NCBI RefSeq assembly: GCF_002240225.1
Contig: NZ_CP022584.1
Location: 4,627,850 to 4,691,849 of the forward strand
DNA length: 64,000 nt
From: Paenibacillus physcomitrellae
GTDB taxonomy: Bacteria > Bacillota > Bacilli > Paenibacillales > Paenibacillaceae
Reading direction: 5' to 3'
The notes under the pieces are model-generated. The model worked only from the letters and a program-made list of their open reading frames with translations, ran no database searches and was not told the DNA's origin. Shown piece after piece: positions 1 through 64,000 of the stretch; the first letter of the stretch is position 1; every line of letters begins with the position of its first letter. The position numbers were made by a program, and so were the translations under genes.

Positions 1-437
1 CAGCGCAGCTGGAGAAAACGTTCCGGACAAACATATTTGGCATGTTTTATTTTGTGAAAGCAGCCATGCCGCATTTGAAGAAAGGAAGCGCGATTATTAA
101 TACGGCTTCTATTACCGCTTACGAAGGCAATCCTACGCTGATCGATTATTCCTCGACGAAAGGGGCCATCGTAAGTTTTACCCGCGCATTGTCCAACAAC
201 ATTGTAGGAAAAGGTATTCGCGTAAATGCGGTAGCACCGGGGCCGATTTGGACACCGCTCATTCCATCTACATTCGATGCGGAGAAAGTTAAGAAGTTTG
301 GGGCTGACACACCGATGAAACGTCCGGGACAACCGGAGGAACTGGCTCCGGCGTATGTGTTCCTGGCCTGCAACGATTCCTCTTATATCAGCGGCCAAAC
401 GATTCATATTAACGGCGGCACCGTGGTAAACGGATAA
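1..437 (+). CDS. SDR family oxidoreductase (5' truncated)
   Basis: This is the C-terminal part of a classical short-chain dehydrogenase/reductase; the reading frame is open from base 3 and the N-terminal Rossmann glycine motif lies outside the window. Visible family marks are the NTAS strand segment, the catalytic YSSTK (YxxxK) pair and the late motif PGPIWTPLIPST that shapes the cofactor and substrate pocket. The end, SGQTIHINGGTVVNG, is typical of the glucose 1-dehydrogenase/YhdF-like branch of Bacilli. It probably reduces or oxidises a small alcohol or carbonyl with NAD(P) in the cytoplasm; the substrate cannot be read from the sequence. A terminator follows about 70 bp downstream, so it ends its transcription unit. 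Confidence 0.9.
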   Translation, partial: AQLEKTFRTNIFGMFYFVKAAMPHLKKGSAIINTASITAYEGNPTLIDYSSTKGAIVSFTRALSNNIVGKGIRVNAVAPGPIWTPLIPSTFDAEKVKKFGADTPMKRPGQPEELAPAYVFLACNDSSYISGQTIHINGGTVVNG

Positions 438-505
438 TGACATAACAGGCAATGATAGGCGGCGTCGTGATTAGATAAACAGCGATGCGCAGCAGCTGAG
501 TTTTG

Positions 506-535
506 AAAGGCTTCGGGTTTCCCGGGGCTTTTTTT
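506..535 (+). terminator. Rho-independent terminator after the SDR gene
   Basis: A 12-bp stem (506-517 with 521-532, including G-U pairs) closes on a TTT loop and runs into a T tract. It separates the SDR gene from the fumarase gene. Confidence 0.75.
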
Positions 536-656
536 GATGCCCAAATGGAATTGTATGCGCTTTAAATTTAATGAAATGAAGGCAGAAATGCGGCCGACCC
601 TGTGTTATGATAACTGTAGAATGAGCTGGAAAAGCAGAGAAAGGGGAAGCTTCGTG

Positions 657-2246
657 ATGAAATCATTTGAACAAAGTGTATACGAGCTTATTGTGGAAAC
701 CTCAACTAACCTGCCTGGTGACGTACGGATTGCGGTACAGCGGGGGAAAGCTGCTGAGAACGAGGCGACCCGGGCCGGCCTGGCGCTGTCTACGATTGTA
801 ACCAACATTGAAATGGCTGAAGATCAGGTTTCACCGATCTGTCAGGATACGGGCATGCCGACTTTTATCGTTCATACGCCGGTCGGCGCTAATCAGATTC
901 AAATGAAGCGGGAGATTCATTCCGCTATTGTCAAAGCTACCCAAGAAGGCAAGCTGCGCCCCAATTCGGTCGATTCATTAACCGGAAAAAACAGCGGAGA
1001 TAACTTGGGTCCGGGAACGCCCGTTGTTCATTTCGAGCAATGGGAGAAGGATGAAATCGATGTGCGCCTTATTCTGAAAGGCGGCGGCTGCGAAAATAAA
1101 AATATCCAGTACAGCCTTCCAACCGAACTGGAAGGACTCGGCAAAGCCGGACGCGACCTGGACGGAATCCGTAAATGCATCCTGCATGCCATCTATCAGG
1201 CTCAAGGCCAAGGCTGCAGCGCCGGCTTTCTTGGTGTGGGCATTGGCGGCGACCGGACTACCGGTTATGAGCTGGCCAAACAGCAGCTGTTCCGGCATCT
1301 GGAAGACACGAACCCTATTCCAGAATTGGCCGAGCTTGAGGCGTATATTATAGATAACGCCAACAAGCTGGGGATCGGTACGATGGGCTTCGGAGGCGAA
1401 GTGACGCTGCTTGGCTGCAAAATCGGCGTGATGAACCGGCTGCCTGCAAGCTTTTTCGTATCTGTCGCTTATAACTGCTGGGCATTCCGCCGTCAAGGCG
1501 TGTTAATCGATTCGGCCACGGGGGAGATCCGCAGCTGGATTTATCCTAGAGGCTCCGAGGTGAATATGTCCGCTCTGTCATCAGCACAGAAACAACAGGG
1601 GGCGGAAAGTGCGGCCGCGGGAGTTACCACGGAACAAACCGCTGAGCAAACGGCGGCTTCTTCTTCAAGGGAAGTGGTGCTGCAGACTCCAATCTCCGAA
1701 GAACAAATTCGGAACCTGCGCGTAGGCGATGTGGTGGTCATCAAAGGAGAAATGCATACCGGCAGGGATGCGCTGCACAAATATTTGATGGATCACGATG
1801 CGCCGATCGACCTGAACGGAGCGGTGATTTATCACTGCGGACCGGTCATGCTGAAGGACGAAGAGGGATGGCATGTCAAGGCAGCAGGTCCGACCACCAG
1901 TATTCGTGAGGAACCTTATCAAGGAGATATTCTGAAGAAATTCGGCATCCGGGCCGTGATCGGTAAAGGCGGTATGGGGCCCAAAACGCTGGCAGCTCTT
2001 CAGGAACACGGCGGCGTATACCTGAACGCAATCGGCGGAGCAGCTCAGTATTATGCGGAATGTATCAAGAAGGTTAACGGTGTGGATTTCATGGAATTTG
2101 GTGTTCCGGAAGCGATGTGGCATCTGGAGGTTGACGGTTTTGCTGCTATCGTTACGATGGATTCCCATGGCAACAGCCTGCATGCTGAAGTTGAGAAGGA
2201 TTCATTAGAGAAGCTGAGCCAGTTTAAAGATCCGGTATTCAAGTGA
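657..2246 (+). CDS. fumA: Class I fumarate hydratase, fused alpha and beta parts
   Basis: Iron-sulfur fumarase interconverting fumarate and malate in the TCA cycle, about 529 aa. The N-terminal catalytic part carries SPICQDTGMP (Cys near residue 62), KGGGCENK (near 145) and GQGCSAG with GVGIGGD (near 187), the cysteines expected to bind the [4Fe-4S] cluster. The C-terminal beta part includes GKGGMGPKT and the IGGAAQYYAE stretch. Residues about 304-340 between the halves are Ala/Gln/Ser/Thr-rich low-complexity linker. Start choice: ATG 657 or GTG 654 after AAGGGG at 641; the frame is open further upstream but that part has no family similarity. The stop codon lies inside a 10-bp tandem repeat. 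Confidence 0.9.
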   Translation: MKSFEQSVYELIVETSTNLPGDVRIAVQRGKAAENEATRAGLALSTIVTNIEMAEDQVSPICQDTGMPTFIVHTPVGANQIQMKREIHSAIVKATQEGKLRPNSVDSLTGKNSGDNLGPGTPVVHFEQWEKDEIDVRLILKGGGCENKNIQYSLPTELEGLGKAGRDLDGIRKCILHAIYQAQGQGCSAGFLGVGIGGDRTTGYELAKQQLFRHLEDTNPIPELAELEAYIIDNANKLGIGTMGFGGEVTLLGCKIGVMNRLPASFFVSVAYNCWAFRRQGVLIDSATGEIRSWIYPRGSEVNMSALSSAQKQQGAESAAAGVTTEQTAEQTAASSSREVVLQTPISEEQIRNLRVGDVVVIKGEMHTGRDALHKYLMDHDAPIDLNGAVIYHCGPVMLKDEEGWHVKAAGPTTSIREEPYQGDILKKFGIRAVIGKGGMGPKTLAALQEHGGVYLNAIGGAAQYYAECIKKVNGVDFMEFGVPEAMWHLEVDGFAAIVTMDSHGNSLHAEVEKDSLEKLSQFKDPVFK

Positions 2247-2267
2247 TTTCAAGTGATTTCAAGTGAT
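2238..2267 (+). repeat. Three tandem 10-bp repeats over the fumarase stop codon
   Basis: TTCAAGTGAT is present three times in direct succession. The TGA stop of the fumarase gene lies in the first copy, and a degenerate further copy follows. Looks like replication slippage; copy-number change would not alter the protein because the first copy already ends it. Confidence 0.9.
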
Positions 2268-2340
2268 TTTTTAAGTGGTTTTTGAGGTTTAGAATGTATT
2301 TGCTGAACTTATAGAGAGAACATTTGGATAGGAGTGCGTT

Positions 2341-4146
2341 ATGAAATCATTCCGTACCAGATTGGCCTGGATCCTGATGGGGCTGGTCGGCATCTCCATG
2401 TGCGCGGCCGGCCTGACCATGGCCAAAGTATTTAAGGATTCCCACATTTCCGTTCTGGAAGATAATATGGCCCGGGAAATAAATGTGTTGTCGAGTACCT
2501 TTGCATTTAGGCCGGCGGAGGATAATCCGGATGCCTTAAGCTACTATTCCTCCAAAGCAGTTGAATTAGACAAGCTTACCGGGCTTCGGGTTACATTCAT
2601 CCGGTCGGATGGTCTAGTCATAGGCGATTCCGAAAGCAATGCCTCTGAAATGGAAAATCACCTGAACCGTCATGAGATCAAGACGGCCGGACAAGCCGGT
2701 TCCGGCAATCCGGGCACTTCTATTCGGTTCAGCGATACCATCAAGGAAGATATGCTGTATGTCGCCGAAAAGGTAACCAGCAATCAGGGATTTGACGGAT
2801 ATATCCGGCTCGCAATGAGCCTGCATACGGTTAAGGAAGGGTTATGGAAGGCATGGTCCCTGATGATCGGGGGGCTGCTGATCCTGTTTGTGGCTGCGGG
2901 ACTGTTCAGCTATCGGCTGGCTTACAGCATTACTAAGCCGCTCAACAAAATTACCCAGGTTGCCAATCGGATTTCCAGGCTGGATTATGACGCCAGGGTT
3001 TATTTGCAGCGGAGAGTGGATGAAATCGGGCAGCTTGGCGGTGCCATCAACCGGATGGCGGACAGCCTTCAGCAGCAGCTTAAAATTATCCGCGAGAATG
3101 AAGATTTGCTGCAAAGCGTACTTGCCAATATGACTGGCGGTATTATAATCGTCGATGTCGAGGGGCATATCGCGCTGGTTAACCGTGCGGCCTGCCGGAT
3201 TTTACGGGTACGGGAGCAGGAAATAATCGGAAGACCATACCAGGAAATTAAACGAAGTTATGAATTGACTAAATTTATTGAAGAAGGCGTATCGCGCAGA
3301 GGTTATGTATCCGAAGAACTGACTGTTTATGATCCGGAAGAGAAAATTCTGCGAATAGACGTTGTGCCGATGTATGAAGAAGGCGACGGCTACCGGGGCA
3401 TGTTGTTCCACTTCCAGGATGTCACGGAAATCCGCAAACTTGAAAGGATGCGCAGCGAATTTGTTGCGAACGTGTCCCACGAGTTGAAGACGCCGATCGC
3501 TGCCGTGCAGGGATTCGCCGAAACGCTGCTAACAGGCGAAGTGAAAGATGAGGAGACGGCCCGTTCTTTCCTGCAGATCATTTATGATGAAGGAGACCGG
3601 CTCAACCGGTTGATCGGGGATATTCTGGAGCTATCCAAAATCGAATCACGCCAGGTGCCGCTCGCATTTGAACCTATTGAAGTGCGCCCGCTGATTGAAA
3701 GCCTGTTTGAGGTTTTGAAATCGGCAGCAGACAAGAAATCCATCTCTTTGAAGCTTGAAGTACCGGAAGGCATGTTTATGGAAGGGGATGAAGACCGGCT
3801 GCGGCAAATTTTCATGAACCTGCTGTCCAATGCGATCAGTTATACCCCGGACGGCGGAAGAGTCAAATTAGCGGCTGATATTTTGGATGATGAAGAGGAA
3901 GAGAAAATCCGTTTTGTCATATCCGATACAGGAATCGGCATCCCGAAAAAAGATCTGCCCCGGATCTTCGAACGCTTCTACAGAGTAGATAAAGCAAGGT
4001 CGAGGAGCTCAGGCGGTACAGGGCTAGGCTTGTCTATTGTGAAGCATCTGGTGGACCTCAACCACGGGACCATCAAGGTGGAAAGCAAAGTCGGAGAAGG
4101 GACTTCGTTTATTTTGGACCTACCGATGGTTCAGCATATTGATTGA
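2341..4146 (+). CDS. phoR: Phosphate-sensing histidine kinase PhoR
   Basis: Membrane sensor kinase (601 aa) expected to phosphorylate PhoP under phosphate limitation. Order: TM1 about residues 10-30; extracytoplasmic PAS-like domain about 35-160; TM2 about 172-192; HAMP about 193-245; cytoplasmic PAS about 252-365; HisKA with NVSHELKTP (phospho-acceptor His380); HATPase with NLLSNAISYT (N box), DTGIGIP (G1), FERFYR (F box) and GGTGLGLS (G2). This layout is that of Bacillus PhoR. The RBS GGAGTG precedes the ATG. Unusually it lies upstream of phoP with a 134-bp gap, where B. subtilis has phoP first with the genes overlapping. The PhoR name rests on domain layout plus the neighbouring phoP, pstB and phoU. 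Confidence 0.88.
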   Translation: MKSFRTRLAWILMGLVGISMCAAGLTMAKVFKDSHISVLEDNMAREINVLSSTFAFRPAEDNPDALSYYSSKAVELDKLTGLRVTFIRSDGLVIGDSESNASEMENHLNRHEIKTAGQAGSGNPGTSIRFSDTIKEDMLYVAEKVTSNQGFDGYIRLAMSLHTVKEGLWKAWSLMIGGLLILFVAAGLFSYRLAYSITKPLNKITQVANRISRLDYDARVYLQRRVDEIGQLGGAINRMADSLQQQLKIIRENEDLLQSVLANMTGGIIIVDVEGHIALVNRAACRILRVREQEIIGRPYQEIKRSYELTKFIEEGVSRRGYVSEELTVYDPEEKILRIDVVPMYEEGDGYRGMLFHFQDVTEIRKLERMRSEFVANVSHELKTPIAAVQGFAETLLTGEVKDEETARSFLQIIYDEGDRLNRLIGDILELSKIESRQVPLAFEPIEVRPLIESLFEVLKSAADKKSISLKLEVPEGMFMEGDEDRLRQIFMNLLSNAISYTPDGGRVKLAADILDDEEEEKIRFVISDTGIGIPKKDLPRIFERFYRVDKARSRSSGGTGLGLSIVKHLVDLNHGTIKVESKVGEGTSFILDLPMVQHID

Positions 4147-4189
4147 TCCGAGGAGAAGTCGGGTTTAACTGGACAGGAAAAATAAGATT

Positions 4190-4228
4190 TTACACCAAGT
4201 TAACATTTCGGTGCTATGCTGATAATAA
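4190..4228 (+). promoter_or_regulatory. phoP promoter with a possible PhoP half-box pair
   Basis: TTAACA (4200-4205) and TAATAA (4223-4228) are separated by 17 bp, a reasonable sigma-A promoter. TTACAC (4190) lies 10 bp before TTAACA, resembling the TTWACA repeats bound by PhoP, which would allow autoregulation. This promoter explains how phoP can be expressed apart from phoR. Confidence 0.6.
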
Positions 4229-4280
4229 ATGAGTCCCGGCTTCCTGCCGGGCCATCCAGAACAGAAAAATGGGGGTACCT

Positions 4281-5012
4281 ATGGCTAAGCGATTGCTGGT
4301 TATTGAGGACGAGCCGACACTATCACGGCTGCTGTCTTATAACTTAAAGAACGAAGGCTACGAGGTTACAGTAGAGGAAAACGGCCAAAGCGGATGCGAG
4401 ACGGGGCTCAGGTCAAGCTTTGATCTGATTCTGCTGGATTTAATGCTTCCGGGAATGAACGGCTTTGAAATTATGTCCAAGCTGAGAAGCGAAGGTATTG
4501 GGACCCCGATCATTATTCTAACAGCTAAAAATGCCGAAGAAGAAGTGGTACAAGGACTTAAATCAGGGGCCGATGATTATATAACCAAACCGTTTGGCGT
4601 GGCCGAGCTTCTTGCCCGCGTCGCTGCGGTGCTCCGTAGATCCTCAGGGGACGAGGAAATCGTGAAGCCAATGCTGGAAACCGAATCTCAGATTGTATTG
4701 GGAGAACTGGTTATTTATCCGGAGAAATACGAAGTAACGCTGGGCGGTGAAACGATTACTCTTCGTCCGAAAGAGTTTGAAGTTCTGCTCTACCTGGCCC
4801 GCAAGCCTGGAGTCGTCATGACTAGAGACGATCTGATGAATGCAGTATGGGGATTCGACTACATTGGCGGACAACGTACGGTGGACGTGCACGTCAGCTC
4901 GCTCCGCAAGAAGCTAGAACTCGATCCCGAATCGGTGCATATTGATTCAATCCGCGGTGTTGGGTACAAGCTGGTAGTAAATAAGAAAAAAGGGTTATCC
5001 CAGAAGGCTTAA
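4281..5012 (+). CDS. phoP: Phosphate response regulator PhoP (OmpR family)
   Basis: Response regulator of 243 aa, partner of the upstream PhoR. The receiver domain has the acidic pair in VIEDEP, phospho-acceptor Asp53 in LLDLMLPG, Thr in ILTAKN and Lys103 in DDYITKPFG. The C-terminal winged helix (about residues 140-235) has LRPKEFEVLLYLARKPG and the RTVDVHVSSLRKKLE recognition region of OmpR/PhoB proteins. Start is ATG 4281, six bases after GGGGG at 4271; the in-frame ATG at 4269 would sit on top of that RBS. A terminator overlaps the stop codon. Confidence 0.88.
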   Translation: MAKRLLVIEDEPTLSRLLSYNLKNEGYEVTVEENGQSGCETGLRSSFDLILLDLMLPGMNGFEIMSKLRSEGIGTPIIILTAKNAEEEVVQGLKSGADDYITKPFGVAELLARVAAVLRRSSGDEEIVKPMLETESQIVLGELVIYPEKYEVTLGGETITLRPKEFEVLLYLARKPGVVMTRDDLMNAVWGFDYIGGQRTVDVHVSSLRKKLELDPESVHIDSIRGVGYKLVVNKKKGLSQKA

Positions 5013-5037
5013 CAGCCCGGGATAGCCCTTGTTTTTT
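4989..5037 (+). terminator. Terminator overlapping the phoP stop codon
   Basis: A 12-13 bp stem formed by 4989-5001 and 5019-5030 with a 17-base loop is followed by GTTTTTT. The TAA stop (5010-5012) is in the loop, so the stem's 5' arm is coding sequence. Confidence 0.85.
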
Positions 5038-5134
5038 GTCTGTTTGGTGAATTTACATACTTTATAAATGATTTTAACTTTCCAGACTTATGATAAATCT
5101 AGAGTTTGACCAATGACTACAGGGGGTCTAATAG

Positions 5135-6220
5135 ATGCAGTTAACACCGGTCCAAGAACGTGAACAAGCCGCCACTCATTTATGGATAATTAAAGTACCT
5201 GTGGTTTCGCCCGAAGTTACTTGCAAGCAATTGCTTTCGCGTTTTCAGGAGCAGGATGAACCGCCATGCGTCGTTTTATGCGATGATTCCGGTGACGTGA
5301 TAGGTCTGATTATGCGGGAACAGTTCTACCGGAAGCTGACCGGCCGGTTTGCCGCCGAACTCTTTTATGATCGTCCGGTTTCCAAATTTGCGGACACCCG
5401 CCCGCTGATCATGGAGATCAGCCGGGATCCGGCAGATATTATAGATGCAGCGCTCGAAAGAGAGGAATCGCGTTTCTATGATTGCGTTATTTTAACGGAC
5501 AATGGCCGATTTGAAGGGGTGATCACTGTTCACCTTTTAATGATGTTATCCCGTCAATTGCAGCAGGAAGCCCGGCATTCCCGTTATACTGTTCTCGCTT
5601 CCTCCCGCAATGCGGTTGAGACGATTGAAGCGGCAACTCGAGAGGTGGCAAGCGCTGCCGAGCGGGGCCAAGCGTTAACAGAGAGCATGATAGATCTGAC
5701 GCAGGACGGACGAATTGAGCTGCAAATGGTCAAACTATCCTTTGAACGGGTGCTGTCCATGATCACGGCACAGGCCGAGCAGATCGGTCATTTACGGAAC
5801 ATGACGGATGATATTCTGTGCATTTCCGCGTCCATCCGCGAACTCGCCGATCGTTCCGGAATGCTGGCTATGAATGCAGCGATTGAGGCTTCGCATGCAG
5901 GGGAACATGGCCGGGGATTTGCCGTTGTCGCGAACGAGGTAAAGAACTTGGCGAACCAGACGAAAAGCTTCTCCGACGAGATCGGAGCTACGCTCAAGCA
6001 GGTCAATGTCCTTGTTCATCAGGCCGTTCAATATTCGGCGGATTCAGGCCAGGAAATGGAGCAGGGCAAAGGCAGGGTGGACTCGGCCGATCAAACTTTC
6101 CAATCCATGGTGGAGGCGGTTAAAGCGGTTGATCTGGCCGATAAGGAAATTTCCAGATTGGCTTATGCTGCCCGTCAGCAGGCTCAATATGTCTTGGGAG
6201 AGTTAAATCGTCTTGGCTAG
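5135..6220 (+). CDS. Soluble CBS-domain protein with chemoreceptor (MCP) signalling domain
   Basis: 361 aa without any membrane segment or signal peptide. Residues about 15-140 read as a CBS pair (VVLCDDSGDVIGLIMRE and VILTDNGRFEGVITVHLLM), which in known proteins bind adenosine nucleotides. Residues about 180-361 are a coiled-coil MCP signalling domain with the tip region LAMNAAIEASHAGEHGRGF and VVANEVKNLA, which docks CheA/CheW. It therefore may report an internal nucleotide signal to the chemotaxis array or to another partner. RBS AGGGGG at 5121. It stands between phoP and pstB, so a role tied to phosphate or energy state is a fair inference, not shown by sequence. Confidence 0.8.
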   Translation: MQLTPVQEREQAATHLWIIKVPVVSPEVTCKQLLSRFQEQDEPPCVVLCDDSGDVIGLIMREQFYRKLTGRFAAELFYDRPVSKFADTRPLIMEISRDPADIIDAALEREESRFYDCVILTDNGRFEGVITVHLLMMLSRQLQQEARHSRYTVLASSRNAVETIEAATREVASAAERGQALTESMIDLTQDGRIELQMVKLSFERVLSMITAQAEQIGHLRNMTDDILCISASIRELADRSGMLAMNAAIEASHAGEHGRGFAVVANEVKNLANQTKSFSDEIGATLKQVNVLVHQAVQYSADSGQEMEQGKGRVDSADQTFQSMVEAVKAVDLADKEISRLAYAARQQAQYVLGELNRLG

Positions 6221-6275
6221 CTATAATTAAATGAGTTCATGTGAACAATAGGATCGAATGACTAATAAACCATAT

Positions 6276-6344
6276 TTTACATTGCGTTAACAATTTGGCT
6301 CATTCCGTTTTACATTCCAATTGTAAAATCAAATATGGTTTACA
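6276..6344 (+). promoter_or_regulatory. PhoP-box array and promoter before pstB
   Basis: TTTACA occurs at 6276, 6309 and 6339 and TTAACA at 6287. The first three sites are 11 and 22 bp apart, the one-helical-turn spacing of PhoP boxes. TAAAAT (6324-6329) is a fitting -10, which places the repeats at roughly -60 to -22, where PhoP binds on known Pho promoters. PhoP activation of pstB-phoU is inferred. Confidence 0.7.
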
Positions 6345-6378
6345 ATTCATTTGCATAGGCAAATGGAAGGAGAAGTCG

Positions 6379-7134
6379 ATGAAACCTATTATCCACATCA
6401 ACCAGTTAAACTTATATTACGGTTCTTTTCATGCCCTGAAGAACGTATCTATGGATATCCCCGAGAAAGAGATTACTGCTTTTATTGGACCTTCGGGCTG
6501 CGGGAAATCCACACTGCTTCGCACATTGAACCGTATGAACGATATGATTCCGGGAACAAGAATTGAAGGTAAGGTAGAAGTCGGAGGAAGCGATATTTAC
6601 AGCGATCAGGTTGAAGTCGAATCCCTGAGACGCAACGTCGGCATGGTTTTTCAGCAGCCGAATCCTTTCCCGAAGACCATATATGATAATGTCGCTTACG
6701 GTCCCAGACTTCATGGGGTTCGCAGCCGGTCTGAATTGGACACTCTTGTGGAGAAAAGTCTTCGCCAAGCCGCTTTATGGGATGAAGTAAAGGATTATCT
6801 GAAGCGTTCGGCGCTTCGGCTGTCCGGAGGCCAGCAGCAGCGTCTCTGCATTGCCAGAGCTCTTGCGGTGCAGCCTGACGTCCTGCTGATGGACGAAGCG
6901 ACTTCCGCGCTTGATCCTATTTCGACTTTGAAGATTGAAGAGCTGGTACAGGAACTGAAGAGCAGTTACACGATCGTGATGGTTACCCATAATATGCACC
7001 AGGCCGCTCGTATTTCCGGCCGGACCGTCTTTTTCCTGAATGGAGAAGTCGTAGAAGCCAATGAAACCCAGCAGTTGTTCTCGAATCCCCGGGATTCCCG
7101 GACCGAAGATTATATCTCCGGCCGTTTTGGATAA
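6379..7134 (+). CDS. pstB: Phosphate ABC transporter ATPase PstB
   Basis: ATP-hydrolysing subunit of the high-affinity phosphate importer, 251 aa. Walker [10 protein letters not shown] at residues 37-45, Q-loop in VFQQPNPFP, signature [15 protein letters not shown] near 148 and Walker [14 protein letters not shown] near 168, then the H-loop [27 protein letters not shown] is characteristic of PstB. Start ATG 6379 follows AAGGAG by six bases. Only phoU follows; pstS, pstC and pstA are not in the window, although they normally precede pstB, so their products must come from another locus. Confidence 0.93.
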
Positions 7135-7153
7135 ATGAAAGGGGCGTGTGCCG

Positions 7154-7813
7154 ATGATACAGAGAAAAGAATTTGATTTGCATTTGGAAGGCCTGCGGCA
7201 GCAGCTCCGCGAAATGGGAGAACATGTGAAGGTGGCGCTTCAGAACGCTGTTTCTTCTCTGCAGAACGTGAATCTTGAGCAAGCCCAAGTAGTAGTCGCC
7301 AAAGATGCTGAGCTAAACCGTATGGAAGAACAGGTTATGGAGCTGGGCTCCAAACTGATCGTTACTCAGCAGCCTGTGGCCAAGGACTTACGTAAGATTA
7401 TTGTGGCTTTCAAAATTTCCAGTGATTTGGAACGGATGGGTGATCTGGCCGTAGATGTGGCCAAGGTTACGCTTCGCCTTGAGGACCAGAAGCTGATCAA
7501 ACCGCTGATCGATATTCCTAAGATGGCGGGTCTCGTTGAAAAGATGGTGGAGGATTCCCTGAATTCCTACCTCGACGAAAATACAGATTTGGCTTATAAA
7601 ATGGCCCAGGATGATGATGAAGTCGATCATCTCTACAGTCAGATTCTCCGCGATCTGTATGAAATCATGAACAAAGATCCGGAACAGATTCATCAGGCTC
7701 TGCTGCTTACGCTGGTGGGCCGTTATATCGAGCGGGTCGGTGACCATGCCACGAATATCGGAGAAAGCACCGTTTATCTCGTAACCGGCAAACGTCCGGA
7801 TTTGAATCAATAA
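7154..7813 (+). CDS. phoU: Phosphate signalling protein PhoU
   Basis: 219 aa all-helical cytoplasmic protein with two PhoU three-helix bundles, marked by DLERMGDLAVDVAKV in the first half and YIERVGDHATNIGE in the second, the paired metal-binding E/D motifs of the family. PhoU connects the Pst transporter to PhoR and damps the response when phosphate is plentiful. Start is ATG 7154, nine bases after AAAGGGG; the earlier GTG 7148 is too near that RBS. It is 19 bp after pstB, clearly the same operon, and is closed by a terminator. Confidence 0.92.
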   Translation: MIQRKEFDLHLEGLRQQLREMGEHVKVALQNAVSSLQNVNLEQAQVVVAKDAELNRMEEQVMELGSKLIVTQQPVAKDLRKIIVAFKISSDLERMGDLAVDVAKVTLRLEDQKLIKPLIDIPKMAGLVEKMVEDSLNSYLDENTDLAYKMAQDDDEVDHLYSQILRDLYEIMNKDPEQIHQALLLTLVGRYIERVGDHATNIGESTVYLVTGKRPDLNQ

Positions 7814-7857
7814 TTTTAAAGCAATAACAGTAGCATCAAAACTTTTTAATTACAGGC

Positions 7858-7892
7858 AAAGACCGCGGAATCCGTTCTGTGGTCTTTTTCTT
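7858..7892 (+). terminator. Terminator after phoU
   Basis: The stem AAAGACCGCGGA with TCTGTGGTCTTT (7858-7869 and 7876-7887) is followed by a T run; it ends the pstB-phoU unit. Confidence 0.85.
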
Positions 7893-7962
7893 GTTTTTGC
7901 TGGTGTGCAGCGCTGTGTTATCATAGGTACAGGAAGCCAAACCTAAGAACGAGGTGCACGAA

Positions 7963-10629
7963 ATGGAGAAATTGATCCTGATTGACGGGAACAGCATTAT
8001 ATACAGGGCGTTTTTTGCCATGCCCCCGCTTACCAATTCGGCCGGACAGCATACCAATGCCGTATACGGCTTTACGAACATGCTGCTTCGGTTAATCCAG
8101 GAGCAGCAGCCAAGCCATATCCTGGTAGCGTTTGATGCTGGAAAGCAGACTTTCCGGCATGAGGGCTATAAGGATTATAAAGGCGGGCGGGAGAAGACAC
8201 CTCCGGAGCTGTCGGAACAATTTCCAATGCTCAAGGAGCTTTTGGACAGCTTTGGTATTGCTCGGTACGAATCGGAAGGTTTTGAAGCGGATGATATTAT
8301 CGGTGCAGTCAGCAAACGTGCGGATGAGGAAGGCCGGCAGGTTCTCGTTGTTACCGGCGACAAGGATATGCTTCAACTGGTATCTGACCGGGTCCAGGTG
8401 GCATTGACGCGCAAGGGCGTTACGGAGGTAGAGCCGTATGGTTATGCTGAAATCCAGGAGCGGTACGGACTTAAACCGGAGCAGATTACAGATTTGAAAG
8501 GTCTAATGGGAGATACCTCGGATAATATTCCAGGGGTGCCCGGCATTGGTGAGAAAACGGCGCTCAAGCTGCTGCACCAATTCGGCAGCGTGGAGGAAGT
8601 CCTCGCCCGGACGGACGAGCTTAAAGGGAAAATGAAAGAAAACCTGGTGAACCATGCCGAAGACGCGCGGATGAGCAAACAGCTGGCGACGATTCACCGC
8701 GAGATGCCGGTGGAGAGAAGCTGGGAGGACATGGCGTTTGCAGGGTTAACGGAGGACAAGGCAGCGCCGGTGCTTCGCAAGCTTGAATTCAAATCGCTGC
8801 TGGAACGTTTGTCTTTCGCTGCTGAAGGCGGGGCAGCCTCTGATGGGCAAGGAGAACGGCGAGCGGAAGAAGCGCTGGATATTCGGATTTGCACAGAAGA
8901 TAATCTTGGCGAATTGCTGGAGGCTCTGTCTGCGGTTGAAGCGCTCCATATTGAGACCAACGGGGATAATCCGCATCAAGCTGAAGTTGTGGGCATAACC
9001 TTCTCTTCTCAAAGGATGTATTACTTCGTTTCTTACGATCTGTTGAAAAAGGAAGCCGCCGCTCCTCTTGCAAACTGGCTCGGCGACGAAACGATTTCCA
9101 AAAGCGGCTACGATTTGCACCGTGCCGATCTGGCGCTTCATTGGCACGGGATTCCGTTTGCCGGGGCAGCTTTTGACGTCAGCATTGCCGCTTATCTGCT
9201 TGATCCTACCGGTGGAGATCAGAGCCTTTCAGCGCTGGCAGACAAGTATGGCCTTGCCCCAATCGCTTCCGACGAAAGCGTGTTTGGCAAAGGGGCCAAA
9301 TACAAGCTTCCGGAGGAGGAAGCACTGGGTCTTCATCTGGCAAGAAAAGCTGCCGTCATCGCGAAGCTGGTGCCTTTGCAGCAGGAGGATCTGGAGAAAA
9401 ACGGCATGAGCAAACTCTTTTTCGATCTGGAGATGCCTTTATCACGGATTTTGGCCGATATGGAGAAGCAAGGCATTGCCGTCAACCGGGAAGATCTGCA
9501 GCAGCTTGGAACCGAGTTCCAAGAGCAAATTAACAAGCTGGTTACTCAGATATACGAGATTGCAGGAACGGAATTTAACCTGAACTCGCCTAAACAGCTT
9601 GGAGAAATTTTGTTTGATAAAATGCAGCTTCCTGTCATCAAGAAGACGAAAACCGGTTATTCGACTGACGCCGATGTTTTGGAGAAACTGGCACCATATC
9701 ATGATATCGTTCAATTTATTCTCGATTATCGCCAGCTGGCCAAACTGCAATCCACCTATGTGGAAGGTTTGCTGAAAGAAATTCGTCCGGAGACCGGCAA
9801 GGTACATACGTTTTTCCGTCAAACGATTACCGCAACCGGACGGCTGAGCAGCCAATATCCTAACCTGCAGAATATCCCGATCCGTCTGGAAGAAGGCCGC
9901 AAAATCCGCAAGGTGTTTGTGCCTTCGGAACCGGGCTGGCATATCCTGGCGGCCGACTATTCTCAAATCGAGCTGCGGGTGCTGGCGCATATTTCGGGTG
10001 ACGAGCGGCTGAAGGAAGCTTTCCTGCATGAGATGGACATTCACACCAAAACAGCCAGCGACGTGTTCGGCGTTCCGCAGGAGCAGGTGGACTCCAATAT
10101 GCGGCGTTCGGCAAAAGCGGTCAATTTCGGGATTGTATACGGAATCAGCGACTACGGCTTGTCCCAGAATCTTAACATTACGAGAAAAGAAGCCGGTCAA
10201 TTTATTGAACAGTATTTTGCCATCTTCCAAGGCGTTCGCAAGTATATGGACTCGATCGTGAAGGAAGCCAAGCGGGACGGTTATGTAACTACACTACTGG
10301 AACGCAGACGGTATTTGCCGGAAATCAACGCAAGCAACTTTAATCTGCGCTCGTTTGCCGAAAGAACGGCTATGAATACGCCGATTCAGGGAACGGCGGC
10401 AGATATTATCAAACTCGCGATGGTGCGGATGGTGGAAGCGCTGAGCGAACGGAAGCTGAGAAGCCGCATGCTGCTGCAAGTACATGACGAACTTGTGTTT
10501 GAGGTTCCGGAGGATGAGCTTGAACTGATGACTCGTCTGGTGCCTGAAGTGATGGAGAAGGCGCTGGAGCTGTCCGTACCGCTTAAAGCGGAGGTCAGCA
10601 GCGGGAACAATTGGTATGAGGCTAAATAA
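7963..10629 (+). CDS. polA: DNA polymerase I
   Basis: 888 aa repair and Okazaki-processing polymerase. The 5'-3' exonuclease domain (about 1-290) starts LILIDGNSIIYRAFFA and contains VTGDKDMLQLV and the H3TH segment DNIPGVPGIGEKTA. Residues about 310-470 keep the exonuclease fold but not its catalytic set: the usual DTET is HIET, and the positions of the second and third catalytic acids read Ala (my alignment), so proofreading is predicted absent, as in Bacillus Pol I. The polymerase domain has motif A DYSQIELRVLAHIS, motif B RRSAKAVNFGIVYGIS and motif C QVHDELVFEV. Start ATG 7963 follows GAGGTG by six bases. mutM follows 52 bp downstream. Confidence 0.95.
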   Translation: MEKLILIDGNSIIYRAFFAMPPLTNSAGQHTNAVYGFTNMLLRLIQEQQPSHILVAFDAGKQTFRHEGYKDYKGGREKTPPELSEQFPMLKELLDSFGIARYESEGFEADDIIGAVSKRADEEGRQVLVVTGDKDMLQLVSDRVQVALTRKGVTEVEPYGYAEIQERYGLKPEQITDLKGLMGDTSDNIPGVPGIGEKTALKLLHQFGSVEEVLARTDELKGKMKENLVNHAEDARMSKQLATIHREMPVERSWEDMAFAGLTEDKAAPVLRKLEFKSLLERLSFAAEGGAASDGQGERRAEEALDIRICTEDNLGELLEALSAVEALHIETNGDNPHQAEVVGITFSSQRMYYFVSYDLLKKEAAAPLANWLGDETISKSGYDLHRADLALHWHGIPFAGAAFDVSIAAYLLDPTGGDQSLSALADKYGLAPIASDESVFGKGAKYKLPEEEALGLHLARKAAVIAKLVPLQQEDLEKNGMSKLFFDLEMPLSRILADMEKQGIAVNREDLQQLGTEFQEQINKLVTQIYEIAGTEFNLNSPKQLGEILFDKMQLPVIKKTKTGYSTDADVLEKLAPYHDIVQFILDYRQLAKLQSTYVEGLLKEIRPETGKVHTFFRQTITATGRLSSQYPNLQNIPIRLEEGRKIRKVFVPSEPGWHILAADYSQIELRVLAHISGDERLKEAFLHEMDIHTKTASDVFGVPQEQVDSNMRRSAKAVNFGIVYGISDYGLSQNLNITRKEAGQFIEQYFAIFQGVRKYMDSIVKEAKRDGYVTTLLERRRYLPEINASNFNLRSFAERTAMNTPIQGTAADIIKLAMVRMVEALSERKLRSRMLLQVHDELVFEVPEDELELMTRLVPEVMEKALELSVPLKAEVSSGNNWYEAK

Positions 10630-10681
10630 AGGGGCACGCCTGGCCTTTTTCCGGTATAATGGGACATGAGGTGAAGAAAGA

Positions 10682-11509
10682 ATGCCGGAATTGCCGGAAG
10701 TTGAAACCGTAAGACGAACATTAACTCAGTTAATTACAGGAAAGAAGATAGAGAAAGTTACTGTGAATCTGGCGCGGATTATCCAGCGCCCTGACGATCC
10801 CCGGCTGTTTAGCCAAGAGATGGAAGGTCATGTGATTACAGGTGTGGGCCGAAGAGGCAAGTTTCTCCGGATTGAAATGGACAACCTGGTGCTTGTGTCC
10901 CATTTGCGGATGGAAGGCAGGTATGGTTTGTACAAGAGCGACGAGCCGGTGGAGAAGCATACCCACGTGATCTTCCACTTCACGGACGGAACAGAACTTC
11001 GTTACCGGGATGTCCGCCAGTTCGGGACGATGCATTTATTTGCACCCGGTGAGGAATTTAAGAATAAACCCCTGATGAAGCTTGGGCTTGAGCCTTTGGA
11101 TGAAAGCTTTACGCTGGAGTCGTTAAGAAAGGTTTTAGCCGGAAGAAAAACAAAAATCAAGGTGGCCCTGCTCAATCAGGAATACATTGTAGGGCTTGGC
11201 AATATTTATGTGGATGAAGCTTTATTCCGTGCCGGCATCCACCCGGAGCGCCCAGCCGATTCCTTAAGTGATGATGAGTTTGTGAAATTGTATCAAAGTA
11301 TAATCACGACCTTGACAGAAGCTGTTGAGGCCGGCGGTTCTTCCATCAAATCCTATGTGAATGGACAAGGGGAGATGGGCATGTTTCAGCAGCAGCTGCA
11401 GATTTACGGCCGGAAAAATGAGATCTGCAACCGCTGCGGCGGCGTGATCGAGAAGTCCGTTGTAGGCGGTCGCGGTACCCATTATTGCCCGCGATGCCAG
11501 CAGTTGTAA
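10682..11509 (+). CDS. mutM: Formamidopyrimidine-DNA glycosylase
   Basis: 275 aa base-excision repair enzyme removing 8-oxoguanine and formamidopyrimidines. N-terminal MPELPEVET provides the catalytic Pro2 (after Met removal) and Glu3; Lys60 sits in RRGKFL; the helix-two-turn-helix contains VGLGNIYVDEALF; the C-terminal zinc finger uses Cys249, Cys252, Cys269 and Cys272 with the DNA-contacting Arg264. Full length. It lies in the polA-mutM-coaE order common in Bacillales, here without the ytaF gene found between mutM and coaE in Bacillus. Confidence 0.95.
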   Translation: MPELPEVETVRRTLTQLITGKKIEKVTVNLARIIQRPDDPRLFSQEMEGHVITGVGRRGKFLRIEMDNLVLVSHLRMEGRYGLYKSDEPVEKHTHVIFHFTDGTELRYRDVRQFGTMHLFAPGEEFKNKPLMKLGLEPLDESFTLESLRKVLAGRKTKIKVALLNQEYIVGLGNIYVDEALFRAGIHPERPADSLSDDEFVKLYQSIITTLTEAVEAGGSSIKSYVNGQGEMGMFQQQLQIYGRKNEICNRCGGVIEKSVVGGRGTHYCPRCQQL

Positions 11510-11570
11510 CAAGAATGGATGAATAGCAAGAATGCAAGAATAGCAAGAATGATGTAATGAGGTGAGTTCA

Positions 11571-12167
11571 TTGAAGATCGGGCTGACAGGCGGAATAGCG
11601 ACGGGAAAAAGCACGGTTTCCCGGATGCTGACCCGCAGGGGAGCGCTGTTGATTGATGCGGATGTCCTGGCCCGCGAGATCATGGAACCGGGGCATCCGG
11701 TATTGGAGGCCGTCGTGGACCGTTTTGGCAGGGACATGCTGCTGCCGGATGGAACGCTGGACCGTAAAAAGCTGGGAGCTCGCGTCTTCGCGAATCCGGA
11801 AGACCTTCTAGCTCTGAATGACATTACACACCCTGCCATCCGGGCGGAGACGAAGCGCAGAATAGACGCTTATGAAGCGGAATATCCAGATAAGTTGGTC
11901 GTGGCGGACATTCCGCTCCTATATGAATCCGGTTTGGACTCGCTTTACGAAACCATTATGGTGGTTTATGTACCGCGGGAGATCCAGCTCGTCCGCTTGA
12001 TGGAGCGCGATGGCCTTGATACTCCTCAGGCTGAAGCCAGATTGTCCGCTCAGATGGACATTGAACAGAAGAAGACGCTTGCAGACATTGTGATTGATAA
12101 CAGCCAGGGACTTGAACAAACTGAAGCCCAGGTTGAAGCGTTCTGGAAAAGCTGTGGGTTGTCATGA
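11571..12167 (+). CDS. coaE: Dephospho-CoA kinase
   Basis: 198 aa enzyme phosphorylating dephospho-CoA in the last step of CoA synthesis. P-loop GGIATGKS at residues 7-14, then LIDADVLAREIM, FANPEDLLALNDITHPAIR and the lid/adenine region PLLYESG and ERDG. The start is probably TTG 11571, five bases after GAGGTGA (11559-11565); the in-frame GTG at 11562 lies inside that RBS. The stop overlaps the next gene by four bases (ATGA), implying translational coupling with the transglycosylase. Before it (11512-11550) are short imperfect TAGCAAGAAT repeats. Confidence 0.92.
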   Translation: MKIGLTGGIATGKSTVSRMLTRRGALLIDADVLAREIMEPGHPVLEAVVDRFGRDMLLPDGTLDRKKLGARVFANPEDLLALNDITHPAIRAETKRRIDAYEAEYPDKLVVADIPLLYESGLDSLYETIMVVYVPREIQLVRLMERDGLDTPQAEARLSAQMDIEQKKTLADIVIDNSQGLEQTEAQVEAFWKSCGLS

Positions 12168-12727
12168 AGTGGCTGCGTAAGAAAAGAGTGCTGCTGCTTT
12201 TGTTTTTGGGTTTTGTCGTGCTGATCTTCATGAACACCCAGTGGCTCTCTTTGTTTTATCCGATTTATTATAAGGATGATATTCGTAAGCATGCGCAGCG
12301 AAATCAGCTTGATCCATTTATAGTCGCCGCTATTATTAAAGTTGAAACCAATTATAAACCCAGCAGGCAGTCCAGAAAAGGTGCGCTTGGCGTGATGCAG
12401 ATTATGCCGGATACAGCGCAGTGGGTGCTGGAGCAAGCGAAGCTGCCGAGTGTTTCGATGGACAGGATTAATGATGAAACCGGGACAAACATTGAAATTG
12501 GGACCTGGTATTTAAAGAGCTTGTCGGATCAGTTTAATGGGAATATGGTTGCGGTGATCGCCGCTTATAATGCAGGGCCTACGCGGGTAAAGAACTGGTT
12601 GAAGAGCGGAACATGGGACGGCACTGTGGAAACAACCAAAAATATCCCGCTGGGGGAAACCAGGCATTATGTGCAGCGGGTTGTTCATTATTATGAGCAA
12701 TACACCAGCATCTATAAGCAGTTTTAA
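12164..12727 (+). CDS. Membrane-anchored lytic transglycosylase (SLT domain)
   Basis: 187 aa. One N-terminal hydrophobic segment (about 7-25) acts as signal anchor, so the rest is extracytoplasmic. The SLT fold has the catalytic Glu in AAIIKVETNY, followed by the family stretches GALGVMQIMP and AAYNAGPTRVKNW. It should cut peptidoglycan glycan strands to 1,6-anhydro ends. Similar to small YjbJ-like transglycosylases of Bacilli. Overlaps coaE by four bases; followed by a strong terminator. Confidence 0.9.
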   Translation: MKWLRKKRVLLLLFLGFVVLIFMNTQWLSLFYPIYYKDDIRKHAQRNQLDPFIVAAIIKVETNYKPSRQSRKGALGVMQIMPDTAQWVLEQAKLPSVSMDRINDETGTNIEIGTWYLKSLSDQFNGNMVAVIAAYNAGPTRVKNWLKSGTWDGTVETTKNIPLGETRHYVQRVVHYYEQYTSIYKQF

Positions 12728-12738
12728 CAAAGAGAAAA

Positions 12739-12772
12739 CGCCGGGAGAATGTAGAATTCTCCCGGCGCTTCT
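12739..12772. terminator. Bidirectional terminator between transglycosylase and spore protein genes
   Basis: A perfect 12-bp stem, CGCCGGGAGAAT (12739-12750) with ATTCTCCCGGCG (12756-12767), is flanked by a short T run on the plus side and by AAAA on the left, which reads as a T run for the convergent minus-strand gene. Confidence 0.8.
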
Positions 12773-12789
12773 TAGCTGCTTGTCAGTTC

Positions 12790-13014
12790 TTATTTGAATT
12801 GACCAGCCAGTTGTTGTTCTGCCAGTGTTACAAGACGTTTAGTAATGTAACCCCCGATAGAACCGTTTTCGTAAGAAGTCAAGTTACCTGCATATCCATC
12901 TTGTGGAAAAGAAATGCCGAGTTCTTGAGCGATTTCATATTTCATTTGCTCGAGTGCACCAGATGCTTGTCGAACTACCAAGTTGTTGGAGTTGCCGCTA
13001 TTGTTGTTTGCCAT
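12790..13014 (-). CDS. Alpha/beta-type small acid-soluble spore protein
   Basis: 74 aa. It coats and protects spore DNA and is degraded on germination. Family features: Asn-rich N-terminus, [19 protein letters not shown] with the GPR protease site region [10 protein letters not shown], and the conserved C-terminal [20 protein letters not shown]. Start chosen at ATG 13014, nine bases after GGAGGTG (13024-13030); the upstream in-frame GTG overlaps that RBS. It shows the organism forms spores. Confidence 0.95.
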
Positions 13015-13045
13015 TGTCTTTTTCACCTCCTTGGGTTGGTAACTG

Positions 13046-13074
13046 TATTATGTGCCGTATTACGAAATCTACTC
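13046..13074 (-). promoter_or_regulatory. Possible sigma-G promoter of the spore protein gene
   Basis: On the minus strand GAGTA (13070-13074) and CATAATA (13046-13052) are 17 bp apart. CATAATA fits the forespore sigma-G -10 consensus; the -35 is a weaker match. It lies 16 bp upstream of the RBS. Confidence 0.5.
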
Positions 13075-13152
13075 GCAAAGTTTAAAATTCCTGGGTGGAA
13101 TTGTTATCCAAATGGGTGAAAGCCTTGATTTGCTAAGAAAGGAGAGGGTATT

Positions 13153-13623
13153 TTGAAGTGTCCGTACTGCGATTATAATGGCACTAAAGTGCTGGATTCC
13201 CGGCCTGCGAATGAAAACCGCTCCATTCGCAGACGGCGGGAATGTGAGAAGTGCAACCGCCGATTTACGACTTTTGAAATGGTGGAGGAAACACCGTTAA
13301 TTGTGATCAAGAAGGGCGGCAGCCGCGAGGAATTCAGCAGGGAGAAGATGCTGCGCGGTTTGATTCGTGCTTGTGAAAAACGTCCGGTGTCCGTAGAACA
13401 GCTGGAGTCGATTGTCACCGAGGTCGAGACGTCGCTGCGCAATACAGCGGTGGCTGAAGTGGAAAGCATGGAGATCGGTGAACTTGTCATGGAACATCTA
13501 TATCCGGTTGATGAAGTGGCTTATGTCCGGTTTGCTTCTGTATATCGCCAGTTCAAAGATATTGACATGTTCATGCGTGAGCTGAAGGGGCTGCTGTCCA
13601 AAGATTCGGGCAGTGGGGAATAA
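13153..13623 (+). CDS. nrdR: Transcriptional repressor NrdR
   Basis: 156 aa regulator of ribonucleotide reductase genes. Zinc ribbon with Cys3, Cys6, Cys31 and Cys34 (CPYC and CEKC), then an ATP-cone domain from [16 protein letters not shown] to [13 protein letters not shown] that senses ATP and dATP. TTG start at 13153, five bases after GGAGAGG. Its usual targets, the nrd operons, are not in the window. Confidence 0.95.
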
Positions 13624-13656
13624 GGATTGGTTAACCTAAAATAATCAAATGCAAAT

Positions 13657-13688
13657 GAGCTCTGGTAACGATTCCGGGGCTCTTTTTG
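13657..13688 (+). terminator. Terminator after nrdR
   Basis: GAGCTCTGG (13657-13665) pairs with CCGGGGCTC (13674-13682) using two G-U pairs, followed by TTTTTG. Confidence 0.8.
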
Positions 13689-13779
13689 TTTGCTGCAATA
13701 ATTTTCTGTACAAACAATCTGTTAATGAAGTACCATGTGAGAGGGCGTTCGAAGAGTCCGGGAAGGGAGGACATTCGTT

Positions 13780-14100
13780 ATGAAAGCTGCGGTATTATTT
13801 GTACTTGCGGGACTAGCGGAAATTGGAGGCGGATATTTGATCTGGCTTTGGCTGCGGGATGGCAAAAGCCCGCTCTACGGCCTGTTTGGCGCCGTGCTTC
13901 TGATCTCCTACGGCATAGTTGCGACTATGCAGTCTTTCTCGTCCTTTGGCCGTGTATACGCGGCTTATGGAGGGATTTTTATCGTGTTGTCCTTCCTGTG
14001 GGGATGGTGGGTCGACCGTAAAAATCCTGACGCTTATGACTGGGCAGGGATGATCATTTGTCTGATCGGGGCATTAGTGATGCTTGCGCCCCGCAAATGA
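13780..14100 (+). CDS. YnfA/UPF0060 family small membrane protein
   Basis: 106 aa with four predicted membrane helices. The start [21 protein letters not shown] and the later [19 protein letters not shown] are typical of UPF0060, a family related in fold to small multidrug resistance proteins; its transport substrate is not settled. RBS GGGAGG at 13764. It is 42 bp before the EamA gene, so the two membrane proteins probably form an operon. Confidence 0.88.
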
Positions 14101-14142
14101 GCGAAAAGTCTGGATTTTGAAGTGAAGAAGGAATCTACAATC

Positions 14143-15054
14143 ATGAAGGAAACAAAATCAGTGTATGTAAATGCGATATTGTTGACCATTGGAGTCATTT
14201 CGATCGGGTTGTCCTCCATCTTTATCAAATGGTCCTCCGCACCGGCTTCTGTACTCGGTATGTACAGGCTTTTATTCACGTTGGTATTGATTACCCCTAT
14301 GCTGCGCAAATTATCTTTACGGGCGGTTTTGAAGGAATTATCGAGGAAAGAGATTGTGTTATTAATCCTTTCCGGTATTTTTCTGGGACTGCATTTCCTG
14401 CTCTGGATGGGATCACTCGCTTATACGTCTGTTGCCAGCTCCATGATTTTGTTGTCGCTCCAGCCCGTATTCATCATGGTTGGTTCTTTCTTTATGTTTA
14501 AGGAGCGGACAACCGGGGGCGGGGTCCTCGCCTTAAGCGTGGCCGTGATTGGCTCTGCCGTAACAGCTTGGGGAGACGTTGGCGTGTCCTCGAAAGCTAT
14601 GTATGGCGATGTGCTCTCACTGTTGGGGGCTGTTGCTTCTTCCTTATACATGTTGACGGGGCAAAATCTCGTGCGAAAAATACCGCCCATTGCCTACAGC
14701 TATATCGTCTTTGGGGTTGGCGGTGTTGTGATGCTGATCTACAATCTGGTTCAGGGCGTGGCGTTATTTGAATACGATAGCAAGGAATGGCTGCTCTTCC
14801 TGCTGCTTGCAATCGTACCTACGATATTTGGACAAATGCTGTTCAATCGTCTGCTCGGTTCGTTGGGGGCAACGACAATCTCCATGGTTATCGTCGCGGA
14901 GCCGGCGGTAGCGATTCTGCTGGCTGCTTTCCTGCTGAACGAACAGCTCACGCTTCTACATGGGGTAGGGGGAGTGCTTACGCTGCTTGGGATCGAATTG
15001 TTCTTCTGGTTTAAGCAGATGATGATCAAACGGGGGCAGAAAAGTTTAAGGTAA
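14143..15054 (+). CDS. EamA/DMT-family transporter
   Basis: About 303 aa with ten predicted membrane helices in two EamA repeats (about 10-145 and 155-295). Diagnostic segments are SSIFIKWSSAPASVLGMYRLLF in the first repeat (a common DMT start), SSMILLSLQPVF, and ISMVIVAEPAVAILLAAFLLNEQLT in the second. Such permeases move metabolites or drugs; the substrate is unknown. Start ATG 14143 follows AGAAGGA by ten bases; an in-frame GTG at 14122 is the alternative. No clear terminator follows directly. Confidence 0.85.
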   Translation: MKETKSVYVNAILLTIGVISIGLSSIFIKWSSAPASVLGMYRLLFTLVLITPMLRKLSLRAVLKELSRKEIVLLILSGIFLGLHFLLWMGSLAYTSVASSMILLSLQPVFIMVGSFFMFKERTTGGGVLALSVAVIGSAVTAWGDVGVSSKAMYGDVLSLLGAVASSLYMLTGQNLVRKIPPIAYSYIVFGVGGVVMLIYNLVQGVALFEYDSKEWLLFLLLAIVPTIFGQMLFNRLLGSLGATTISMVIVAEPAVAILLAAFLLNEQLTLLHGVGGVLTLLGIELFFWFKQMMIKRGQKSLR

Positions 15055-15423
15055 TTTTCAGGTTTTTATAAGGTTACGTTAATCTAGGGCGTGTATATTG
15101 AAATTACCCTCTTAATGATAAATTGGTTGACGGGAATTTGCTGGGTGGGGCCGGCAGATTCCCGATCAGCCGGATTCCAATTCGGCACATATTCCCTTGG
15201 ATATAGGGCGTGCCTTAAATATACAAGATATATAAACGAAAGATACATAAAGAAAATGATGGATAAGACCTTGCGGAAGCAGGGTCTTTTGTTTTGTTAC
15301 TGTAGGGCTTTCAGGACGGCTCATAGGCAGATGTGGAAATCTGTGCTCAAGGGCTTAAGCCCACAGCAAAAAGGGAGGATCTTCATATGGTATAGAGTAA
15401 TCCAACAAGAGGAGGTCGTTAAA
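15055..15423 (+). other. Intergenic region with consecutive hairpins
   Basis: No convincing long gene. Three potential hairpins follow one another: GGGAATTTGC with GCAGATTCCC (about 15134-15166), GGCAC with GTGCC (about 15183-15213), and a terminator-like hairpin at 15265-15288. An open frame crosses this stretch into the YjcZ gene but lacks similarity to anything and is not called. A structured small RNA ending at the terminator is possible. Confidence 0.4.
15265..15296 (+). terminator. Terminator hairpin upstream of the YjcZ gene
   Basis: AAGACCTTGC pairs with GCAGGGTCTT around a GGAA loop and is followed by TTGTTTTGTT. It may end the YnfA-EamA transcript or an RNA from the structured region before it. 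Confidence 0.65.
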
Positions 15424-15537
15424 ATGGGTGAAGTAGGAGGAGCAGGTTACGGTGTAGGCGGTGCATTTACTTCGACAGGTGCAATTTTGGTGTTGTTCAT
15501 ATTGCTTGTTATCATTTCCCGCGCTTGGCTGCTGTAA
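15424..15537 (+). CDS. YjcZ-family sporulation miniprotein
   Basis: 37 aa: a Gly-rich N-terminal half with GGAGYGVGGAF followed by one hydrophobic helix, ILVLFILLVIISRAWLL. This is the layout of YjcZ-type sporulation proteins of Bacilli, which are small membrane proteins of unknown mechanism. Start ATG 15424 is preceded by AGAGGAGG. A terminator follows after 33 bp. Confidence 0.8.
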   Translation: MGEVGGAGYGVGGAFTSTGAILVLFILLVIISRAWLL

Positions 15538-15570
15538 TGTCGGCTGAACACTAAGGAAGATTGATCTTCT

Positions 15571-15606
15571 ACCCCCTTGCTGCCCGGAGCGGCGAGGGGG
15601 TTTTTA
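15571..15606 (+). terminator. Terminator after the YjcZ gene
   Basis: ACCCCCTTGCTGC pairs with GCGGCGAGGGGGT around CCGGA, followed by TTTT. Confidence 0.85.
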
Positions 15607-15633
15607 GTGGAAGAAATAAATGACAAAAAGATG

Positions 15634-15663
15634 TTGACAAGCTTTTGGATATCGTGATATTAT
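15634..15663 (+). promoter_or_regulatory. Promoter of tRNA-Leu
   Basis: TTGACA (15634-15639), an 18-bp spacer and TATTAT (15658-15663). The tRNA begins about 50 bp downstream. Confidence 0.75.
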
Positions 15664-15713
15664 CTATCTTGTCGCTGCTAAAGTTAATAACTAACTAATA
15701 GCAACTACAATAT

Positions 15714-15797
<84 letters not shown>

Positions 15798-15809
15798 TTC
15801 TTTTTAAAG

Positions 15810-15851
15810 AAGCCCGTAAGTTTCCTTTATGGAAGCTCACGGGCTTTTTTT
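15810..15851 (+). terminator. Terminator after tRNA-Leu
   Basis: A long stem, AGCCCGT to TTTCC pairing with GGAAGCTCACGGGCT, is followed by TTTTTT. Confidence 0.85.
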
Positions 15852-16166
15852 AATTTTTGGATACAGGAGGGCGATCTTGGAACTCCGGATATTAAACCAA
15901 ACGTCAACTTAAGGTATTCGCTACCTGTCTCCTTCGGGCCAATTTTTGTTGACTGTCCACAGATCGGATCATTAAGGACATGAACGCCTTCGGCACGCAA
16001 ATACCTTTTGCTTTGTTCTCCGCATTTAAATCAATACGCGAAAAAGACTTAATAATAATTTAATAAATCCCTTATGACGGCTTAATTTCAATTATCAGCG
16101 GCCAAATCTATAATTCAATTACAGCAAATAACACACCAAAATTATAGGAAATGGGGAATTTTCAAG
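15852..16166 (+). promoter_or_regulatory. Upstream region of the DM13 lipoprotein gene
   Basis: No gene seen. A candidate promoter is TTCAAT (16087-16092), 16-bp spacer, TATAAT (16109-16114). GGGGA at 16152 is the RBS, about eleven bases before the start. The rest is AT-rich with no repeats that I could recognise. Confidence 0.5.
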
Positions 16167-16970
16167 ATGAAAAAGCTTTGGATGGCAGGAGCAACGATGA
16201 TGGTTACGGCGGCAGTGCTTGCCGGATGCGGTTCGGGAAAGGAGGCAGCGAATACGTCACCTGCAGCCTCAGCCGAGGCGCAGGCTTCGGCGCCGGAAGC
16301 CTCAGTCGCAGCAGCAGTCGTTAAAACCGGGATGTTGAGCCCAATCGGCAAGGAAGTATCACAAGGCAACATAGAAATCAAAGACGGAAAATTGATGCTC
16401 ACCAACTTTAAAACCTCGGAAGGTCCGGATCTGCACATCTATTTGGCCAAAGAGCAGGACATAGCCACAGGAAAAAGTCTCGGTAAAATTGACCTGAAGC
16501 AATCGGAGCAAACCTTCGATCTGGCCGGCGCCGATCCGGAGGAATACGATTCCGTTGTCATCTACTGCAACAAGGCGCATGTGGCATTTGGCGCTGCTAA
16601 TTTAAGTGATGGCAATTCGGCCGATGGCGGGACAACGACTTCGGAAACAGCAGATACAACGGATACTACAGTCGCAATGGTTAAAACCGGGATGTTGAGC
16701 CCAATCGGCAAGGAAGTATCACAAGGCAACATAGAAATCAAAGACGGAAAATTGATGCTCACCAACTTTAAAACCTCGGAAGGTCCGGATCTGCACATCT
16801 ATTTGGCCAAGGGGCAGGACATAGCCACAGGAAAAAGCCTCGGTAAAATTGACCTGAAGCAATCGGAGCAAACCTTCGATCTGGCCGGCGCCGATCCGGG
16901 GGAATACGATTCCGTCGTCATCTACTGCAACAAGGCGCATGTGGCATTTGGCGCTGCTGATCTGAAATAA
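16167..16970 (+). CDS. Lipoprotein with two tandem DM13 domains
   Basis: 267 aa. Signal peptide with lipobox VLAGC, so Cys21 would be lipidated and the protein anchored outside the membrane; an Ala/Ser-rich linker follows. Two copies of a DM13-like domain (about 52-148 and 172-267) are nearly identical and exactly 120 residues apart. Each has GNIEIKDGKLMLTNFKTSEG, GPDLHIYLAK and the end YDSVVIYCNKAHVAFGAA; the conserved Cys before the last strand is typical. DM13 is thought to act in redox or electron transfer at the cell surface, but experimental evidence is thin. It begins a likely operon with a DoxX protein and a two-component pair. Confidence 0.8.
   Translation: MKKLWMAGATMMVTAAVLAGCGSGKEAANTSPAASAEAQASAPEASVAAAVVKTGMLSPIGKEVSQGNIEIKDGKLMLTNFKTSEGPDLHIYLAKEQDIATGKSLGKIDLKQSEQTFDLAGADPEEYDSVVIYCNKAHVAFGAANLSDGNSADGGTTTSETADTTDTTVAMVKTGMLSPIGKEVSQGNIEIKDGKLMLTNFKTSEGPDLHIYLAKGQDIATGKSLGKIDLKQSEQTFDLAGADPGEYDSVVIYCNKAHVAFGAADLK
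16321..16599 (+). repeat. First copy of a 279-bp intragenic direct repeat
   Basis: Identical to 16681-16959 except at about six positions (16451, 16453, 16478, 16540, 16555, 16599). The exact 360-bp offset keeps the frame. At least two changes are synonymous. It encodes one whole DM13 domain. Confidence 0.95.
16681..16959 (+). repeat. Second copy of the 279-bp intragenic direct repeat
   Basis: Partner of 16321-16599. The spacer between the copies (16600-16680) is unrelated, encoding a Thr/Ser/Ala-rich linker, so the duplication unit is the domain or the linker has diverged. Confidence 0.95.
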
Positions 16971-17105
16971 CGTTTCCGGGGGCCTCTTCTGGACGGTAAA
17001 GGAGAAGCCCTCGAAAATTGTCCAGGTAAATACCGGGAAAACATCAGGACGATAATGAAGGTACGTTCGAAAGGATAGCATTAGAAACAGAAAGGCGGTG
17101 TTACG

Positions 17106-17564
17106 GTGAAAGTCATTTATCTTCTGGCCGGATATGGGTTTAGCCTGCTTCGGGTAGTGTTTGGATTGATGTGGTTCAAGTCTGGCTATGCCAAAATTTC
17201 CGGGGGGTTTGGCGTGGAAAGTCTGGTCCCGGTTGTTGCCGCCAATGCCGATTCACCGGTGTGGTATAAGCATTTTTTTGCCCAGGTGGTAGGTCCGTAT
17301 GCGAATGTGTTTGATCTGGTCATTCCTATTGGAGAGCTGCTGATCGGAGTAGGTCTGGTGCTCGGACTGCTGGCAGTGCCGGCAATTGTCATGTCAGTGT
17401 TCGTTAATGTAAACTATATCCTGGCGGATATGATCTTTACTTATCCAGCCGAAATCATGCTTGCGGTCATTTTGTTAGTGGGCCATAAGTTCAGCACCGC
17501 TGTAAGCATAGAGCGCTGGCTGTACCCGAAATGGAAAAATCGCAGGCTGGACACGGGGATGTGA
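17106..17564 (+). CDS. DoxX-family membrane protein
   Basis: 152 aa with four predicted membrane helices. LLRVVFGLMWFKSGYAKISGGFG at the start and the central PIGELLIGVGLVLGLLAVPA segment match DoxX/DoxD, a family first known as a membrane subunit of thiosulfate:quinone oxidoreductase and also found with redox stress proteins. GTG start at 17106, shortly after AAAGGCGG. It lies between the DM13 lipoprotein gene (136 bp upstream) and the response regulator gene, whose start is at or just after its stop codon. A membrane redox role with the DM13 protein is inferred. Confidence 0.8.
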   Translation: MKVIYLLAGYGFSLLRVVFGLMWFKSGYAKISGGFGVESLVPVVAANADSPVWYKHFFAQVVGPYANVFDLVIPIGELLIGVGLVLGLLAVPAIVMSVFVNVNYILADMIFTYPAEIMLAVILLVGHKFSTAVSIERWLYPKWKNRRLDTGM

Positions 17565-17569
17565 CCGTA

Positions 17570-18271
17570 TTGTCTTCTATTTTGATTGTTGATGATGAAA
17601 GGCCAATTGTAGAGATTTGCCAGTTGTATTTACGAAATGAAGGATACACGGTTTACACCGCCAGCAACGGCGAAGAAGCGGAGGAAATGGTCCGGAACCA
17701 TCCGATTGATTTCATCGTGATTGATGTGATGATGCCAAAGAAAAATGGCTATGAGTTTATTGAAATGCTTCATAATGAAGGGATGGATATCCCTTTTTTA
17801 TATTTGACGGCGCTGAATCAGGAGAAGGATACGTTGTACGGCCTTGCACTGGGAGCAGACGATTATATTACCAAGCCCTTTAGCCCTAGGGAGCTGGCCT
17901 TCCGTATTAAAAATATATTGAAGCGGGTTAATAAATTTAAACAGACCGAGGTCCGTTTTTTGCGCGAGAAAGAACTTTATTTGAACAAGGATGAACGCGA
18001 AGCCCGCCTCTATGGAGAAATACTTGATTTGACGAACAAAGAGTTTGATTTGCTGTGGACCCTGGTCGAAGAGAAGCATCGCGTATTGTCTAAATCCGAG
18101 CTGCTGAAAAAGGTATGGGGTTACGAATATTACGAAGACGCCGCTACGGTTAATGTTCATATTCATCATTTACGCGAAAAATTGGCTGCTTTGGATAAAG
18201 GAAACACGCTGTCCATTAAGACAGTATGGGGCATTGGTTACCAATTCAAGGGAGAGGAGGGGGAGCAATAA
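17570..18271 (+). CDS. OmpR-family response regulator of the DM13-DoxX locus
   Basis: About 233 aa. Receiver: VDDE acidic pair, phospho-acceptor Asp52 in VIDVMMPKK, Thr in YLTALN and Lys in DDYITKPFSP. C-terminal winged helix with ILDLTNKEFDLLWTLVEEKHRV and ATVNVHIHHLREKL. The start is uncertain: TTG 17570 has GGGGA ten bases before it; GTG 17561 and ATG 17531 are open alternatives with poorer RBS, and 17531 would overlap doxX by 34 bases. Its stop overlaps the kinase start by one base, so it works with that kinase. Confidence 0.85.
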   Translation: MSSILIVDDERPIVEICQLYLRNEGYTVYTASNGEEAEEMVRNHPIDFIVIDVMMPKKNGYEFIEMLHNEGMDIPFLYLTALNQEKDTLYGLALGADDYITKPFSPRELAFRIKNILKRVNKFKQTEVRFLREKELYLNKDEREARLYGEILDLTNKEFDLLWTLVEEKHRVLSKSELLKKVWGYEYYEDAATVNVHIHHLREKLAALDKGNTLSIKTVWGIGYQFKGEEGEQ

Positions 18272-19320
18272 TGAAGCTGCGAACCGTCCTGCTGCTTTCT
18301 TATTTGGCTAGTTTATGTGTGGTAACGCTGCTGCTGTTTGGCGCTTACCAGCAAATGTTTCTGGATTACAATAAGCTGAAAATGGCTATGGTCATTACGA
18401 TATCATCCAGTGTGTTATCCTTGTTGATCAACTCCTTTTTTATTTTTCCGATGGCTAAAGCGATCGCCCGGTTGAATAAACAAAGCCAGGCAATTGCCAA
18501 GGGGGAGTATGACATTAGCGTTACGGAAAGCCGTACCCTCGAGCTACATGAATTGGGAAAGTCGCTGCATATGATGGCCCAGGAAATCAAGGAAAAAATC
18601 ACTGCGCTTCAGCAAGAGGAAAGCAGGCGCAATGAATTGATTGCCAATCTGTCGCATGACATCAAAACGCCGTTAGCTTCCATACGTTCATATTCGGAAG
18701 CGCTGCTTGACGGGATGGTGCATAAGCCGGATGACGTCCGCAGCTATTTGCTTGGTATCGGAGAGCAAACCGAACGGGTCGTATCCTTTGCCAATGAGCT
18801 CTTCTCCATCGCGGCCATTGACCAGAAAAATATTGAAATCAGCATGGAAATTTTGTGGCTTGATCAGCTTTTGGTGAACACACTGCAAACCTTTGAGGCG
18901 CAAATCGTGAAGGAGAACCGAACAATCGAAGTCAAGATCAGCGAGGAGTGCGTTTCGGTTTATACGGACAAAACCTGCATGGAGCGGATCTTATACAATC
19001 TGATCGGCAACGCAATTAAATTCTCCAGACCGGGGACAACCATTTGGCTAAATATATATAATGACAGAGATTATACCTGTTTTGAAGTAAAGGATGAAGG
19101 AACCGGAATTCCTTCCGACAGGCTAAATCGGATTTTTGACCGGTTTTACCGGGTAGAGGAATCGCGCAATCAAATGTATGGAGGGGCCGGCATTGGCCTT
19201 GCCATCGCGAGAGAGCTGACAGAACTGTTACAGGGCCAAATTTCGGCGACCTCTGTTTATGGAGCCGGAAGCACATTTACGGTCCGCCTTCCGAACCACC
19301 CCGATTCCGGTAAAGAGTAA
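18271..19320 (+). CDS. Histidine kinase with minimal external loop
   Basis: 349 aa. TM1 about 6-26 and TM2 about 38-60 leave a loop of only about a dozen residues outside, so a large ligand-binding domain is absent; this is the layout of intramembrane-sensing kinases that respond to partner membrane proteins. HAMP about 61-112; HisKA with NLSHDIKTPLASIRSYSEAL (His129); HATPase with NLIGNAIKFS, DEGTGIP, FDRFYR and GAGIGLAIA. Start ATG 18271 with GAGAGGAGGGGG upstream. Possible partners are the DoxX protein or the lipoprotein of the same locus. Confidence 0.85.
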   Translation: MKLRTVLLLSYLASLCVVTLLLFGAYQQMFLDYNKLKMAMVITISSSVLSLLINSFFIFPMAKAIARLNKQSQAIAKGEYDISVTESRTLELHELGKSLHMMAQEIKEKITALQQEESRRNELIANLSHDIKTPLASIRSYSEALLDGMVHKPDDVRSYLLGIGEQTERVVSFANELFSIAAIDQKNIEISMEILWLDQLLVNTLQTFEAQIVKENRTIEVKISEECVSVYTDKTCMERILYNLIGNAIKFSRPGTTIWLNIYNDRDYTCFEVKDEGTGIPSDRLNRIFDRFYRVEESRNQMYGGAGIGLAIARELTELLQGQISATSVYGAGSTFTVRLPNHPDSGKE

Positions 19321-19405
19321 AGCAATCCCATGTATTCAAATTTCGCAGTTGGCGCAAACACTTTCTCTCTCATTTGCGCCTGAGAAAATTTATAATAAAA
19401 TAGTA

Positions 19406-19434
19406 TTGACATGTCCCAGTATTTTCTGTAATAT
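19406..19434 (+). promoter_or_regulatory. Promoter of tRNA-Ala
   Basis: TTGACA (19406-19411), 17-bp spacer, TAATAT (19429-19434). Before it, GGCGCAAA (19352) and TTTGCGCC (19372) form a hairpin without T tract that may mark the end of the kinase transcript. Confidence 0.8.
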
Positions 19435-19474
19435 TTAGAAGTCGCCTCTGAAAAGACGACGATATACGAAATGA

Positions 19475-19547
19475 GGGGCCTTAGCTCAGCTGGGAGAGCG
19501 CATCGCTGGCAGCGATGAGGTCAGGGGTTCGATCCCCCTAGGCTCCA
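19475..19547 (+). tRNA. tRNA-Ala (anticodon GGC)
   Basis: 73 nt. Acceptor GGGGCCT pairs with AGGCTCC (one G-U) with discriminator A. D arm with AGCTCAGCTGGGAGAGC, anticodon stem CATCG/CGATG around CTGGCAG giving GGC, T arm with GGTTCGATCCC. CCA is not encoded. Confidence 0.96.
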
Positions 19548-19551
19548 TATT

Positions 19552-19601
19552 AAAAAAAGCCTTTAAACACAAGGATTTTCGAGTGTTTGAAGGCTTTTTT
19601 C
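19552..19601 (+). terminator. Terminator after tRNA-Ala
   Basis: AAAAAAAGCCTTTAAACAC pairs with GTGTTTGAAGGCTTTTTT around a 12-base loop. Confidence 0.85.
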
Positions 19602-19629
19602 TATGCTTGGATAGTGATTGTTTCTCATC

Positions 19630-19658
19630 TTTACAAGCCTGAAATGAGATTCTATAAT
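19630..19658 (+). promoter_or_regulatory. Promoter of the fusB-like leader
   Basis: TTTACA (19630-19635), 17-bp spacer, perfect TATAAT (19653-19658). Transcription should start near 19665, giving a leader of about 210 nt before the EF-G-binding protein gene. Confidence 0.75.
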
Positions 19659-19673
19659 GTTAACTGTATGTGT

Positions 19674-19852
19674 AGAAGTTCGAAAGGGGAATCCATAAGT
19701 GGCAGTTGTTTGCTTGTAGGCGGCAAAAGTGCAAAATTTCGTGAGTTCGTTCACGGAATACGTATGCCCTTTTGACCTAATACAAGGAACTTCTCGCATC
19801 ATATTTTTTGGATACCGACGGAGTGCCTTATTTGAGGTACTCCGTTTTTTTT
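19674..19852 (+). promoter_or_regulatory. Leader RNA with mini-ORF and terminator (putative attenuator)
   Basis: AGAAGTTC (19674) can pair with GAACTTCT (19787-19794), and CGAAAGGG (19681) with CCCTTTTG (19767-19774), so the 5' part folds back on itself. That helix covers AAAGGGG, an RBS nine bases before GTG 19699, which opens a six-codon ORF (MAVVCL, stop 19717-19719). A terminator hairpin, CGGAGTGCC (19819-19827) with GGTACTCCG (19836-19844) plus eight T, ends 23 bp before the fusB-like start. This fits ribosome-mediated transcription attenuation, as described for other antibiotic-resistance genes. I could not find the antiterminator pairing. Confidence 0.55.
19699..19719 (+). CDS. Possible six-codon leader peptide of the fusB-like gene
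   Basis: GTG-initiated ORF encoding MAVVCL with a good RBS (AAAGGGG at 19683-19689, nine-base spacing). It lies in the leader between the promoter and the attenuator-like terminator. Function is inferred only from position. Confidence 0.4.
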   Translation: MAVVCL

Positions 19853-19875
19853 GGGTGAACTGAGGAGGAAAACAC

Positions 19876-20523
19876 ATGCTAACGCCATTTATGGAAAACC
19901 ACGAATTTAATTTGATCAAACGCCTGTTGGGGCGCCTCGAATATAACATCAAAACCACAGCCGACCAGAAAGTTATATCGGCCATCCGGCACACGACTTG
20001 GACCCGGGTCATGGAGATGTTCCCTGCTATGACGGAGGAACAGAAGCGGTTTTTCGACCGGATTCCGACGCTAAACCGTGCCGAGGAGTTCCATGCTTAT
20101 TTGAGCGAGCTGGAGTCATGCGTGACAGCCTTTCCGCAGGTAACGGAACAGCAGCTGAAGAAGCTTTATCCCAAAATTAAAAAGCTGAAGCTTCCGCCGC
20201 TGTCCGAGCTCGATTTCCGCTTCCTGACCTATATCGGCTGGGCCGACATTTCAACGAATAAACTATTCATCGTCTACAATCTGGACGGGAAAATGACGGG
20301 CATTGAGGGCCGGTTCACCCCGACGAACAAGAAGGGGGTCTGCTGCCTCTGCAACAAGCATGAAGAGGTGGCCTTCGTGACCGCGCAGACGAAAGCCAAG
20401 GGACCGGCATTGGATCATTTTGGGCGGGTCGGAAATTATATGTGCATCGACAGCGCCAAGTGCAACCAGAATATTACCGATGTGTCTCAACTGGAACGGT
20501 TTATGAAGGATGTTTTAAACTAA
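19876..20523 (+). CDS. FusB/FusC-family elongation factor G-binding protein
   Basis: 215 aa, the normal length of FusB-type proteins, which bind EF-G and release it from the ribosome in the presence of fusidic acid. The N-terminal helical half includes LPPLSELDFRFLTYIGWADI, matching the family's IPQFEEYDLKVSSFVGWNEL region. The C-terminal half has GVCCLCNKHEE, the later GNYMCIDSAKCNQ and DVSQLERFM; the four cysteines are those of the family's zinc finger. RBS GAGGAGG at 19861. Chromosomal homologues exist in many Bacilli, so resistance is possible but not proven. Confidence 0.85.
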   Translation: MLTPFMENHEFNLIKRLLGRLEYNIKTTADQKVISAIRHTTWTRVMEMFPAMTEEQKRFFDRIPTLNRAEEFHAYLSELESCVTAFPQVTEQQLKKLYPKIKKLKLPPLSELDFRFLTYIGWADISTNKLFIVYNLDGKMTGIEGRFTPTNKKGVCCLCNKHEEVAFVTAQTKAKGPALDHFGRVGNYMCIDSAKCNQNITDVSQLERFMKDVLN

Positions 20524-20581
20524 CCAAGCTAGTTTTGAGAGAAATAGAGAAGCTTCCGGGGGGGGGAATCCCGGAGAATGT

Positions 20582-20618
20582 ACACGGGCAGGCCGACCGG
20601 CCTGCCCGTGTTATTTTC
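20582..20618 (+). terminator. Terminator after the fusB-like gene
   Basis: A perfect 13-bp stem, ACACGGGCAGGCC (20582-20594) with GGCCTGCCCGTGT (20599-20611), followed by TATTTT. Confidence 0.85.
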
Positions 20619-20962
20619 CTTTGAGCTATCGGATCGGGATCGGGAAATAGGTATGTGTACGCAGCTAGAGAAAACTTGACGATGGGCGGCAAACCTGTGC
20701 CAAAGCTGATGGTCCGGCTGCCGCTTCAACTGGTCTTCATCGGATCGGTCCTTTTGGCGTCGCCCATGTTTGGTTAGGACGATCGGGTACCCACCGTCTG
20801 AGTCATTTTGGCTTTCGCCCCTTTGCCGCTTGGCAGTAATGGAAGCGATGCTGAGCCGGGAGCCCTAGTAAATAGAGATAGGGGAAGGTTGAAATAAATT
20901 GAATATTTTTCCAATATGAGGATATCCTGTTGTTAGTTGTGAGCGGGAAAGGAATTCAAGCG
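20619..20962. other. Intergenic stretch without recognised gene
   Basis: No coding frame with family similarity on either strand. A weak promoter may exist near the right end (TTGAAA around 20889 with AATATG near 20913). GC-rich middle part could be a gene relic, but nothing identifiable remains. Confidence 0.4.
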
Positions 20963-21823
20963 ATGAATGCCATGTTTTGGAAAAATACAATTTGGTTTGT
21001 TTTACTCGGAATGACAACGATTCTGGAATTGGTCTTGATTTTCCGGAAAGCCGATGACCGAAGGCGGACAGCCGCAGTATATTTAACCATCAGCGGGATG
21101 ACGTTCTGTTTTGAAATGTTTGTTTTATCCTATTTAAAGGCATATAACTATTATCCGAAAATCTTCCCCGACTCTTCTGCAGACGATAATATTGCCGGGA
21201 ATTTGTTTTCCCAGTTCTCGGTTTCGGCCACGGCACTGCTGCTGACGGTTTTTGATCTGAATGGGGTGTGGAAGCTGATCTTTATTGCGGCGTACAGCGG
21301 CATTGAAGAAGGTTTTAAAGCGTTGGGGATTTACCGTCAGCACTGGTATCGTACCTGGATGACTATGGTGAGCCTTCTTCTGCTGTTCTGGGTAGCCAAA
21401 CATACTTGTGCTGCTGGCAGGACTTATTTGAAGCGTTGGCTTCGGTACTTGTTTATTTTCCTGGGTTTAATTACGCTGCATGAGCATCTGATTGTATGGG
21501 TGTTGAGATTAACTGGCATTCGGCTCCTGAGCGAGCATGTATTGCCTGATAAAGAGCACAGCTTAGTTGTTTTATCAGCTTTCTATATGCTGCTGCTGGG
21601 CGTATTCGTTATGTTCCTCTATTTTTCGAGCATTCGCTGGGGATGGAAGCTGCTGCTGCTAGCGGTTCTTTATTTTGGACATTGGCTGGCAGCCCGCTAT
21701 AATTTGATTCTCTACAAAGAGAGCTGGATGTGGATCGCTTCATCCATTTCAATTTGGAGCATGTATGGATTTACATTCTTGCTCGACAAGCTGTACGGGA
21801 GTTACCCTGAACCCAAACCTTAA
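20963..21823 (+). CDS. Multi-pass membrane protein, CBO0543-like
   Basis: About 286 aa with eight or so hydrophobic helices and no catalytic motif. The segment YNYYPKIFPDSSADDNIAGNLFSQ between helices resembles the conserved region of CBO0543-type membrane proteins of Bacilli, whose function is unknown. Start ATG 20963 follows AAAGGA by about nine bases; TTG 20930 is an open alternative. A terminator (21842-21879) follows. The family assignment is from memory of the motif and is moderate. Confidence 0.55.
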   Translation: MNAMFWKNTIWFVLLGMTTILELVLIFRKADDRRRTAAVYLTISGMTFCFEMFVLSYLKAYNYYPKIFPDSSADDNIAGNLFSQFSVSATALLLTVFDLNGVWKLIFIAAYSGIEEGFKALGIYRQHWYRTWMTMVSLLLLFWVAKHTCAAGRTYLKRWLRYLFIFLGLITLHEHLIVWVLRLTGIRLLSEHVLPDKEHSLVVLSAFYMLLLGVFVMFLYFSSIRWGWKLLLLAVLYFGHWLAARYNLILYKESWMWIASSISIWSMYGFTFLLDKLYGSYPEPKP

Positions 21824-21841
21824 TATTGGATGCAACTCCTT

Positions 21842-21887
21842 ACCCGCCAAACCAAAGGATCTGTCCTGTATTGGCGGGTTCATTTCT
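21842..21887 (+). terminator. Terminator after the CBO0543-like gene
   Basis: ACCCGCCAA (21842-21850) pairs with TTGGCGGGT (21871-21879), followed by TCATTTCT, a weak T tract. Confidence 0.6.
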
Positions 21888-21965
21888 CCCCTACGAATTT
21901 ATCCTGTTAATCCCAATTCTATTATGGGATAATTTAGGAAAACGGAAGAGGGGCGGCTATAAAAG

Positions 21966-22766
21966 ATGGGAACGATGATAGAATCCGTACCGGTCATCGA
22001 GATCAAGGATCTAAGGATGAGATACGGAGCAAGATTTGTGCTGAATGGCATTGACCTTACGGTACATACCGGTCAGATAATTGGATACATAGGACCTAAT
22101 GGAGCGGGAAAAAGCACCACCGTCAAGATCATGCTGGGGCTTGTGCAGGGATATACCGGCGAGGTGCGTATTTTTGGGCAGGACATCGCGGAGGCCGGGC
22201 CTGATTATAAACGCAGAATCGGTTATGTGCCCGAGGTGGCAGACCTTTACGATACGCTCACAGCCCGCGAGTACCTGACGTTTATTGGCAGACTTTACGG
22301 GATAGACGCCCGGGAGGCCGAATACAAAGGGCTGCAGATGGCGGATATTTTAGGACTTAGAACTGCTTTCGACAGCCGGATTGCCTCTTATTCCAAAGGG
22401 ATGAAACAGAAGGTGATGCTGATCTCGAGCCTGCTGCATAATCCGGATATTTTATTTCTGGACGAACCGCTTAGCGGTCTTGATGCCAACAGTGTGATGG
22501 TGATTAAGGAGATCTTAGAACTGCTGTCGCAGCAGGGGAAAGCGATCTTTTATTCTTCTCATATCATGGATGTCGTTGAAAAGGTCAGCAGCCGGATTAT
22601 CTTGTTAAATGACGGGCGAGTTGCGGCCGACGGCAGCTTTGAAGAGCTGAAGGCGCAAAATCTGGAGAGCAGTCTGGAGGATATTTTTACGCAGCTTACG
22701 GGGTTTGATGAGCACCGGAGTTTGGCTGAACGTTTTGTTGCAGCGGTGAACGAGGTGGATCGATGA
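21966..22766 (+). CDS. ABC transporter ATP-binding protein (ABC-2 exporter type)
   Basis: 266 aa. Walker A GPNGAGKST near residue 43, signature YSKGMKQKVMLISSLLHNP (SKGMKQK, a common variant in ABC-2 systems), Walker B ILFLDEPLSGLDANS, H-loop YSSHIMDVVEKV, then a C-terminal extension. Its stop overlaps the start of the permease gene, so they form one exporter. A candidate promoter, TTAATC and TAATTT 17 bp apart, lies near 21907-21935. Substrate unknown; daunorubicin- or Ecs-like exporters are similar. Confidence 0.85.
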   Translation: MGTMIESVPVIEIKDLRMRYGARFVLNGIDLTVHTGQIIGYIGPNGAGKSTTVKIMLGLVQGYTGEVRIFGQDIAEAGPDYKRRIGYVPEVADLYDTLTAREYLTFIGRLYGIDAREAEYKGLQMADILGLRTAFDSRIASYSKGMKQKVMLISSLLHNPDILFLDEPLSGLDANSVMVIKEILELLSQQGKAIFYSSHIMDVVEKVSSRIILLNDGRVAADGSFEELKAQNLESSLEDIFTQLTGFDEHRSLAERFVAAVNEVDR

Positions 22767-24451
22767 AGGAATTCCGAACCTTGAAGCTGCTGGACAAGAT
22801 ACGTGCTCCACTTGAGAAAATCGGCGTGCAATACCCGGAATTAAGGCTTATTTTGCAGGTTAAGCTGACCATGGACGGGCGGAGGGTTCCAACTGTTGGA
22901 GCGGGCATGTTCTCCCGCAGCAAAGAGCGAAACGGGTCAGACAATCAATTATCCAGCCAACGTTTCGGAGAAGAGTTAGAAACCGGGAACCGGTTTATCC
23001 GTTCCTTGTGGCTCTACGTATTGATTGGACTTGTGCTTCTTCCTTTTATGTTGATAGGTGACAATTATTTGTTTCAGATGAGCGTGAGCTTCTCTATTCT
23101 GTTCTTTATGGTTACAAGCTCGCTGATTTCCGACTTCTCATCGGTGCTGCTGGACATCCGGGATAAAACAATCCTGTTATCCAGACCGGTGAACGCAAAG
23201 ACAATCAATTTGGCAAAAATGATTCATATCCTGATTTATTTGTCTTATATTACGGCAGCTGTAACGCTTCCTTCGCTGATCGCGGCGCTTTTTAAGCATG
23301 GGTTCGTTTTTTTACTGGTCTATTTGGCAGAAATTATTCTGATGGATTTTTTCATTGTGGCTCTAACCGCACTGCTGTATTTCCTGGTCCTTCGTCTATT
23401 TAACGGGGAGGTTCTTAAGGACATCATTAATTATGTGCAGATCGGGCTGACGATTGTTTTGATGGTGGGCTATCAGCTTGTGTTTCGTTTGTTTGATCTT
23501 TCGGGCTTTGCGGTCCATTTCGAGCCGAAAATTTGGCAGTATTTGCTGCCTCCCGTCTGGTTTGCCGGCCCTTTTGAAGTGCTGTTTAACGGGGAGCATT
23601 CAGGCATTTATGTTTCTTTTGCTTTGCTTGCCCTGCTTGTGCCGATTCTTTCCTTGACTGTGTATACCCTGCTGATGCCGCGCTTTGAACAGCATTTGCA
23701 GAAGCTGTCCGAGCAGGGGGATGGGGGAAGGAACCGAACTTCACATTTCCACAAACGGTTAGGCTCATGGATTTGCCGGACCAAGGAGGAGGCCGTCTTC
23801 TTTGACTTTGCATCCATTATGCTGAGAAGAGAACGGGATTTCAAACTGAAGGTTTATCCGTCTCTCGGTCTGTCCATCGTGTTCCCGTTTATCTTTATGT
23901 TAATTAACTTTAAGGAAGGTAAGAATTGGGCCGAAATCTCGTCCGGGCAAAGTTACCTGTTTATTTATTTCTGTACCATTATGGTTCCAACGGTGATCAT
24001 GACGCTGAAATACTCGGGAAATTATAAAGGGGCCTGGATTTATACCACTGCGCCGCTCATTCAAATAAAGGACCTTTATAAAGGGACGTTGAAGGCTTTT
24101 TTGATGCGGCTGCTCCTGCCTTTGTTTCTGGTAGAGGCGATCATTTTTATGGCGATCTTCGGCTTGCGGATCCTGCCGGATTTGCTTGTCGTACTGTTAG
24201 TTATTTTCCTGTACACCTATATATCGTTCCTGTTAATAGGCAGAGAGCTGCCGTTCTCGCGGCGGTTTGAGACGGTTCCGGAGGAAGGAGCCGGGATGAA
24301 AACGCTGGGGTTGCTGGCTATTTTGGGCGTGTTTGCTCTTTTGCATTTCCTGTCCTTGCGGTTTAGTTATGGAGTTTATGGTTATCTGGTGATTTTGTTG
24401 GCTGTGAATTTCTGGGTGTGGAGAAGGGGTTTTGAGTTTAGAGATAACTGA
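22763..24451 (+). CDS. ABC-2 type exporter permease
   Basis: 562 aa membrane protein with about twelve hydrophobic segments and a soluble N-terminal part (1-75). SSLISDFSSVLLDIRDKTILLSRPVNAKTINLAKM is the characteristic post-TM cytoplasmic loop of large ABC-2 permeases. A second soluble segment (about 305-350) separates two membrane halves. Overlaps the ATPase gene by four bases. Which compound is exported cannot be told. Confidence 0.8.
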   Translation: MKEFRTLKLLDKIRAPLEKIGVQYPELRLILQVKLTMDGRRVPTVGAGMFSRSKERNGSDNQLSSQRFGEELETGNRFIRSLWLYVLIGLVLLPFMLIGDNYLFQMSVSFSILFFMVTSSLISDFSSVLLDIRDKTILLSRPVNAKTINLAKMIHILIYLSYITAAVTLPSLIAALFKHGFVFLLVYLAEIILMDFFIVALTALLYFLVLRLFNGEVLKDIINYVQIGLTIVLMVGYQLVFRLFDLSGFAVHFEPKIWQYLLPPVWFAGPFEVLFNGEHSGIYVSFALLALLVPILSLTVYTLLMPRFEQHLQKLSEQGDGGRNRTSHFHKRLGSWICRTKEEAVFFDFASIMLRRERDFKLKVYPSLGLSIVFPFIFMLINFKEGKNWAEISSGQSYLFIYFCTIMVPTVIMTLKYSGNYKGAWIYTTAPLIQIKDLYKGTLKAFLMRLLLPLFLVEAIIFMAIFGLRILPDLLVVLLVIFLYTYISFLLIGRELPFSRRFETVPEEGAGMKTLGLLAILGVFALLHFLSLRFSYGVYGYLVILLAVNFWVWRRGFEFRDN

Positions 24452-24494
24452 ACGTTTAGCTGCTCTCTACAATACCTCTTCCTTTGCGAATACC

Positions 24495-24530
24495 AGGCGA
24501 ACCCCTTATTCCTTAACAAGCGGTTCGCCT
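24495..24530 (+). terminator. Possible terminator after the ABC exporter genes
   Basis: AGGCGAACC (24495-24503) pairs with GGTTCGCCT (24522-24530); the following TTAATC is a poor T tract. On the minus strand the ABC-F gene probably ends at TTTAGG/CCTAAA near 24589-24612, also weak. Confidence 0.45.
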
Positions 24531-24637
24531 TAATCATCCACAATCTCATCCCACATTGCTTTCATCTCCTCTTCAAGCTTATGGATTATTTAGGGACCAT
24601 CACCTAAAGTTCAATGATCATCTCTTTAGCCCGACGA

Positions 24638-26122
24638 TTATCCCTCAAGTTCAACCGTTTGGGTTGCGATCTTTCGAGCGAATTCACGATCATGCTCGAC
24701 AAACACCATAGTCGGCTCATATTCCAGCAGCACCTCTTCGATCTGCATACGAGAAATAACGTCGATGAAATTAAGCGGTTCATCCCAAATATGCAGATGA
24801 GTCTGTTCGCAGAGGCTCCTTGCGATCAGCACTTTCTTTTTCTGTCCGCCGCTGAACCAAGCCATATCCTTCTCGAACTGCAGGCGGGAGAAGTCCAGCT
24901 TTCTTAAAATGGCTTTAAACAGGCTTTCGTCAATCTCCTGCTGCCGGGCGTAGTCGGACAAGCTTCCTCTTAAATTTGAAGTGTCCTGCGAAACATAGGA
25001 AATTTTCAGCTGACTGCCCTTACGGAAGGTTCCGGAGAACGAAATTTCTTCGCCAAGAATCAGCTTCAGCAGACTCGATTTGCCGGAACCATTAGGGCCG
25101 GTGACAGCAATCCGGTCGCCTTGTTCGATCGAGAAACTGACATTTTGGCACACGTTCTTCCCTTCGTAGTTAATGGATACATGATCCAATTCGGCCAACT
25201 GGGATTTCGGGTAGACAAGCTGCGAAATCTTTAGACTATCCGAAGTTTCAATGTTTTGCAGCAGCTTGGATTTCTCTTCCATTGCCGTGTGCTGCCTTTG
25301 CTCAATCGTTTTGGAGCGCTTCATCATTTTGGCAGCTTTGTGTCCAATGTAACCTTTATCGACCTTGGAACCCGAGTTGCGTGTTCCATTTTTAGTTTTC
25401 TCCACCTCTTGAGACCATTGCCCGGTTCTTTTGGAGGCGTCAGAGAGCCTTTTAATGTCTTTGTGAAGCTTCTCATTCTCATTCAGCTCATATTGATCCT
25501 GACGCTGCTTGTTGAGCCACCAGTCAGAGAAATTCCCCTTTTGAATCTCGATATTAGTTTTATTGATTGACAAAATATGGTCCACACATTGATCCAGAAA
25601 CGCACGGTCGTGGGATACCAGAATGAACCCCTTCTTCCGGCTTAAATATTGGCTGACCAGCTGTCTGGCGTGGATATCCAGATGGTTGGTCGGTTCGTCA
25701 ATCAGCAGAAAATGATTCTCTTTCAAAAACAAAGCAGCCAGCTGCACCTTGGTTTGTTCGCCGCTAGATAAGGACTCGAATGGACGGTACAAAACGTCCT
25801 CCGATAATTGCAGCAAGGACAACTCCTTTTGCAGCCGCCAATGCTCATAATCCGGGTAAATATCGCTGACCACATCATAGGTCAGGTGTTCCGGGTGCTC
25901 TACCGTAAATGGAAAATAATCAAAGCTTACCGCCGCCGAGATCGTTCCGCTGTACTCCAGTTTGCCGAGCAGCAGATTCAGGAACGTCGTTTTGCCGCGT
26001 CCATTTCTGCCCGTAAAGCCCAGTTTCCAGTCCGTATCAATTTGAAAGCTGACCTGCTCAAAGATGTTGTCATAACTTCCCTCGTAAGCAAAGGTGAGGT
26101 TGGATACGTTGATTAAAGACAT
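24638..26122 (-). CDS. Lsa-family ABC-F ribosomal protection protein
   Basis: 494 aa soluble ATPase with two ABC domains and no membrane part. First domain: GRNGRGKTTFLNLLLGKLEYSGTI, signature LSSGEQTKVQLAALF, Walker B FLLIDEPTNHLD. Linker (about 210-300) is highly charged and includes the antibiotic-resistance domain tip. Second domain: GPNGSGKSSLLKLILG, WFSGGQKKKVLIARSL, HIWDEPLNFID. MSLINVSNLTFAYEGSYDNIFEQVSFQIDTDW is nearly diagnostic of Lsa-type proteins, which dislodge lincosamides, pleuromutilins and streptogramin A from ribosomes. Start ATG 26122, five bases after GGAGGGA. Confidence 0.88.
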   Translation of the reverse strand: MSLINVSNLTFAYEGSYDNIFEQVSFQIDTDWKLGFTGRNGRGKTTFLNLLLGKLEYSGTISAAVSFDYFPFTVEHPEHLTYDVVSDIYPDYEHWRLQKELSLLQLSEDVLYRPFESLSSGEQTKVQLAALFLKENHFLLIDEPTNHLDIHARQLVSQYLSRKKGFILVSHDRAFLDQCVDHILSINKTNIEIQKGNFSDWWLNKQRQDQYELNENEKLHKDIKRLSDASKRTGQWSQEVEKTKNGTRNSGSKVDKGYIGHKAAKMMKRSKTIEQRQHTAMEEKSKLLQNIETSDSLKISQLVYPKSQLAELDHVSINYEGKNVCQNVSFSIEQGDRIAVTGPNGSGKSSLLKLILGEEISFSGTFRKGSQLKISYVSQDTSNLRGSLSDYARQQEIDESLFKAILRKLDFSRLQFEKDMAWFSGGQKKKVLIARSLCEQTHLHIWDEPLNFIDVISRMQIEEVLLEYEPTMVFVEHDREFARKIATQTVELEG

Positions 26123-26142
26123 GTGAATCCCTCCTGGTGTTG

Positions 26143-26187
26143 AAAAATAAATGAGCCACAAGAAAAGTTACTTTTCCTGCAGCTCAT
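26143..26187 (-). terminator. Leader terminator (attenuator) before the Lsa-like gene
   Basis: On the minus strand a 17-bp stem (26187-26171 with 26167-26151, three G-U pairs) closes on TAA and is followed by TTATTTTT. It ends nine bases before the RBS of the ABC-F gene, so read-through is needed for expression. Confidence 0.8.
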
Positions 26188-26398
26188 AAGAATACAACAG
26201 ACCAGTCCAGTCCCGCGGGGGCTGGAAAAGGGATATATTCAGAGTGAAGGAATAAGTAACTTCTTGCACATGCGGCCCAAAGAACAAAACAAAAAAAGCT
26301 GTTCCATTCTTTAAAACCTGGCAAGAAATTTTACATTATTCCGTCACTCCCATCGATAAGTTTGGAGTCATCATAACATATTCGGAGAAGGGCTTCAA
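26188..26398 (-). promoter_or_regulatory. Promoter and attenuator leader of the Lsa-like gene
   Basis: Promoter TTGAAG (26393-26398) and TATGAT (26370-26375), 17-bp spacer. The leader holds GGGAGTG then, eight bases later, ATG directly followed by TAA (26331-26336): a start-stop ORF. A 22-codon ORF follows at 26239-26307 with a weak RBS. Its codons for KKLLIP contain GAAGTTACTTATTCC (26249-26263), complementary to GGAAAAGTAACTT in the terminator stem (13 bp with one bulge), so an antiterminator can form instead. A stalled ribosome could choose between the folds. Confidence 0.65.
26239..26307 (-). CDS. Possible leader peptide before the Lsa-like gene
   Basis: 22 codons beginning MEQLFLF and ending in KKLLIPSL, ATG at 26307, TGA at 26239-26241. 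Only AGG ten bases upstream resembles an RBS. Its last third overlaps the antiterminator strand, which is the reason to suspect a regulatory role. Confidence 0.35.
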   Translation of the reverse strand: MEQLFLFCSLGRMCKKLLIPSL

Positions 26399-26570
26399 AC
26401 CTTTGACAAAATTAACCAAATAGCATATAAATAAATTATAAATCGTAAGTAATAAGTAATAAGTAATAAGTAGTAAGATGTAAATAAAAAATGAGCAAGG
26501 ATTCATTCATGAAAGTAACTCCCACCTTAGAATAAGCCCGCTGATCCCCTAAACAAGGAGAGATTTGCGT
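26399..26570. other. AT-rich divergent intergenic region with TAATAAG repeats
   Basis: Between the Lsa-like promoter and the GPP34-like gene. A tandem run of TAATAAG/TAAGTAA units lies at about 26446-26477. RBS AAGGAG at 26555 serves the rightward gene. No other gene seen. Confidence 0.6.
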
Positions 26571-27557
26571 ATGGACAATTTAACATTGGCTCAGCAATTT
26601 TCATTAATCGGATTAAATGGACAGGATAGCCTTTATCAGACAGTAGTGAAGAAAGCGACCCTTCGCTGTGTAGCAGCAGCGGTAGTTCTGGAAGCATGGC
26701 TGGAGGGAGTTTTTGTCTGGGATCGAGAGTGGTTTATGATCGACCCGCTTTCGATCGATTCTTTTTGCGAAGAGCCCTATAGAAGTTTGGTGATGAAGAC
26801 GCTGCTGCCCAAAGGCAAGAATAAGGACCTGAGCTGGTGGATCAGGAAAGTCTCTGGTTTGTCCAAAAGGAAAATGACCCAGCTGGAGAAGGCCATAACT
26901 GATCCTTTGAGAAAACAGGGGCTGATCGAGGAAATCCCCGGACTACTGGGCTGCGATTTGTATCTGCATTCTTCGGGAGTTGAGATCAAGGAATACCGCA
27001 GCGACAGTCAGAGTTTCTTAACTATTACGGAGTCTGTCCGGGCTGAAGTGCTTGAGGAGGGAACGATTCCGGATGAAGCCATCTGTATGCTCTGGCTGCT
27101 CAGGGAGAGCGGGTGCATGCATGATTTATTCTCGAGGAACGAAATCGAGACCGCCGGGGAGAAGATGGGAGCGTTATACCGTGGCAATCCGCTGGCCAAA
27201 CAGCTTTACATGCTTAGGGTGCGCCGGGGAATCGAAATGGCCTATAAGCAGTTCCTGAAGTTTAAGAGCAGAGCCGTAAGGACGCAAACGGGCAGCGGAA
27301 TTAACTTTCTGTTTCCGGCCTTGGAGCGGTCTCAGTCGGTTTTTATCGAAATGGAAGCATGGTTCTCCAATCCCGAGCGGCGGTTAAGAGATATCAAGAA
27401 CAGATTGGAATCGCAGGGCCATAAATTTACCATCCTCCGGGAAGGTCAGATCCCGCTGATCCAAATTGATAATGTCGTTTACGAGGCTATTCCGCATGTG
27501 ATTTACGGAAGAGTGCCGATTCATGGCGTGCGGCTGCTCCCGAGACGTCCATTTTAA
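26571..27557 (+). CDS. GPP34/Vps74-like protein
   Basis: About 328 aa, soluble and helix-rich, no signal peptide. The first 200 residues resemble bacterial GPP34 proteins: LTLAQQFSLIGLNG, then an Ala-rich helix AAAVVLEAWLEG, FVWDREWFMIDP, and WWIRKVSG before a helix ending in LRKQGLIEE. In eukaryotes GPP34 binds phosphoinositides; the bacterial role is unknown. The last 100 residues are unlike the family core. Start ATG 26571, ten bases after AAGGAG. A small MerR gene follows 39 bp downstream and may be co-transcribed. Confidence 0.5.
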   Translation: MDNLTLAQQFSLIGLNGQDSLYQTVVKKATLRCVAAAVVLEAWLEGVFVWDREWFMIDPLSIDSFCEEPYRSLVMKTLLPKGKNKDLSWWIRKVSGLSKRKMTQLEKAITDPLRKQGLIEEIPGLLGCDLYLHSSGVEIKEYRSDSQSFLTITESVRAEVLEEGTIPDEAICMLWLLRESGCMHDLFSRNEIETAGEKMGALYRGNPLAKQLYMLRVRRGIEMAYKQFLKFKSRAVRTQTGSGINFLFPALERSQSVFIEMEAWFSNPERRLRDIKNRLESQGHKFTILREGQIPLIQIDNVVYEAIPHVIYGRVPIHGVRLLPRRPF

Positions 27558-27596
27558 GGCAGCTAAGGTGGCTAATATGGCAAAGGTGGCGGCAAA

Positions 27597-27860
27597 ATGT
27601 CGAGACAACGATCCCTGGAAGTAATTTTGGCCTCCGAATACGTATCCATTGGCGAATTGGTACGGCTCACAGGTACGCGCTACAGCACTTTGAAATTTTA
27701 TACGGAGGAAGGCATGCTGCCCTTTGAACAGGCCGAAGAGAATTTAACGCGAAGATTTCATAGAGAAACTACCGTGAAACAGATCCAAAAAATCAAACAA
27801 ATGAAAGCGGAGGGAATGTCGATCCCGCAAATGAAAGAATGGCTTGCCAGAGAGAGGTAA
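27597..27860 (+). CDS. Small MerR-type DNA-binding protein
   Basis: 87 aa, one MerR winged helix only: VSIGELVRLTGTRYSTLKFYTEEGMLPFEQ and the second half KQIQKIKQMKAEGMSIPQMKEWL. It lacks the dimerisation helix and effector region of full MerR regulators, so it may dimerise differently or act like an Xis-type factor. Likely co-transcribed with the GPP34-like gene. Confidence 0.75.
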   Translation: MSRQRSLEVILASEYVSIGELVRLTGTRYSTLKFYTEEGMLPFEQAEENLTRRFHRETTVKQIQKIKQMKAEGMSIPQMKEWLARER

Positions 27861-27902
27861 GGGAACCAGGATTCCCGGAGATCTGGCCTCTCTTATTTTT
27901 TT
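27850..27902 (+). terminator. Terminator after the small MerR gene
   Basis: AGAGAGG (27850-27856) pairs with CCTCTCT (27887-27893) around an inner CCAGGA/TCTGG helix, followed by TATTTTTT. Confidence 0.65.
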
Positions 27903-27952
27903 ACATAGTTTAACGTTTAATAAGCATTAACTAAACAATTCTTTTTTATACT
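27900..27952 (+). promoter_or_regulatory. PhoP-box-like promoter of the 5'-nucleotidase gene
   Basis: TTTACA (27900), TTAACG (27910), TTTAAT (27916) and TTAACT (27927) precede TATACT (27947-27952). This puts the repeats at about -59 to -27 from the expected start, the position of PhoP boxes. Phosphate control of a nucleotidase is sensible, but the spacing (10, 6, 11) is imperfect. Confidence 0.5.
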
Positions 27953-28038
27953 TATGGAACCGGTTTCTACCGGCTTTCATAGATTTTCTCTTTACAGTGG
28001 ATCTCAAATCAGAAGAGGGAAGAGGAGGATATTTGTTC

Positions 28039-30198
28039 ATGAAATTAAGAAAGAGACCCTTAGGTAAAATAGCTGCCGCTGCGATCATGACCCTTGGCAT
28101 GCTGCCAAGCTTTGCCGGAGGTGCTGCTGCTGCGGGAGACGGAGACACGGGTACGTCGAAAGGCTTTGAATTCAGAATATTACATACCAATGATACGCAT
28201 GCCCATATTGATAATATTGCCCGTCGGGTAACTGCGATTAATGAAGCAAGAACGGCTAACACGCTCCTGCTTGATGCCGGGGATGTTTTCTCCGGGACGT
28301 TATATTTCAACCAATATAATGGACTTGCTGACCTATATTTCATGAACCAATTAGGTTATGATGCCATGACATTCGGCAACCATGAATTCGACAAAGGCCC
28401 TGCCACGCTGGCCGAATTCGTGAAGCAGGCGAAATTTCCGTTTGTCAGCGCAAATGTTGACTTCTCCAAAGAGCCGGCTTTAAACGGCAGCCTTCATCAA
28501 ACCGTTGGAGAACCGGGCGAAGACGGGCAAATTTACCCGGCCATTATTAAAGAAATCAACGGGGAGAAAGTCGCCATTTTCGGTTTAACAACCCCTGAAT
28601 CTGCCGTACTGGCATCCCCGGGACCTAACATCAAATTCCTGGATGAAGTGGAAAGTGCCCAGAAGCAGGTAGATGCTCTGGAGCAGGCAGGCATCAACAA
28701 AATTATCGCATTAACTCACCTGGGGTATACAGTAGACCAGCAGCTTGCTGAAGCTGTTAAAGGCATTGACGTGATCGTGGGCGGGCACTCCCATACCCAA
28801 TTAAATGATGCGGAAGTGCATCATGCGGACTCCGAACCGACGCTGATTGTGCAAACCGGCGAATATGACAACAACTTGGGCCAGCTTGATGTGACATTTG
28901 ACGAAAACGGCGTTCTTACATCCTGGAAAGATAAATTGATTGCGCTTGACGCCCAAGATGCTGCAGGCAATTATTTGATTAAGAGCGATGCCGCTTCTGA
29001 AGCAAAACTTGCGGAATTTGCCAAACCGCTGGAAGAATTGAAGAAGACTATCATCGGCAAGGTTGAAGTTGACCTTAACGGCGAACGCGACAACGTGCGC
29101 AGCGAGGAGACCAATCTGGGCGACTTGATGGCTGACGGCATGCGTGCCAAAGTCATGAGCATTGTTAATGAACCGGACGTTAAAGGTTATGTCACGATTC
29201 AAAACGGCGGCGGGATCCGCGCATCCATCGGTGCCGGCGATATTACTCTGGGCGATTTGCTGACGATGATGCCGTTTGGCAACAACTTAAGCGCAGTGAA
29301 AATGACCGGTAAAGAAATTACGGCAGCTTTGGAGAACGGGGTCAGCGGCGTTGAAAGCGGCGAGGGACGTTTCCCGCAAATTTCCGGCATGCGTTTCTAT
29401 TACGATTCGACTAAGCAGCCTGAAGTGCTGGATGACGTTACCGGCGAGCTGAAGCAAGCAGGCAACCGCGTAGTGAAGGTACAAATTGAGAACAACGACG
29501 GAACTTATACGGATATTGATCCTAATGCTTATTACATTGTGGCTACCAACTCTTACATGGCGGATGGCGGGGACTTCTACCGCTCCATGAAAGAAGCAAA
29601 GAATGACGGACGTTATTATGAACTCAACCTAGTGGATTATGAAGTGTTCCACGAATATTTGGACAAGATTGGAACCGTAAATCCTTCGACAGAAGGCCGT
29701 ATCACTGATCTGAAGGGCGCAGCGCTTCCAGCTGAAATCGGCGGTATGTCTGGTTCCGAAGGCAGCGGCGCTAATGCGGCCGTCTTCACCGATCTGGCCA
29801 ATGACAGCGCCAAAGAAGCTATTCAGGCCGCAGCGGCTGCCGGATTGGTGAATGGTTACGGCGATGGAACTTTCCGTCCGGATCAACAGGTTACGCGGGC
29901 TGAATTTGCGGTTATGGTCAGCCGGGCTTTCCAAGTCAAAGCTTCGGATGCTAACCTGGCGTATGCCGATGCTGCAAACATTCCGGCTTGGGCTTTACCG
30001 GCGGTTTCCGCTTTGAACGCAGCAGGCCTGCTGGACGCATTCAAGGGCAGCACGTTTGCGGCTAGCCAGAAAGTAACAGCTGCAGAGGCAGCAGCCATTA
30101 TTGCAGCAGTCTCTGGTGATGAAGCCGCGGCAGTTCCGGCTGACGGCTCGGTAACACGCAGAGACGTAGTGCTTATGCTGGCTGATTTAGTGAAATAG
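28039..30198 (+). CDS. Surface 5'-nucleotidase with SLH anchor
   Basis: 719 aa. Signal peptide ends near GGAAAAGDG. Metallophosphoesterase domain (about 45-300) with HTNDTHAHID, LDAGDVFSG, FGNHEFDKG, ALTHLGYT and GGHSHTQL metal ligands. 5'-nucleotidase C-terminal domain (about 330-560) with NLGDLMADGM, IQNGGGIRA, LLTMMPFGNNL and MADGGDFY. The end has one good SLH repeat (FTDLANDSAKEAI to VTRAEFAVMVSRAF) and two weaker ones. It should release phosphate from nucleotides outside the cell while bound to the wall polymer. ATG 28039 follows GAGGAGG. Confidence 0.9.
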   Translation: MKLRKRPLGKIAAAAIMTLGMLPSFAGGAAAAGDGDTGTSKGFEFRILHTNDTHAHIDNIARRVTAINEARTANTLLLDAGDVFSGTLYFNQYNGLADLYFMNQLGYDAMTFGNHEFDKGPATLAEFVKQAKFPFVSANVDFSKEPALNGSLHQTVGEPGEDGQIYPAIIKEINGEKVAIFGLTTPESAVLASPGPNIKFLDEVESAQKQVDALEQAGINKIIALTHLGYTVDQQLAEAVKGIDVIVGGHSHTQLNDAEVHHADSEPTLIVQTGEYDNNLGQLDVTFDENGVLTSWKDKLIALDAQDAAGNYLIKSDAASEAKLAEFAKPLEELKKTIIGKVEVDLNGERDNVRSEETNLGDLMADGMRAKVMSIVNEPDVKGYVTIQNGGGIRASIGAGDITLGDLLTMMPFGNNLSAVKMTGKEITAALENGVSGVESGEGRFPQISGMRFYYDSTKQPEVLDDVTGELKQAGNRVVKVQIENNDGTYTDIDPNAYYIVATNSYMADGGDFYRSMKEAKNDGRYYELNLVDYEVFHEYLDKIGTVNPSTEGRITDLKGAALPAEIGGMSGSEGSGANAAVFTDLANDSAKEAIQAAAAAGLVNGYGDGTFRPDQQVTRAEFAVMVSRAFQVKASDANLAYADAANIPAWALPAVSALNAAGLLDAFKGSTFAASQKVTAAEAAAIIAAVSGDEAAAVPADGSVTRRDVVLMLADLVK

Positions 30199-30261
30199 AT
30201 TCCGACAAAAGGTTAAAAAGTAAGTTTCCAAAGTTTAAAAATTTGTTCAGGCAAATATAAG

Positions 30262-30318
30262 AATACCCCTTGGTCATCCAAAGGAAGAAGAATCCTTTTG
30301 GAAAACCAAGGGGTATTT
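30262..30318. terminator. Terminator between nucleotidase and acyl-CoA dehydrogenase-like genes
   Basis: AATACCCCTTGG pairs with CCAAGGGGTATT, with a second helix inside (TCCAAAGGA with TCCTTTTGGA). T run on the plus side, A-rich left flank for the convergent gene. Confidence 0.8.
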
Positions 30319-30333
30319 TTGCTTGCCATAGGT

Positions 30334-31497
30334 CTACTCTTCGTTTAATGCCCCTGCCGCCAGCATCTGAATAACCGTATTCTCCATAGGAGGATTGTGA
30401 AGACCGGCCCGGACATCCCGGTAATAACGCTCCAAAGGAAGATTCCGTGACAAGCTGGTACCGCCAACTATCCGCATAGCCAGATCTACGACCTTGATCG
30501 CGTGGTTGGTCGCGACATATTTAGCCAGTCCTAGATCCGCCTTCAGATGAGGCCGGTTGTCCGGCTCCTTATCCCAGCGGTCCGCAGTTGCATACAGCAG
30601 GGAGCGGGCGGTCCGCAGTTCAACCTCCATTAGCCCGATTTGGTTCTGCACGGATGGGAGAGAACGGATCGGTTCGTTTAAGTTATTCGGCTTATACGTT
30701 CTGGCGAAATTCAGCGCGTAGTCCCTGGCCGCTAAGGCAATGCCCATATAACAAGCCGGGATATGGAGCAGCCAGCCGCCTCCATCGTCGGAACCTTTGC
30801 CGATCAACCGGTTAGCTGCAGGTGCGAAAACGCCGTTTAATACAACATCGTGGCTGCCGGTGCCGCGCATCCCGAGTGTGTTCCAGGTCTCGACAACCTC
30901 AACTTTATCTGTACGTTCTACAAGGAACTCGGCCATCGTCTCTTCGTCAGGGACATAAGCAGTCACGACAAAATGGTCGAGAATCGGCGACAAGGTGCTG
31001 AAGGTTTTTCGGCCCGTAATCAGCCAGCCGCCATCCGTAGGAACCGCCTTTGTTTCGGGTTTGCCTCCCCGGCTTGGGCTGCCTGTAGCCGCTTCGCTTG
31101 CAAAGGTATTAGTCATGGTGCCGTGTTCTACGGCAGACCGGCAGAATGCCGCAAACAATTCCTCAGGCCACTTCCGGCTGGTCCGTAAATGCAGCACCTG
31201 TCCCAGATGCCAGCCAACCGCCAAGGCGGTAGAGCCGTCCCCGTAGGCCAGCCGTTCCTGAAGCATAACCATTTCATAAAGGGAAATTTCATCACCGCCG
31301 TATTCCTTGGGAACGGTCAGCTTCATATAACCGGCTTCCTTCAGATCTGCAAAGTTGTCAAATGGAAAAGAGCCCTCCTGGTCATGTTTGGCCGCCCGCC
31401 GTGCAAAGACAGCAGCCAGCTCCGAAACTCGGTTCACACGGGCTTTTTCCTGTTCGCTGCGTATATATTGATTGATAAAAAGATGATCCATATCCAA
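30334..31497 (-). CDS. Acyl-CoA dehydrogenase-like flavoprotein
   Basis: 387 aa with the full acyl-CoA dehydrogenase fold. N-terminal helical domain with LKEAGYMKLTVPKEYGG; beta domain with TNTFASEAATGSPSRGG, WLITGRKTFSTLSP and WNTLGMRGTGSHDVVL; C-terminal helices with QNQIGLMEVELRTARSLLYA and MRIVGGTSLSRNLPLERYYRDVRAGLHNPP. It resembles YdbM and the DszC/SfnC-type monooxygenase branch more than fatty-acid enzymes, so the reaction may be an FMNH2-dependent oxygenation; substrate unknown. TTG 31497 or ATG 31491 may be the start. No partner flavin reductase nearby. Confidence 0.75.
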   Translation of the reverse strand: MDMDHLFINQYIRSEQEKARVNRVSELAAVFARRAAKHDQEGSFPFDNFADLKEAGYMKLTVPKEYGGDEISLYEMVMLQERLAYGDGSTALAVGWHLGQVLHLRTSRKWPEELFAAFCRSAVEHGTMTNTFASEAATGSPSRGGKPETKAVPTDGGWLITGRKTFSTLSPILDHFVVTAYVPDEETMAEFLVERTDKVEVVETWNTLGMRGTGSHDVVLNGVFAPAANRLIGKGSDDGGGWLLHIPACYMGIALAARDYALNFARTYKPNNLNEPIRSLPSVQNQIGLMEVELRTARSLLYATADRWDKEPDNRPHLKADLGLAKYVATNHAIKVVDLAMRIVGGTSLSRNLPLERYYRDVRAGLHNPPMENTVIQMLAAGALNEE

Positions 31498-31820
31498 AGT
31501 AATCCCGCTCCTTCCCTATGTAATTATAACAATAACGCAAACAGAGTTAAAAGGAGAAGGTGTACGGCCGTTTTTTTTCATTTTTGGCTATTTTTAATCG
31601 TATACTTGTATCCAAGCTTCTCCTTGCTCGTGTTTCTTAGGTTTCTTTCAAAGTGCAATCCTTAACTGTATACGGTATGATCTACTAGAAGTCATCCGAG
31701 GAAACCCTTTCAGAAAGCGCTGACAAGAATGACCGGAGAATCTGCGGGTCCCGTATGGCAGGGCATACAAGTCATGACTCAGGAAGATAAAGAACAAAAA
31801 GGATGAGGAGTGCAAGGGAT
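31498..31820 (+). promoter_or_regulatory. Divergent region: promoter and cre of the GH94-type gene
   Basis: AGAAAGCGCTGACA (31712-31725) matches the catabolite-responsive element consensus TGWAANCGNTNWCA at 13 of 14 positions. A likely -10 is TATGAT (31676-31681) with a poor -35 (GTGCAA, 17-bp spacer), which puts the cre just downstream of the transcription start, where CcpA represses. No gene is seen in this interval. Confidence 0.65.
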
Positions 31821-34199
31821 ATGATCAGACCTACCGATGACCAGAAACGTTATGAACTATCGAGCCCGACTTTGCTGCCCAAAGCTTCGGGATTCTTGTG
31901 GAATGAGAAAATGATGATTCACATGAACTGCCGTGGTTATGCGGTGGCCCAGTTCATGCAGCCAGAACCTGCTAAATATTCGCATGCGCCGAATTTGGAA
32001 GCCAAGACGTTTATGCAGCCGGAGCAGCCCTATTACGCGCATCATCCGGGTCGTTTTGTATATGTCAAAGACGAGGAGAACGGCGCTGTTTTTTCTGCAC
32101 CTTATGAGCCGGTGCGTGTGCAGCCGGAGCAGTACCTTTTTTCGGTGGGGAAACACGATATCCGCTGGGAGGTCCAGCATCAGGGCCTGCGGGTCGTAAC
32201 GACCTTAAGCCTGCCCAAGGAAGATGCTCTGGAGCTTTGGCGGGTCAAAGTGAAGAACATGTCTCAGGAGCAGCGCAAGATCAGCCTTTATCCTTATTTT
32301 ACGATAGGTTATATGTCCTGGATGAACCAATCTGGCGAATACCGGGAGGAGCTTCAGGCTATTGTGGCTTCTTCCGTAACGCCTTATCAAAAGTACCAGG
32401 ATTACGATAAAATCAAACATTTCAGCGATAAAACCTTCCTGCTGGCTGAGCATAAACCGGATGCCTGGGAAGTGAATCAGGAGGCCTTCGAAGGGGAAGG
32501 CGGCATTATGATGCCGTCCGCTATTCAGGCTGAAACGCTGGCCGGAGGGGAAGCCCGCTATGAAACACCTGCGGCGGTGCTGCAGTACAGACTTGAGCTG
32601 GCGCCCGGTGAGGAGCGCGAGTTCCGGTTTGTCTTTGGACCGGCGCACGACGAGGCTGAGGTCGCGGAGATTCGCCGTAAATATTATTCAGGGAAGAACA
32701 ACCAAGGAGAAGACGGATTTGTGCAGGCGGAACGCGAATATGCGGATTACATCAGCGAGGGAAAAGGCACGATTGAGATTCAAACGCCTGACGCTGATCT
32801 CGACAATTTCGTTAACCATTGGCTGCCTCGGCAGCTGTATTACCATGGCATTACCAACCGGCTGACAACAGACCCGCAAACCCGGAATTATCTGCAGGAC
32901 AACATGGGCATGAGCTACATCAAGCCGGAAACGGCCCGGGCAGCGTTCCTGACGGCGCTGAGCCAGCAGGAAGCGAGCGGGGCGATGCCTGACGGGATTA
33001 TTTTGCATAAGGATGCCGAGCTCAAATATATCAATCAGGTGCCGCATACCGACCACTGCGTCTGGCTGCCGATCTGCCTCAGCACTTATCTGGACGAAAC
33101 CGGTGATTATACCATTCTGGATGAACAAGTTCCTTTTGGGGACAGCAGTGAAGCTGTGACCGTTCTGGAGCATATTCACCGGGCCATGCAGTGGCTGATC
33201 AAGGACCGGGATGAGCGGGGGCTTAACTTCATCAACCAAGGTGACTGGTGCGATCCGATGAATATGGTCGGTTACAAAGGCAAAGGGGTTTCCGGCTGGC
33301 TGACGATTGCGACGGCTTATGCTTTCCTGGTTTGGTCGGATATTTGTGAACACAGCGGACATCCGGATGCGGCCAAGCAGTATCGCCTTGCGGCAGACGA
33401 GACAAACGCCATCGTCAACGAGTACCTTTGGGACGGCGATTGGTACGCGCGCGGCATCACAGATGATGGCGTTGTGTTTGGCATCAGCACCGACAAAGAA
33501 GGCCGGATCTTTATCAACCCGCAGGGCTGGGCGCTGCTAAGCGGCGCTGCCGACGATATCAAGCAGCAGAAGCTGATGCGTGCCGTCGAGGAGCAGTTGG
33601 AGACGCCTTATGGGGTGGAAAAGCTGGCGCCATCCTATACGTCTATGCGCGAAGACGTCGGACGGGTTACGCAGAAGCACCCGGGCAGCGCGGAGAACGG
33701 CGCGGTATACAATCATGCGGCCGCTTTCTATATCTATGGGCTGTACGCGGTCGGAGAACAGGACAATGCCTACCGGCTACTGCGGAAAATGCTGCCGGGA
33801 CCGGACCGCGAAGACATCCTGCGGCGCGGACAACTGCCCGTCTTCATTCCGAACTATTACCGGGGTGCTTACCGGCAGTTCCCGAAAACAGCCGGCCGCT
33901 CCAGCCATCTGTTCAACACGGGAACCGTGCCTTGGGTTTACCGCTGCCTCGTAGACGGACTGTTTGGCGTGCAGGGCACGAAAGAAGGGCTGCGCATTCA
34001 GCCGCAGCTGCCATCCGACTGGCAGGAGGCAACGGTGAAACGGACCTTCAGAGGCGCGGGGCTGCACATCGAGATGAAACGTGAAGCAGGTGTGACTGCC
34101 ACCGAAGTGTACGTAAACGGCAATTTAGCCGTAGACGGCGTAGCGAAAGATTTGCAGCCGGGCGCCGAATATCAGGTGCTGGTGAAGCTGCCGCAGTAA
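31821..34199 (+). CDS. GH94-type glycoside phosphorylase
   Basis: 792 aa cytoplasmic enzyme resembling GH94 (cellobiose/chitobiose/cellobionic acid phosphorylases). N-terminal beta-sandwich (about 1-270) with [14 protein letters not shown]; alpha/alpha-barrel with [28 protein letters not shown] and [28 protein letters not shown] holds Asp475 and Asp478, one of which would be the general acid (usual motif DWND; here DWCD). Late motifs [19 protein letters not shown] and [17 protein letters not shown] form the phosphate and sugar sites. It would split a disaccharide with phosphate. Start ATG 31821; ATG 31803 is possible. Confidence 0.72.
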
Positions 34200-34238
34200 G
34201 ATTTTAGGAACACCATATAAAGAGCATTATGAAAACCA

Positions 34239-34279
34239 ACGGCCTGTTTCCGGTGAAGATCGGAGACAGGCCGTTTTTG
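34239..34279 (+). terminator. Terminator after the GH94-type gene
   Basis: ACGGCCTGTTTCCG pairs with CGGAGACAGGCCGT around GTGAAGAT, followed by TTTTT. Confidence 0.85.
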
Positions 34280-34477
34280 ATGTTTTTTTGAGAATGGGGG
34301 GATAGGCAATCGGCCCGCATTAAAGGGATACCGCCTCTCCGGATCCCCTTGGCCAGTCTAATGTTGTAGTTTAGGGTGATACCATATATTCTATAGATAA
34401 TTTTTTATGGAACAATTCATCTAATAACATGATTTCTGCTTTTTGGCTGACCGCATGGTGTCCAACAAATATGCAGA

Positions 34478-34741
34478 ATGGATTCCAAATCGATTGCTGC
34501 ACTAGTGGATGAAAAGGTAAAGAAGATGCTGCAGCAAATAATAGAGGATATTTTATCGAGAAGGCAAAATAGCGACCTTCACCAAACAAAGCTCCTTTCG
34601 GCCATGGTGAGCTCAACGATTTACAGCGCTGCGCATGAGTGGTTAAGAGTTGAGGGAAACCATCGAACCGATTTACTTATAAACCTCGTTCGTCCCTATA
34701 TAATAAAAGGGTTGGAGCAGTATGACAGGGCTAATGAATAG
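34478..34741 (+). pseudogene. Possible C-terminal remnant of a TetR-type regulator
   Basis: 87 aa, all helical, with LLSAMVSSTIYSAAHEWLRV and LINLVRPYIIKGLEQY reminiscent of the ligand-binding end of TetR regulators. No helix-turn-helix part is found upstream and no clear RBS precedes the ATG. It could also be a small genuine protein of unknown function. The stretch 34280-34477 holds nothing else recognisable. Confidence 0.35.
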
Positions 34742-34909
34742 ATAAGCGATTCGTCTGCAATACAGGAAAAGAAAAGAATTTCAAATGAATTTTTATGTCT
34801 CTGTTCAGGGATTAAGCAGGTAGATCAAGTTCAGCAGTCTTGAGAAACCTGGCCGCACATGATAATATTACTTGAATTTAATCAGGTCCGAGCAGTAGGA
34901 GGAATTAGC

Positions 34910-35890
34910 ATGGCAAGCATAAGGGAAGTGGCGCGTCTGGCCAAAGTAGCGCCGAGCACCGTTTCGAGGGCACTGAACGACAGCGGCTACGTGGCCGAAG
35001 AAACCAGGGAGAAAATTAAAGCGGCGGTAGCTGAGCTCGATTATGTCCCAAATCAGTGGATACGAAATTTGTACAGACAAAGCACCGGCATTATTGGCGT
35101 GATTGCTCCAGGACTAATTCACCCTTTCTTCTCCTCTCTATGGAACCACTTGGAGCTTGAGCTCCGGAAATTCGGCTATAACATGATGCTCTGCAGCACT
35201 GGAGGCGAAATTCAGCGGGAACGGGAGTATTTAGATACATTGGAACGTAATTTGTTTGACGGTGTTATTGTAGGGACGGCATCCCTGCCGGATGAAAGCT
35301 ACACCAAGCTGAAGAAACCGATCGTTTTTCTTGACCGGATTATCCCCGGAATTCCTGTTGTAAGCTCCAATCACCAGCAGGGCGGGGAACTGGCTGCCCG
35401 TAAGCTTATTGAAAGCGGCTGCCGCAAAGTGCTGTATACCCGCGGGGACCGGACTTATCGTCTGCCTTCACACGAAGGGAACGATGCTTTCGATCATTAC
35501 CTGAGGGAGCATGGGGTGCAAACGATAACCAAAGAGATATCATGGGAAGATACAACGGACTTTGCCCGATGTTTTAAAATCACAAAATCCTTATTGGCGA
35601 AAAATATGGATATTGACGGTATATTGGCCTCTGATTTGCAGGCTTCGGCTTTTCTAAAGGCTGCCAAGTCCCTTGGGATATCTGTTCCGGACAAGCTCAA
35701 AATTATCGCTTATGACGGAACTTTTGTCACCGATTTTAATTCGACAAGTCTTACGGCTATCGTGCAGGACGTGCATCAATTGGCAAAACAGACAGTTTCG
35801 GTGCTCTTGAAACTTATTAACGATAAACCTTTGAACGAGGAGAGAATCCAGATCGGGGTAACCCTGCAGCAGGGCGAAACAACCCCATAA
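34910..35890 (+). CDS. LacI-family transcriptional regulator
   Basis: 326 aa. N-terminal HTH and hinge: IREVARLAKVAPSTVSRALNDSGYVAEETREKI, then periplasmic-binding-protein-like effector domain with TGIIGVIAPGLIHPFF, FDGVIVGTA, IDGILASDLQASAF and KIIAYDG. Start ATG 34910 after TAGGAGGAA. It is the likely repressor of the sugar operon that begins 280 bp downstream, where three copies of a palindrome typical of LacI-type operators are found. Confidence 0.9.
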   Translation: MASIREVARLAKVAPSTVSRALNDSGYVAEETREKIKAAVAELDYVPNQWIRNLYRQSTGIIGVIAPGLIHPFFSSLWNHLELELRKFGYNMMLCSTGGEIQREREYLDTLERNLFDGVIVGTASLPDESYTKLKKPIVFLDRIIPGIPVVSSNHQQGGELAARKLIESGCRKVLYTRGDRTYRLPSHEGNDAFDHYLREHGVQTITKEISWEDTTDFARCFKITKSLLAKNMDIDGILASDLQASAFLKAAKSLGISVPDKLKIIAYDGTFVTDFNSTSLTAIVQDVHQLAKQTVSVLLKLINDKPLNEERIQIGVTLQQGETTP

Positions 35891-35958
35891 ATAGCCACTT
35901 AAGTAGCCGCCTTTTTTTCGAGGCCATCAAAAAAAGATTGATCTTTGCTTAAAAAAGG

Positions 35959-35989
35959 TATAATCTGATTGCATAGTGGAACTGTTCCA
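35959..35989 (+). promoter_or_regulatory. Sugar operon promoter with operator O1
   Basis: Perfect TATAAT -10 (35959-35964) with an imperfect -35 (TTGATC near 35938). TGGAACTGTTCCA (35977-35989), a perfect 13-base palindrome, starts just after the expected transcription start. Confidence 0.75.
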
Positions 35990-36033
35990 TATTTATGATA
36001 CAGCAGGTGCAGTCAGTTTTTTTTAATCGTCTG

Positions 36034-36046
36034 TGGAACAGTTCCA
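36034..36046 (+). promoter_or_regulatory. Operator O2
   Basis: TGGAACAGTTCCA, centre 57 bp after O1. The palindrome extends one base on each side (G and C). Confidence 0.75.
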
Positions 36047-36120
36047 CTTATTGATTCGTATTCGGGGAGCGCTTCCAAGGCAGCCGATTATTTGGCACCG
36101 AAAACGAAGTTTATTTTTCT

Positions 36121-36145
36121 CTATTGTGGAACAGTTCCACAATAG
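36121..36145 (+). promoter_or_regulatory. Operator O3, a 25-bp perfect palindrome
   Basis: The core TGGAACAGTTCCA (36127-36139) is extended on both sides by six matching bases (CTATTG and CAATAG). Centre 93 bp after O2 and 38 bp before the GH13 start codon. Multiple sites suggest DNA looping by a tetrameric or paired repressor. Confidence 0.8.
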
Positions 36146-36170
36146 TGCGGGAGGTAGGGAATACGCTAAC

Positions 36171-37823
36171 ATGACAGAACCATGGTGGAAGAAGTCGGTG
36201 ATTTATCAAATTTATCCCCAGAGCTTTAAAGATCATAACGGGGATGGCATAGGGGATCTGCCCGGAATTTTAGAGAAGCTGGATTACCTGGAAGCGATGG
36301 GGATAGACGTAATTTGGATCGGCCCAATCTTTCAGTCGCCCCTGATTGATAACGGTTACGATATATCCGATTATTACCGCGTTAATCCGATCTACGGCAC
36401 AGATGAGGACCTGGATCAGCTGATTGAGGAAGCGGGCAGGCGGGGAATCAAAATCATCCTTGATTTGGTCATCAACCACTGCTCCGACCAGCATGCCTGG
36501 TTTCAGATGGCGCTGCAGGAGCCTGACAGTGAGGAAGCCGGATATTTTTACTTTATGAAAACGGATTCGGGCGAAGCCCCGAACAACTGGCGTTCCAACT
36601 TTGGCGGACCAGCCTGGACCCAAACCGCAGACGGCCGCTGGTATTTGCATACGTTCTCCAAAGAGCAGCCCGACTTGAACTGGGAGAACCCGAAGCTGCG
36701 CCGCAAGCTCTACGATATGATTAATTGGTGGCTGGATAAAGGCATTGGCGGGTTCCGGGTAGATGCGATTACGTTTATCAAAAAGGATACCACCTTCGCT
36801 TCCCGTGAAACGGAAGAAGGCCGGCTGTATCCAATCGAGAACTATCAGAATTATCCGGGGATCGGAACCTTTCTGACCGAACTGAAGCAGGCAACATTCC
36901 AGAAATTTAACTGCCTGACTGTTGGAGAAGCCCCGGGTGTTCCTCCGGAGAAATTCGGGGATTATGCAGGGGAAGATGGATATTTTTCCATGATCTTTGA
37001 TTTCAGCTGGGAGCATATGCGCGGCGTGGAAATCAAAGGGGCTCCTGAAGCCGTGTCCGCCTGGCGGGACAAAATATTCAAAAGCCAAATGCAGATCCAG
37101 CAGGCAGGCTGGAGCGCGAACTTTCTGGAGAGCCACGATCACCCCCGGTCTCCTAATAAATTTTTAGATAAACAGAATCGCAGCCGAGAAAGCATCACAA
37201 CCTTAGCCACCCTTTATTTCTTCCTGCGGGGCACGCCGCTGATTTATCAGGGCCAGGAGTTAGGGATGACCAATACAGTCCGAAACAGCATCAGGGAGTT
37301 TAAAGACGTGTCCGCCCATAACTTCTGGAAGGAAGGGCTGGCGCTGGGGAAGTCCGATGCGGAGATGCTGAAGGAATTGAATGACATTGGGCGGGATAAC
37401 GGCCGCAGCCCCTTTCAGTGGAACCGTATGGAGCACGCCGGATTTACGTCAGGCACACCCTGGATGCCCGTTCATTCGGATTATCAAACGGTAAATGCGG
37501 AAGAGGCTCAGGCCGACGACAACTCGATTTTGGCTTATTACAAGAAAATGATCAAGCTCCGCAAAAATTCAGATTGGTCAGACGTTTTGTGTTTCGGCAG
37601 CTTTAACCCCATTCTGGAGCAATATCCATCGCTGATTGCATACCGGCGCAGCTACAAGGGAAGAACGCTTACTATAGTGTGCAATATGAGCAGTGAATCA
37701 GTGAAACTCCCTGTACAAGTCGAAACATGTTTATTAACCAATCAGTCAGATCTACACCTGGAAGGCGAAAATCTGATTTTGAATCCATATCAATCCATGG
37801 TGCTGGAAGAAAGCAGCTTGTAG
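36171..37823 (+). CDS. GH13 alpha-glucosidase (oligo-1,6-glucosidase type)
   Basis: 550 aa, no signal peptide, so cytoplasmic. WWKKSVIYQIYPQSFKDHNGDGIGDLPGI is the family opening; LVINHCSDQHAWF region I, QPDLNWENP region V of the oligo-1,6-glucosidase subfamily, GFRVDAI with nucleophile Asp198, VGEAPG with acid/base Glu253, and FLESHDHPR with the third acid. C-terminal beta-domain from residue about 475. It should cleave an alpha-glucoside imported by the adjacent ABC system; partnership with a GH32 enzyme hints at glucosyl-fructose sugars. ATG 36171 follows GGGAGGTAGGG. Confidence 0.88.
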   Translation: MTEPWWKKSVIYQIYPQSFKDHNGDGIGDLPGILEKLDYLEAMGIDVIWIGPIFQSPLIDNGYDISDYYRVNPIYGTDEDLDQLIEEAGRRGIKIILDLVINHCSDQHAWFQMALQEPDSEEAGYFYFMKTDSGEAPNNWRSNFGGPAWTQTADGRWYLHTFSKEQPDLNWENPKLRRKLYDMINWWLDKGIGGFRVDAITFIKKDTTFASRETEEGRLYPIENYQNYPGIGTFLTELKQATFQKFNCLTVGEAPGVPPEKFGDYAGEDGYFSMIFDFSWEHMRGVEIKGAPEAVSAWRDKIFKSQMQIQQAGWSANFLESHDHPRSPNKFLDKQNRSRESITTLATLYFFLRGTPLIYQGQELGMTNTVRNSIREFKDVSAHNFWKEGLALGKSDAEMLKELNDIGRDNGRSPFQWNRMEHAGFTSGTPWMPVHSDYQTVNAEEAQADDNSILAYYKKMIKLRKNSDWSDVLCFGSFNPILEQYPSLIAYRRSYKGRTLTIVCNMSSESVKLPVQVETCLLTNQSDLHLEGENLILNPYQSMVLEESSL

Positions 37824-37843
37824 ACGGAAAGGAAGGGTAGGGC

Positions 37844-39340
37844 ATGAACAACATGTGGAAAAAGGCGGGCCTGGCGCTGACCAGCCTGCTGCTCGGGGCG
37901 GCGGTGCTTTCCGGCTGCGGCAGCGGCGAAGCTAAGGCGCCCAAGGATTATGATTTCTATATCTTTAACGCCAAAACCGAAAACGCCGATGCGCTGGCCG
38001 AGGTGGTTAAGAAATATGAACAGGAGAACGGGCTGAAGATCAAGGTGTTCTCCCTAGGAACTACCGACAGTGCAGAAACGCTTCGCTCCGAGATGAACTC
38101 CAGCCATAAGCCGGCGATCTTCTCCACCAATATCGGCGGCGTGGCCGAATGGTCTGAAAGCAAAGCGATTATGGATCTAAACCAGGCAACGAACCCTGAG
38201 CTGAAGGCGCTGGCGGACAAAATTCCGGACAGCATGCGGTTGAGCATGGACGGTTCGCAAAATTATGGAATCCCTTACAACATTGAAGGGTACGGGCTCA
38301 TTATAGACACCCGTATGGTGGACGGGCTGTTTGGCTCGGAACATACGGCGGCCTTCCTGGATGACTTCAAAGCGGCGACTTATGACGAGTTCGAATCCTT
38401 TGTGACCGCTGTTGACGATTACATTCAATCGGATAAACCCGGCAGTGTGACCCTAAACGGCCATACTTATAAGTTTGCTGGGGAGAAGACAGCGTTAACT
38501 AAGGAGCTGACCGGAGTTTTTGCCGAAGCCGGCGCTGAAAAATGGACCTATGGAGACCACATGGGCAATATGGCGCTGAACGCGATTTTTGACAGTCCGG
38601 TTGCCGCCAAGAACGCAACGGAGGAGCAGGTCGACGAGCTTCAGTCTCCGGTAGAGAAAGTCGTTCAAACCCTGGATTTATATTCCCAGCATGCAGCAGG
38701 GATGAACGGGCCGGCCAAACGGGGACCTGATTATATCAACTCGACCACGGCCAGCTATGACGTTTCCGTGCAGCTGTTCGCCAGCGGCAAAGCGCTGCTG
38801 CTCAAGCAGGGCAACTGGGTATATCCCAACATCGCCAAGCTGAATACGGACATCCTGCCTTATTTGACCTTTTTGCCGATTAAGCTGCCTTTGGAGCAGA
38901 GTGATATTAAAGTTCCGGGTTTGACGGTTGAGAAGTTTAACCGCTCCGTGCCTGAATTTGTGCCTTCTTATTATGCCATCAATACCAAGGTGACGAAGAG
39001 GGAGCAGGATTTGGCCCAGCAGTTTCTGGTCTGGCTGAATACGTCCGAGGAAGGACGCAAGGCCATCGTCAACGACTTTGAATTTATCCCTTATAACGCC
39101 GATGCCGGCGTCAAATTTGACAATACGCTCAATAATTCGCTGATTGCCTATAAGGTAGCCGGGGATACGCTGTCGAATCCGTTTAACGGTTCCCCGGCCG
39201 GCGGCAGCTATTGGGGGCAGGAGGTCTTCGGCACGATCCTGCAGGAAAACTATTTAAATTCGCCTAAGGCCTGGACCCAAGAAGATTACAGGGATATTGC
39301 CAAACAATCGGTTCAGGGCTGGAAAGACGCCATGTATTAA
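37844..39340 (+). CDS. Sugar ABC transporter substrate-binding lipoprotein
   Basis: 498 aa family 1 extracellular solute-binding protein. Signal peptide with lipobox VLSGC; FYIFNAKTENADALAEVVKKYEQENGLKIKV is the usual start of the mature lobe, and NIEGYGLIIDTRMVD and LLLKQGNWVYPNI are lobe and hinge parts. Lies 20 bp after the GH13 gene and 32 bp before the first permease gene. Specificity is unknown; operon partners suggest an alpha-glucoside or fructoside oligosaccharide. Confidence 0.88.
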   Translation: MNNMWKKAGLALTSLLLGAAVLSGCGSGEAKAPKDYDFYIFNAKTENADALAEVVKKYEQENGLKIKVFSLGTTDSAETLRSEMNSSHKPAIFSTNIGGVAEWSESKAIMDLNQATNPELKALADKIPDSMRLSMDGSQNYGIPYNIEGYGLIIDTRMVDGLFGSEHTAAFLDDFKAATYDEFESFVTAVDDYIQSDKPGSVTLNGHTYKFAGEKTALTKELTGVFAEAGAEKWTYGDHMGNMALNAIFDSPVAAKNATEEQVDELQSPVEKVVQTLDLYSQHAAGMNGPAKRGPDYINSTTASYDVSVQLFASGKALLLKQGNWVYPNIAKLNTDILPYLTFLPIKLPLEQSDIKVPGLTVEKFNRSVPEFVPSYYAINTKVTKREQDLAQQFLVWLNTSEEGRKAIVNDFEFIPYNADAGVKFDNTLNNSLIAYKVAGDTLSNPFNGSPAGGSYWGQEVFGTILQENYLNSPKAWTQEDYRDIAKQSVQGWKDAMY

Positions 39341-39372
39341 GCTGTTTCTTTTAATGAACAGGAGGCATTGAG

Positions 39373-40263
39373 ATGAGTAACTTTTATAGAAGATGGTTTT
39401 GGCCCCTGGCCCTGCCCGGTTTGATTTTATTTGTGGCCGTTGTGCTGGTGCCGTTCCTGATCGGTTTATTGTATTCGTTTACTTCTTGGAGGGGCACGTA
39501 TTTCGTGGGCGGGAGCGTCTGGAACTCCTTTGTGGGTTGGGACAATTACGCGCGGATTTTTCACAGCGGCAAGTTTCTTCATTCTCTCGTTTATACGCTT
39601 GAGTTTACCGTTATCGCCGTCATTATTATTAACGTTATAGCCTTGGCGCTGGCCCAAATGCTGGACTTTGTAGGCAAAAGAGTGGGGCTGTTCCGCACCG
39701 TCTTTTTCCTGCCGAATCTGCTGGGGGGCCTTGCGCTCGGATTTATCTGGCAGTTTATTTTCCAGAATGTATTCTCAAAAATCCTGTTCGGACCGAGCGG
39801 ACTTCATATTCCGTTTCTCATGAACATGACCCAGGACGCTACAAAAAATCTGTTCGCGCTTGTCATTATGGTAACTTGGCAGATGGCCGGCTACATGATG
39901 ATCATTTACGTGGCAGGACTGAACAATATTCCTAAGGATTTGTATGAAGCCAGTGCCATTGACGGCGCGAGCGGGGTCAAAAGATTCCGCTTCATCACCC
40001 TGCCGATGCTGATGCCTTCCATCACCATCGTGCTGTTTCTGTCCCTGGCCAACTGCCTGAAGCTGCTGGATCAGAACGTTGCTTTGACAAACGGGGCCTT
40101 CAACACTTCCATGCTGTCGCTGCAGATTCTGCGAACCGTGCGATTCACGCAGCCGCCGGATTACGGGCAGGCACAGGCGCAAGCGGTTGTATTTTTTGTT
40201 CTGGTTGCGGTGATTGGTCTTATTCAAGTCTATATTACGAAGAAACGGGAGGTTGAAGCATGA
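39373..40263 (+). CDS. Sugar ABC transporter permease (MalF/UgpA type)
   Basis: 296 aa with six predicted membrane helices. The coupling loop to the ATPase is YEASAIDGASGVKRFRFITLPMLMP (EAA motif). VFFLPNLLGGLALGFIWQFIF is a typical core segment. Its stop overlaps the next permease start. No ATPase gene is in the operon; a shared MsmX-type ATPase encoded elsewhere is the usual solution in Bacilli. Confidence 0.9.
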   Translation: MSNFYRRWFWPLALPGLILFVAVVLVPFLIGLLYSFTSWRGTYFVGGSVWNSFVGWDNYARIFHSGKFLHSLVYTLEFTVIAVIIINVIALALAQMLDFVGKRVGLFRTVFFLPNLLGGLALGFIWQFIFQNVFSKILFGPSGLHIPFLMNMTQDATKNLFALVIMVTWQMAGYMMIIYVAGLNNIPKDLYEASAIDGASGVKRFRFITLPMLMPSITIVLFLSLANCLKLLDQNVALTNGAFNTSMLSLQILRTVRFTQPPDYGQAQAQAVVFFVLVAVIGLIQVYITKKREVEA

Positions 40264-41135
40264 ATCACATCATGGCGTCCGGGCAAGCCGGAAGCAGGAA
40301 TGTCCGGCCTAAAATCCCCGTTGGTAAAGTTATCGTCATTGTCCTGCTGATCCTTTTTGCTCTTTGCACCTTATTTCCGCTGTTGTTCCTCCTGATCAAT
40401 TCGTTTAAAGATCAGGGCACAATTGTTGCATCACCGATGTCTCTGCCTTCAAGCTGGTCCTTTACGTATATTTCCAGCGCGCTGGAGCAGATTCATTTCG
40501 GCCGTGCGGTGTGGATTACAGCCGTAGTTACCGTTATTGCCGTCGCACTGATCGTCTTTTGTTCCTCCATGCTGTCGTGGGTGCTTGTACGCAGCCGGAC
40601 TCGGAGCAGCAGTCTTATTCTGCTCCTGCTCACTGCAGCTATGCTTGTCCCGTTCCAGTCTCTCATGTATCCGCTCATTCACGAGTTTGAAGGAATGGGG
40701 CTTAAGGATTTGACCGGGCTTGTGCTGATGTACGGAGGGTTCGGCCTGGGGATGTCGGTGTTCCTCTACCATGGTTTCATCAAAGGGGTACCGATGGCCC
40801 TGGAAGAGGCGGCTTTGATCGACGGTGCTAACATCTTCCGTTTATTTTTCGGCATCGTATTTCCGCTGGTCAAACCGATTACGGTTACGGTCATTATTCT
40901 GAACTCGCTTTGGATCTGGAACGACTATCTGCTTCCGTTTCTAGTGCTGGGGAATGCCGAGGTCAAAACGCTGACGCTGGAGCTGTATTACGCCAAAATG
41001 CTGTCCGGCCAGTTCAGCAACCCTTGGGAGCTGATTTTCCCGGCGGTTCTGGTATCGATTATTCCGGTTGTCGTGTTATATTTGTTCCTGCAAAAATATT
41101 TTATTAAAGGCGTTACCGAAGGCGCCGTGAAGTAA
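40260..41135 (+). CDS. Sugar ABC transporter permease (MalG/UgpE type)
   Basis: 291 aa, six membrane helices, EAA loop LEEAALIDGANIFRLFFGIVFPLVKP. The end FLQKYFIKGVTEGAVK is characteristic of MalG-like permeases. Pairs with the upstream permease to form the membrane channel. Confidence 0.9.
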   Translation: MNHIMASGQAGSRNVRPKIPVGKVIVIVLLILFALCTLFPLLFLLINSFKDQGTIVASPMSLPSSWSFTYISSALEQIHFGRAVWITAVVTVIAVALIVFCSSMLSWVLVRSRTRSSSLILLLLTAAMLVPFQSLMYPLIHEFEGMGLKDLTGLVLMYGGFGLGMSVFLYHGFIKGVPMALEEAALIDGANIFRLFFGIVFPLVKPITVTVIILNSLWIWNDYLLPFLVLGNAEVKTLTLELYYAKMLSGQFSNPWELIFPAVLVSIIPVVVLYLFLQKYFIKGVTEGAVK

Positions 41136-41185
41136 CTTTTACGAATGAAGTCCATTTTGTCTATTTAAAAAGGGGGCGTTCGCTC

Positions 41186-42538
41186 ATGCTGCAGCAGGAT
41201 CGGCTTCATCTGAAAGCGCCAGGGGCCTGGATCAATGATCCCAACGGCTTCATTTATTTTCGTGGTGAATATCATTTGTTTTATCAATTTTTCCCATATG
41301 GGCTGGAGTGGGGAACGATGCACTGGGGACATGCGGTCAGCCGTGATCTGGTCCACTGGGAGCATCAGAAGATAGCCCTGTTCCCGACCAAAAGTTATGA
41401 TCAAAACGGCTGTTTCTCCGGCAGCGCTATTGAAGAGAATGGCAAGCTTTATCTCTTTTATACAGCCGTGAAATACAAGGCATTCGACGAAGAAAATGTA
41501 CATGTCATCGTAAATGAACAATTTGAATCCAGTCAGGCCCTTCTGATTGCCGAGGACGGTTATCATTTTGATAACTTTGGAGCCAAACGGCAGATTATAC
41601 CGCCTATAGCAGACCGAGCGCTCGGGGACCGGACGCATACCCGCGACCCCAAGGTTTGGAAACAGGGGGAACAATTCTATATGGTGCTTGGTTCAAAAAC
41701 AGCTGATAACGAAGGCAAACTGCTCTTTTACCGCAGCGATGACCTGCTGGACTGGGAATATGTGAATGCCTGCATGAAACCGGGATTCGGCCATATGTGG
41801 GAATGTCCCGATTTGTTTCAGGTTCGCTTAGACGGCGGGCAGCAGGCAAATGTGCTGATCATGTCGCCCGAGGGCATCAAAGAAGATTCGCTGTATCCGA
41901 GCCATGCCGTGTGCAGCGTAGTTTCATTTGAGCATGAGAATTGCGAGCTTGTCCTGCCTGATTCATTCCAAATGGTGGATTGCGGAGAAGATCTTTATGC
42001 CCCGCAGACCCATGTGGATGCAGAGGGCAGACGGGTGATGATCGCCTGGATGCGGATGCCTATGGCCGTTCGCTATGAGGATGGCAGAGAGCCGTGGATC
42101 GGTATGATGGCCTTGCCAAGAGTGATTGAGGTACAGGAGGGGCATATTTATTTTCGAGTGCATCCTCAGGTGAAGCGCAGCTTCACGGAAGAAATAAGCT
42201 CAGCGGAGCAGCTTGACTTCCAGGAGCCATTTTGGATTCAGGCGGATCTAAATGCCGGAGAGTTCTTGGATATCGGCGGTTATCAAATCCGGATTGAAGA
42301 CGACAGGCTAAAGGCGGACCGCTCGGGGGTTTTTGCAGGGCTTAAAGGCCATGGCCTGAAATTCCAGACACCGAAGCTGCAGGGGAACTATCGCCTGGAT
42401 ATTTTTGTGGAACCCAATCTGATTGAAGTTTTCGTCAACGACGGTCAATACGTGCTGAGCAACGTGGTTTATGGTTTGAAGCCGTATGTGAAAGGGCGAG
42501 CCGATTGCAAAATTAGAGTTATGAAGAAGCAATTTTAA
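41186..42538 (+). CDS. GH32 beta-fructofuranosidase-type enzyme
   Basis: 450 aa without signal peptide. Five-bladed propeller with nucleophile Asp18 in WINDPNG, HYHLFYQFFPYG-type substrate loop (EYHLFYQFFPYGLEWG), FSGSA, RDPKVW transition-state Asp and acid/base Glu206 in ECPDLF; a beta-sandwich module ends the protein. It releases fructose from sucrose-like or levan-type sugars, or from sucrose 6-phosphate. As last gene of the operon it likely acts on the same imported sugar as the GH13 enzyme or on its product. AAGGGGG precedes the start. Confidence 0.9.
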   Translation: MLQQDRLHLKAPGAWINDPNGFIYFRGEYHLFYQFFPYGLEWGTMHWGHAVSRDLVHWEHQKIALFPTKSYDQNGCFSGSAIEENGKLYLFYTAVKYKAFDEENVHVIVNEQFESSQALLIAEDGYHFDNFGAKRQIIPPIADRALGDRTHTRDPKVWKQGEQFYMVLGSKTADNEGKLLFYRSDDLLDWEYVNACMKPGFGHMWECPDLFQVRLDGGQQANVLIMSPEGIKEDSLYPSHAVCSVVSFEHENCELVLPDSFQMVDCGEDLYAPQTHVDAEGRRVMIAWMRMPMAVRYEDGREPWIGMMALPRVIEVQEGHIYFRVHPQVKRSFTEEISSAEQLDFQEPFWIQADLNAGEFLDIGGYQIRIEDDRLKADRSGVFAGLKGHGLKFQTPKLQGNYRLDIFVEPNLIEVFVNDGQYVLSNVVYGLKPYVKGRADCKIRVMKKQF

Positions 42539-42619
42539 TATTTTCTTAAACAATTTGCCCTCTTTTCTTAAGAACTTTCAGGTATGCTGGGGTTCATTAG
42601 GAAAAGGGGGATTTTTTGC

Positions 42620-43612
42620 GTGAAAAAAAGAGCATTTCTGATTCTTATTCTGCTGTTGGCAGGGATTAAAGGAGTGCTGCTGCTGAAACAGCATGCGGAG
42701 AGTCTCATCCATTCGGGGGTATCTGGGGCGCCATCCGCTGCTCAGGAGACAAGGGCAGAACAGGCTGAACCCCGTACGAGCGCGGGGGCCGGTCTGTCAG
42801 CAGATCAGCCGTCAGCAGATCAACTAGAAGGAGATCAACCCGCAGGAAACCAGTCTGCTGCCGGGGAATCCGGCCAAGTAGCAGACGAGCAGACGCTGGC
42901 CTTAAGCGCAGATCAGCTTTATAAAGGGGATTTAATTCTGGTGAACCAGGAGCACAAGCTGCATAAAGACGGCGTGATGCCGGATATCGTCAAGCTTTCC
43001 GAACATCCGGAGCTGAGGGATGGATATGGCCTGCTGGATGATAGCATTAAGCTGTCCGCCAGCATTACGGAGCATTTTTCGATGATGGTAGAAGCTGCCC
43101 GCAAGGACGGGGTGAATCATTTTCTGATCAGCAGCGGGTACCGGGATTTTGATAAACAAGATGAGCTTTACAATCAGATGGGCAGCGATTCCGCTTTGCC
43201 GGCCGGGTACAGCGAGCATAATTCTGGCAAGGCTCTGGACATCGGCTCCACAGAGCAGCAGATGAGCCAGGCGCCTGAAGGGAAATGGCTGAAGAAAAAC
43301 GCGTGGAAATACGGGTTTATTTTACGTTATCCCGAGGATAAAACGGCTATTACGGGCATCAAATATGAGCCGTGGCATTTCAGATATGTCGGCCTGCCGC
43401 ACAGCGCGGTTATGCAGGAGAAGAATTTAACCCTGGAGGAGTATCTCGATTACATAAGGGAGCAGCAGCAAATCAAGGTGAATGTAGAGGGAACCGATTA
43501 TGAAATCTTGTATATTCCGGCTACCCAGAAGAAGGTTCAGATTCCGAACAATCGCGGCTACACCGTTTCAGGCGACAATAACAACGGTTATATCGTAACT
43601 CTGATTCTGTAA
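42620..43612 (+). CDS. VanY-type D-alanyl-D-alanine carboxypeptidase
   Basis: 330 aa. N-terminal membrane anchor (about 3-22), then a Ser/Ala/Asp/Gln-rich linker (about 30-95) with short imperfect repeats of SADQP. Peptidase domain of the LAS (VanY) family: SSGYRDFDKQDELY, zinc motif SEHNSGKALDIG and the final EPWHFRYVG. It would trim D-Ala from wall peptides outside the membrane. Start GTG 42620 after AAAGGGGG. No van regulatory genes nearby, so an ordinary wall-remodelling role is more likely than glycopeptide resistance. Confidence 0.85.
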   Translation: MKKRAFLILILLLAGIKGVLLLKQHAESLIHSGVSGAPSAAQETRAEQAEPRTSAGAGLSADQPSADQLEGDQPAGNQSAAGESGQVADEQTLALSADQLYKGDLILVNQEHKLHKDGVMPDIVKLSEHPELRDGYGLLDDSIKLSASITEHFSMMVEAARKDGVNHFLISSGYRDFDKQDELYNQMGSDSALPAGYSEHNSGKALDIGSTEQQMSQAPEGKWLKKNAWKYGFILRYPEDKTAITGIKYEPWHFRYVGLPHSAVMQEKNLTLEEYLDYIREQQQIKVNVEGTDYEILYIPATQKKVQIPNNRGYTVSGDNNNGYIVTLIL

Positions 43613-43694
43613 TGAGGGACAAAACAGGTAAATTCCAAAGGAAGCATGAAGATACTAGAAGCGAATCTGAAACCTTTTTCCAGCCGCCGCCGTC

Positions 43695-43762
43695 TGAACA
43701 GGTGAAAGCATTAGCCACAGCCCGTGGCTGAACAGATGAAATCATTAATCAAAGCCCGCGGC
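43695..43762 (+). repeat. Two imperfect 34-bp tandem repeats
   Basis: Copy 1 (43695-43728) and copy 2 (43729-43762) share TGAACAGRTGAAA, CATTA and AGCCCGYGGC. Each ends in a small GC-rich inverted repeat; they lie directly before the RBS of the next gene. Confidence 0.75.
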
Positions 43763-43784
43763 GGGCTTGGAAGGAGCTCTGAAC

Positions 43785-44930
43785 ATGAACAATAAAAACA
43801 AAGTTATTTTGATCACCGCCATGCTGGGCGTGCTGGGAGCGGGGACGGCTGCAGGTGCCTCCGGTTTTACGGCGAAGGTCACCGGTTTGCTGCGCGGCGA
43901 TATGAAAGTTACGGTGGACGGACAGGCCACCTCGATGAAGCCAGTTGTGATCAACGGGCAGGTATACCTGCCGGCCCGCGCCGAAGCGGAAGCACTCGGG
44001 TATACGCTGAATTACAACGGTTCCAAGCGGTCGATCTCGATCGATAAGAAGAATGAAGAAATCCCGGCTGCCGATCAAGAAACGCATCTGCGCAATACCG
44101 GTGTTATTGTCAGTGTCAGCAAAACGGATGACAACCGTTATAAAGTAGAGCTGCTGGGCAAAGGCGACGACCGCTGGATCATGCTTAACGTGGACGGCGA
44201 CACGGTTATCCAAAACAGCGCTGGCAGCAAGACGGCCGCGAAAGACCTTAAAGCCGGCATGAAGGTGACAGCCGAATACGGGCCGATCGTAGCCAAGTCT
44301 TATCCGGGACAGTCCCATGCCGCCTCTCTTACGTTAGGTTCCCAAACGCTCATCCGGGAGGACGTTATTCAAGACGTGCAGCATACAAGCGACGGCTGGG
44401 TTGTTAAATTCGGGGAAGCCAAAGGCGGCACGCTGATCGCGACCCTGACGGTAACCTCCGGCAAAGAAACAAGCGTATTGACGGCCGAAGGACAGCCTGT
44501 AAGCTGGGAAGACGTTAAAGCCGGAGAAAAAGTGCGCGTATACTATGGTCCGAATTATACGGACAGCAAAATGCCGGAAGGCCCACTGTTTTATATGGTG
44601 ATGCTGGACGGAAACTCTTCGAACGGCAGCGGGACATTAACAGAGGATCAGGTTAAAGCCTTTCAGGACTTGGCCTGGAAACAGATCGCCAGCAACTCCA
44701 CGGTCATAACCGCGAAGAAGGACGCCAAAGTAGAACAGATCGCGGCCAAAGATGTCAGTCTTATGACAACAACGGAGACCCAGAAGAAAGACTTGGAGAA
44801 CCTCCAGGCAACGGAAGGCCAGGTAGTAACCGTATCCTTTAATACGAAACAGGATACGCTCTTGGGGCCGCTGGTGCTTGCTTTTAATCCGGAGACGCAG
44901 GCGTTTCTTGGCTATTTTCCGAGAAAGTAA
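43785..44930 (+). CDS. Secreted protein with copper amine oxidase N-terminal-like domain
   Basis: 381 aa. Signal peptide (ILITAMLGVLGAGTAAGASG). Residues about 38-92, VTVDGQATSMKPVVINGQVYLPARAEAEALGY to SISID, match the copper amine oxidase N1 stalk domain that is common in Paenibacillus surface proteins without any amine oxidase. The rest (about 100-381) has no motif I recognise; it is mostly beta with a KTAAKDLKAGMKVTAEYGP repeat-like segment occurring again as WEDVKAGEKVRVYYGP. Start ATG 43785 after AAGGAGC. Role unknown. Confidence 0.7.
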   Translation: MNNKNKVILITAMLGVLGAGTAAGASGFTAKVTGLLRGDMKVTVDGQATSMKPVVINGQVYLPARAEAEALGYTLNYNGSKRSISIDKKNEEIPAADQETHLRNTGVIVSVSKTDDNRYKVELLGKGDDRWIMLNVDGDTVIQNSAGSKTAAKDLKAGMKVTAEYGPIVAKSYPGQSHAASLTLGSQTLIREDVIQDVQHTSDGWVVKFGEAKGGTLIATLTVTSGKETSVLTAEGQPVSWEDVKAGEKVRVYYGPNYTDSKMPEGPLFYMVMLDGNSSNGSGTLTEDQVKAFQDLAWKQIASNSTVITAKKDAKVEQIAAKDVSLMTTTETQKKDLENLQATEGQVVTVSFNTKQDTLLGPLVLAFNPETQAFLGYFPRK

Positions 44931-45010
44931 TTGATCAGGGTTATTTAGGGAACTTTTAAAGCAGGCTGACATTTTGGCCACCGATGCACTTACAAATGCC
45001 CAACTGCAAA

Positions 45011-45053
45011 AGCCTCCTTCAGCAGCCTGCGCTGCGAAGGAGGCTCTTTTTTT
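45011..45053 (+). terminator. Terminator after the copper amine oxidase N-like gene
   Basis: AGCCTCCTTC pairs with GAAGGAGGCT, inner AGCAG/CTGC part, followed by CTTTTTTT. Confidence 0.85.
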
Positions 45054-45225
45054 AACCTCAGGCCGGCAAAAGCGCTGTGCATAAGAAACCCAATAAATGA
45101 ATCATAAATCCAACGAATGGATTATGGGGCTGTCTTGCAGGGGCTTGTTATAATTAAGTTTGCACTTTCCATTTAACGGAGCTAGCGATGGAGGCTAAGG
45201 ATAACAGTCAAAGGTGAGTGGGGGA

Positions 45226-47565
45226 ATGAACAAGAACATGATGATCGCAAAGCTGTCGGGCCGGCGCTGGTGGCCCAAAGGAGCGTGGAACGCTTTTTTT
45301 TGGTCGTACATGGCGCTGCTGGTACTGCTGATTATTATCGGCAGTCTGCTGTATTGGCGGGCGAAAGCGGTTGTGGAGCAGTCGGTGGACCATACGAACG
45401 TGGCATTGCTCGGACAGCTTCGCGTGCTGGCTGACGGTCAGCTTGAGAAGGTCAGGCAGCTGGAGCAGCAGGTGATGACCCTGCCGGAGCTGCAGCTGCT
45501 GCTGGGGGAGAACGGACCGATAAGCGCTCAACAGAACCTGAATATGATAACGCTTACAAATGAATTTAAACGTTATTTGTCCATGAGTCCGCTTGTTTAC
45601 GATTATTATGTTTATTTTCCGCAGACACAAACGATGCTGGGACCGGGAGTCAGGACATCGGCCGATATTCTGTTTGGCGACGTGTACCGGTTTGAGAACA
45701 GAAGCGCCTCTGACTGGATGGCTTTTTTCTCGCAGCAGAACATGAGCTGGCAGTTCCTGCCTGAAACGTCGGTCACCAACAATTTCGGTGAACAGCGCTG
45801 GATCGTCCCCTACACCCGTTATATGCCGGCCGCAGGCGGCTACGGGCAAAAAGCTGCCCTGCTGATCCTGATTAACGGCAGCGAGCTGCGCAGCCTTTTT
45901 CAAGATTTGGTTACGGACGGTCCGGGCAATATTTATATTTTGGATTCGAGCAACCGGATCATCAGCTCCACAGACGAACGGCAGAATCCGCTGCCGGTAC
46001 GGTATGCGGAAATGGCCGAAGACCACGGCAAGCTGGAAATGAAATGGAAGGGTGAAGAAACCGTATTTTCCTACGCCACCTCCCGCGTGTACGGCTGGAA
46101 ATATGTCGTGGAAGTTCCGCGTGACATCTTTCTGCAGGAGGTCCGCCAGGTCAAAAACCTTGCAATCGTGCTGCTGCTAGTAGCCGCATTGGCCGGAGCG
46201 GGAGTTTCGTTGTATCTGGCCTACCGCAATTATTTGCCACTTCGCAATTTAGTGCGGACCGTCACGGAAAAGAAACAGCCGGTGGGCAGAGAACGGGAGC
46301 TGAATGAATACGAGCTGATTCAATCTATCGTTGAAACGTCGAGGCTGACGGAGTCGGAGCTGCAAACCCGGCTGCTGCGGCAGGCCCCGATCATCCGTGT
46401 GCATTTTCTGTCCCGCCTGATCCGCGGCTACGCAGAGCCGCACGAGCTCCGGCAGGAGTCGCTGCAGTTTATGGGACTGCGTTTCCTTTCTTCCAATTAT
46501 GCGGTGATCCTGATGGAGGTGGAGGATATGAGCGGTTTTGCCAAAGATGAGCAGGAATGGACATTCGTCAGCTTTATCATCTCCAACATCGCCGAAGATT
46601 TGGCCAACGAACGGCATGTCGGGTATGCAACGGAGCTGGACCAGGGACGGATTGCGCTGCTGCTGAATTTTAGCGGGGAGCAGGCGGCAGAGCTGGAACA
46701 GGAGCGAGACCGCATTGCGGATCAGCTGCAGCAGGTGCTGCAGCAGCGCTTCCGGCTGCAGGTGTCCGCCGGCAAAAGTTTTATAGCGGACAGCATGCAG
46801 CGGATCGGCGAAGCGTTCCGGGATGCGCTGAAACGGCGCGGAGCAGAGAGGGAGCCTGATGCAGGGCCGTGCAGAGAAGCGGCAGCGGTTCCCGTTTATC
46901 ATTATCCGCTGGAGATCGAACAGCAGCTGACCAACTTCGTGAAATCGGGGGATACGGAGAAAACGAAGCAATTATTGGAAGCGCTTTATAAAGACCATAA
47001 AGAGAGCAGCCCGGGTTCCGAAGCCTCAGCTTCATATTTTCTGCTGCAGGCGGCTTCGACCTTGTTCCGGATCGTGCAGTATACGCCGAGGGTAGACCCG
47101 CAGCTGGGTGCCAAACTTTTTTCGCAGGTTAGGGAACAACCCGGGGATGCCGAACAGGCTTTCATAGAGCTCAAGGCAAATTTTATCGGCGTGTGCAGGC
47201 TGTGGAGGGAGGGACGGACCGATCAAACCTACAGAACGCTGGAGGCGGTCAAGCGGATCGTCCGCGAACGTTACGGTCAAAACGGCCTCAGCGTCGGCCT
47301 GATTGCGGATGAGCTGGGACTAACACAGTCTTACTTGTCTTCTTTCTTCAAAAAAGCTGCCGGCCAAACTTTAATGGAGTTCATCGCCTCCGTCCGGCTG
47401 GAAGAAGCCAAACGATTGCTGGCCTGTTCCGGCTGCACTATCGGGCAAATTGCTAAAGAAGTTGGCTATACCAATGACATCGGATTTATCCGCTTTTTTA
47501 AGAAATATGAGGGCATTACGCCGGGGCAATTCCGGGAGAACCTGCATACGGAACATCGATCGTAG
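45226..47565 (+). CDS. AraC-type regulator with membrane sensor domain
   Basis: 779 aa. TM1 about 22-44, extracytoplasmic sensor domain (about 50-300, Cache-like), TM2 about 305-326, cytoplasmic linker, and a C-terminal AraC double helix-turn-helix (about 675-775): GLSVGLIADELGLTQSYLSSFFKKAAGQTLMEFI and IGQIAKEVGYTNDIGFIRFFKKYEGITPGQFRE. This layout is typical of Paenibacillus regulators placed before carbohydrate ABC importers. It likely senses an outside sugar and activates the next genes. ATG 45226 with AAAGGTGAG upstream. Confidence 0.88.
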   Translation: MNKNMMIAKLSGRRWWPKGAWNAFFWSYMALLVLLIIIGSLLYWRAKAVVEQSVDHTNVALLGQLRVLADGQLEKVRQLEQQVMTLPELQLLLGENGPISAQQNLNMITLTNEFKRYLSMSPLVYDYYVYFPQTQTMLGPGVRTSADILFGDVYRFENRSASDWMAFFSQQNMSWQFLPETSVTNNFGEQRWIVPYTRYMPAAGGYGQKAALLILINGSELRSLFQDLVTDGPGNIYILDSSNRIISSTDERQNPLPVRYAEMAEDHGKLEMKWKGEETVFSYATSRVYGWKYVVEVPRDIFLQEVRQVKNLAIVLLLVAALAGAGVSLYLAYRNYLPLRNLVRTVTEKKQPVGRERELNEYELIQSIVETSRLTESELQTRLLRQAPIIRVHFLSRLIRGYAEPHELRQESLQFMGLRFLSSNYAVILMEVEDMSGFAKDEQEWTFVSFIISNIAEDLANERHVGYATELDQGRIALLLNFSGEQAAELEQERDRIADQLQQVLQQRFRLQVSAGKSFIADSMQRIGEAFRDALKRRGAEREPDAGPCREAAAVPVYHYPLEIEQQLTNFVKSGDTEKTKQLLEALYKDHKESSPGSEASASYFLLQAASTLFRIVQYTPRVDPQLGAKLFSQVREQPGDAEQAFIELKANFIGVCRLWREGRTDQTYRTLEAVKRIVRERYGQNGLSVGLIADELGLTQSYLSSFFKKAAGQTLMEFIASVRLEEAKRLLACSGCTIGQIAKEVGYTNDIGFIRFFKKYEGITPGQFRENLHTEHRS

Positions 47566-47684
47566 AAACGGTTAGCCGCCGGGCACAAACAGGCTGCCGA
47601 TCAAATAAACGGATTGTAGGCAAAAGGGCTCCCGTACGGCTACATTTGAGCCGTAAGCCTAAATCCCAGAGGAGGTCTACAAAT

Positions 47685-49409
47685 ATGGATGACAAGCAGC
47701 AAATGGAAACGGCCCGGCAGAATCGCGAGACAGCAGCGATGCCGCGGCGAACAAGCAACCGGAAGCGGAATCGGAAGTTCAGCCGGATCGCGGCTCTGTC
47801 TTTGCTGACAGTGATGATGCTGGCCATAAGCGCATGCTCCGGCAGCGGCGGGCAGGCCAACCAGACCAATCAGGCCGACAACTCCGCACCTGCGGGCGAA
47901 CAAAACCTGCCGGACGGCAAAATCGTATCCGCTCCGCTTACGCTCAGCTATTATGCAAATTTCACGGGAACAACGCCAAATGTCAAAAGCTTTAACGATG
48001 TGGTGGCTTATCAGGTCAAAGAGCAAAAAACGGGCATCCACATCGATTTTATTTCCCCGGCCGTCGGAACCACCCAAGGGAAAGACCAGTTTAATCTGAT
48101 GATGAGCTCGGGCGATTACCCCGACATCATCGAATGGGGATGGCCCGATTACCCCGGCGGGGGACTCGCAGCGATGGACAATGGTGTCATTCTGCCCCTG
48201 AACGATTACATCGACAAATATGCACCGAACTTCAGCAAGGTGCTGAAGGATAATCCGGAGGTGCGTAAGCAGGTAACGACAGACGACGGCCGGATTTACG
48301 CTTTCCCGCTGCTGCGGATCGATCCCTATCTCTTGACATACGAAGGACCGGCGCTGCGCAAAGACTGGCTCGACAAGCTGGGGCTTCAGGTACCAACAAC
48401 GATCGATGAGTGGCACACCGTTTTGAAAGCGTTTAAAGAACAGGACCCGAACGGCAACAGCAAGGCAGATGAAATCCCGCTGCTGATCAACAAGAATCTG
48501 CTGCTTAATTTCAGCAACGTATTTCTGAACGCCTGGGGCATCAACGGCCAGTTTAGCCTGAAGAACGGTGAAATCATTTATGGCCCGATGCAGCCGGAAT
48601 ACAAAGAGTTCCTGCAAACGATGCAGGACTGGTACAAGGAAGGATTGATCGACCCCGATTATGCGGCGACCGACGACAAGCAAAAGGACGCCAAAGTGAC
48701 CGGCGAGCTGCTGGGTGCGGCTGAGATGGCGCACAGCGGAGGCATCGGCAAATACATGACGGCTATGAAGAGCAAGGATCCCAAGTTCGAGCTGGTCGGC
48801 GCGCCATACCCGACGCTGAACAAGGGCGATAAGCCGCAGCTTGGACAAACGGGCGCTATGTTTGGCGGCGTCGGCGCGGCCATTACCAAAAGTAACAAGC
48901 ATATCATCGAAAGCGTCAAATGGCTGGATTACAACTATGGAGAAGAAGGGCACATGCTGTTCAATTTCGGGGTAGAAGGCCAAAGTTATAACATGGTGAA
49001 CGGCTACCCAACCTATACCGACGAAATCATGAAAAATCCGGATGGCCTTTCCTTCGGAGAAGCCATAGGCAAATATGCCCTCCCGTTCGGGATGCCGTTT
49101 GTCCAGGACAAACGCTACCAGGAGCAAAATGCCGCACTTCCGCAGCAGAAAGCAGCTCTTGCCACCTGGATGGACGTAGATAACAGCGGCTGGCTGCCGC
49201 CGCTTTCCTTCACGACCTCTGAATCGGCTAGAGCGGCCGCCCTTATGGCTGATATAACCACATACCGGGACGAAATGTTCGACAAGTTCGTCATGGGCGC
49301 CGAATCGCTGGATCATTTCGATCAGTATGCCGAAACACTCAACAAGATGGGCATAAACGAGCTGCTCGAGATTGAAAAAGCTGCCTACGAACGTTATGTG
49401 AAACGGTAA
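47685..49409 (+). CDS. LplA-like ABC substrate-binding lipoprotein
   Basis: 574 aa family 1 solute-binding protein of the large (LplA) type. The signal peptide is preceded by an unusually long hydrophilic, Arg-rich stretch of about 40 residues; the lipobox is AISAC. Mature part with SSGDYPDIIEWGWPDYPGG, LRIDPYLLTYEGPALRKDWLDKLGL and KADEIPLL segments usual for these proteins. ATG 47685 follows GAGGAGG; internal ATGs at 47703 and 47739 would shorten the odd N-terminus. Confidence 0.85.
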   Translation: MDDKQQMETARQNRETAAMPRRTSNRKRNRKFSRIAALSLLTVMMLAISACSGSGGQANQTNQADNSAPAGEQNLPDGKIVSAPLTLSYYANFTGTTPNVKSFNDVVAYQVKEQKTGIHIDFISPAVGTTQGKDQFNLMMSSGDYPDIIEWGWPDYPGGGLAAMDNGVILPLNDYIDKYAPNFSKVLKDNPEVRKQVTTDDGRIYAFPLLRIDPYLLTYEGPALRKDWLDKLGLQVPTTIDEWHTVLKAFKEQDPNGNSKADEIPLLINKNLLLNFSNVFLNAWGINGQFSLKNGEIIYGPMQPEYKEFLQTMQDWYKEGLIDPDYAATDDKQKDAKVTGELLGAAEMAHSGGIGKYMTAMKSKDPKFELVGAPYPTLNKGDKPQLGQTGAMFGGVGAAITKSNKHIIESVKWLDYNYGEEGHMLFNFGVEGQSYNMVNGYPTYTDEIMKNPDGLSFGEAIGKYALPFGMPFVQDKRYQEQNAALPQQKAALATWMDVDNSGWLPPLSFTTSESARAAALMADITTYRDEMFDKFVMGAESLDHFDQYAETLNKMGINELLEIEKAAYERYVKR

Positions 49410-49437
49410 GGGGAGCCGCAAAGGAGGAAGTAACGCC

Positions 49438-50340
49438 ATGAAGCTGCTAAAGGACCTGGCACGCCATAAATATATCTATTTGATGCTCATTCCCGTTATC
49501 GTCTACTATGTGATTTTCCTTTACCTGCCCATGTACGGGCTGCAGATTGCCTTCAAGGATTTTTCACCGGTTAAAGGCATATGAGGCAGTGACTGGGTCG
49601 GATTTAAGCATTTCATTTCATTTTATGACAGTTATTATTTCTGGCGGCTGATCCGCAATACAGTACTGCTGAGCCTGTACACCTTTGTGTTCGGGTTTCC
49701 GGCTCCGATCCTGCTGGCACTGCTGCTCAATGAGCTGAGGAGCCGTATTTTCAAAAATGTCGTCCAATCCATCACCTACCTGCCCCATTTTATTTCAGTT
49801 GTCATCGTTTCCGGCATGCTGGTGGATTTCCTGGCCAGTGACGGACTGATCAATCAGGCGCTGCAATTGCTAGGCATAACGCCGCGAACGTTCCTGATCC
49901 TGCCGGAATGGTTCAGAACGATCTACGTGTCGTCGGATATCTGGCAGGGGGTTGGCTGGGGGTCGATCATTTATTTGGCGGCGATTGCCGGCATTGATCC
50001 AAGTTTGTACGAGGCCGCGAAGACGGACGGAGCAGGCCGCTTCCGTCAGATGATCAACATCACGATCCCCTGCATCATGCCGACTATCGTCATTATGCTG
50101 ATTCTGCGTTTCGGCAGCCTGATGTCCGGTGGGGATATGCAAAAGATTTTGCTGCTGTATAATTCCACTACCTACGACACGGCGGACGTTATCTCTACCT
50201 TCGTATACAGACGGGGGCTGCTGCAGATGGATTACGGGTTCTCAGCAGCGATCGGACTGTTTAACAATGTCATCAATTTTCTGCTGCTTGTTACGGTCAA
50301 CCGGGTCAGCCGCAGGGTCAACAGCAGCAGCTTATGGTGA
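49438..50340 (+). pseudogene. LplB-like ABC permease gene with an in-frame TGA
   Basis: Read through, 300 codons encode a six-helix permease: MKLLKDLARHKYIYLMLIP, YLPMYGLQIAFKDFSPVKGI, then TGA (49582-49584), then GSDWVGFKHFISFYDSYYF and on to the EAA loop YEAAKTDGAGRFRQMINITIPCIMP and a normal end. The position normally holds Trp (TGG) or a similar residue, so a single G-to-A change explains the stop. RBS AAAGGAGG precedes 49438. No good restart is near; the first open start after it is GTG 49687. Sequencing error is the alternative. Confidence 0.85.
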
Positions 50341-50364
50341 TCGAATGTTCAGGGAGGTGGCATC

Positions 50365-51246
50365 GTGAAACAGCTGGCCAGTCGCGGGGAAAAGATATTT
50401 GACGCTTTCAATGTGATTATGATGCTTTTTCTTGTACTGATTACGTTATATCCGTTTTTGTACGTATTTTTTGCTTCGATGAGCAATCCGTCGGAGCTGA
50501 TTCAGCGGCGCGGCCTGCTGCTGTTTCCGGCAGGCTTCAGCCTGGAGGCCTACACGCAGGTGTTTCATAATCCGATGATCGGCACAGGTTATATCAACAC
50601 GCTGGTCTACGTGATTATAGGCACTGCACTGAATTTGCTGCTGACTTCTTTTGCTGCGTATGCTTTATCGCGCAGAGGTGTGCGATTCACGGGACCGATC
50701 ATGTTTGCGATTACGTTTACGATGTTTTTTTCAGGAGGATTGATTCCGGGTTATTTGAATATGAGAAACTTAGGGCTGCTCGATACCCGGCTGGCGATGA
50801 TTTTGCCTTCGGCCATCAGCACCTGGAACCTGCTGGTCATGCGCACCTCGTTCCGTGAGATCCCGGTGGCGCTGGAGGAATCGGCGCGCATCGACGGAGC
50901 TAACGATTTTACGATCCTGTTCCGTGTCATTCTTCCGGTGTCGCTGCCGATTATGGCCGTCATGACACTGTTTTACGGTGTAGCACACTGGAACTCCTAC
51001 ATGGATGCACTGATTTATTTGCGGAACCGCGATTTGTATCCGCTGCAGCTGGTGCTGCAGGAAATTCTGATTACCAACTCGACCGATTCTATGATTTCCG
51101 GCTATAACGACGTAGATAAAAGCCTGATTCAGGAGACGATCAAATACGCTACAATCATTGTCGCCACCGTGCCTATTCTGATTTTATACCCGTTTCTGCA
51201 GCGTTATTTCGTTAAAGGTGTACTGCTTGGATCTATTAAAGAATAA
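50365..51246 (+). CDS. LplC/YtcP-like ABC permease
   Basis: 293 aa, six membrane helices, EAA loop LEESARIDGANDFTILFRVILPVSLP, C-terminal QRYFVKGVLLGSIKE typical of this permease class. GGGAGGTGG precedes GTG 50365. Intact, though its partner permease gene carries a stop. No sugar-degrading gene follows. Confidence 0.88.
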   Translation: MKQLASRGEKIFDAFNVIMMLFLVLITLYPFLYVFFASMSNPSELIQRRGLLLFPAGFSLEAYTQVFHNPMIGTGYINTLVYVIIGTALNLLLTSFAAYALSRRGVRFTGPIMFAITFTMFFSGGLIPGYLNMRNLGLLDTRLAMILPSAISTWNLLVMRTSFREIPVALEESARIDGANDFTILFRVILPVSLPIMAVMTLFYGVAHWNSYMDALIYLRNRDLYPLQLVLQEILITNSTDSMISGYNDVDKSLIQETIKYATIIVATVPILILYPFLQRYFVKGVLLGSIKE

Positions 51247-51627
51247 AGGATAGGGAGAATAGAAGGTGTTGGAAAATACGTTAGAAAGCGGGAAGCAGGA
51301 TGGGAACTGGAGATATTCCTGGAGCTTTGTTTGGACAACCGGCGGGAAACCGTATGAAAGGTTAGCCAGGCTTCAAGTCAGGCAATAACAAAGATCTTAT
51401 CTTAAACCAATACCCGCAGGCCGGGACGCCGAAAGTAAGAGCGGCTCCCGGTCTGCGGGTATTTTTGCATAGTAGAAAAACGTTTTTTCTCCCAGTTTAC
51501 AAACTAAATATTTTTTTACATATACAAACAATTCTCGTGAATTTATCTTAACAAACGAGATTTATAGTGAGTAGGACAATGCTTCGCCCAACAACATCAC
51601 TATTGAAAAGTTTAAGGAGGCCTCGTG
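51247..51627 (+). promoter_or_regulatory. Intergenic region with terminator and PhoP-box-like repeats before the ugp-like operon
   Basis: The terminator is at 51409-51467. A 40-codon open frame (51266-51388, GTG start, no similarity) may be chance. TTTACA at 51496 and 51515 and TTAACA at 51548 precede a possible -10 TATAGT (51563-51568). 51515 and 51548 are 33 bp (three turns) apart, giving about -60 to -22, the PhoP binding zone. RBS AAGGAGG at 51613. Confidence 0.5.
51409..51467 (+). terminator. Terminator after the Lpl-like importer genes
   Basis: AATACCCGCAGGCCGGGA pairs with TCCCGGTCTGCGGGTATT, followed by TTT. Very stable stem. Confidence 0.85.
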
Positions 51628-52590
51628 ATGAGCGAGCTGGACAATCAGCTGAATTTACCGATCCAAGGGAAACCAGCGGCTGAGGTTGCCTATAGTCGAA
51701 CGGCGTCGCTGAAGAAGTTGAGATTTAAAGAAAACGCCCTGGCCTATACGTTTCTAGCGCCATCCCTGATTTTATTTATCGTTTTTCTGTTCTATCCGCT
51801 GGTTAAGTCGGTCTATCTCAGTTTACACAGTACAGACCCTACCGGTCGTATCGCCGCTTTTGTAGGATTCGATAATTTTGCGGATTTATTCTCATCCGGA
51901 TTATTTATCAGTGGAATAAAAATTACGGCGCTGTTTGCCTTGTTGACGGTTCCTACCGGCATTCTGCTGGCCTTGATATTGTCGGCGTTGACACATAATC
52001 TGCTGCGCGGCAAAAGATTCTTTCAATTTGCCTTCTCGCTTCCGATGGTCATTTCGGTTGGCTCCGCCAGCGTGATTTGGAAGTTTCTGTTCCATCCAAC
52101 GCTCGGCATGCTGAATTACCTGCTCGAGAAGGTGGGCATGACTCCAGTTCAGTGGCTGATCGATCCGCATTGGGCGCTGTTGTCCATTTCCATTATGACC
52201 ATATGGATGAATTTGGGCTTCAACTACATCATTTTATCCAGCGGTATGCAGGGGCTGCCTGATGAAATCTACGAAAGCGCCAAGATCGACGGAGCAGGAC
52301 CGCTGCGAGTCTTTTTCCAGATTACGATGCCGCTGCTGTCGCCGACCTTGTTTTTTGTCCTGGTGGTATCGACGATCAGCGCGTTCCAGTCCTTTGGTCA
52401 AATCAATATTTTGACACAAGGCGGACCGGTAAATGCGACCAACGTCTTCGTATATTCGATTTATCAGGAATCCTTTATCAATTTCCGCTTCGGAACGGGC
52501 AGTGCGCAAGCGATCATGCTGTTCCTGGTCATCATGCTGCTGACATTAATCCAGTTTAAATGGGTGGAAAGGAAAGTGCACTATCAATGA
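51628..52590 (+). CDS. ugpA: Glycerol-3-phosphate-type ABC permease UgpA
   Basis: 320 aa with six membrane helices after a 40-residue cytoplasmic N-terminus. AYTFLAPSLILFIVFLFYPLVKSVYLS and EAA loop YESAKIDGAGPLRVFFQITMPLLSP. SLPMVISVGSASVIWKFLFHPTLGMLNYLL resembles UgpA. ATG 51628 after AAGGAGGCC. The Ugp name depends on the binding protein downstream; other glycerol- or sugar-phosphate specificities are possible. Confidence 0.75.
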   Translation: MSELDNQLNLPIQGKPAAEVAYSRTASLKKLRFKENALAYTFLAPSLILFIVFLFYPLVKSVYLSLHSTDPTGRIAAFVGFDNFADLFSSGLFISGIKITALFALLTVPTGILLALILSALTHNLLRGKRFFQFAFSLPMVISVGSASVIWKFLFHPTLGMLNYLLEKVGMTPVQWLIDPHWALLSISIMTIWMNLGFNYIILSSGMQGLPDEIYESAKIDGAGPLRVFFQITMPLLSPTLFFVLVVSTISAFQSFGQINILTQGGPVNATNVFVYSIYQESFINFRFGTGSAQAIMLFLVIMLLTLIQFKWVERKVHYQ

Positions 52591-53411
52591 AAAAGTTTAC
52601 AGCCGCACAAGCCCTGTCCTATCTGCTGCTCCTTGTGGCAGCCGTCATGGTGCTGTATCCGGTGGTTTACAGCCTGTTTATGTCTGTCATGTCACAGGCT
52701 GAAGCCAGTGCCTATCCGCCCAGCCTGTTTCCGCATACGTTTCATTTAGCGAACATGCAGGAAGTATTCCATATCGTACCTATCGCCGTGTTTATCGGGA
52801 ATACCTTTCTGGTGTCCGCCATTGTGATGGTGGGCCAGCTCCTAACCTCCAGTTTGGCGGCTTACGCTTTTGCCAAGATGGAATTTAAGGGCAAGGGATT
52901 AATGTTCAGCCTGTTTGTTGCGACGATGATGGTCCCTTGGGAAGTCACGATGATTCCGAACTATTTGACGGTTCGTGGTCTGGATTGGCTGGATACTTAT
53001 CAAGGCTTGACCCTTCCGTTTCTGGCGACGGCGTTCGGCACCTTTATGCTGCGGCAGTTCTTTCTGCAAATTCCGAAAGAGCTGTTTGAAGCGGCTAAAA
53101 TGGACGGCTGCGGACATTTCCGCTATTTCCTGCTCCATATGCTGCCTTTGTCCCGGCCGGCGCTTGGCACACTTGCCGTTTATTCTTTCCTGAATATGTA
53201 CAACTCTTATCTGTGGCCGCTGCTCATCACGAACAGCAAACCGATGAGAACCATTCAGATCGGCATTTCGATGCTCGAATTTCAGGAGACAACCTCCTGG
53301 AATCTGGTGTTCGCCGGCATTACGCTGGCGATTCTGCCGTCCCTGATTCTGTTGATTTTTGGCTTAAAGCAGCTGGTTCGCGGAATGGCGGCAGGAGCTC
53401 TCAAAGGTTGA
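52587..53411 (+). CDS. ugpE: Glycerol-3-phosphate-type ABC permease UgpE
   Basis: 274 aa with six membrane helices; start ATG 52587 overlaps the ugpA stop by four bases. EAA loop LFEAAKMDGCGHFRYFLLHMLPLSRP; the segment FVATMMVPWEVTMIPNYLTVRGLDWLDTYQGL is close to UgpE. End LKQLVRGMAAGALKG is usual for the class. Confidence 0.78.
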   Translation: MKKFTAAQALSYLLLLVAAVMVLYPVVYSLFMSVMSQAEASAYPPSLFPHTFHLANMQEVFHIVPIAVFIGNTFLVSAIVMVGQLLTSSLAAYAFAKMEFKGKGLMFSLFVATMMVPWEVTMIPNYLTVRGLDWLDTYQGLTLPFLATAFGTFMLRQFFLQIPKELFEAAKMDGCGHFRYFLLHMLPLSRPALGTLAVYSFLNMYNSYLWPLLITNSKPMRTIQIGISMLEFQETTSWNLVFAGITLAILPSLILLIFGLKQLVRGMAAGALKG

Positions 53412-53497
53412 GTTCAATCTAGGTATCAGGTATCAAGCGGTCTCCGCCGCTTCATATAAACAAATAAATATACAAAAACTGAGGGAGAGATCTGTTC

Positions 53498-54913
53498 ATG
53501 AAGGGGTTTCGATTTAAGAAAAGTTTGCTGCTGCTGACTACGGCTTTGACAGTAGCTTTGGCAGGATGCGGTTCCAATTCCGGAAACGGCAATGCAGGCG
53601 CAAGTTCGAACAACGGTGGCGGCAATGCAGGCGCGGCCAGCAACAATTCCGGTACGGCAGCTGCTGCAACTGCAGCCCCAGCCCCTGTTAAGATCACATG
53701 GTGGCATTCCATGTCGGGAACTAACGAGAAGGCGATTAACGAGATCGTATCTGATTTTAACGCAAGCCAACAGGACGTCCAGGTAGAAGCTGTTTTCCAG
53801 GGTGCCTATGACGAAAGCTTGAACAAACTCAAAGCTTCGATCGGATCGAATAGTGGTCCTGACCTGATGCAAGTTTACGAAATCGGCAGTAAATTCATGA
53901 TTGATTCCAAATTGATTACGCCGGTTCAACAATTTATTGATGCAGATAATTATGATCTGTCCCAATTGGAGCCAAACATTACCCGTTACTATACTATTGA
54001 CGGCAAACTGAATGCGATGCCGTTTAATACTTCCAACCCGATTCTTTATTACAACAAAGATGCGTTTAAAGCCGCAGGCCTTGATCCAGAGAACCCGCCG
54101 AAGACGTATGAAGATTTCGAGAAAGCCGCCAAGGCTTTGGCTAAAAACGGCAAACCAGCTGCATCGATCGCGATTTACGGCTGGTTTATGGAGCAGTTCT
54201 TCGCCAATCAAAACGCGGATTACGTTAACAATGGCAATGGACGCCAAGCTGCCGCAACGGAATCGCTGCTCAATTCCGATGCTGGTGTGAAGACGATGGA
54301 ATGGTGGAAACGGATGCTCGACGAGAAAGCCGTCTCCAACCTGGGACGTAAAACAGACGATACCGACGCTGCATTTGCTGCGGGACAAATCGCTATGACG
54401 CTGGATTCGACAGCTTCGCTGCGCAATATCGTTCAATCGGTAGGCGGTAAATTTGAAGTAGGTACAGGTTTCCTGCCTAGACCAGCGGATGCCAAAGAAG
54501 GCGGCGTTGTAGTAGGTGGTGCCAGCTTGTATATCATGAACAACAAACCTGAAGAAGAACAAAAAGCAACATGGGAGTTCATCAAATATTTGGCAACGCC
54601 TGAAGTACAAGCCAAATGGAGCGTAAATACCGGCTACTTTCCGATCACTAAAGCAGCTTACGACCAACAGGTATTGAAAGACAACATGGCCAAATATCCA
54701 CAGTTCCAAACGGCTGTTGACCAGCTTCACGCTTCTACGGAATCTACAGCTACTTCCGGTGCGGTGATGGGCGTATTCCCTGAAGCCCGTCAAATCGTGG
54801 AAGGTTCAATTGAAGCGGTGCTGAACGGTCAGAAGGAACCAAAAGCAGCATTGGATGAAGCTGCTAAACAAATTACTGACAAGCTTGCCCAATACAATAA
54901 AACTGTTCAGTAA
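53498..54913 (+). CDS. ugpB: UgpB-like substrate-binding lipoprotein
   Basis: 471 aa. Signal peptide with lipobox ALAGC, then Gly/Asn/Ser-rich linker. Mature start ITWWHSMSGTNEKAINEIVSDFN and QGAYDESLNKLKASI with DLMQVYEIGSKFM correspond well to UgpB. PFNTSNPILYYNKDAFKAAGLDPENPPKTYEDFEKAAK is the hinge. Likely binds sn-glycerol 3-phosphate or its diesters. No ugpC ATPase gene here. A GDPD-type phosphodiesterase gene of the same pathway lies 8 kb downstream. Confidence 0.8.
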   Translation: MKGFRFKKSLLLLTTALTVALAGCGSNSGNGNAGASSNNGGGNAGAASNNSGTAAAATAAPAPVKITWWHSMSGTNEKAINEIVSDFNASQQDVQVEAVFQGAYDESLNKLKASIGSNSGPDLMQVYEIGSKFMIDSKLITPVQQFIDADNYDLSQLEPNITRYYTIDGKLNAMPFNTSNPILYYNKDAFKAAGLDPENPPKTYEDFEKAAKALAKNGKPAASIAIYGWFMEQFFANQNADYVNNGNGRQAAATESLLNSDAGVKTMEWWKRMLDEKAVSNLGRKTDDTDAAFAAGQIAMTLDSTASLRNIVQSVGGKFEVGTGFLPRPADAKEGGVVVGGASLYIMNNKPEEEQKATWEFIKYLATPEVQAKWSVNTGYFPITKAAYDQQVLKDNMAKYPQFQTAVDQLHASTESTATSGAVMGVFPEARQIVEGSIEAVLNGQKEPKAALDEAAKQITDKLAQYNKTVQ

Positions 54914-54985
54914 GCTGAGCAGAAATTAGAAGCTGCAAAATGAGAAGTTAGGCAAGATAAGAAGATAAGCAAAAAAATGACGAAT

Positions 54986-55046
54986 CCCTCGGCCAGACTG
55001 CAGGAAGGCAATGTTCCTTCTTTGCAGACAGGCCGGGGGGTTTTTC
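54986..55046 (+). terminator. Terminator after ugpB
   Basis: CCCTCGGCC pairs with GGCCGGGGGG; an inner helix CTGCA.../TGCAG extends it; a TTTTT tract follows. Confidence 0.8.
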
Positions 55047-55110
55047 TTATGGGGAAGCCTCACTTCAAGGAAGCCATGGAAGATCGACGGGTCAAGGAGG
55101 GGGAGGGGCT

Positions 55111-56016
55111 TTATACCGGGGCTTGCACATAGGGACTCTGCCGGATCATCTGGATGAAGTGATCAGCCGCGGCAGTTAAGGGTTCATTTCTCCGGGTACA
55201 AACGCCGATGATATTCCGGAGCCGGATCCCCTCCACGTCCACCCTGCATAACGCGCCGCGTTCAACATAATCGCGGACCACCAGCGAAGAAACAAAGCTG
55301 GCTCCGTAACCGGCCACGACGGAGGTAATGGCTTCATGCAGGCCGTTAAACTGCAGGGCCACGCGGGGAGAAGGCAGGTTATAGGTGCGGCACAGGGAAA
55401 ATAAACGCTCCCGGGTGGAGCTTCCTTCTTCGCGCATGACGAAAGGCTGTTTGACCATCTCCTCCAAGCTGACCTGCCGGCCTGCATAAGGATGTTGGGG
55501 AGAGACGACAAACCACAGCTCGTCCTCGAACAGCTGCTCCATTTGGATGCTTTCCTCCCACTCTTCCGCTGCGCCTCCAAACACAGCCATGTCTGCTTCC
55601 ATATTTAGCAGCAGCTTCATAGCACCGGCCGAGTTGGTGGTGGTGATGGACATTTCGACCTGCTCGTATTTTTGTTTAAATCCAGCGATCCAGGCGGGGA
55701 GTAGGAAATTTGCGGGCAGATAGGTAGCCGTGAGCCTTATGGCTCCTTTGGCGCCGGACTGGTAATCCGAAACCAGCTGTTCGATCTGCTGTTCAACGGC
55801 GAACAGGCGCGTCGCGTGGGCGGCTAATTTCTCACCGGCTTCCGTCAGGGCAATCCCTCTCCCCTGGGGTTTCAGCAGGCTTAAACCAAGCTCCTTCTCG
55901 AATTTCTTCACCTGCGCGGTAATGGCCGGCTGGCTGATATTCAACTGCTCGGAAGCCCGGGTTACGCTGCCAGACGAAGCAATGATATGGAACAGACGCA
56001 AAGCATGCAGATTCAA
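55111..56016 (-). CDS. LysR-family regulator
   Basis: 301 aa. HTH: LHALRLFHIIASSGSVTRASEQLNISQPAITAQVKKFEKELGLSLL. Effector domain from about residue 90 with IRLTATYLPANFLLPAWI and FVMREEGSSTRERL, similar to CysL/YwfK-type proteins. TTG start at 56016 after AAAGGAG. Divergent from the O-methyltransferase gene; the interval holds a dyad suitable for LysR binding, so it probably controls that gene and itself. Confidence 0.88.
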   Translation of the reverse strand: MNLHALRLFHIIASSGSVTRASEQLNISQPAITAQVKKFEKELGLSLLKPQGRGIALTEAGEKLAAHATRLFAVEQQIEQLVSDYQSGAKGAIRLTATYLPANFLLPAWIAGFKQKYEQVEMSITTTNSAGAMKLLLNMEADMAVFGGAAEEWEESIQMEQLFEDELWFVVSPQHPYAGRQVSLEEMVKQPFVMREEGSSTRERLFSLCRTYNLPSPRVALQFNGLHEAITSVVAGYGASFVSSLVVRDYVERGALCRVDVEGIRLRNIIGVCTRRNEPLTAAADHFIQMIRQSPYVQAPV

Positions 56017-56030
56017 CGGGAATAACTCCT

Positions 56031-56057
56031 TTCATAACTTATATATATGATTATGAA
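56031..56057. promoter_or_regulatory. Dyad between LysR and O-methyltransferase genes
   Basis: TTCATAA (56031-56037) and TTATGAA (56051-56057) are perfect inverted repeats 13 bp apart, in an AT-rich region that also must hold both promoters. It contains the T-N11-A core (T and A in dyad) of LysR sites. Confidence 0.55.
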
Positions 56058-56137
56058 TAAAAGATATATTATATTTATTGTTTTTGTTCCCATACACTAT
56101 ACGTGTAAAGAACAACGAAAACAAGGAGCGGATGAAA

Positions 56138-56818
56138 ATGGGATGGCAAAAATTATGGACACAAGTGGACCGCTACATGGCCGATCGTTTGGTCGCCGAG
56201 GATGAAGTGCTGAAGCGGATTCTGCAAAACAACAGAGAAGCCGCACTCCCCGAAATCGACGTTGCGCCTAATCAGGGGCAGCTGCTGCAGCTGCTTGTAA
56301 GGATGCAGGGGGCAAAACGGATTCTGGAGATCGGCACGTTGGGAGGCTACAGCACGGTTTGGATGGCTAGGGCTCTTCCGGGAGACGGCGAACTGGTCAC
56401 GCTGGAATATGATCCTCATCATGCAGAGGTAGCCCAGCAGAATCTGGAGCTGGCGGGCGTAAGCGACAAGGTGACAATCCGGGTAGGAGCGGCGCTTGAT
56501 GAGCTTGCGAAAATGGAACAGGAGCGGGCCGGCGATTTTGATTTTATCTTTATCGATGCCGACAAACCAAACAATCCGGGGTATCTGGAGTGGGCCTTGA
56601 AATTTTCGCACCCCGGAACAGTTATTGTCGGGGACAATGTGGTGCGCGGCGGCGAGATTTTGAATCCGAACAGCGAGGATTCGCGGGTAAGAGGGGTGCA
56701 GACCTTTTTCGATATGCTGGCCAAAGACCCCCGTATCACCGCAACTGCGCTGCAAACCGTAGGGAGTAAAGGTTACGACGGGTTTATGATGGGGATTGTG
56801 AATGGTCCCGCACGTTAA
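56138..56818 (+). CDS. SAM-dependent O-methyltransferase (COMT-like)
   Basis: 226 aa class I methyltransferase of the YrrM/CCoAOMT type. SAM motif I ILEIGTLGGYSTVWMA, motif II VTLEYDPHHAEVA, metal site FIFIDADKPNNPGYLEWAL with Asp ligands and VIVGDNVVRGGEIL. Length is normal. Start ATG 56138, nine bases after AAGGAG; ATG 56132 is too close to it. Methylates an unidentified (perhaps phenolic) hydroxyl group. Confidence 0.88.
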   Translation: MGWQKLWTQVDRYMADRLVAEDEVLKRILQNNREAALPEIDVAPNQGQLLQLLVRMQGAKRILEIGTLGGYSTVWMARALPGDGELVTLEYDPHHAEVAQQNLELAGVSDKVTIRVGAALDELAKMEQERAGDFDFIFIDADKPNNPGYLEWALKFSHPGTVIVGDNVVRGGEILNPNSEDSRVRGVQTFFDMLAKDPRITATALQTVGSKGYDGFMMGIVNGPAR

Positions 56819-56918
56819 ACGGAAATGGAAGCATAAGGCGTTAAGAGAGCTGCCGCCAGCGGATTTTAAAAGAATTCATCAATATTTAAAGAAGGATTAT
56901 CATATCGATTTGAATTAA
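56802..56918 (+). CDS. Small basic protein overlapping the methyltransferase end
   Basis: 38 aa beginning MVPHVKRKWKHKALRELP and ending HQYLKKDYHIDLN. GGGGA lies six bases before the ATG, inside the methyltransferase gene, and the frames overlap by 17 bases. Basic and helical; not recognised. The overlap and good RBS argue for a real coupled gene. Confidence 0.45.
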   Translation: MVPHVKRKWKHKALRELPPADFKRIHQYLKKDYHIDLN

Positions 56919-56935
56919 GCTAGAATAGGAGAAAC

Positions 56936-56986
56936 AGGTAAACAGGCAGGCAAACGAGCAAACAGGCAAACAGGCAAACAGGCCGA
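56936..56986 (+). repeat. Short AAACAGGC tandem repeats
   Basis: Five or six imperfect 8-bp units, partly ACAGGCAA. They lie in the noncoding stretch before the AlaX-like gene. Slippage repeat; no function evident. Confidence 0.8.
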
Positions 56987-57046
56987 CGAGATTACGCTGG
57001 AAGCTTGCCCAAGAGCCTGCCGAGGAAAGGACTAGGACAACCATCT

Positions 57047-58234
57047 ATGACGACTAGACTATATTACGGCGATGCCGGATTACGGGAATGGACAACAGCG
57101 ATTACGGACAGACAGGAGCGTGAGGGTGCTTATTACGTCCAACTGGAGGAGACGGCTTATTATCCGGAGGGCGGCGGCCAGCCTTGGGATACCGGGGTGA
57201 TCAACGGGATTCCGGTGCTTGAGGTACAGGTTGATGAAAAGGAGGCCATCTGGCACCGGGTCGAAAGGTTTCCGGAGGAAACCGAGGTTCGATGCGTTTT
57301 AGATTGGGCGCGGCGGTTCGACCATATGCAGCAGCACAGCGGACAGCATTTGCTTTCCGCCGTCTGCCTGAGCCTGCATGGAGCGACGACTTTAAGTTTC
57401 CACATGGGGAACGATTATGCGACTATCGACGTGGAGGCCCCGGAATTGAGCCCGGCGCAGCTGGAGGCGCTGGAGCAGGAGGTTAACCGGCAAATTTATG
57501 CGGATCGGGAGATCAGCGGTTATTTCGTCAGCCAAGAGGAAGCGGCTTCGCTGCCGCTCGTTAAACAGCCGAAGGTCACGAGCAACATCCGGATTGTGGA
57601 AATCGACGGCATTGAATATAATGCCTGCGGCGGGACTCATGTTTCGTCAACAGGGGCCATCGGCATAATCAAGCTGCTGAAAGCGGAGAAGCAGAAGGGC
57701 CATACCCGGATTTACTTCAAATGCGGAGGGCGGGCGCTTAAAGAATTCAACGATAATCTGGTTATCCTGAACGCTTTGGCCGCCAAATTTAATACCGGCA
57801 AAGAGGAAATCCTAGACCGTTTCGCCAAATGGGAGCAGGAACAGCAGGCACAGAAGTCGGAGCTCTCGGCCTTGAAGGAGCAGAACGACCAATACTTGGC
57901 GAAGGAACTGCTGACGGCGGCTAACGAGGGCGTGATCGGGCATATTTTTGAGGGAAAAACGCTTAAGGACGCCCAGAATCTGGCCGTCAAACTGGCGGCG
58001 GACAGCGGTCTTCCTGTCCTGTTCCTGACCGGCGGCGACAACAAGGTGGTGCTTGCCTACAGTGGGAACGGGAAACTCTCCTGCGGCGCTTTCTTTAAAG
58101 CCCACTTAGCCGAATATCAGGGCAAAGGCGGCGGAAGCGACAAGCTGGCTCAAGCCGGATTCGGCAGCCGGGAAGAGGCGGTGCGTTTTTATCAATTTGC
58201 GTTAACAGCGGCACAAGAGGCTGTCCAAGTATAA
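57047..58234 (+). CDS. Alanyl-tRNA editing protein, AlaX-L type (DHHA1)
   Basis: 395 aa, related to the editing part of alanyl-tRNA synthetase; hydrolyses Ser- or Gly-tRNA(Ala). N-terminal TYPE-like segment (ETAYYPEGGGQPWDTG), zinc-binding HSGQH (in HMQQHSGQHLLSAV) and ACGGTHVSSTG giving Cys and His ligands; coiled linker about 255-300; DHHA1 domain at the end with GGDNKVVLAYSG and GKGGGSDKLAQAG. No aminoacylation domain. ATG 57047 with AGGA ten bases before. Confidence 0.9.
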   Translation: MTTRLYYGDAGLREWTTAITDRQEREGAYYVQLEETAYYPEGGGQPWDTGVINGIPVLEVQVDEKEAIWHRVERFPEETEVRCVLDWARRFDHMQQHSGQHLLSAVCLSLHGATTLSFHMGNDYATIDVEAPELSPAQLEALEQEVNRQIYADREISGYFVSQEEAASLPLVKQPKVTSNIRIVEIDGIEYNACGGTHVSSTGAIGIIKLLKAEKQKGHTRIYFKCGGRALKEFNDNLVILNALAAKFNTGKEEILDRFAKWEQEQQAQKSELSALKEQNDQYLAKELLTAANEGVIGHIFEGKTLKDAQNLAVKLAADSGLPVLFLTGGDNKVVLAYSGNGKLSCGAFFKAHLAEYQGKGGGSDKLAQAGFGSREEAVRFYQFALTAAQEAVQV

Positions 58235-58303
58235 GGAACATCTCTTAAGGTTTGATCTTAAACAGGTCAGGTGGACACGGATCTCACTGTCATCTGGGCG
58301 GCA

Positions 58304-58348
58304 GCCGGAACTCAAGCATCAGCTTGCGTTTCGGCTTTTTCTTTTTTA
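58304..58348 (+). terminator. Terminator after the AlaX-like gene
   Basis: GCCGGAACTCAAGC pairs with GCTTGCGTTTCGGC around ATCA with one mismatch, followed by TTTTTCTTTTTT. Confidence 0.8.
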
Positions 58349-58477
58349 AGGGAAGGTTAGGCGGATTTCGGAGTCTTTTGGCCCTTTTTCCCGCAGGGTT
58401 CTATTGGCCCGAGCGCTGCCAGGCAGGCGGACATATACTTCAGTACATTCCCTGCTGGAGGTACGAGAGGTGAAGAG

Positions 58478-58654
58478 ATGAAAGGCTCCTACACAAAGGT
58501 CTATAAATATAAAGTAGACAGAAACCATTTTATTGTCATCAAGATCTATCAAAACGCGTTTGCCCGCACCCAAAACGGCAATGCACTGGCCAGCAACGCG
58601 GTGAACGTCAAAATTTTTAAACCTGCCACTGCCAAACCCCGGTCCGGGAAATAA
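58478..58654 (+). CDS. Miniprotein A of a related pair
   Basis: 58 aa. Starts KGSYTKVYKYKVDRN and contains FARTQNGNALASNAVNVKIF. Excellent RBS GAGAGGTGAAGAG. No signal peptide or membrane segment; basic. It shares the pattern ARTxxGNxxAxNAxxV with the next small gene, so they are probably paralogues. Function not recognised; a spore or coat role is only a guess from size and pattern. Confidence 0.6.
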   Translation: MKGSYTKVYKYKVDRNHFIVIKIYQNAFARTQNGNALASNAVNVKIFKPATAKPRSGK

Positions 58655-58691
58655 GGCCTCTGCACGCTCTAGTCCCGGAGAGGGGGTGACA

Positions 58692-58844
58692 ATGGCGATG
58701 AGAAAACGCACTGGCATCCGAAAGAAAAAAATCTCGGTCACCGTCAAGCAATCCTCGTCAGCCCGCACCGGGCAGGGTGGCAATCCGATTGCGATCAACG
58801 CTTCCGACGTCGGCGTGGTAAGAACGGATGTAACGAACCGGTAG
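58692..58844 (+). CDS. Miniprotein B of a related pair
   Basis: 50 aa. Begins MAMRKRTGIRKKKISVTVKQ and contains SARTGQGGNPIAINASDVGV. AGGGGGTG precedes the ATG at 58692. Lies 37 bp after miniprotein A and before a terminator, so the two form a small operon. Confidence 0.6.
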   Translation: MAMRKRTGIRKKKISVTVKQSSSARTGQGGNPIAINASDVGVVRTDVTNR

Positions 58845-58868
58845 CCTGGAATTTTAGGCAAATGGAAA

Positions 58869-58912
58869 AGAGGGTGTCCCCAAAGTAAACTTGGGAACAC
58901 CCTCTTTTTGTG
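58869..58912 (+). terminator. Terminator after the miniprotein pair
   Basis: AGAGGGTGTCCCCAAAGT pairs with ACTTGGGAACACCCTCT, followed by TTTT. It also faces the end of the convergent nucleoside hydrolase gene, with AAAA on the left. Confidence 0.85.
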
Positions 58913-58926
58913 CAGGAACCGGGCAC

Positions 58927-59898
58927 TCAGTCAGGAATCGGCTGCCCGCTCAGGAATAAAGCCATCATCCGGTTGATGGCGCGTTCTCCGTCAACGCCCA
59001 GGCAAAAATCGATCGGCTGCCCGACATGCGGTTTGGCTCTCCGGTCGGTAACGACCATGCCGGCTACATGCTCACCTTCCGTTGCAATAAAAGCGTGCAG
59101 ATTTTGGATGGTAACCAGGCTGGGATTTTCGGCGACCAAAACGGCCAGCAAATCATGCATCGGGCAGGCGCCGATCAGGTGGTTCGCTTCCTGGTAGAAC
59201 CGGAAATAATGCTCGAGTGAATCCCGGAGGAAAGCCACGATCGGCTGCTTATCAGCCGGTGCATGCTCCAGCAGATATCCCAGCTGATGCCGGGTCAGCA
59301 GCGTTTGAAGGGTGACGTCAAGTCCGACGATGGTCAAAGGCATGCCGGACTGAAAAACAGCCGCCGCCGCTTCGGCGTCCCCGGCGAAATTGGCTTCGGC
59401 CACCGGAGATACGTTGCCGGGCACCAGGACGCTGCCGCCCATAACGACAACCTGTTTGAACATGCGGGCAATGCCGGGATCAAGCTCCAGAGCCAGCGCC
59501 AGATTGCTCATGCGGGCGAGCGTAACCAGCGTAATTTCGCCGGGATATTTATGAGCCATGTCCACGATGTATTCGGCTGCCGACTGGCCGATCACCTGCT
59601 GACCGGATGCGGGCAGCTCGGCGCCGCCGATGCCGTTGTGCCCGTGAACATGCTCGGAGAACCGGACTTCGGTTCGTTCTAATGGATGAGCGGCCCCTTT
59701 GGCGACGGGAATGTTATTTTCCAAGCCGGCTAATTTTAATAATTTTAACGTGTTGTCCGTGGCTTGCTCGACATCGATATTGCCGAAGCAGGTCGTGATG
59801 CCCTCGACTTGGATTTCAGGCGAAAGCAGGGCATAAAGAAGCGCGATCGCGTCGTCAATGCCGGTGTCCGCATCCAGAATCATACGTTGCTTATTCAT
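58927..59898 (-). CDS. Inosine-uridine preferring nucleoside hydrolase
   Basis: 323 aa. MILDADTGIDDAIALLYAL is the calcium-binding signature near the N-terminus; VVMGGSVLVPGNVSPVAEANFAGDAEAA supplies the Asn-Phe and metal contacts; the C-terminal MHDLLAVL gives the last Asp ligand. Splits nucleosides to base and ribose for salvage. Start ATG 59898, eight bases after GGAGG. Not in an operon. Confidence 0.92.
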   Translation of the reverse strand: MNKQRMILDADTGIDDAIALLYALLSPEIQVEGITTCFGNIDVEQATDNTLKLLKLAGLENNIPVAKGAAHPLERTEVRFSEHVHGHNGIGGAELPASGQQVIGQSAAEYIVDMAHKYPGEITLVTLARMSNLALALELDPGIARMFKQVVVMGGSVLVPGNVSPVAEANFAGDAEAAAAVFQSGMPLTIVGLDVTLQTLLTRHQLGYLLEHAPADKQPIVAFLRDSLEHYFRFYQEANHLIGACPMHDLLAVLVAENPSLVTIQNLHAFIATEGEHVAGMVVTDRRAKPHVGQPIDFCLGVDGERAINRMMALFLSGQPIPD

Positions 59899-60227
59899 AT
59901 GTATTTCCTCCAACTATAAACGAAAAATAAGATGCGATGTATGGGAAGGATCCCCGTCCTATTATCAGGGAAACGGCAGAAGAGGACAAGCCTACGCGGA
60001 AAAAGCTTAATAGAGCTTAATTGGGTAAGCAGCGGTCTGTTTGGAGCGGCCCGGGTTGACAAGGGATGTTTGGTATGGATAAAATGAACTCATGGATTTA
60101 GTAAATTAGTAAATTAGTAAACAAGCGAATGAACGAGCGAATGACAAACGGACGAATGACCAAATGAATGACCAAACAACCAAATCCCTAATTTGGTGAA
60201 AGTAAATAAATCGAAGGTGGCATCTAT
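59899..60227 (+). promoter_or_regulatory. Upstream region with promoter and short repeats
   Basis: TTGACA (60056-60061), 18-bp spacer and TAAAAT (60080-60085) form a good promoter. The leader (about 60100-60190) is a run of degenerate repeats: TTAGTAAA, then GAATGACCAAA-like units. RBS GAAGGTGG before the gene. No other gene. Confidence 0.65.
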
Positions 60228-60707
60228 ATGAAAATTCCTACCAGTCTTAAACATAAGCCGGTTATCGTCTCCGAAAATTATGAAAACGTGGACGGAAGAT
60301 ACGCCGGGGAAACCGATGCAAAAGGGCTGTCCCTAGGCTTGGCCCAATGGAACGACCGCGGCAAGGTGGATATTTCCGCCAAAGTCTGGCGGTACACCGG
60401 GGAGAAATGGTCGAGACAGTCAGAGGAGCTGCCGCTCCACCGGGTGCTCGACCTGGCGATTTTGGTGACGAGCAGCATGGCCCATTTTCGTGAAGCGTAC
60501 CGGTATGAAGATTTATATGATCCGGAGAATCCCATCATTGACCGCGTCGGCCTGCAGGGGGACGCGATGACGGTTGCGGTGGCTACGGACAACGACAAAA
60601 TCAAGGAAGATATCAAACTGTTCAGCCAGGCGCTTAGCGACGACAGCGAGCTGCTCGGAGAACGCCTGCGGACGCTTTCGCGCATTTTAAAGGAAATGGG
60701 ATATTAA
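60228..60707 (+). CDS. Conserved hypothetical protein, DUF6530-like
   Basis: 159 aa soluble protein. KHKPVIVSENYENVDGRYAGETDAKGLSLGLAQWNDRGKVDISAKVWR and SEELPLHRVLDLAILV recall the DUF6530 group of small proteins of Bacilli; function unknown. No catalytic motif visible. It is 37 bp before a GIY-YIG gene and likely co-transcribed with it. Confidence 0.65.
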   Translation: MKIPTSLKHKPVIVSENYENVDGRYAGETDAKGLSLGLAQWNDRGKVDISAKVWRYTGEKWSRQSEELPLHRVLDLAILVTSSMAHFREAYRYEDLYDPENPIIDRVGLQGDAMTVAVATDNDKIKEDIKLFSQALSDDSELLGERLRTLSRILKEMGY

Positions 60708-60744
60708 ATCGAAAGAGTTTTTTAAAACAAGGGAGGGGCTACTC

Positions 60745-61128
60745 GTGTCATTGGATAAGCAGCGAAAGAAGGAATTGGCATCCAAGTACACCCAGACGTT
60801 TCGCAGAATGGGCATTTATCAAATCCGGAATACGGAGAACGGAAAAATACTGGTCGCTTCCGCGATGGATCTGGACGGCGCCCGCAACCGTCTGGCCTTT
60901 ACCCAGCAGAACAACGTAAACAGCATGAGCGCGCTGCAGCAGGACTGGAACCGGTACGGCGGAGCAAGCTTTGTGTTCGAAGAGCTGGATGAGATCAAGC
61001 CGGATGAAGATTTTGCTGATGCCGCCGGATTGCAGAAATATAAAGGAGAGCTCGAAGCGCTGCTGGATATGTGGCTCGAGAAGCTTCAGCCGTTCGGGGA
61101 TCAAGGGTACAATAAACGTCCAAAATAA
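60745..61128 (+). CDS. GIY-YIG-like small protein
   Basis: 127 aa. MGIYQIRNTENGKILV carries the GIY part of the GIY-YIG nuclease fold, but the second motif is not clear (no YIG) and the catalytic Arg/Glu set cannot be confirmed; the segment DWNRYGGASFVFEELDEI matches family members of Bacilli that may be catalytically weak. GTG start at 60745 after GGAGGGG. The role is unknown. Confidence 0.7.
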   Translation: MSLDKQRKKELASKYTQTFRRMGIYQIRNTENGKILVASAMDLDGARNRLAFTQQNNVNSMSALQQDWNRYGGASFVFEELDEIKPDEDFADAAGLQKYKGELEALLDMWLEKLQPFGDQGYNKRPK

Positions 61129-61137
61129 GGGAATAGA

Positions 61138-61178
61138 TAAAATCGTTCTGCTCTGAATAAGAGGGAGCGATTTTTTTA
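61138..61178 (+). terminator. Terminator after the GIY-YIG-like gene
   Basis: AAATCGTTCTGCTC pairs with GAGGGAGCGATTT around TGAATAA, followed by TTTT. Confidence 0.8.
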
Positions 61179-61208
61179 TAAAAGGAATTGATTTGTAAAT
61201 TTATGGGT

Positions 61209-61239
61209 TTGACTTGGAGTTCACTCCAACGGGTATGAT
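61209..61239 (+). promoter_or_regulatory. MerR-type promoter with overlapping dyad
   Basis: TTGACT (61209-61214) and TATGAT (61234-61239) are 19 bp apart, the long spacer of MerR-controlled promoters. TTGGAGT and ACTCCAA (61214-61229) form a perfect 7-bp dyad in the spacer, the classical operator position. Confidence 0.85.
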
Positions 61240-61284
61240 GATCGTGTTAACCGAATTTCAAGCCATAGCAGGGGAGGTCGCCAA

Positions 61285-61698
61285 GTGTACGGGTTTGATC
61301 ATAACCGGTCCTACACCATTGCCGAAATTGCCGAACAGACCGGTCTTTCGCCGGATACGCTCAGGTATTACGAGAAAATCGGGCTGATTCTTCCGCCGGA
61401 ACGCGGATATAGCGGGCAGCGTGAGTATAGTCCCGCGGACTTAGGCAAAATCGTGTTCGTCACTCATCTCAGAAACACGCGCATGCCGCTTAAGAAGATT
61501 CAGGAATATATTAAAGCTTATAACGTACAGAATGAGGAAAAATGCTACGCCCTGCTGGACGAGCACCGGCAGGTCGTTGAATCGGAAATTGAGGAATGGA
61601 AGGCCACGCTGGATTTGTTGAAGTACAAGCTGGAGCATTTCCAGGAAGTGAAAGACGGCAAGTTATCGAAAGGAGCAGATCAACATGAACACAAATAA
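61285..61698 (+). CDS. MerR-family regulator
   Basis: 137 aa. Winged helix YTIAEIAEQTGLSPDTLRYYEKIGLILPPER, then the dimer helix LDEHRQVVESEIEEWKATLDLLKYKLEHF. Resembles YfmP/AdhR-type regulators without the cysteines of metal sensors, thus likely aldehyde or redox responsive. GTG start after GGGGAGG. Overlaps the SDR gene by 14 bases, and both lie behind one MerR-type promoter. Confidence 0.88.
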   Translation: MYGFDHNRSYTIAEIAEQTGLSPDTLRYYEKIGLILPPERGYSGQREYSPADLGKIVFVTHLRNTRMPLKKIQEYIKAYNVQNEEKCYALLDEHRQVVESEIEEWKATLDLLKYKLEHFQEVKDGKLSKGADQHEHK

Positions 61699-62689
61699 CA
61701 CGATTACACCTCAGGAGCCGCTGAATACCGGTTTCGGACCGCGCACAACGGCGGCGGAGGCGGTTGGGAAGGTCAATTTAGAAGGGAAGGTCGCCATCGT
61801 CACGGGCGGTTATTCCGGACTGGGGCTTGAAACCACGCGGGTATTGTCCGCTGCAGGAGCCAAGGTGATCGTGCCGGCGCGTACGCCTGAGAAAGCCAAG
61901 GCCGCTCTGGCTTCGATTCCCGGGGTGGAGCTGGAAATGCTGGATCTGATGGATCCGGCTTCGATCGACGCTTTTGCCGAGCGGTTTGTCCGCTCCGGAC
62001 GGCCATTGCATATTTTGGTCAACAGCGCAGGGGTCATGGCTTCGGAGGAGGCTTATGACAGCCGCGGGTATGAGCAGCAATTTGCCGTGAACCACCTGGG
62101 GCACTTCCAATTGACGGCCCGGCTGTGGCCCGCGCTTAAAGCTGCCGGCGGCGCCAGAGTGGTGTCCGTATCCTCCAAAGGACACCGGCTTGGAGGCGTA
62201 GATTTCGACGATTTGTTCTTTAAAAATAAACCTTACAGCAAGTGGGCGGCTTACGGGCAGGCCAAAACGGCTAACGCGTTGTTTGCGGTAGAGCTGGACC
62301 GCAGGGGCCAAAAAGAAGGGGTGCGGGCATTTTCGGTGCATCCAGGCAGCATCCTTACGGATCTGGCCCGTCATCTTTCTGACGATGAGCTGATGGCGAT
62401 GGGGGCAGTTAACGGGCAAGGCGAACGTGGATACGCTGCTTATGACAATGAGCGGAAAACGGTTCCCGAAGGCGCGGCGACCATCGTCTGGTGCGCAGTG
62501 AGTCCGATGCTGGACGGAAAGGGCGGCGTTTATTGCGAAAACGTGGATATCGCCCGCCAGGTTGAACCCGGGAAAGAAGGCGAGCCGAATATGTCCGGCG
62601 TCTGTTCCTGGGCGGTTGACCCGGAAGCCTCTGCCAAGTTATGGAACGTCAGCGAGCAGTTGACGGGCGTAAATTTTGAAACAAACTAA
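61685..62689 (+). CDS. SDR oxidoreductase controlled by MerR
   Basis: 334 aa. Cofactor motif TGGYSGLG (residues 40-47), NSAGVM, catalytic Ser in VVSVSSKGHR, Tyr190 and Lys194 in YGQAK. This is the retinol-dehydrogenase-like or WW-oxidoreductase-like branch. RBS AAAGGAG lies in the MerR gene. Probably detoxifies a carbonyl compound that the MerR protein senses; substrate unknown. Confidence 0.88.
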   Translation: MNTNNTITPQEPLNTGFGPRTTAAEAVGKVNLEGKVAIVTGGYSGLGLETTRVLSAAGAKVIVPARTPEKAKAALASIPGVELEMLDLMDPASIDAFAERFVRSGRPLHILVNSAGVMASEEAYDSRGYEQQFAVNHLGHFQLTARLWPALKAAGGARVVSVSSKGHRLGGVDFDDLFFKNKPYSKWAAYGQAKTANALFAVELDRRGQKEGVRAFSVHPGSILTDLARHLSDDELMAMGAVNGQGERGYAAYDNERKTVPEGAATIVWCAVSPMLDGKGGVYCENVDIARQVEPGKEGEPNMSGVCSWAVDPEASAKLWNVSEQLTGVNFETN

Positions 62690-62713
62690 CCCGGTGCAAG
62701 CAGGATTACAGAA

Positions 62714-62752
62714 AAGGCGTCTCCGTTAATCGGGGATGCTTTTTCTTATTGA
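62714..62752 (+). terminator. Terminator after the SDR gene
   Basis: AAAGGCGTCTCCG pairs with CGGGGATGCTTTT around TTAAT, followed by TTCTT. Confidence 0.75.
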
Positions 62753-62864
62753 TTTCCTCATAATATTAAAGGAATAGCGATAACATTTTACATAAGTCAT
62801 GATTTCTCTAAATTTTGAGGCGATAAAATAGTTTGTACTCATTCGTAAACATGGAGGTAATCTG

Positions 62865-63602
62865 GTGAACAACTTTTTAAATATTGCCCACAGGGGAGCA
62901 TCCGGCTATTGTCCGGAAAATACGATGGCAGCGTTCAAGCGTGCTATTGAGCTTGGCGCAAACGGCATCGAAACTGATGTGCAAATGACGGCTGACGGTC
63001 ATCTGGTGCTTATTCATGACGAAGGGCTGCAAAGAACCGCCGGTTCGCCGAAGCTGGTCAAAGACGTGACCTTGGAAGAGCTCCGCACTTTGGACGCAGG
63101 CTCCTGGTATGACCCATCTTTTGCCGGAGAACGGGTGCCAACGCTGCGCGAGCTGCTGGAATTGGTGCTGCCGACCTCTGTCCAGGTCAATATTGAACTG
63201 AAGAACGGGATCGTGCAATATCCGGGGCTGGAAGAAGCCGTTATCCAGGAAGTCCGCGAACTCGGATTAAGCGACCGGATCATTATTTCCAGCTTTAATC
63301 ATTATTCGCTGGTGAAATGCAAACAGCTGGCACCGGAAATCCGGACAGGCGTGTTATACATGGAAGGTTTATATGAGCCTTGGAAATATGCGGCCGGTTT
63401 GGGGGCGGATGCGCTGCATCCTCACTACTTTGCCGTGCTGCCTGAATGGGTGGCGGCTTCGGCGGAACAGAACATCGCTTACCATCCTTTTACCGTTAAT
63501 AAGGAAGAGGACATGAAGCGGCTGCTAGAAGCCGGCGTTGCGGCCATCATCACCGATTATCCCGACAAGCTCGGCAGCCTGCTGCAGGTGAAGAACAAGT
63601 AA
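62865..63602 (+). CDS. ugpQ: Glycerophosphodiester phosphodiesterase
   Basis: 245 aa, cytoplasmic type without signal peptide. AHRGASGYCPENTMAAF has the catalytic His and Glu; GIETDVQMTADGHLVLIHDEGLQRT gives the metal ligands and second His; later VNIELK, SFNHYSLV and ITDYPDKL. Frees glycerol 3-phosphate from deacylated phospholipids, fitting the Ugp-like importer 8 kb upstream. GTG start after GGAGG. Upstream, ATAACA and TTTACA near 62780-62792 are only a weak PhoP-box hint. Confidence 0.88.
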   Translation: MNNFLNIAHRGASGYCPENTMAAFKRAIELGANGIETDVQMTADGHLVLIHDEGLQRTAGSPKLVKDVTLEELRTLDAGSWYDPSFAGERVPTLRELLELVLPTSVQVNIELKNGIVQYPGLEEAVIQEVRELGLSDRIIISSFNHYSLVKCKQLAPEIRTGVLYMEGLYEPWKYAAGLGADALHPHYFAVLPEWVAASAEQNIAYHPFTVNKEEDMKRLLEAGVAAIITDYPDKLGSLLQVKNK

Positions 63603-63643
63603 AGTCACGTTAGGAAAATGGTCAGGCGCACGCTTTTAAATGA

Positions 63644-63690
63644 AAAAAATCCCTCCTTGCTGCAAGTTCAGCAAGGAGGGATTTTTTTGC
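63644..63690. terminator. Bidirectional terminator
   Basis: AAATCCCTCCTTGCTG pairs with CAGCAAGGAGGGATTT, with A run on the left and T run on the right, serving both convergent genes. Confidence 0.9.
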
Positions 63691-63697
63691 TCCAGAA

Positions 63698-64000
63698 TCA
63701 GCCTGTTTTAATTTCCCGGTTTGCCCGTCTCGTTTCGATGGCTTCCTCGTAATCCCGAATCAGGCCGTCGAAGATGCTTTCCCAGGATTGGCGGAGCGCA
63801 TGGTTGCGCGCTTCACGCCCCATATCAGCAAGCAGGGAAGGCAGCGCCGCGAGCCTGCTGATCTCTTCGGCCAGCACATCGGCGCGGCGCGGCTCCACGA
63901 GGCTGCCGGTAACGCCCGGCATAACGAGATCCTTGACCCCGCCTGCATTCACGCCAATAACGGGCAGTCCGGAAGCCATTGCTTCCAGGACGACGTTCCC
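63698..64000 (-). CDS. Glycosyltransferase family 4-type (C-terminal part)
   Basis: About 100 residues, cut by the window's right edge. GNVVLEAMASGLPVIGVNAGGVKDLVMPGVTGSLVEP is the donor-binding E-x7-E motif region of GT4 enzymes. The rest is the C-terminal helix. Acceptor and donor cannot be told. Confidence 0.88.
   Translation of the reverse strand, partial: GNVVLEAMASGLPVIGVNAGGVKDLVMPGVTGSLVEPRRADVLAEEISRLAALPSLLADMGREARNHALRQSWESIFDGLIRDYEEAIETRRANREIKTG

What the first reader, a model, noticed from the sequence alone, without database searches (positions are those of the whole stretch)
16167..19320. DM13 lipoprotein, DoxX protein and two-component pair form a candidate surface redox-sensing system
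Four co-directional genes with small gaps or overlaps encode a double-DM13 lipoprotein, a DoxX membrane protein, an OmpR-type regulator and a histidine kinase with only about twelve residues outside the membrane. DM13 and DoxX are both linked in the literature to membrane redox chemistry, but this combination with a dedicated kinase is not one I know. The short sensor loop suggests the kinase reads a membrane partner, possibly DoxX. I infer a system that monitors electron flow or thiol/sulfur stress at the cell surface.
Basis: partly seen in the sequence, partly recalled or inferred. Interest (0 to 1): 0.75.

Follow-up and report, generated by a model that had tools for sequence, protein, structure and literature searches.

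The report
Sae sensor system in Paenibacillus relative
The four genes are a relative of the saePQRS sensor system that controls virulence genes in Staphylococcus aureus, here in a soil-type Paenibacillaceae bacterium, and close relatives of its kinase sit beside surface methionine-repair genes, which gives a testable hint about what this sensor family detects.

Summary
DM13 lipoprotein, DoxX membrane protein, OmpR-type regulator and short-loop kinase are the saeP-saeQ-saeR-saeS operon of Staphylococcus. Gene order, protein sizes, the saeQ/saeR overlap, reciprocal best hits, four of five SaeR DNA-contact residues, the loop methionine (SaeS M31) and a SaeR-type box (TTAA-N7-TTAA) upstream of the first gene all agree. 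Complete operons were found only in Staphylococcus/Mammaliicoccus, a few Paenibacillaceae, Fictibacillus and one other sampled Bacilli family; 7 of 396 Paenibacillaceae genomes carry all four genes. Likely mechanism, by homology to S. aureus: autoinduced kinase/regulator pair reset by a SaeP-SaeQ complex that turns on the kinase's phosphatase. The redox idea is unproven but gains indirect support: of 50 ccdA-thioredoxin-msrAB (surface methionine-sulfoxide repair) loci in the family, 33 have an adjacent SaeRS-like pair, 2 a full saePQRS, 14 an unrelated YesNM-type pair. The window's own msrAB locus has a YesNM pair, so the link is not direct here. SaeP carries two near-identical DM13 copies (1-3 in relatives). 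Known kind, new member; interest moderate.

The parts
16048..16063 (+). SaeR-type box CTTAATAATAATTTAA (TTAA-N7-TTAA), 119 nt upstream of the lipoprotein gene
   Evidence: same core upstream of the first gene in 10 of 11 non-staphylococcal relatives examined (near miss in L029); chance per upstream region 1-3%; SaeR consensus GTTAA-N6-GTTAA in PMC5083920
16081..16096 (+). second, weaker repeat CTTAATTTCAATTATC, overlapping the expected -35 position
   Evidence: read from the sequence; similar TTAAT-T-CAATT in relatives L021, L022, L026-L028; role inferred
16109..16114 (+). TATAAT, candidate -10 of the autoregulated promoter (P1 equivalent)
   Evidence: sequence only; inferred
16167..16970 (+). 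saeP-like lipoprotein, 267 aa, two DM13 domains, lipobox Cys21, DM13 Cys134 and Cys254
16309..16601 (+). DM13-coding repeat, copy 1
   Evidence: 97% identical to copy 2
16669..16961 (+). DM13-coding repeat, copy 2
17106..17564 (+). saeQ-like DoxX-family membrane protein, 152 aa
17531..18271 (+). saeR-like OmpR-family response regulator, 246 aa (Asp65; start may be GTG 17561 or later)
18271..19320 (+). saeS-like intramembrane-sensing histidine kinase, 349 aa (His129)
18352..18384 (+). extracytoplasmic loop of the kinase, with the invariant Met29 (18355-18357; SaeS M31 equivalent)
   Evidence: Met in 41 of 41 aligned kinases

Best explanation
This is a saePQRS-type system. The saeS-like kinase is an intramembrane-sensing kinase that signals through its two helices and short loop. 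It phosphorylates the saeR-like regulator, which binds TTAA-N7-TTAA repeats upstream of saeP and switches on its own operon. The induced SaeP lipoprotein (outside) and SaeQ DoxX protein (in the membrane) then bind the kinase and turn on its phosphatase, resetting the system. Shown here: homology, synteny, conserved DNA-contact residues and conserved box. Inferred from S. aureus: phosphorylation, autoinduction, complex formation and phosphatase control. Unknown: the natural signal and the target genes; no convincing second target box was found in this genome.
For: Same four genes, order and orientation in named Staphylococcus, Mammaliicoccus, Paenibacillus and Fictibacillus genomes, and a short overlap of the second and third genes in most staphylococci and in the window. 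Sizes match S. aureus (146/157/228/351 aa). Reciprocal best hits with wide margins: S. schweitzeri SaeS to the window kinase 209 bits, next 116; SaeR to the window regulator 244, next 166; window kinase to SaeS in 5 of 5 staphylococcal genomes, 204-219 bits, next at most 137. SaeR contacts K174, H198, R201, W218 kept, R199 is H; the paralogues compared differ at K174 and H198. SaeR-type box upstream of the first gene. The two-component tree joins the window, its relatives, staphylococcal SaeRS and the SaeRS-like pairs of the msrAB loci with 100% support against nine paralogues.
Against: Identity to staphylococcal proteins is only about 32-54%, so signal and targets may differ. The tandem DM13 form was not seen in the staphylococci examined. 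The box here has C and T instead of G at the two first positions. The P3 promoter inside saeQ was not demonstrated. The node that joins staphylococcal and Paenibacillaceae operons to the exclusion of the msrAB-linked pairs has only 72% support.
Confidence: 0.87

Rival explanations
1. Signal is extracellular oxidation: the Sae-type kinase reports oxidants at the cell surface, perhaps through the invariant loop methionine or the DM13 cysteine of SaeP, and its original output is repair of oxidised surface proteins (ccdA, thioredoxin, msrAB).
For: 49 of 50 long-form ccdA-trx-msrAB loci in the family have a two-component pair; 33 are SaeRS-like, 2 are full saePQRS (19 nt and about 490 nt from kinase to ccdA), 14 YesNM-type. 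YesNM/ModRS pairs control this cassette in pneumococcus and Fusobacterium, where it answers oxidative stress (PMC11034029, PMC9239216). 6 of 7 sae genomes of the window type (G265 counted although its saeQ is a remnant) have the cassette against 44 of 389 others (Fisher p 2e-5; 2e-4 after collapsing relatives). Loop Met in 41 of 41.
Against: In the window's genome and in G075, G156 and G220 the cassette is elsewhere, has its own YesNM pair and no SaeR-type box upstream. The SaeRS-like pairs beside msrAB lack saeP and saeQ. S. aureus M31C is constitutively active and the authors judged M31 itself not critical (PMC4388633). Co-occurrence is not corrected for phylogeny beyond collapsing sisters.
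Confidence: 0.3
2. Signal is envelope damage or membrane-active compounds (antimicrobial peptides, fatty acids, detergents), as described for S. aureus SaeS, with no redox role.
For: S. aureus SaeS answers HNP1, and SDS and fatty acids alter its activity (PMC5083920, PMC4388633). Intramembrane-sensing kinases as a class are regarded as cell-envelope sensors (title of a review cited in PMC5083920). No redox gene stands beside the operon in the window.
Against: Does not explain the repeated placing of Sae-type pairs beside msrAB or the kept DM13 cysteine.
Confidence: 0.4
3. DM13 plus DoxX is a working surface electron-transfer module, and the two-component pair merely controls its expression.
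For: G202 (P. rhizosphaerae) and G307 keep DM13 + DoxX with no kinase or regulator nearby. DM13 is annotated as an electron-transfer domain and its Cys is invariant. DM13 copy number expands to 3.
Against: DoxX has no cysteine in the window; in S. aureus SaePQ act on SaeS; G265 keeps DM13, regulator and kinase with only a saeQ remnant. I found no report of redox activity of SaeP.
Confidence: 0.15

Closest known systems
SaePQRS of Staphylococcus aureus and other staphylococci
   Same: Same four families in the same order, similar sizes, short overlap of genes 2 and 3, reciprocal best hits, short-loop kinase with HAMP, loop Met, SaeR contact residues, SaeR-type box upstream of the first gene.
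   Different: About 32-54% protein identity; saeP has two DM13 copies instead of one; half-sites start with C/T; virulence targets not expected; targets unknown.
SaeRS-like pair beside ccdA-thioredoxin-msrAB in Paenibacillaceae (33 loci, not named in the papers I found)
   Same: Full-length relative of the kinase (34-36% identity, 206-216 bits against at most 149 for other kinases) and of the regulator; same loop Met; same tree clade (100%).
   Different: No saeP or saeQ; mostly a small exported protein with a Cu_amine_oxidN1 match instead; K174 and H198 positions are R; coupled to msrAB.
ModRS of Fusobacterium nucleatum and YesNM (TCS09) of pneumococcus
   Same: Two-component pairs controlling ccdA-thioredoxin-msrAB (PMC9239216, PMC11034029).
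   Different: In Paenibacillaceae the YesNM type is an unrelated kinase/regulator family (Cache + His_kinase, AraC-type regulator). ModRS sequences were not compared here.

Membership tests
SaePQRS system | Four genes lipoprotein-membrane protein-regulator-kinase, co-directional, in that order | tested here: met
SaePQRS system | SaeP: lipoprotein with DM13 domain | tested here: met
   two DM13 copies here
SaePQRS system | SaeQ: DoxX-family membrane protein | tested here: met
   (24.4 bits, cut-off 23.6); about 37-47% to staphylococcal SaeQ
SaePQRS system | SaeS: two helices, short loop (9 aa in S. aureus), HAMP, kinase domain; no sensor domain | tested here: met
   loop about 11-12 aa
SaePQRS system | Regulator and kinase orthologous to SaeR and SaeS (reciprocal best hits) | tested here: met
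   kinase both ways; regulator one way; operon context supports the other
SaePQRS system | SaeR DNA-contact residues K174, H198, R199, R201, W218 | tested here: met
   four of five identical, R199 is H
SaePQRS system | SaeR box (TTAA-N7-TTAA core) upstream of saeP | tested here: met
   binding itself not tested
SaePQRS system | Weak constitutive P3 promoter inside saeQ | tested here: inconclusive
   one 9-of-12 promoter-like match at 17386, weak
SaePQRS system | SaePQ complex activates SaeS phosphatase | not testable with these tools
   known in S. aureus (PMC5083920)
SaePQRS system | Regulon of secreted virulence proteins | tested here: inconclusive
   strict box pattern: 5 matches in the genome against 2 for the reversed control; no clear target
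msrAB-linked oxidative-stress TCS | Adjacent to ccdA-thioredoxin-msrAB | tested here: not met
   cassette is elsewhere in G000 with a YesNM pair; met only in relatives G144 and G264

The most novel reading that the evidence does not exclude
Sae-type kinases are sensors of oxidised cell-surface protein or of oxidant at the membrane face: their ancestral job in soil Bacilli is to switch on methionine-sulfoxide repair, and staphylococci re-used the same sensor to detect the oxidative burst of neutrophils. The invariant loop methionine and the DM13 cysteine would be the reporting residues.
Probability: 0.25. Interest if true: 0.8.

Novelty: new member of a known kind. Interest (0 to 1): 0.45.

Why it matters
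What SaeS senses, and how, is still open (PMC5083920). A complete saePQRS operon outside the staphylococci, and close SaeRS relatives placed next to surface methionine-sulfoxide repair in 35 of 50 loci, turn that question into simple reporter tests in harmless soil bacteria. For the window itself it replaces a 'new redox system' by a named, studied one.

Tried and rejected
Regulon search with the strict box gave 5 hits against 2 in the control and no convincing second target. SaeR-type boxes upstream of msrAB in G000, G075, G156, G220: none. An empty site in genus relatives could not be shown: the neighbouring FusB-like gene is in another context in G064. No solved structure matches the DM13 domain or the SaeQ profile, so no fold argument was made; structure prediction was not run because homology already settled the identity. 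The DUF4406 match of the lipoprotein is borderline and was ignored. The idea of a brand-new system was rejected.

Full report
What is there. Between tRNA-Leu (15713-15798) and tRNA-Ala (19475-19547) lie four co-directional genes: a lipoprotein with two DM13 domains, a DoxX-family membrane protein, an OmpR-type regulator and a histidine kinase. The kinase has two hydrophobic helices, a loop of about 11-12 residues, HAMP and a kinase domain.

What it is. A literature search for DM13 and DoxX together gave one paper, on saeP of S. aureus; its discussion says SaeP looks like DM13 and SaeQ like DoxX. I then tested the identity. A scan of about 85,000 species genomes with an alignment of the DoxX protein found 36 loci, all in Staphylococcus, Mammaliicoccus, Paenibacillus (one labelled Bacillus sp. 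FJAT-27264) and Fictibacillus macauensis. In 34 of them the four genes stand in the same order, a few with broken or shortened frames. S. schweitzeri, of the S. aureus complex, has SaeP 146, SaeQ 160, SaeR 228 and SaeS 351 aa. Best hits are mutual for the kinase and agree for the regulator, with wide margins over all paralogues. SaeR contact residues K174, H198, R201 and W218 are kept. A TTAA-N7-TTAA core stands 119 nt before the first gene, and upstream of the first gene in nearly all relatives; Fictibacillus has four half-sites in a row at 11-bp steps. The S. aureus consensus is GTTAA-N6-GTTAA, with TTAA the essential part.

Distribution. 11 of 396 Paenibacillaceae genomes have a DM13 match. 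Seven hold the full operon; G265 has a saeQ remnant only; G202 and G307 have saeP-saeQ-like genes without the pair; G374 has a DM13 protein without such neighbours. In a class-wide sample 46 of 399 genomes have DM13; all nine genomes that I examined of the presumed Staphylococcus genus have the operon, one of another family (G547) has it, and the DM13 genes of the remaining families examined stand without it. The concatenated tree separates the staphylococcal from the Paenibacillaceae/Fictibacillus operons (midpoint root). Between the window and its sister G075 the stretch from about 16000 to 22000 is mostly 94-100% identical while flanks are mostly 78-93%, which suggests recent exchange of this block.

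How it works. In S. aureus the phosphorylated regulator induces its own operon from P1, and SaeP and SaeQ then bind SaeS and induce its phosphatase. The conserved parts here make that the most likely mechanism. Nothing beyond sequence was tested.

The redox question. Two relatives, G144 and G264, have ccdA, a thioredoxin-like gene and an MsrA-MsrB lipoprotein just downstream of the kinase. I therefore collected every long-form msrAB of the family: 50 of 396 genomes. All but one have a two-component pair at the locus: 33 a SaeRS-like pair without saeP and saeQ, 2 full saePQRS, 14 a YesNM-type pair (the class was assigned by best BLAST match, and L173 and L190 are weak members). The SaeRS-like pair joins the Sae clade with 100% support against nine sampled paralogues. 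YesNM and ModRS pairs are known to control this cassette, which defends against oxidants. The loop methionine, SaeS M31, is present in 41 of 41 kinases; its conservation in Firmicutes was noted before. The window's genome has the cassette elsewhere with a YesNM pair and no SaeR box, so for this organism the link is by family only.

Lipoprotein repeats. DM13 copies per protein are 1 in staphylococci, G075, G144 and G204, 2 in the window, P. agri, Fictibacillus and others, 3 in FJAT-27264 and Paenibacillus sp. 2.1. Copies mostly group by species or species pair, so duplications seem repeated and recent; the window's are 97% identical in DNA while its sister has one.

What is new. SaeP homologues in Paenibacillus and Fictibacillus were already listed in a table (PMC5020093), and SaeS homologues in other Firmicutes were aligned before. 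I found no paper describing the complete operon in Paenibacillaceae or the link to msrAB, within the open-access library searched.

Noticed in passing
L022, L027, L150-L161, L171-L206: The ccdA-thioredoxin-msrAB cassette of Paenibacillaceae almost always carries a two-component pair, but of three different kinds (SaeRS-like, YesNM-type, full saePQRS), as if the sensor had been swapped.
   Followed up: yes
L156 762-1292, L157 758-1294, L158 796-1419 and similar: A small exported protein with a Cu_amine_oxidN1 match precedes the SaeRS-like pair at msrAB loci, in the place that saePQ hold in Sae operons; possible accessory protein.
   Followed up: partly
window 16309-16961: 293-nt in-frame tandem duplication (97% identical) doubles the DM13 domain; relatives have 1 to 3 copies.
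   Followed up: yes
window about 16000-22000 against L021: Block is mostly 94-100% identical to sister genome G075 while flanks are mostly 78-93%: likely recent exchange; it includes the sae operon and the FusB-like gene.
   Followed up: partly
L028 9147-9427: saeQ reduced to a remnant between intact saeP-like and saeR-like genes in G265.
   Followed up: partly
L024 5567-6912, L029 6759-8118: DM13 lipoprotein and DoxX gene without any kinase or regulator nearby.
   Followed up: no
window 19876-20523: FusB/FusC-like elongation factor G-binding protein gene (possible fusidic acid protection), below the curated NCBIfam cut-offs.
   Followed up: no
window 2341-5012: Another OmpR-type kinase and regulator pair, kinase gene before regulator gene.
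   Followed up: no

Follow-up and report, generated by a model that had tools for sequence, protein, structure and literature searches.

The gene for an Lsa-type ABC-F protein in Paenibacillus physcomitrellae is preceded by a leader that, to judge from its sequence, comparison with relatives and modelled folding, very probably works as a ribosome-mediated transcription attenuator sensing ribosomes held on a start codon. This gene lies in the window (the whole stretch of 64,000 nucleotides that was analysed), which belongs to a single-contig genome of 4.83 Mb, and its product is, by the cut-off passed for NF000167, a ribosomal protection protein of the Lsa family (table 1). The leader extends over 26363-26141 of the minus strand, with about 220 nt between the promoter-like hexamers and the start of lsa, and contains an ORF made of a start and a stop codon, ATG TAA, the presence of which an earlier note on this DNA had rightly reported. 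Sequence, conservation and mutually exclusive folds establish the leader as a conserved predicted attenuator, for which we infer the drug stall, the read-through and the range of inducers discussed below. The type of attenuator is already known; as far as sequences can tell, what would be new here is the use of a uORF with zero elongation as sensor, together with the finding of one element common to lsa and cfr.

Table 1. Features of the lsa gene and its leader in the window
Feature	Coordinates	Strand	Basis
lsa-type ABC-F ribosomal protection gene	24638..26122	-	NF000167 (NCBIfam ABCF_Lsa_all), 752.2 bits vs cut-off 750
Shine-Dalgarno of lsa, AGGAGGG	26129..26135	-	sequence
Intrinsic terminator hairpin (26187-26151, 17 bp) and T tail	26141..26187	-	terminator in free MFE of 147/148 relatives
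P3, linker hairpin between P1 and terminator, approximate limits	26191..26241	-	MFE
P1 3' arm, equal to the antiterminator strand	26242..26267	-	folding and comparison of 148 leaders
P2, variable inner hairpin in the P1 loop	26279..26312	-	MFE
P1 (anti-antiterminator hairpin) 5' arm, ending at +16 of the start codon	26321..26350	-	MFE
Start-stop ORF ATG TAA, putative drug sensor	26331..26336	-	immediate stop in 120/148 distinct leaders
Shine-Dalgarno-like GGGAGTGA of the start-stop ORF, within P1 5' arm	26344..26351	-	sequence
Predicted sigma-A-like promoter: TTGAAG (26398-26393), 17 nt, TATGAT (26375-26370), extended -10 TG	26370..26398	-	

The earlier note had proposed that two folds exclude each other in this leader, the 5' arm of the terminator (GGAAAAGTAACTT) being able to form 13 bp, with a single bulge, with the strand 26263-26249 (minus). 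This pairing can indeed be read from the sequence, and in the folding of the window leader the full antiterminator helix exceeds 13 bp; the mutual exclusion holds too, except that RNA folding yields three exclusive pairings instead of two, namely the terminator, the antiterminator and the overlooked hairpin P1. The 5' arm of P1, which carries the start-stop ORF, normally holds the antiterminator strand, and it is for this reason that the position of the start-stop ORF matters. The fold of the leader has an energy of -86 kcal/mol, with z = -8.9 against 200 shuffles, and its free MFE structure (-86.0 kcal/mol) combines P1 with the terminator. When positions -14 to +16 of the AUG are blocked in silico, mimicking a ribosome at the start codon by a hard block in a calculation that is thermodynamic and not kinetic, the MFE of the window leader becomes the antiterminator, at -60.3 kcal/mol, and the terminator is gone.

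Extending this analysis to 148 distinct relatives, we found 147 to have the terminator in their free MFE structure. Blocking of the start codon at equilibrium abolishes the terminator in 115 leaders and leaves it in 31, a fraction that counts against our explanation; under control blocks, placed either on the antiterminator strand or on the inner loop, 147 leaders keep their terminator in each case. Before the 3' arm of the terminator is made, an antiterminator pairing of at least 7 bp is present in 147 of the 148 leaders if blocked, versus none of the 148 if unblocked. In 121 of the 148 leaders, moreover, the antiterminator strand pairs better with its own terminator than with swapped ones, a count in which kinship is ignored. 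Folding, blocks and swap test together lend strong support to the earlier proposal of a ribosome-controlled switch between terminator and antiterminator before the lsa gene. That proposal allowed for ribosome stalling at either of two ORFs, and for one of them it is not supported: the 22-codon ORF exists at 26307-26239, as claimed, yet it is not conserved, given that L009, the closest relative (89% protein identity), is without its ATG, and that ATG ORFs of at least 15 codons that terminate at the antiterminator strand or beyond it occur in just 44 of the 148 leaders, at differing positions. A ribosome at the end of this ORF would cover the antiterminator strand, the blocking of which, as noted, keeps the terminator; stalling there is consequently unsupported as a trigger.

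How would the leader respond to a ribosome that cannot leave its start codon? By default, an RNA initiated at the promoter near 26398-26370 would first fold P1, in which the antiterminator strand and the start-stop ORF are both concealed, and after that the terminator. A ribosome sitting at the AUG of AUGUAA, with a footprint extending to +16, would cover the whole 5' arm of P1, and the 3' arm thus freed would pair with the terminator sequence, so that the terminator could not form. In drug-free cells, initiation on AUGUAA would presumably be followed by the immediate release of fMet by a release factor, the ribosome being gone before P1 forms. Drugs blocking the A-site side of the peptidyl transferase centre, which would include lincosamides, pleuromutilins and streptogramin A, would hold the ribosome at the AUG, leading to read-through by RNA polymerase and production of Lsa. 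Such a sensor would be independent of nascent peptide and elongator tRNA, since no sense codon follows the start codon; it would be as simple as a ribosome-sensing leader can logically be, and it would part the sensing of initiation from context-dependent stalling in elongation. With regard to the signals needed for this sequence of events, an extended -10-like motif is found 13-23 nt ahead of the element in 114 of the 148 relatives, and a GG[AG]G motif lies 5-13 nt ahead of the start codon, the commonest spacing in the 148 leaders being 12 nt. Such a long distance from GGAG to the start codon counts against our explanation.

The distribution of the element was surveyed at increasing phylogenetic distance. 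Close homologues of lsa occur in 30 of 40 genomes of the genus, and 25 of these 30 have the same leader layout; the remaining five (L032-L036), which are lsa paralogues of about 61% identity, have a different leader, in which a uORF such as MSTSDTIVTHVVLRISH precedes a hairpin by which the Shine-Dalgarno of lsa would be masked, a candidate for translational attenuation that has a similar counterpart in lsa(B) (L249). In the family, lsa was detected at E <= 1e-150 in 286 of 394 genomes. For the element itself we relied on R2, a covariance model of P1 with a hand-written structure of 28 pairs and 17 well-aligned rows, which matches 208 of 388 genomes in the family (E <= 0.01) and 48 of 398 in the class (E <= 0.001). 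P1 being palindromic, R2 matches the opposite strand as well; the best strand was kept and the other rows were dropped. The set of 148 leaves aside L027 and L029 (with a uORF MNNFLAN), L131 (an ATG TAG recognised by eye, the match being below threshold), L195 (where the element is truncated), L212-L247 and the plasmid loci. Upstream of lsa in L097, the antiterminator strand and the terminator are kept and the uORF half is lost, a leader that one would predict to be uninducible.

The check for covariation among Lsa homologues, which had been recommended for this leader, gave a positive outcome for P1. Changes on both sides affect 14 of 28 pairs in an alignment of 91 rows and 16 of 28 in one of 70 rows. 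Paired cells amount to 94.6% and 92.8%, respectively, versus 91.4% and 87.9% in shuffles; both alignments were fitted to the structure of R2 and hence lean towards it. In the 17 rows of R2 by themselves covariation is all but absent (1 of 28 pairs), and for this reason the claim rests on the larger sets. An initial alignment made without regard to structure (A1), comprising 45 of 49 leaders after L029, L043, L045 and L052 had been left out as near-duplicates, yielded no consensus fold with RNAalifold, which counts against our explanation, and R1, a sequence-only model built from A1, was not used. A comparison with the 4227 families of Rfam produced none at gathering score, and just two matches, both below their gathering scores.

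The start-stop ORF is the most frequent, but not the sole, form of the putative sensor. Among the 148 distinct elements, 79 have ATG-TAA, 31 ATG-TAG, 9 ATG-TGA and one (L112) GTG-TAA, amounting to 120 of start-stop type, a figure that leans towards this type because R2 was trained on 14 start-stop and 3 short-ORF rows. In the remaining 28 the ORF is 2-8 codons long, examples being MDISC, MDFSC, MYISC, ME, MIK and MRK; they include L128, the GTG-TAA of which is overlapped by an ATG ORF (MDFSC). A fairer count is provided by the protein-ascertained set of 80 named loci, where 57 of the 72 having a leader are start-stop (one by eye) and 15 have short ORFs; the 8 lsa loci without the element count against our explanation. 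A tree of 113 lsa proteins implies at least 17 changes of stop codon and at least 14 exchanges between start-stop and longer ORFs, indicating that these leaders favour or tolerate zero elongation without depending on it.

This evidence needs to be weighed against other ways of reading the start-stop pair. The sensor might answer a failure of termination instead of a block of the peptidyl transferase, in which case shortage or trapping of release factors on AUGUAA would operate the switch. Met-stop is a minimal termination substrate in vitro, on which thermorubin is described to block release (PMC9938272), but the 28 leaders with sense codons before the stop share the same architecture, and TAA, TAG and TGA are all in use; a stall at the start codon fits these facts better, and we regard sensing of termination as rather unlikely. 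A different possibility is that the AUG is a by-product of the need of the stem for GUAA, the switch answering a ligand, the speed of RNA polymerase or the like. UAA is demanded by pairing too, for GUAA, which mimics the terminator arm, has to be complementary to GUUAC in the antiterminator strand, and the stop variants encountered are those retaining G-U pairs. The immediate stop may therefore be in part a by-product of structure, as TAG and TGA keep the pairing via G-U, and on the same ground we have rejected stop-codon degeneracy as a proof of selection. The start codon, however, is present in the 5' arm of P1 in all 148 elements, even when shifted by indels or apart from UAA, as in L040, L132, L081 and L139, where ATG lies 3 or 6 nt farther upstream in frame with the stop; its U is unpaired in the P1 structure, and the genes under the element are mostly for resistance to ribosome-targeting drugs. 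From sequence comparison, then, the start codon itself would be the stronger evidence for translation, and an AUG of purely structural origin appears very improbable. Least credible of all is that the start-stop ORF is decorative and a vmlR-like attenuator has its sensing ribosome on the 22-codon ORF or on the overlapping ATG GGA GTG ACG GAA TAA, for while both this 5-codon ORF and the longer one are present in the window, and known attenuators have longer uORFs, the lack of conservation and the blocking results speak against the 22-codon ORF, L009 is without the ATG of the 5-codon ORF, and 119 of 148 leaders have an ATG-stop in a stretch of 12 positions of the P1 5' arm, compared with the 2.6 that its frequency in the upstream 200 nt would lead one to expect.

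Ribosomes held on the start codon remain, therefore, the signal that we favour. Going one step further, we lean, with less assurance, towards the start-stop pair having been kept across Paenibacillaceae and their relatives as a general detector of frozen initiation, independent of peptide and elongator tRNA, that would read the competition between drug and release factor as a module common to lsa, an lsa paralogue and cfr, switching on two unrelated mechanisms of resistance.

The system of known function that best illustrates this logic is vmlR of Bacillus subtilis. As described in PMC9226507, induction there needs the Shine-Dalgarno and start codon of a uORF (MIN), at which drugs stall initiating ribosomes, with a published toeprint at 16 nt; in 97 of our 148 leaders the 5' arm of P1 ends at this same position, 16 nt from the A of the start codon. 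The same account places the vmlR uORF, ahead of an ABC-F gene as in the case of lsa, in an anti-antiterminator hairpin, with an antiterminator strand shared with the intrinsic terminator. It also reports differences from the present element: two sense codons follow the AUG, where here there are mostly none, the uORF sequence affects induction (MRK being weaker), and an additional hairpin sequesters the Shine-Dalgarno. The lsa leader has a terminator between promoter and gene and an anti-antiterminator with a shared strand, but its putative sensor ORF has no sense codon between start and stop, and neither have those of the other start-stop leaders, 120 of the 148 in all; such a codon describes the known examples of vmlR type, and the mechanism does not require one. 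In its predicted working the element resembles the vmlR attenuator.

Short uORFs with a terminator and a PLSA spectrum are likewise presented in PMC10201436 for cplR of Clostridioides difficile (MRI) and, by prediction, for lsaA (MAGN), these uORFs having three or four codons; the LsaA set of that work is limited to 80% identity and probably does not cover the present branch of Lsa. The hflXr/rli80 leader of Listeria, as depicted in PMC6310831, similarly combines terminator, antiterminator and anti-antiterminator in a ribosome-dependent attenuation by lincomycin, but with a uORF of 14 codons containing an RLR motif. Ribosome profiling in Escherichia coli and Campylobacter jejuni indicates that ribosomes bind start codons directly preceding a stop, as proposed here, whereas the C. 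jejuni sites presented in the same source (PMC11955535) are internal, out-of-frame and without the conserved leader architecture that characterizes our element. The earlier note was correct in calling the start-stop element unusual: no start-stop uORF attenuator or leader switch is described in the literature searched, the scope of which excluded most subscription journals. In uORF4u, a uORF finder applied to ABC-F leaders, the default minimum is three codons (PMC10219788), and smORFer left start-stop ORFs out of consideration (PMC8421149); start-stop switches are consequently invisible to both.

Cfr and Lsa, the drug spectra of which overlap, act on the same region of the ribosome by unrelated means, and the first recognisable gene after the element is of lsa type in 127 of the 148 loci, cfr in 19 and neither in two. 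This common placement before two unrelated resistance genes speaks for our explanation and suggests that the inducers are drugs acting at the A site of the peptidyl transferase centre. The Cfr protein of L171 scores 612 bits with TIGR04432, against a cut-off of 550 for the Cfr family, and beyond the family, lsa or cfr lies behind the element at 23 of the 24 loci inspected, the other (L216) being truncated where its contig stops. Four of the 127 lsa-type loci, L144 (1217-1605), L175, L177 and L179, have only broken or partial pieces of lsa followed by cfr, which suggests that cfr took over the leader through loss of lsa from an lsa-cfr operon.

The element also connects the chromosomal lsa and cfr of environmental bacteria to the mobile lsa(E) of enterococcal plasmids. 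In one such locus (L248, 325-450), R2 matches a P1 element with E = 4.4e-7, and the leader has homologous P1, terminator and uORF, differing in that the uORF is of six codons, M-Y-N-F-S-C; a plasmid lsa of P. urinalis has an R2-detected element with ATG-TGA. No real relative emerged when two leaders were compared with plasmids by blastn, and R2 gave no convincing match (best E 0.015) in the plasmid regions of cfr, cfr(B), cfr(D) and lsa(B), or in the L032-L036 group.

Two further observations concern what follows the element. In 18 of the 19 loci with cfr first (L150, L157, L168, L171, L172, L174 and 12 others), the interval between terminator and cfr encodes another conserved leader peptide, with SIDRCT at its end (M..EVVNVHVNRSLSVGTVHDQTKRMPEHYPSIDRCT), accompanied by a GTGAACCG/CGGTTCAC inverted repeat, which looks like a second regulatory layer. 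In L197 of genome G011 (1163-1786, plus strand), the element is followed by a Mor-like ORF and then by a lone gene for ribosomal protein L4 (Pfam Ribosomal_L4, 1.5e-65), which takes the place of lsa or cfr.
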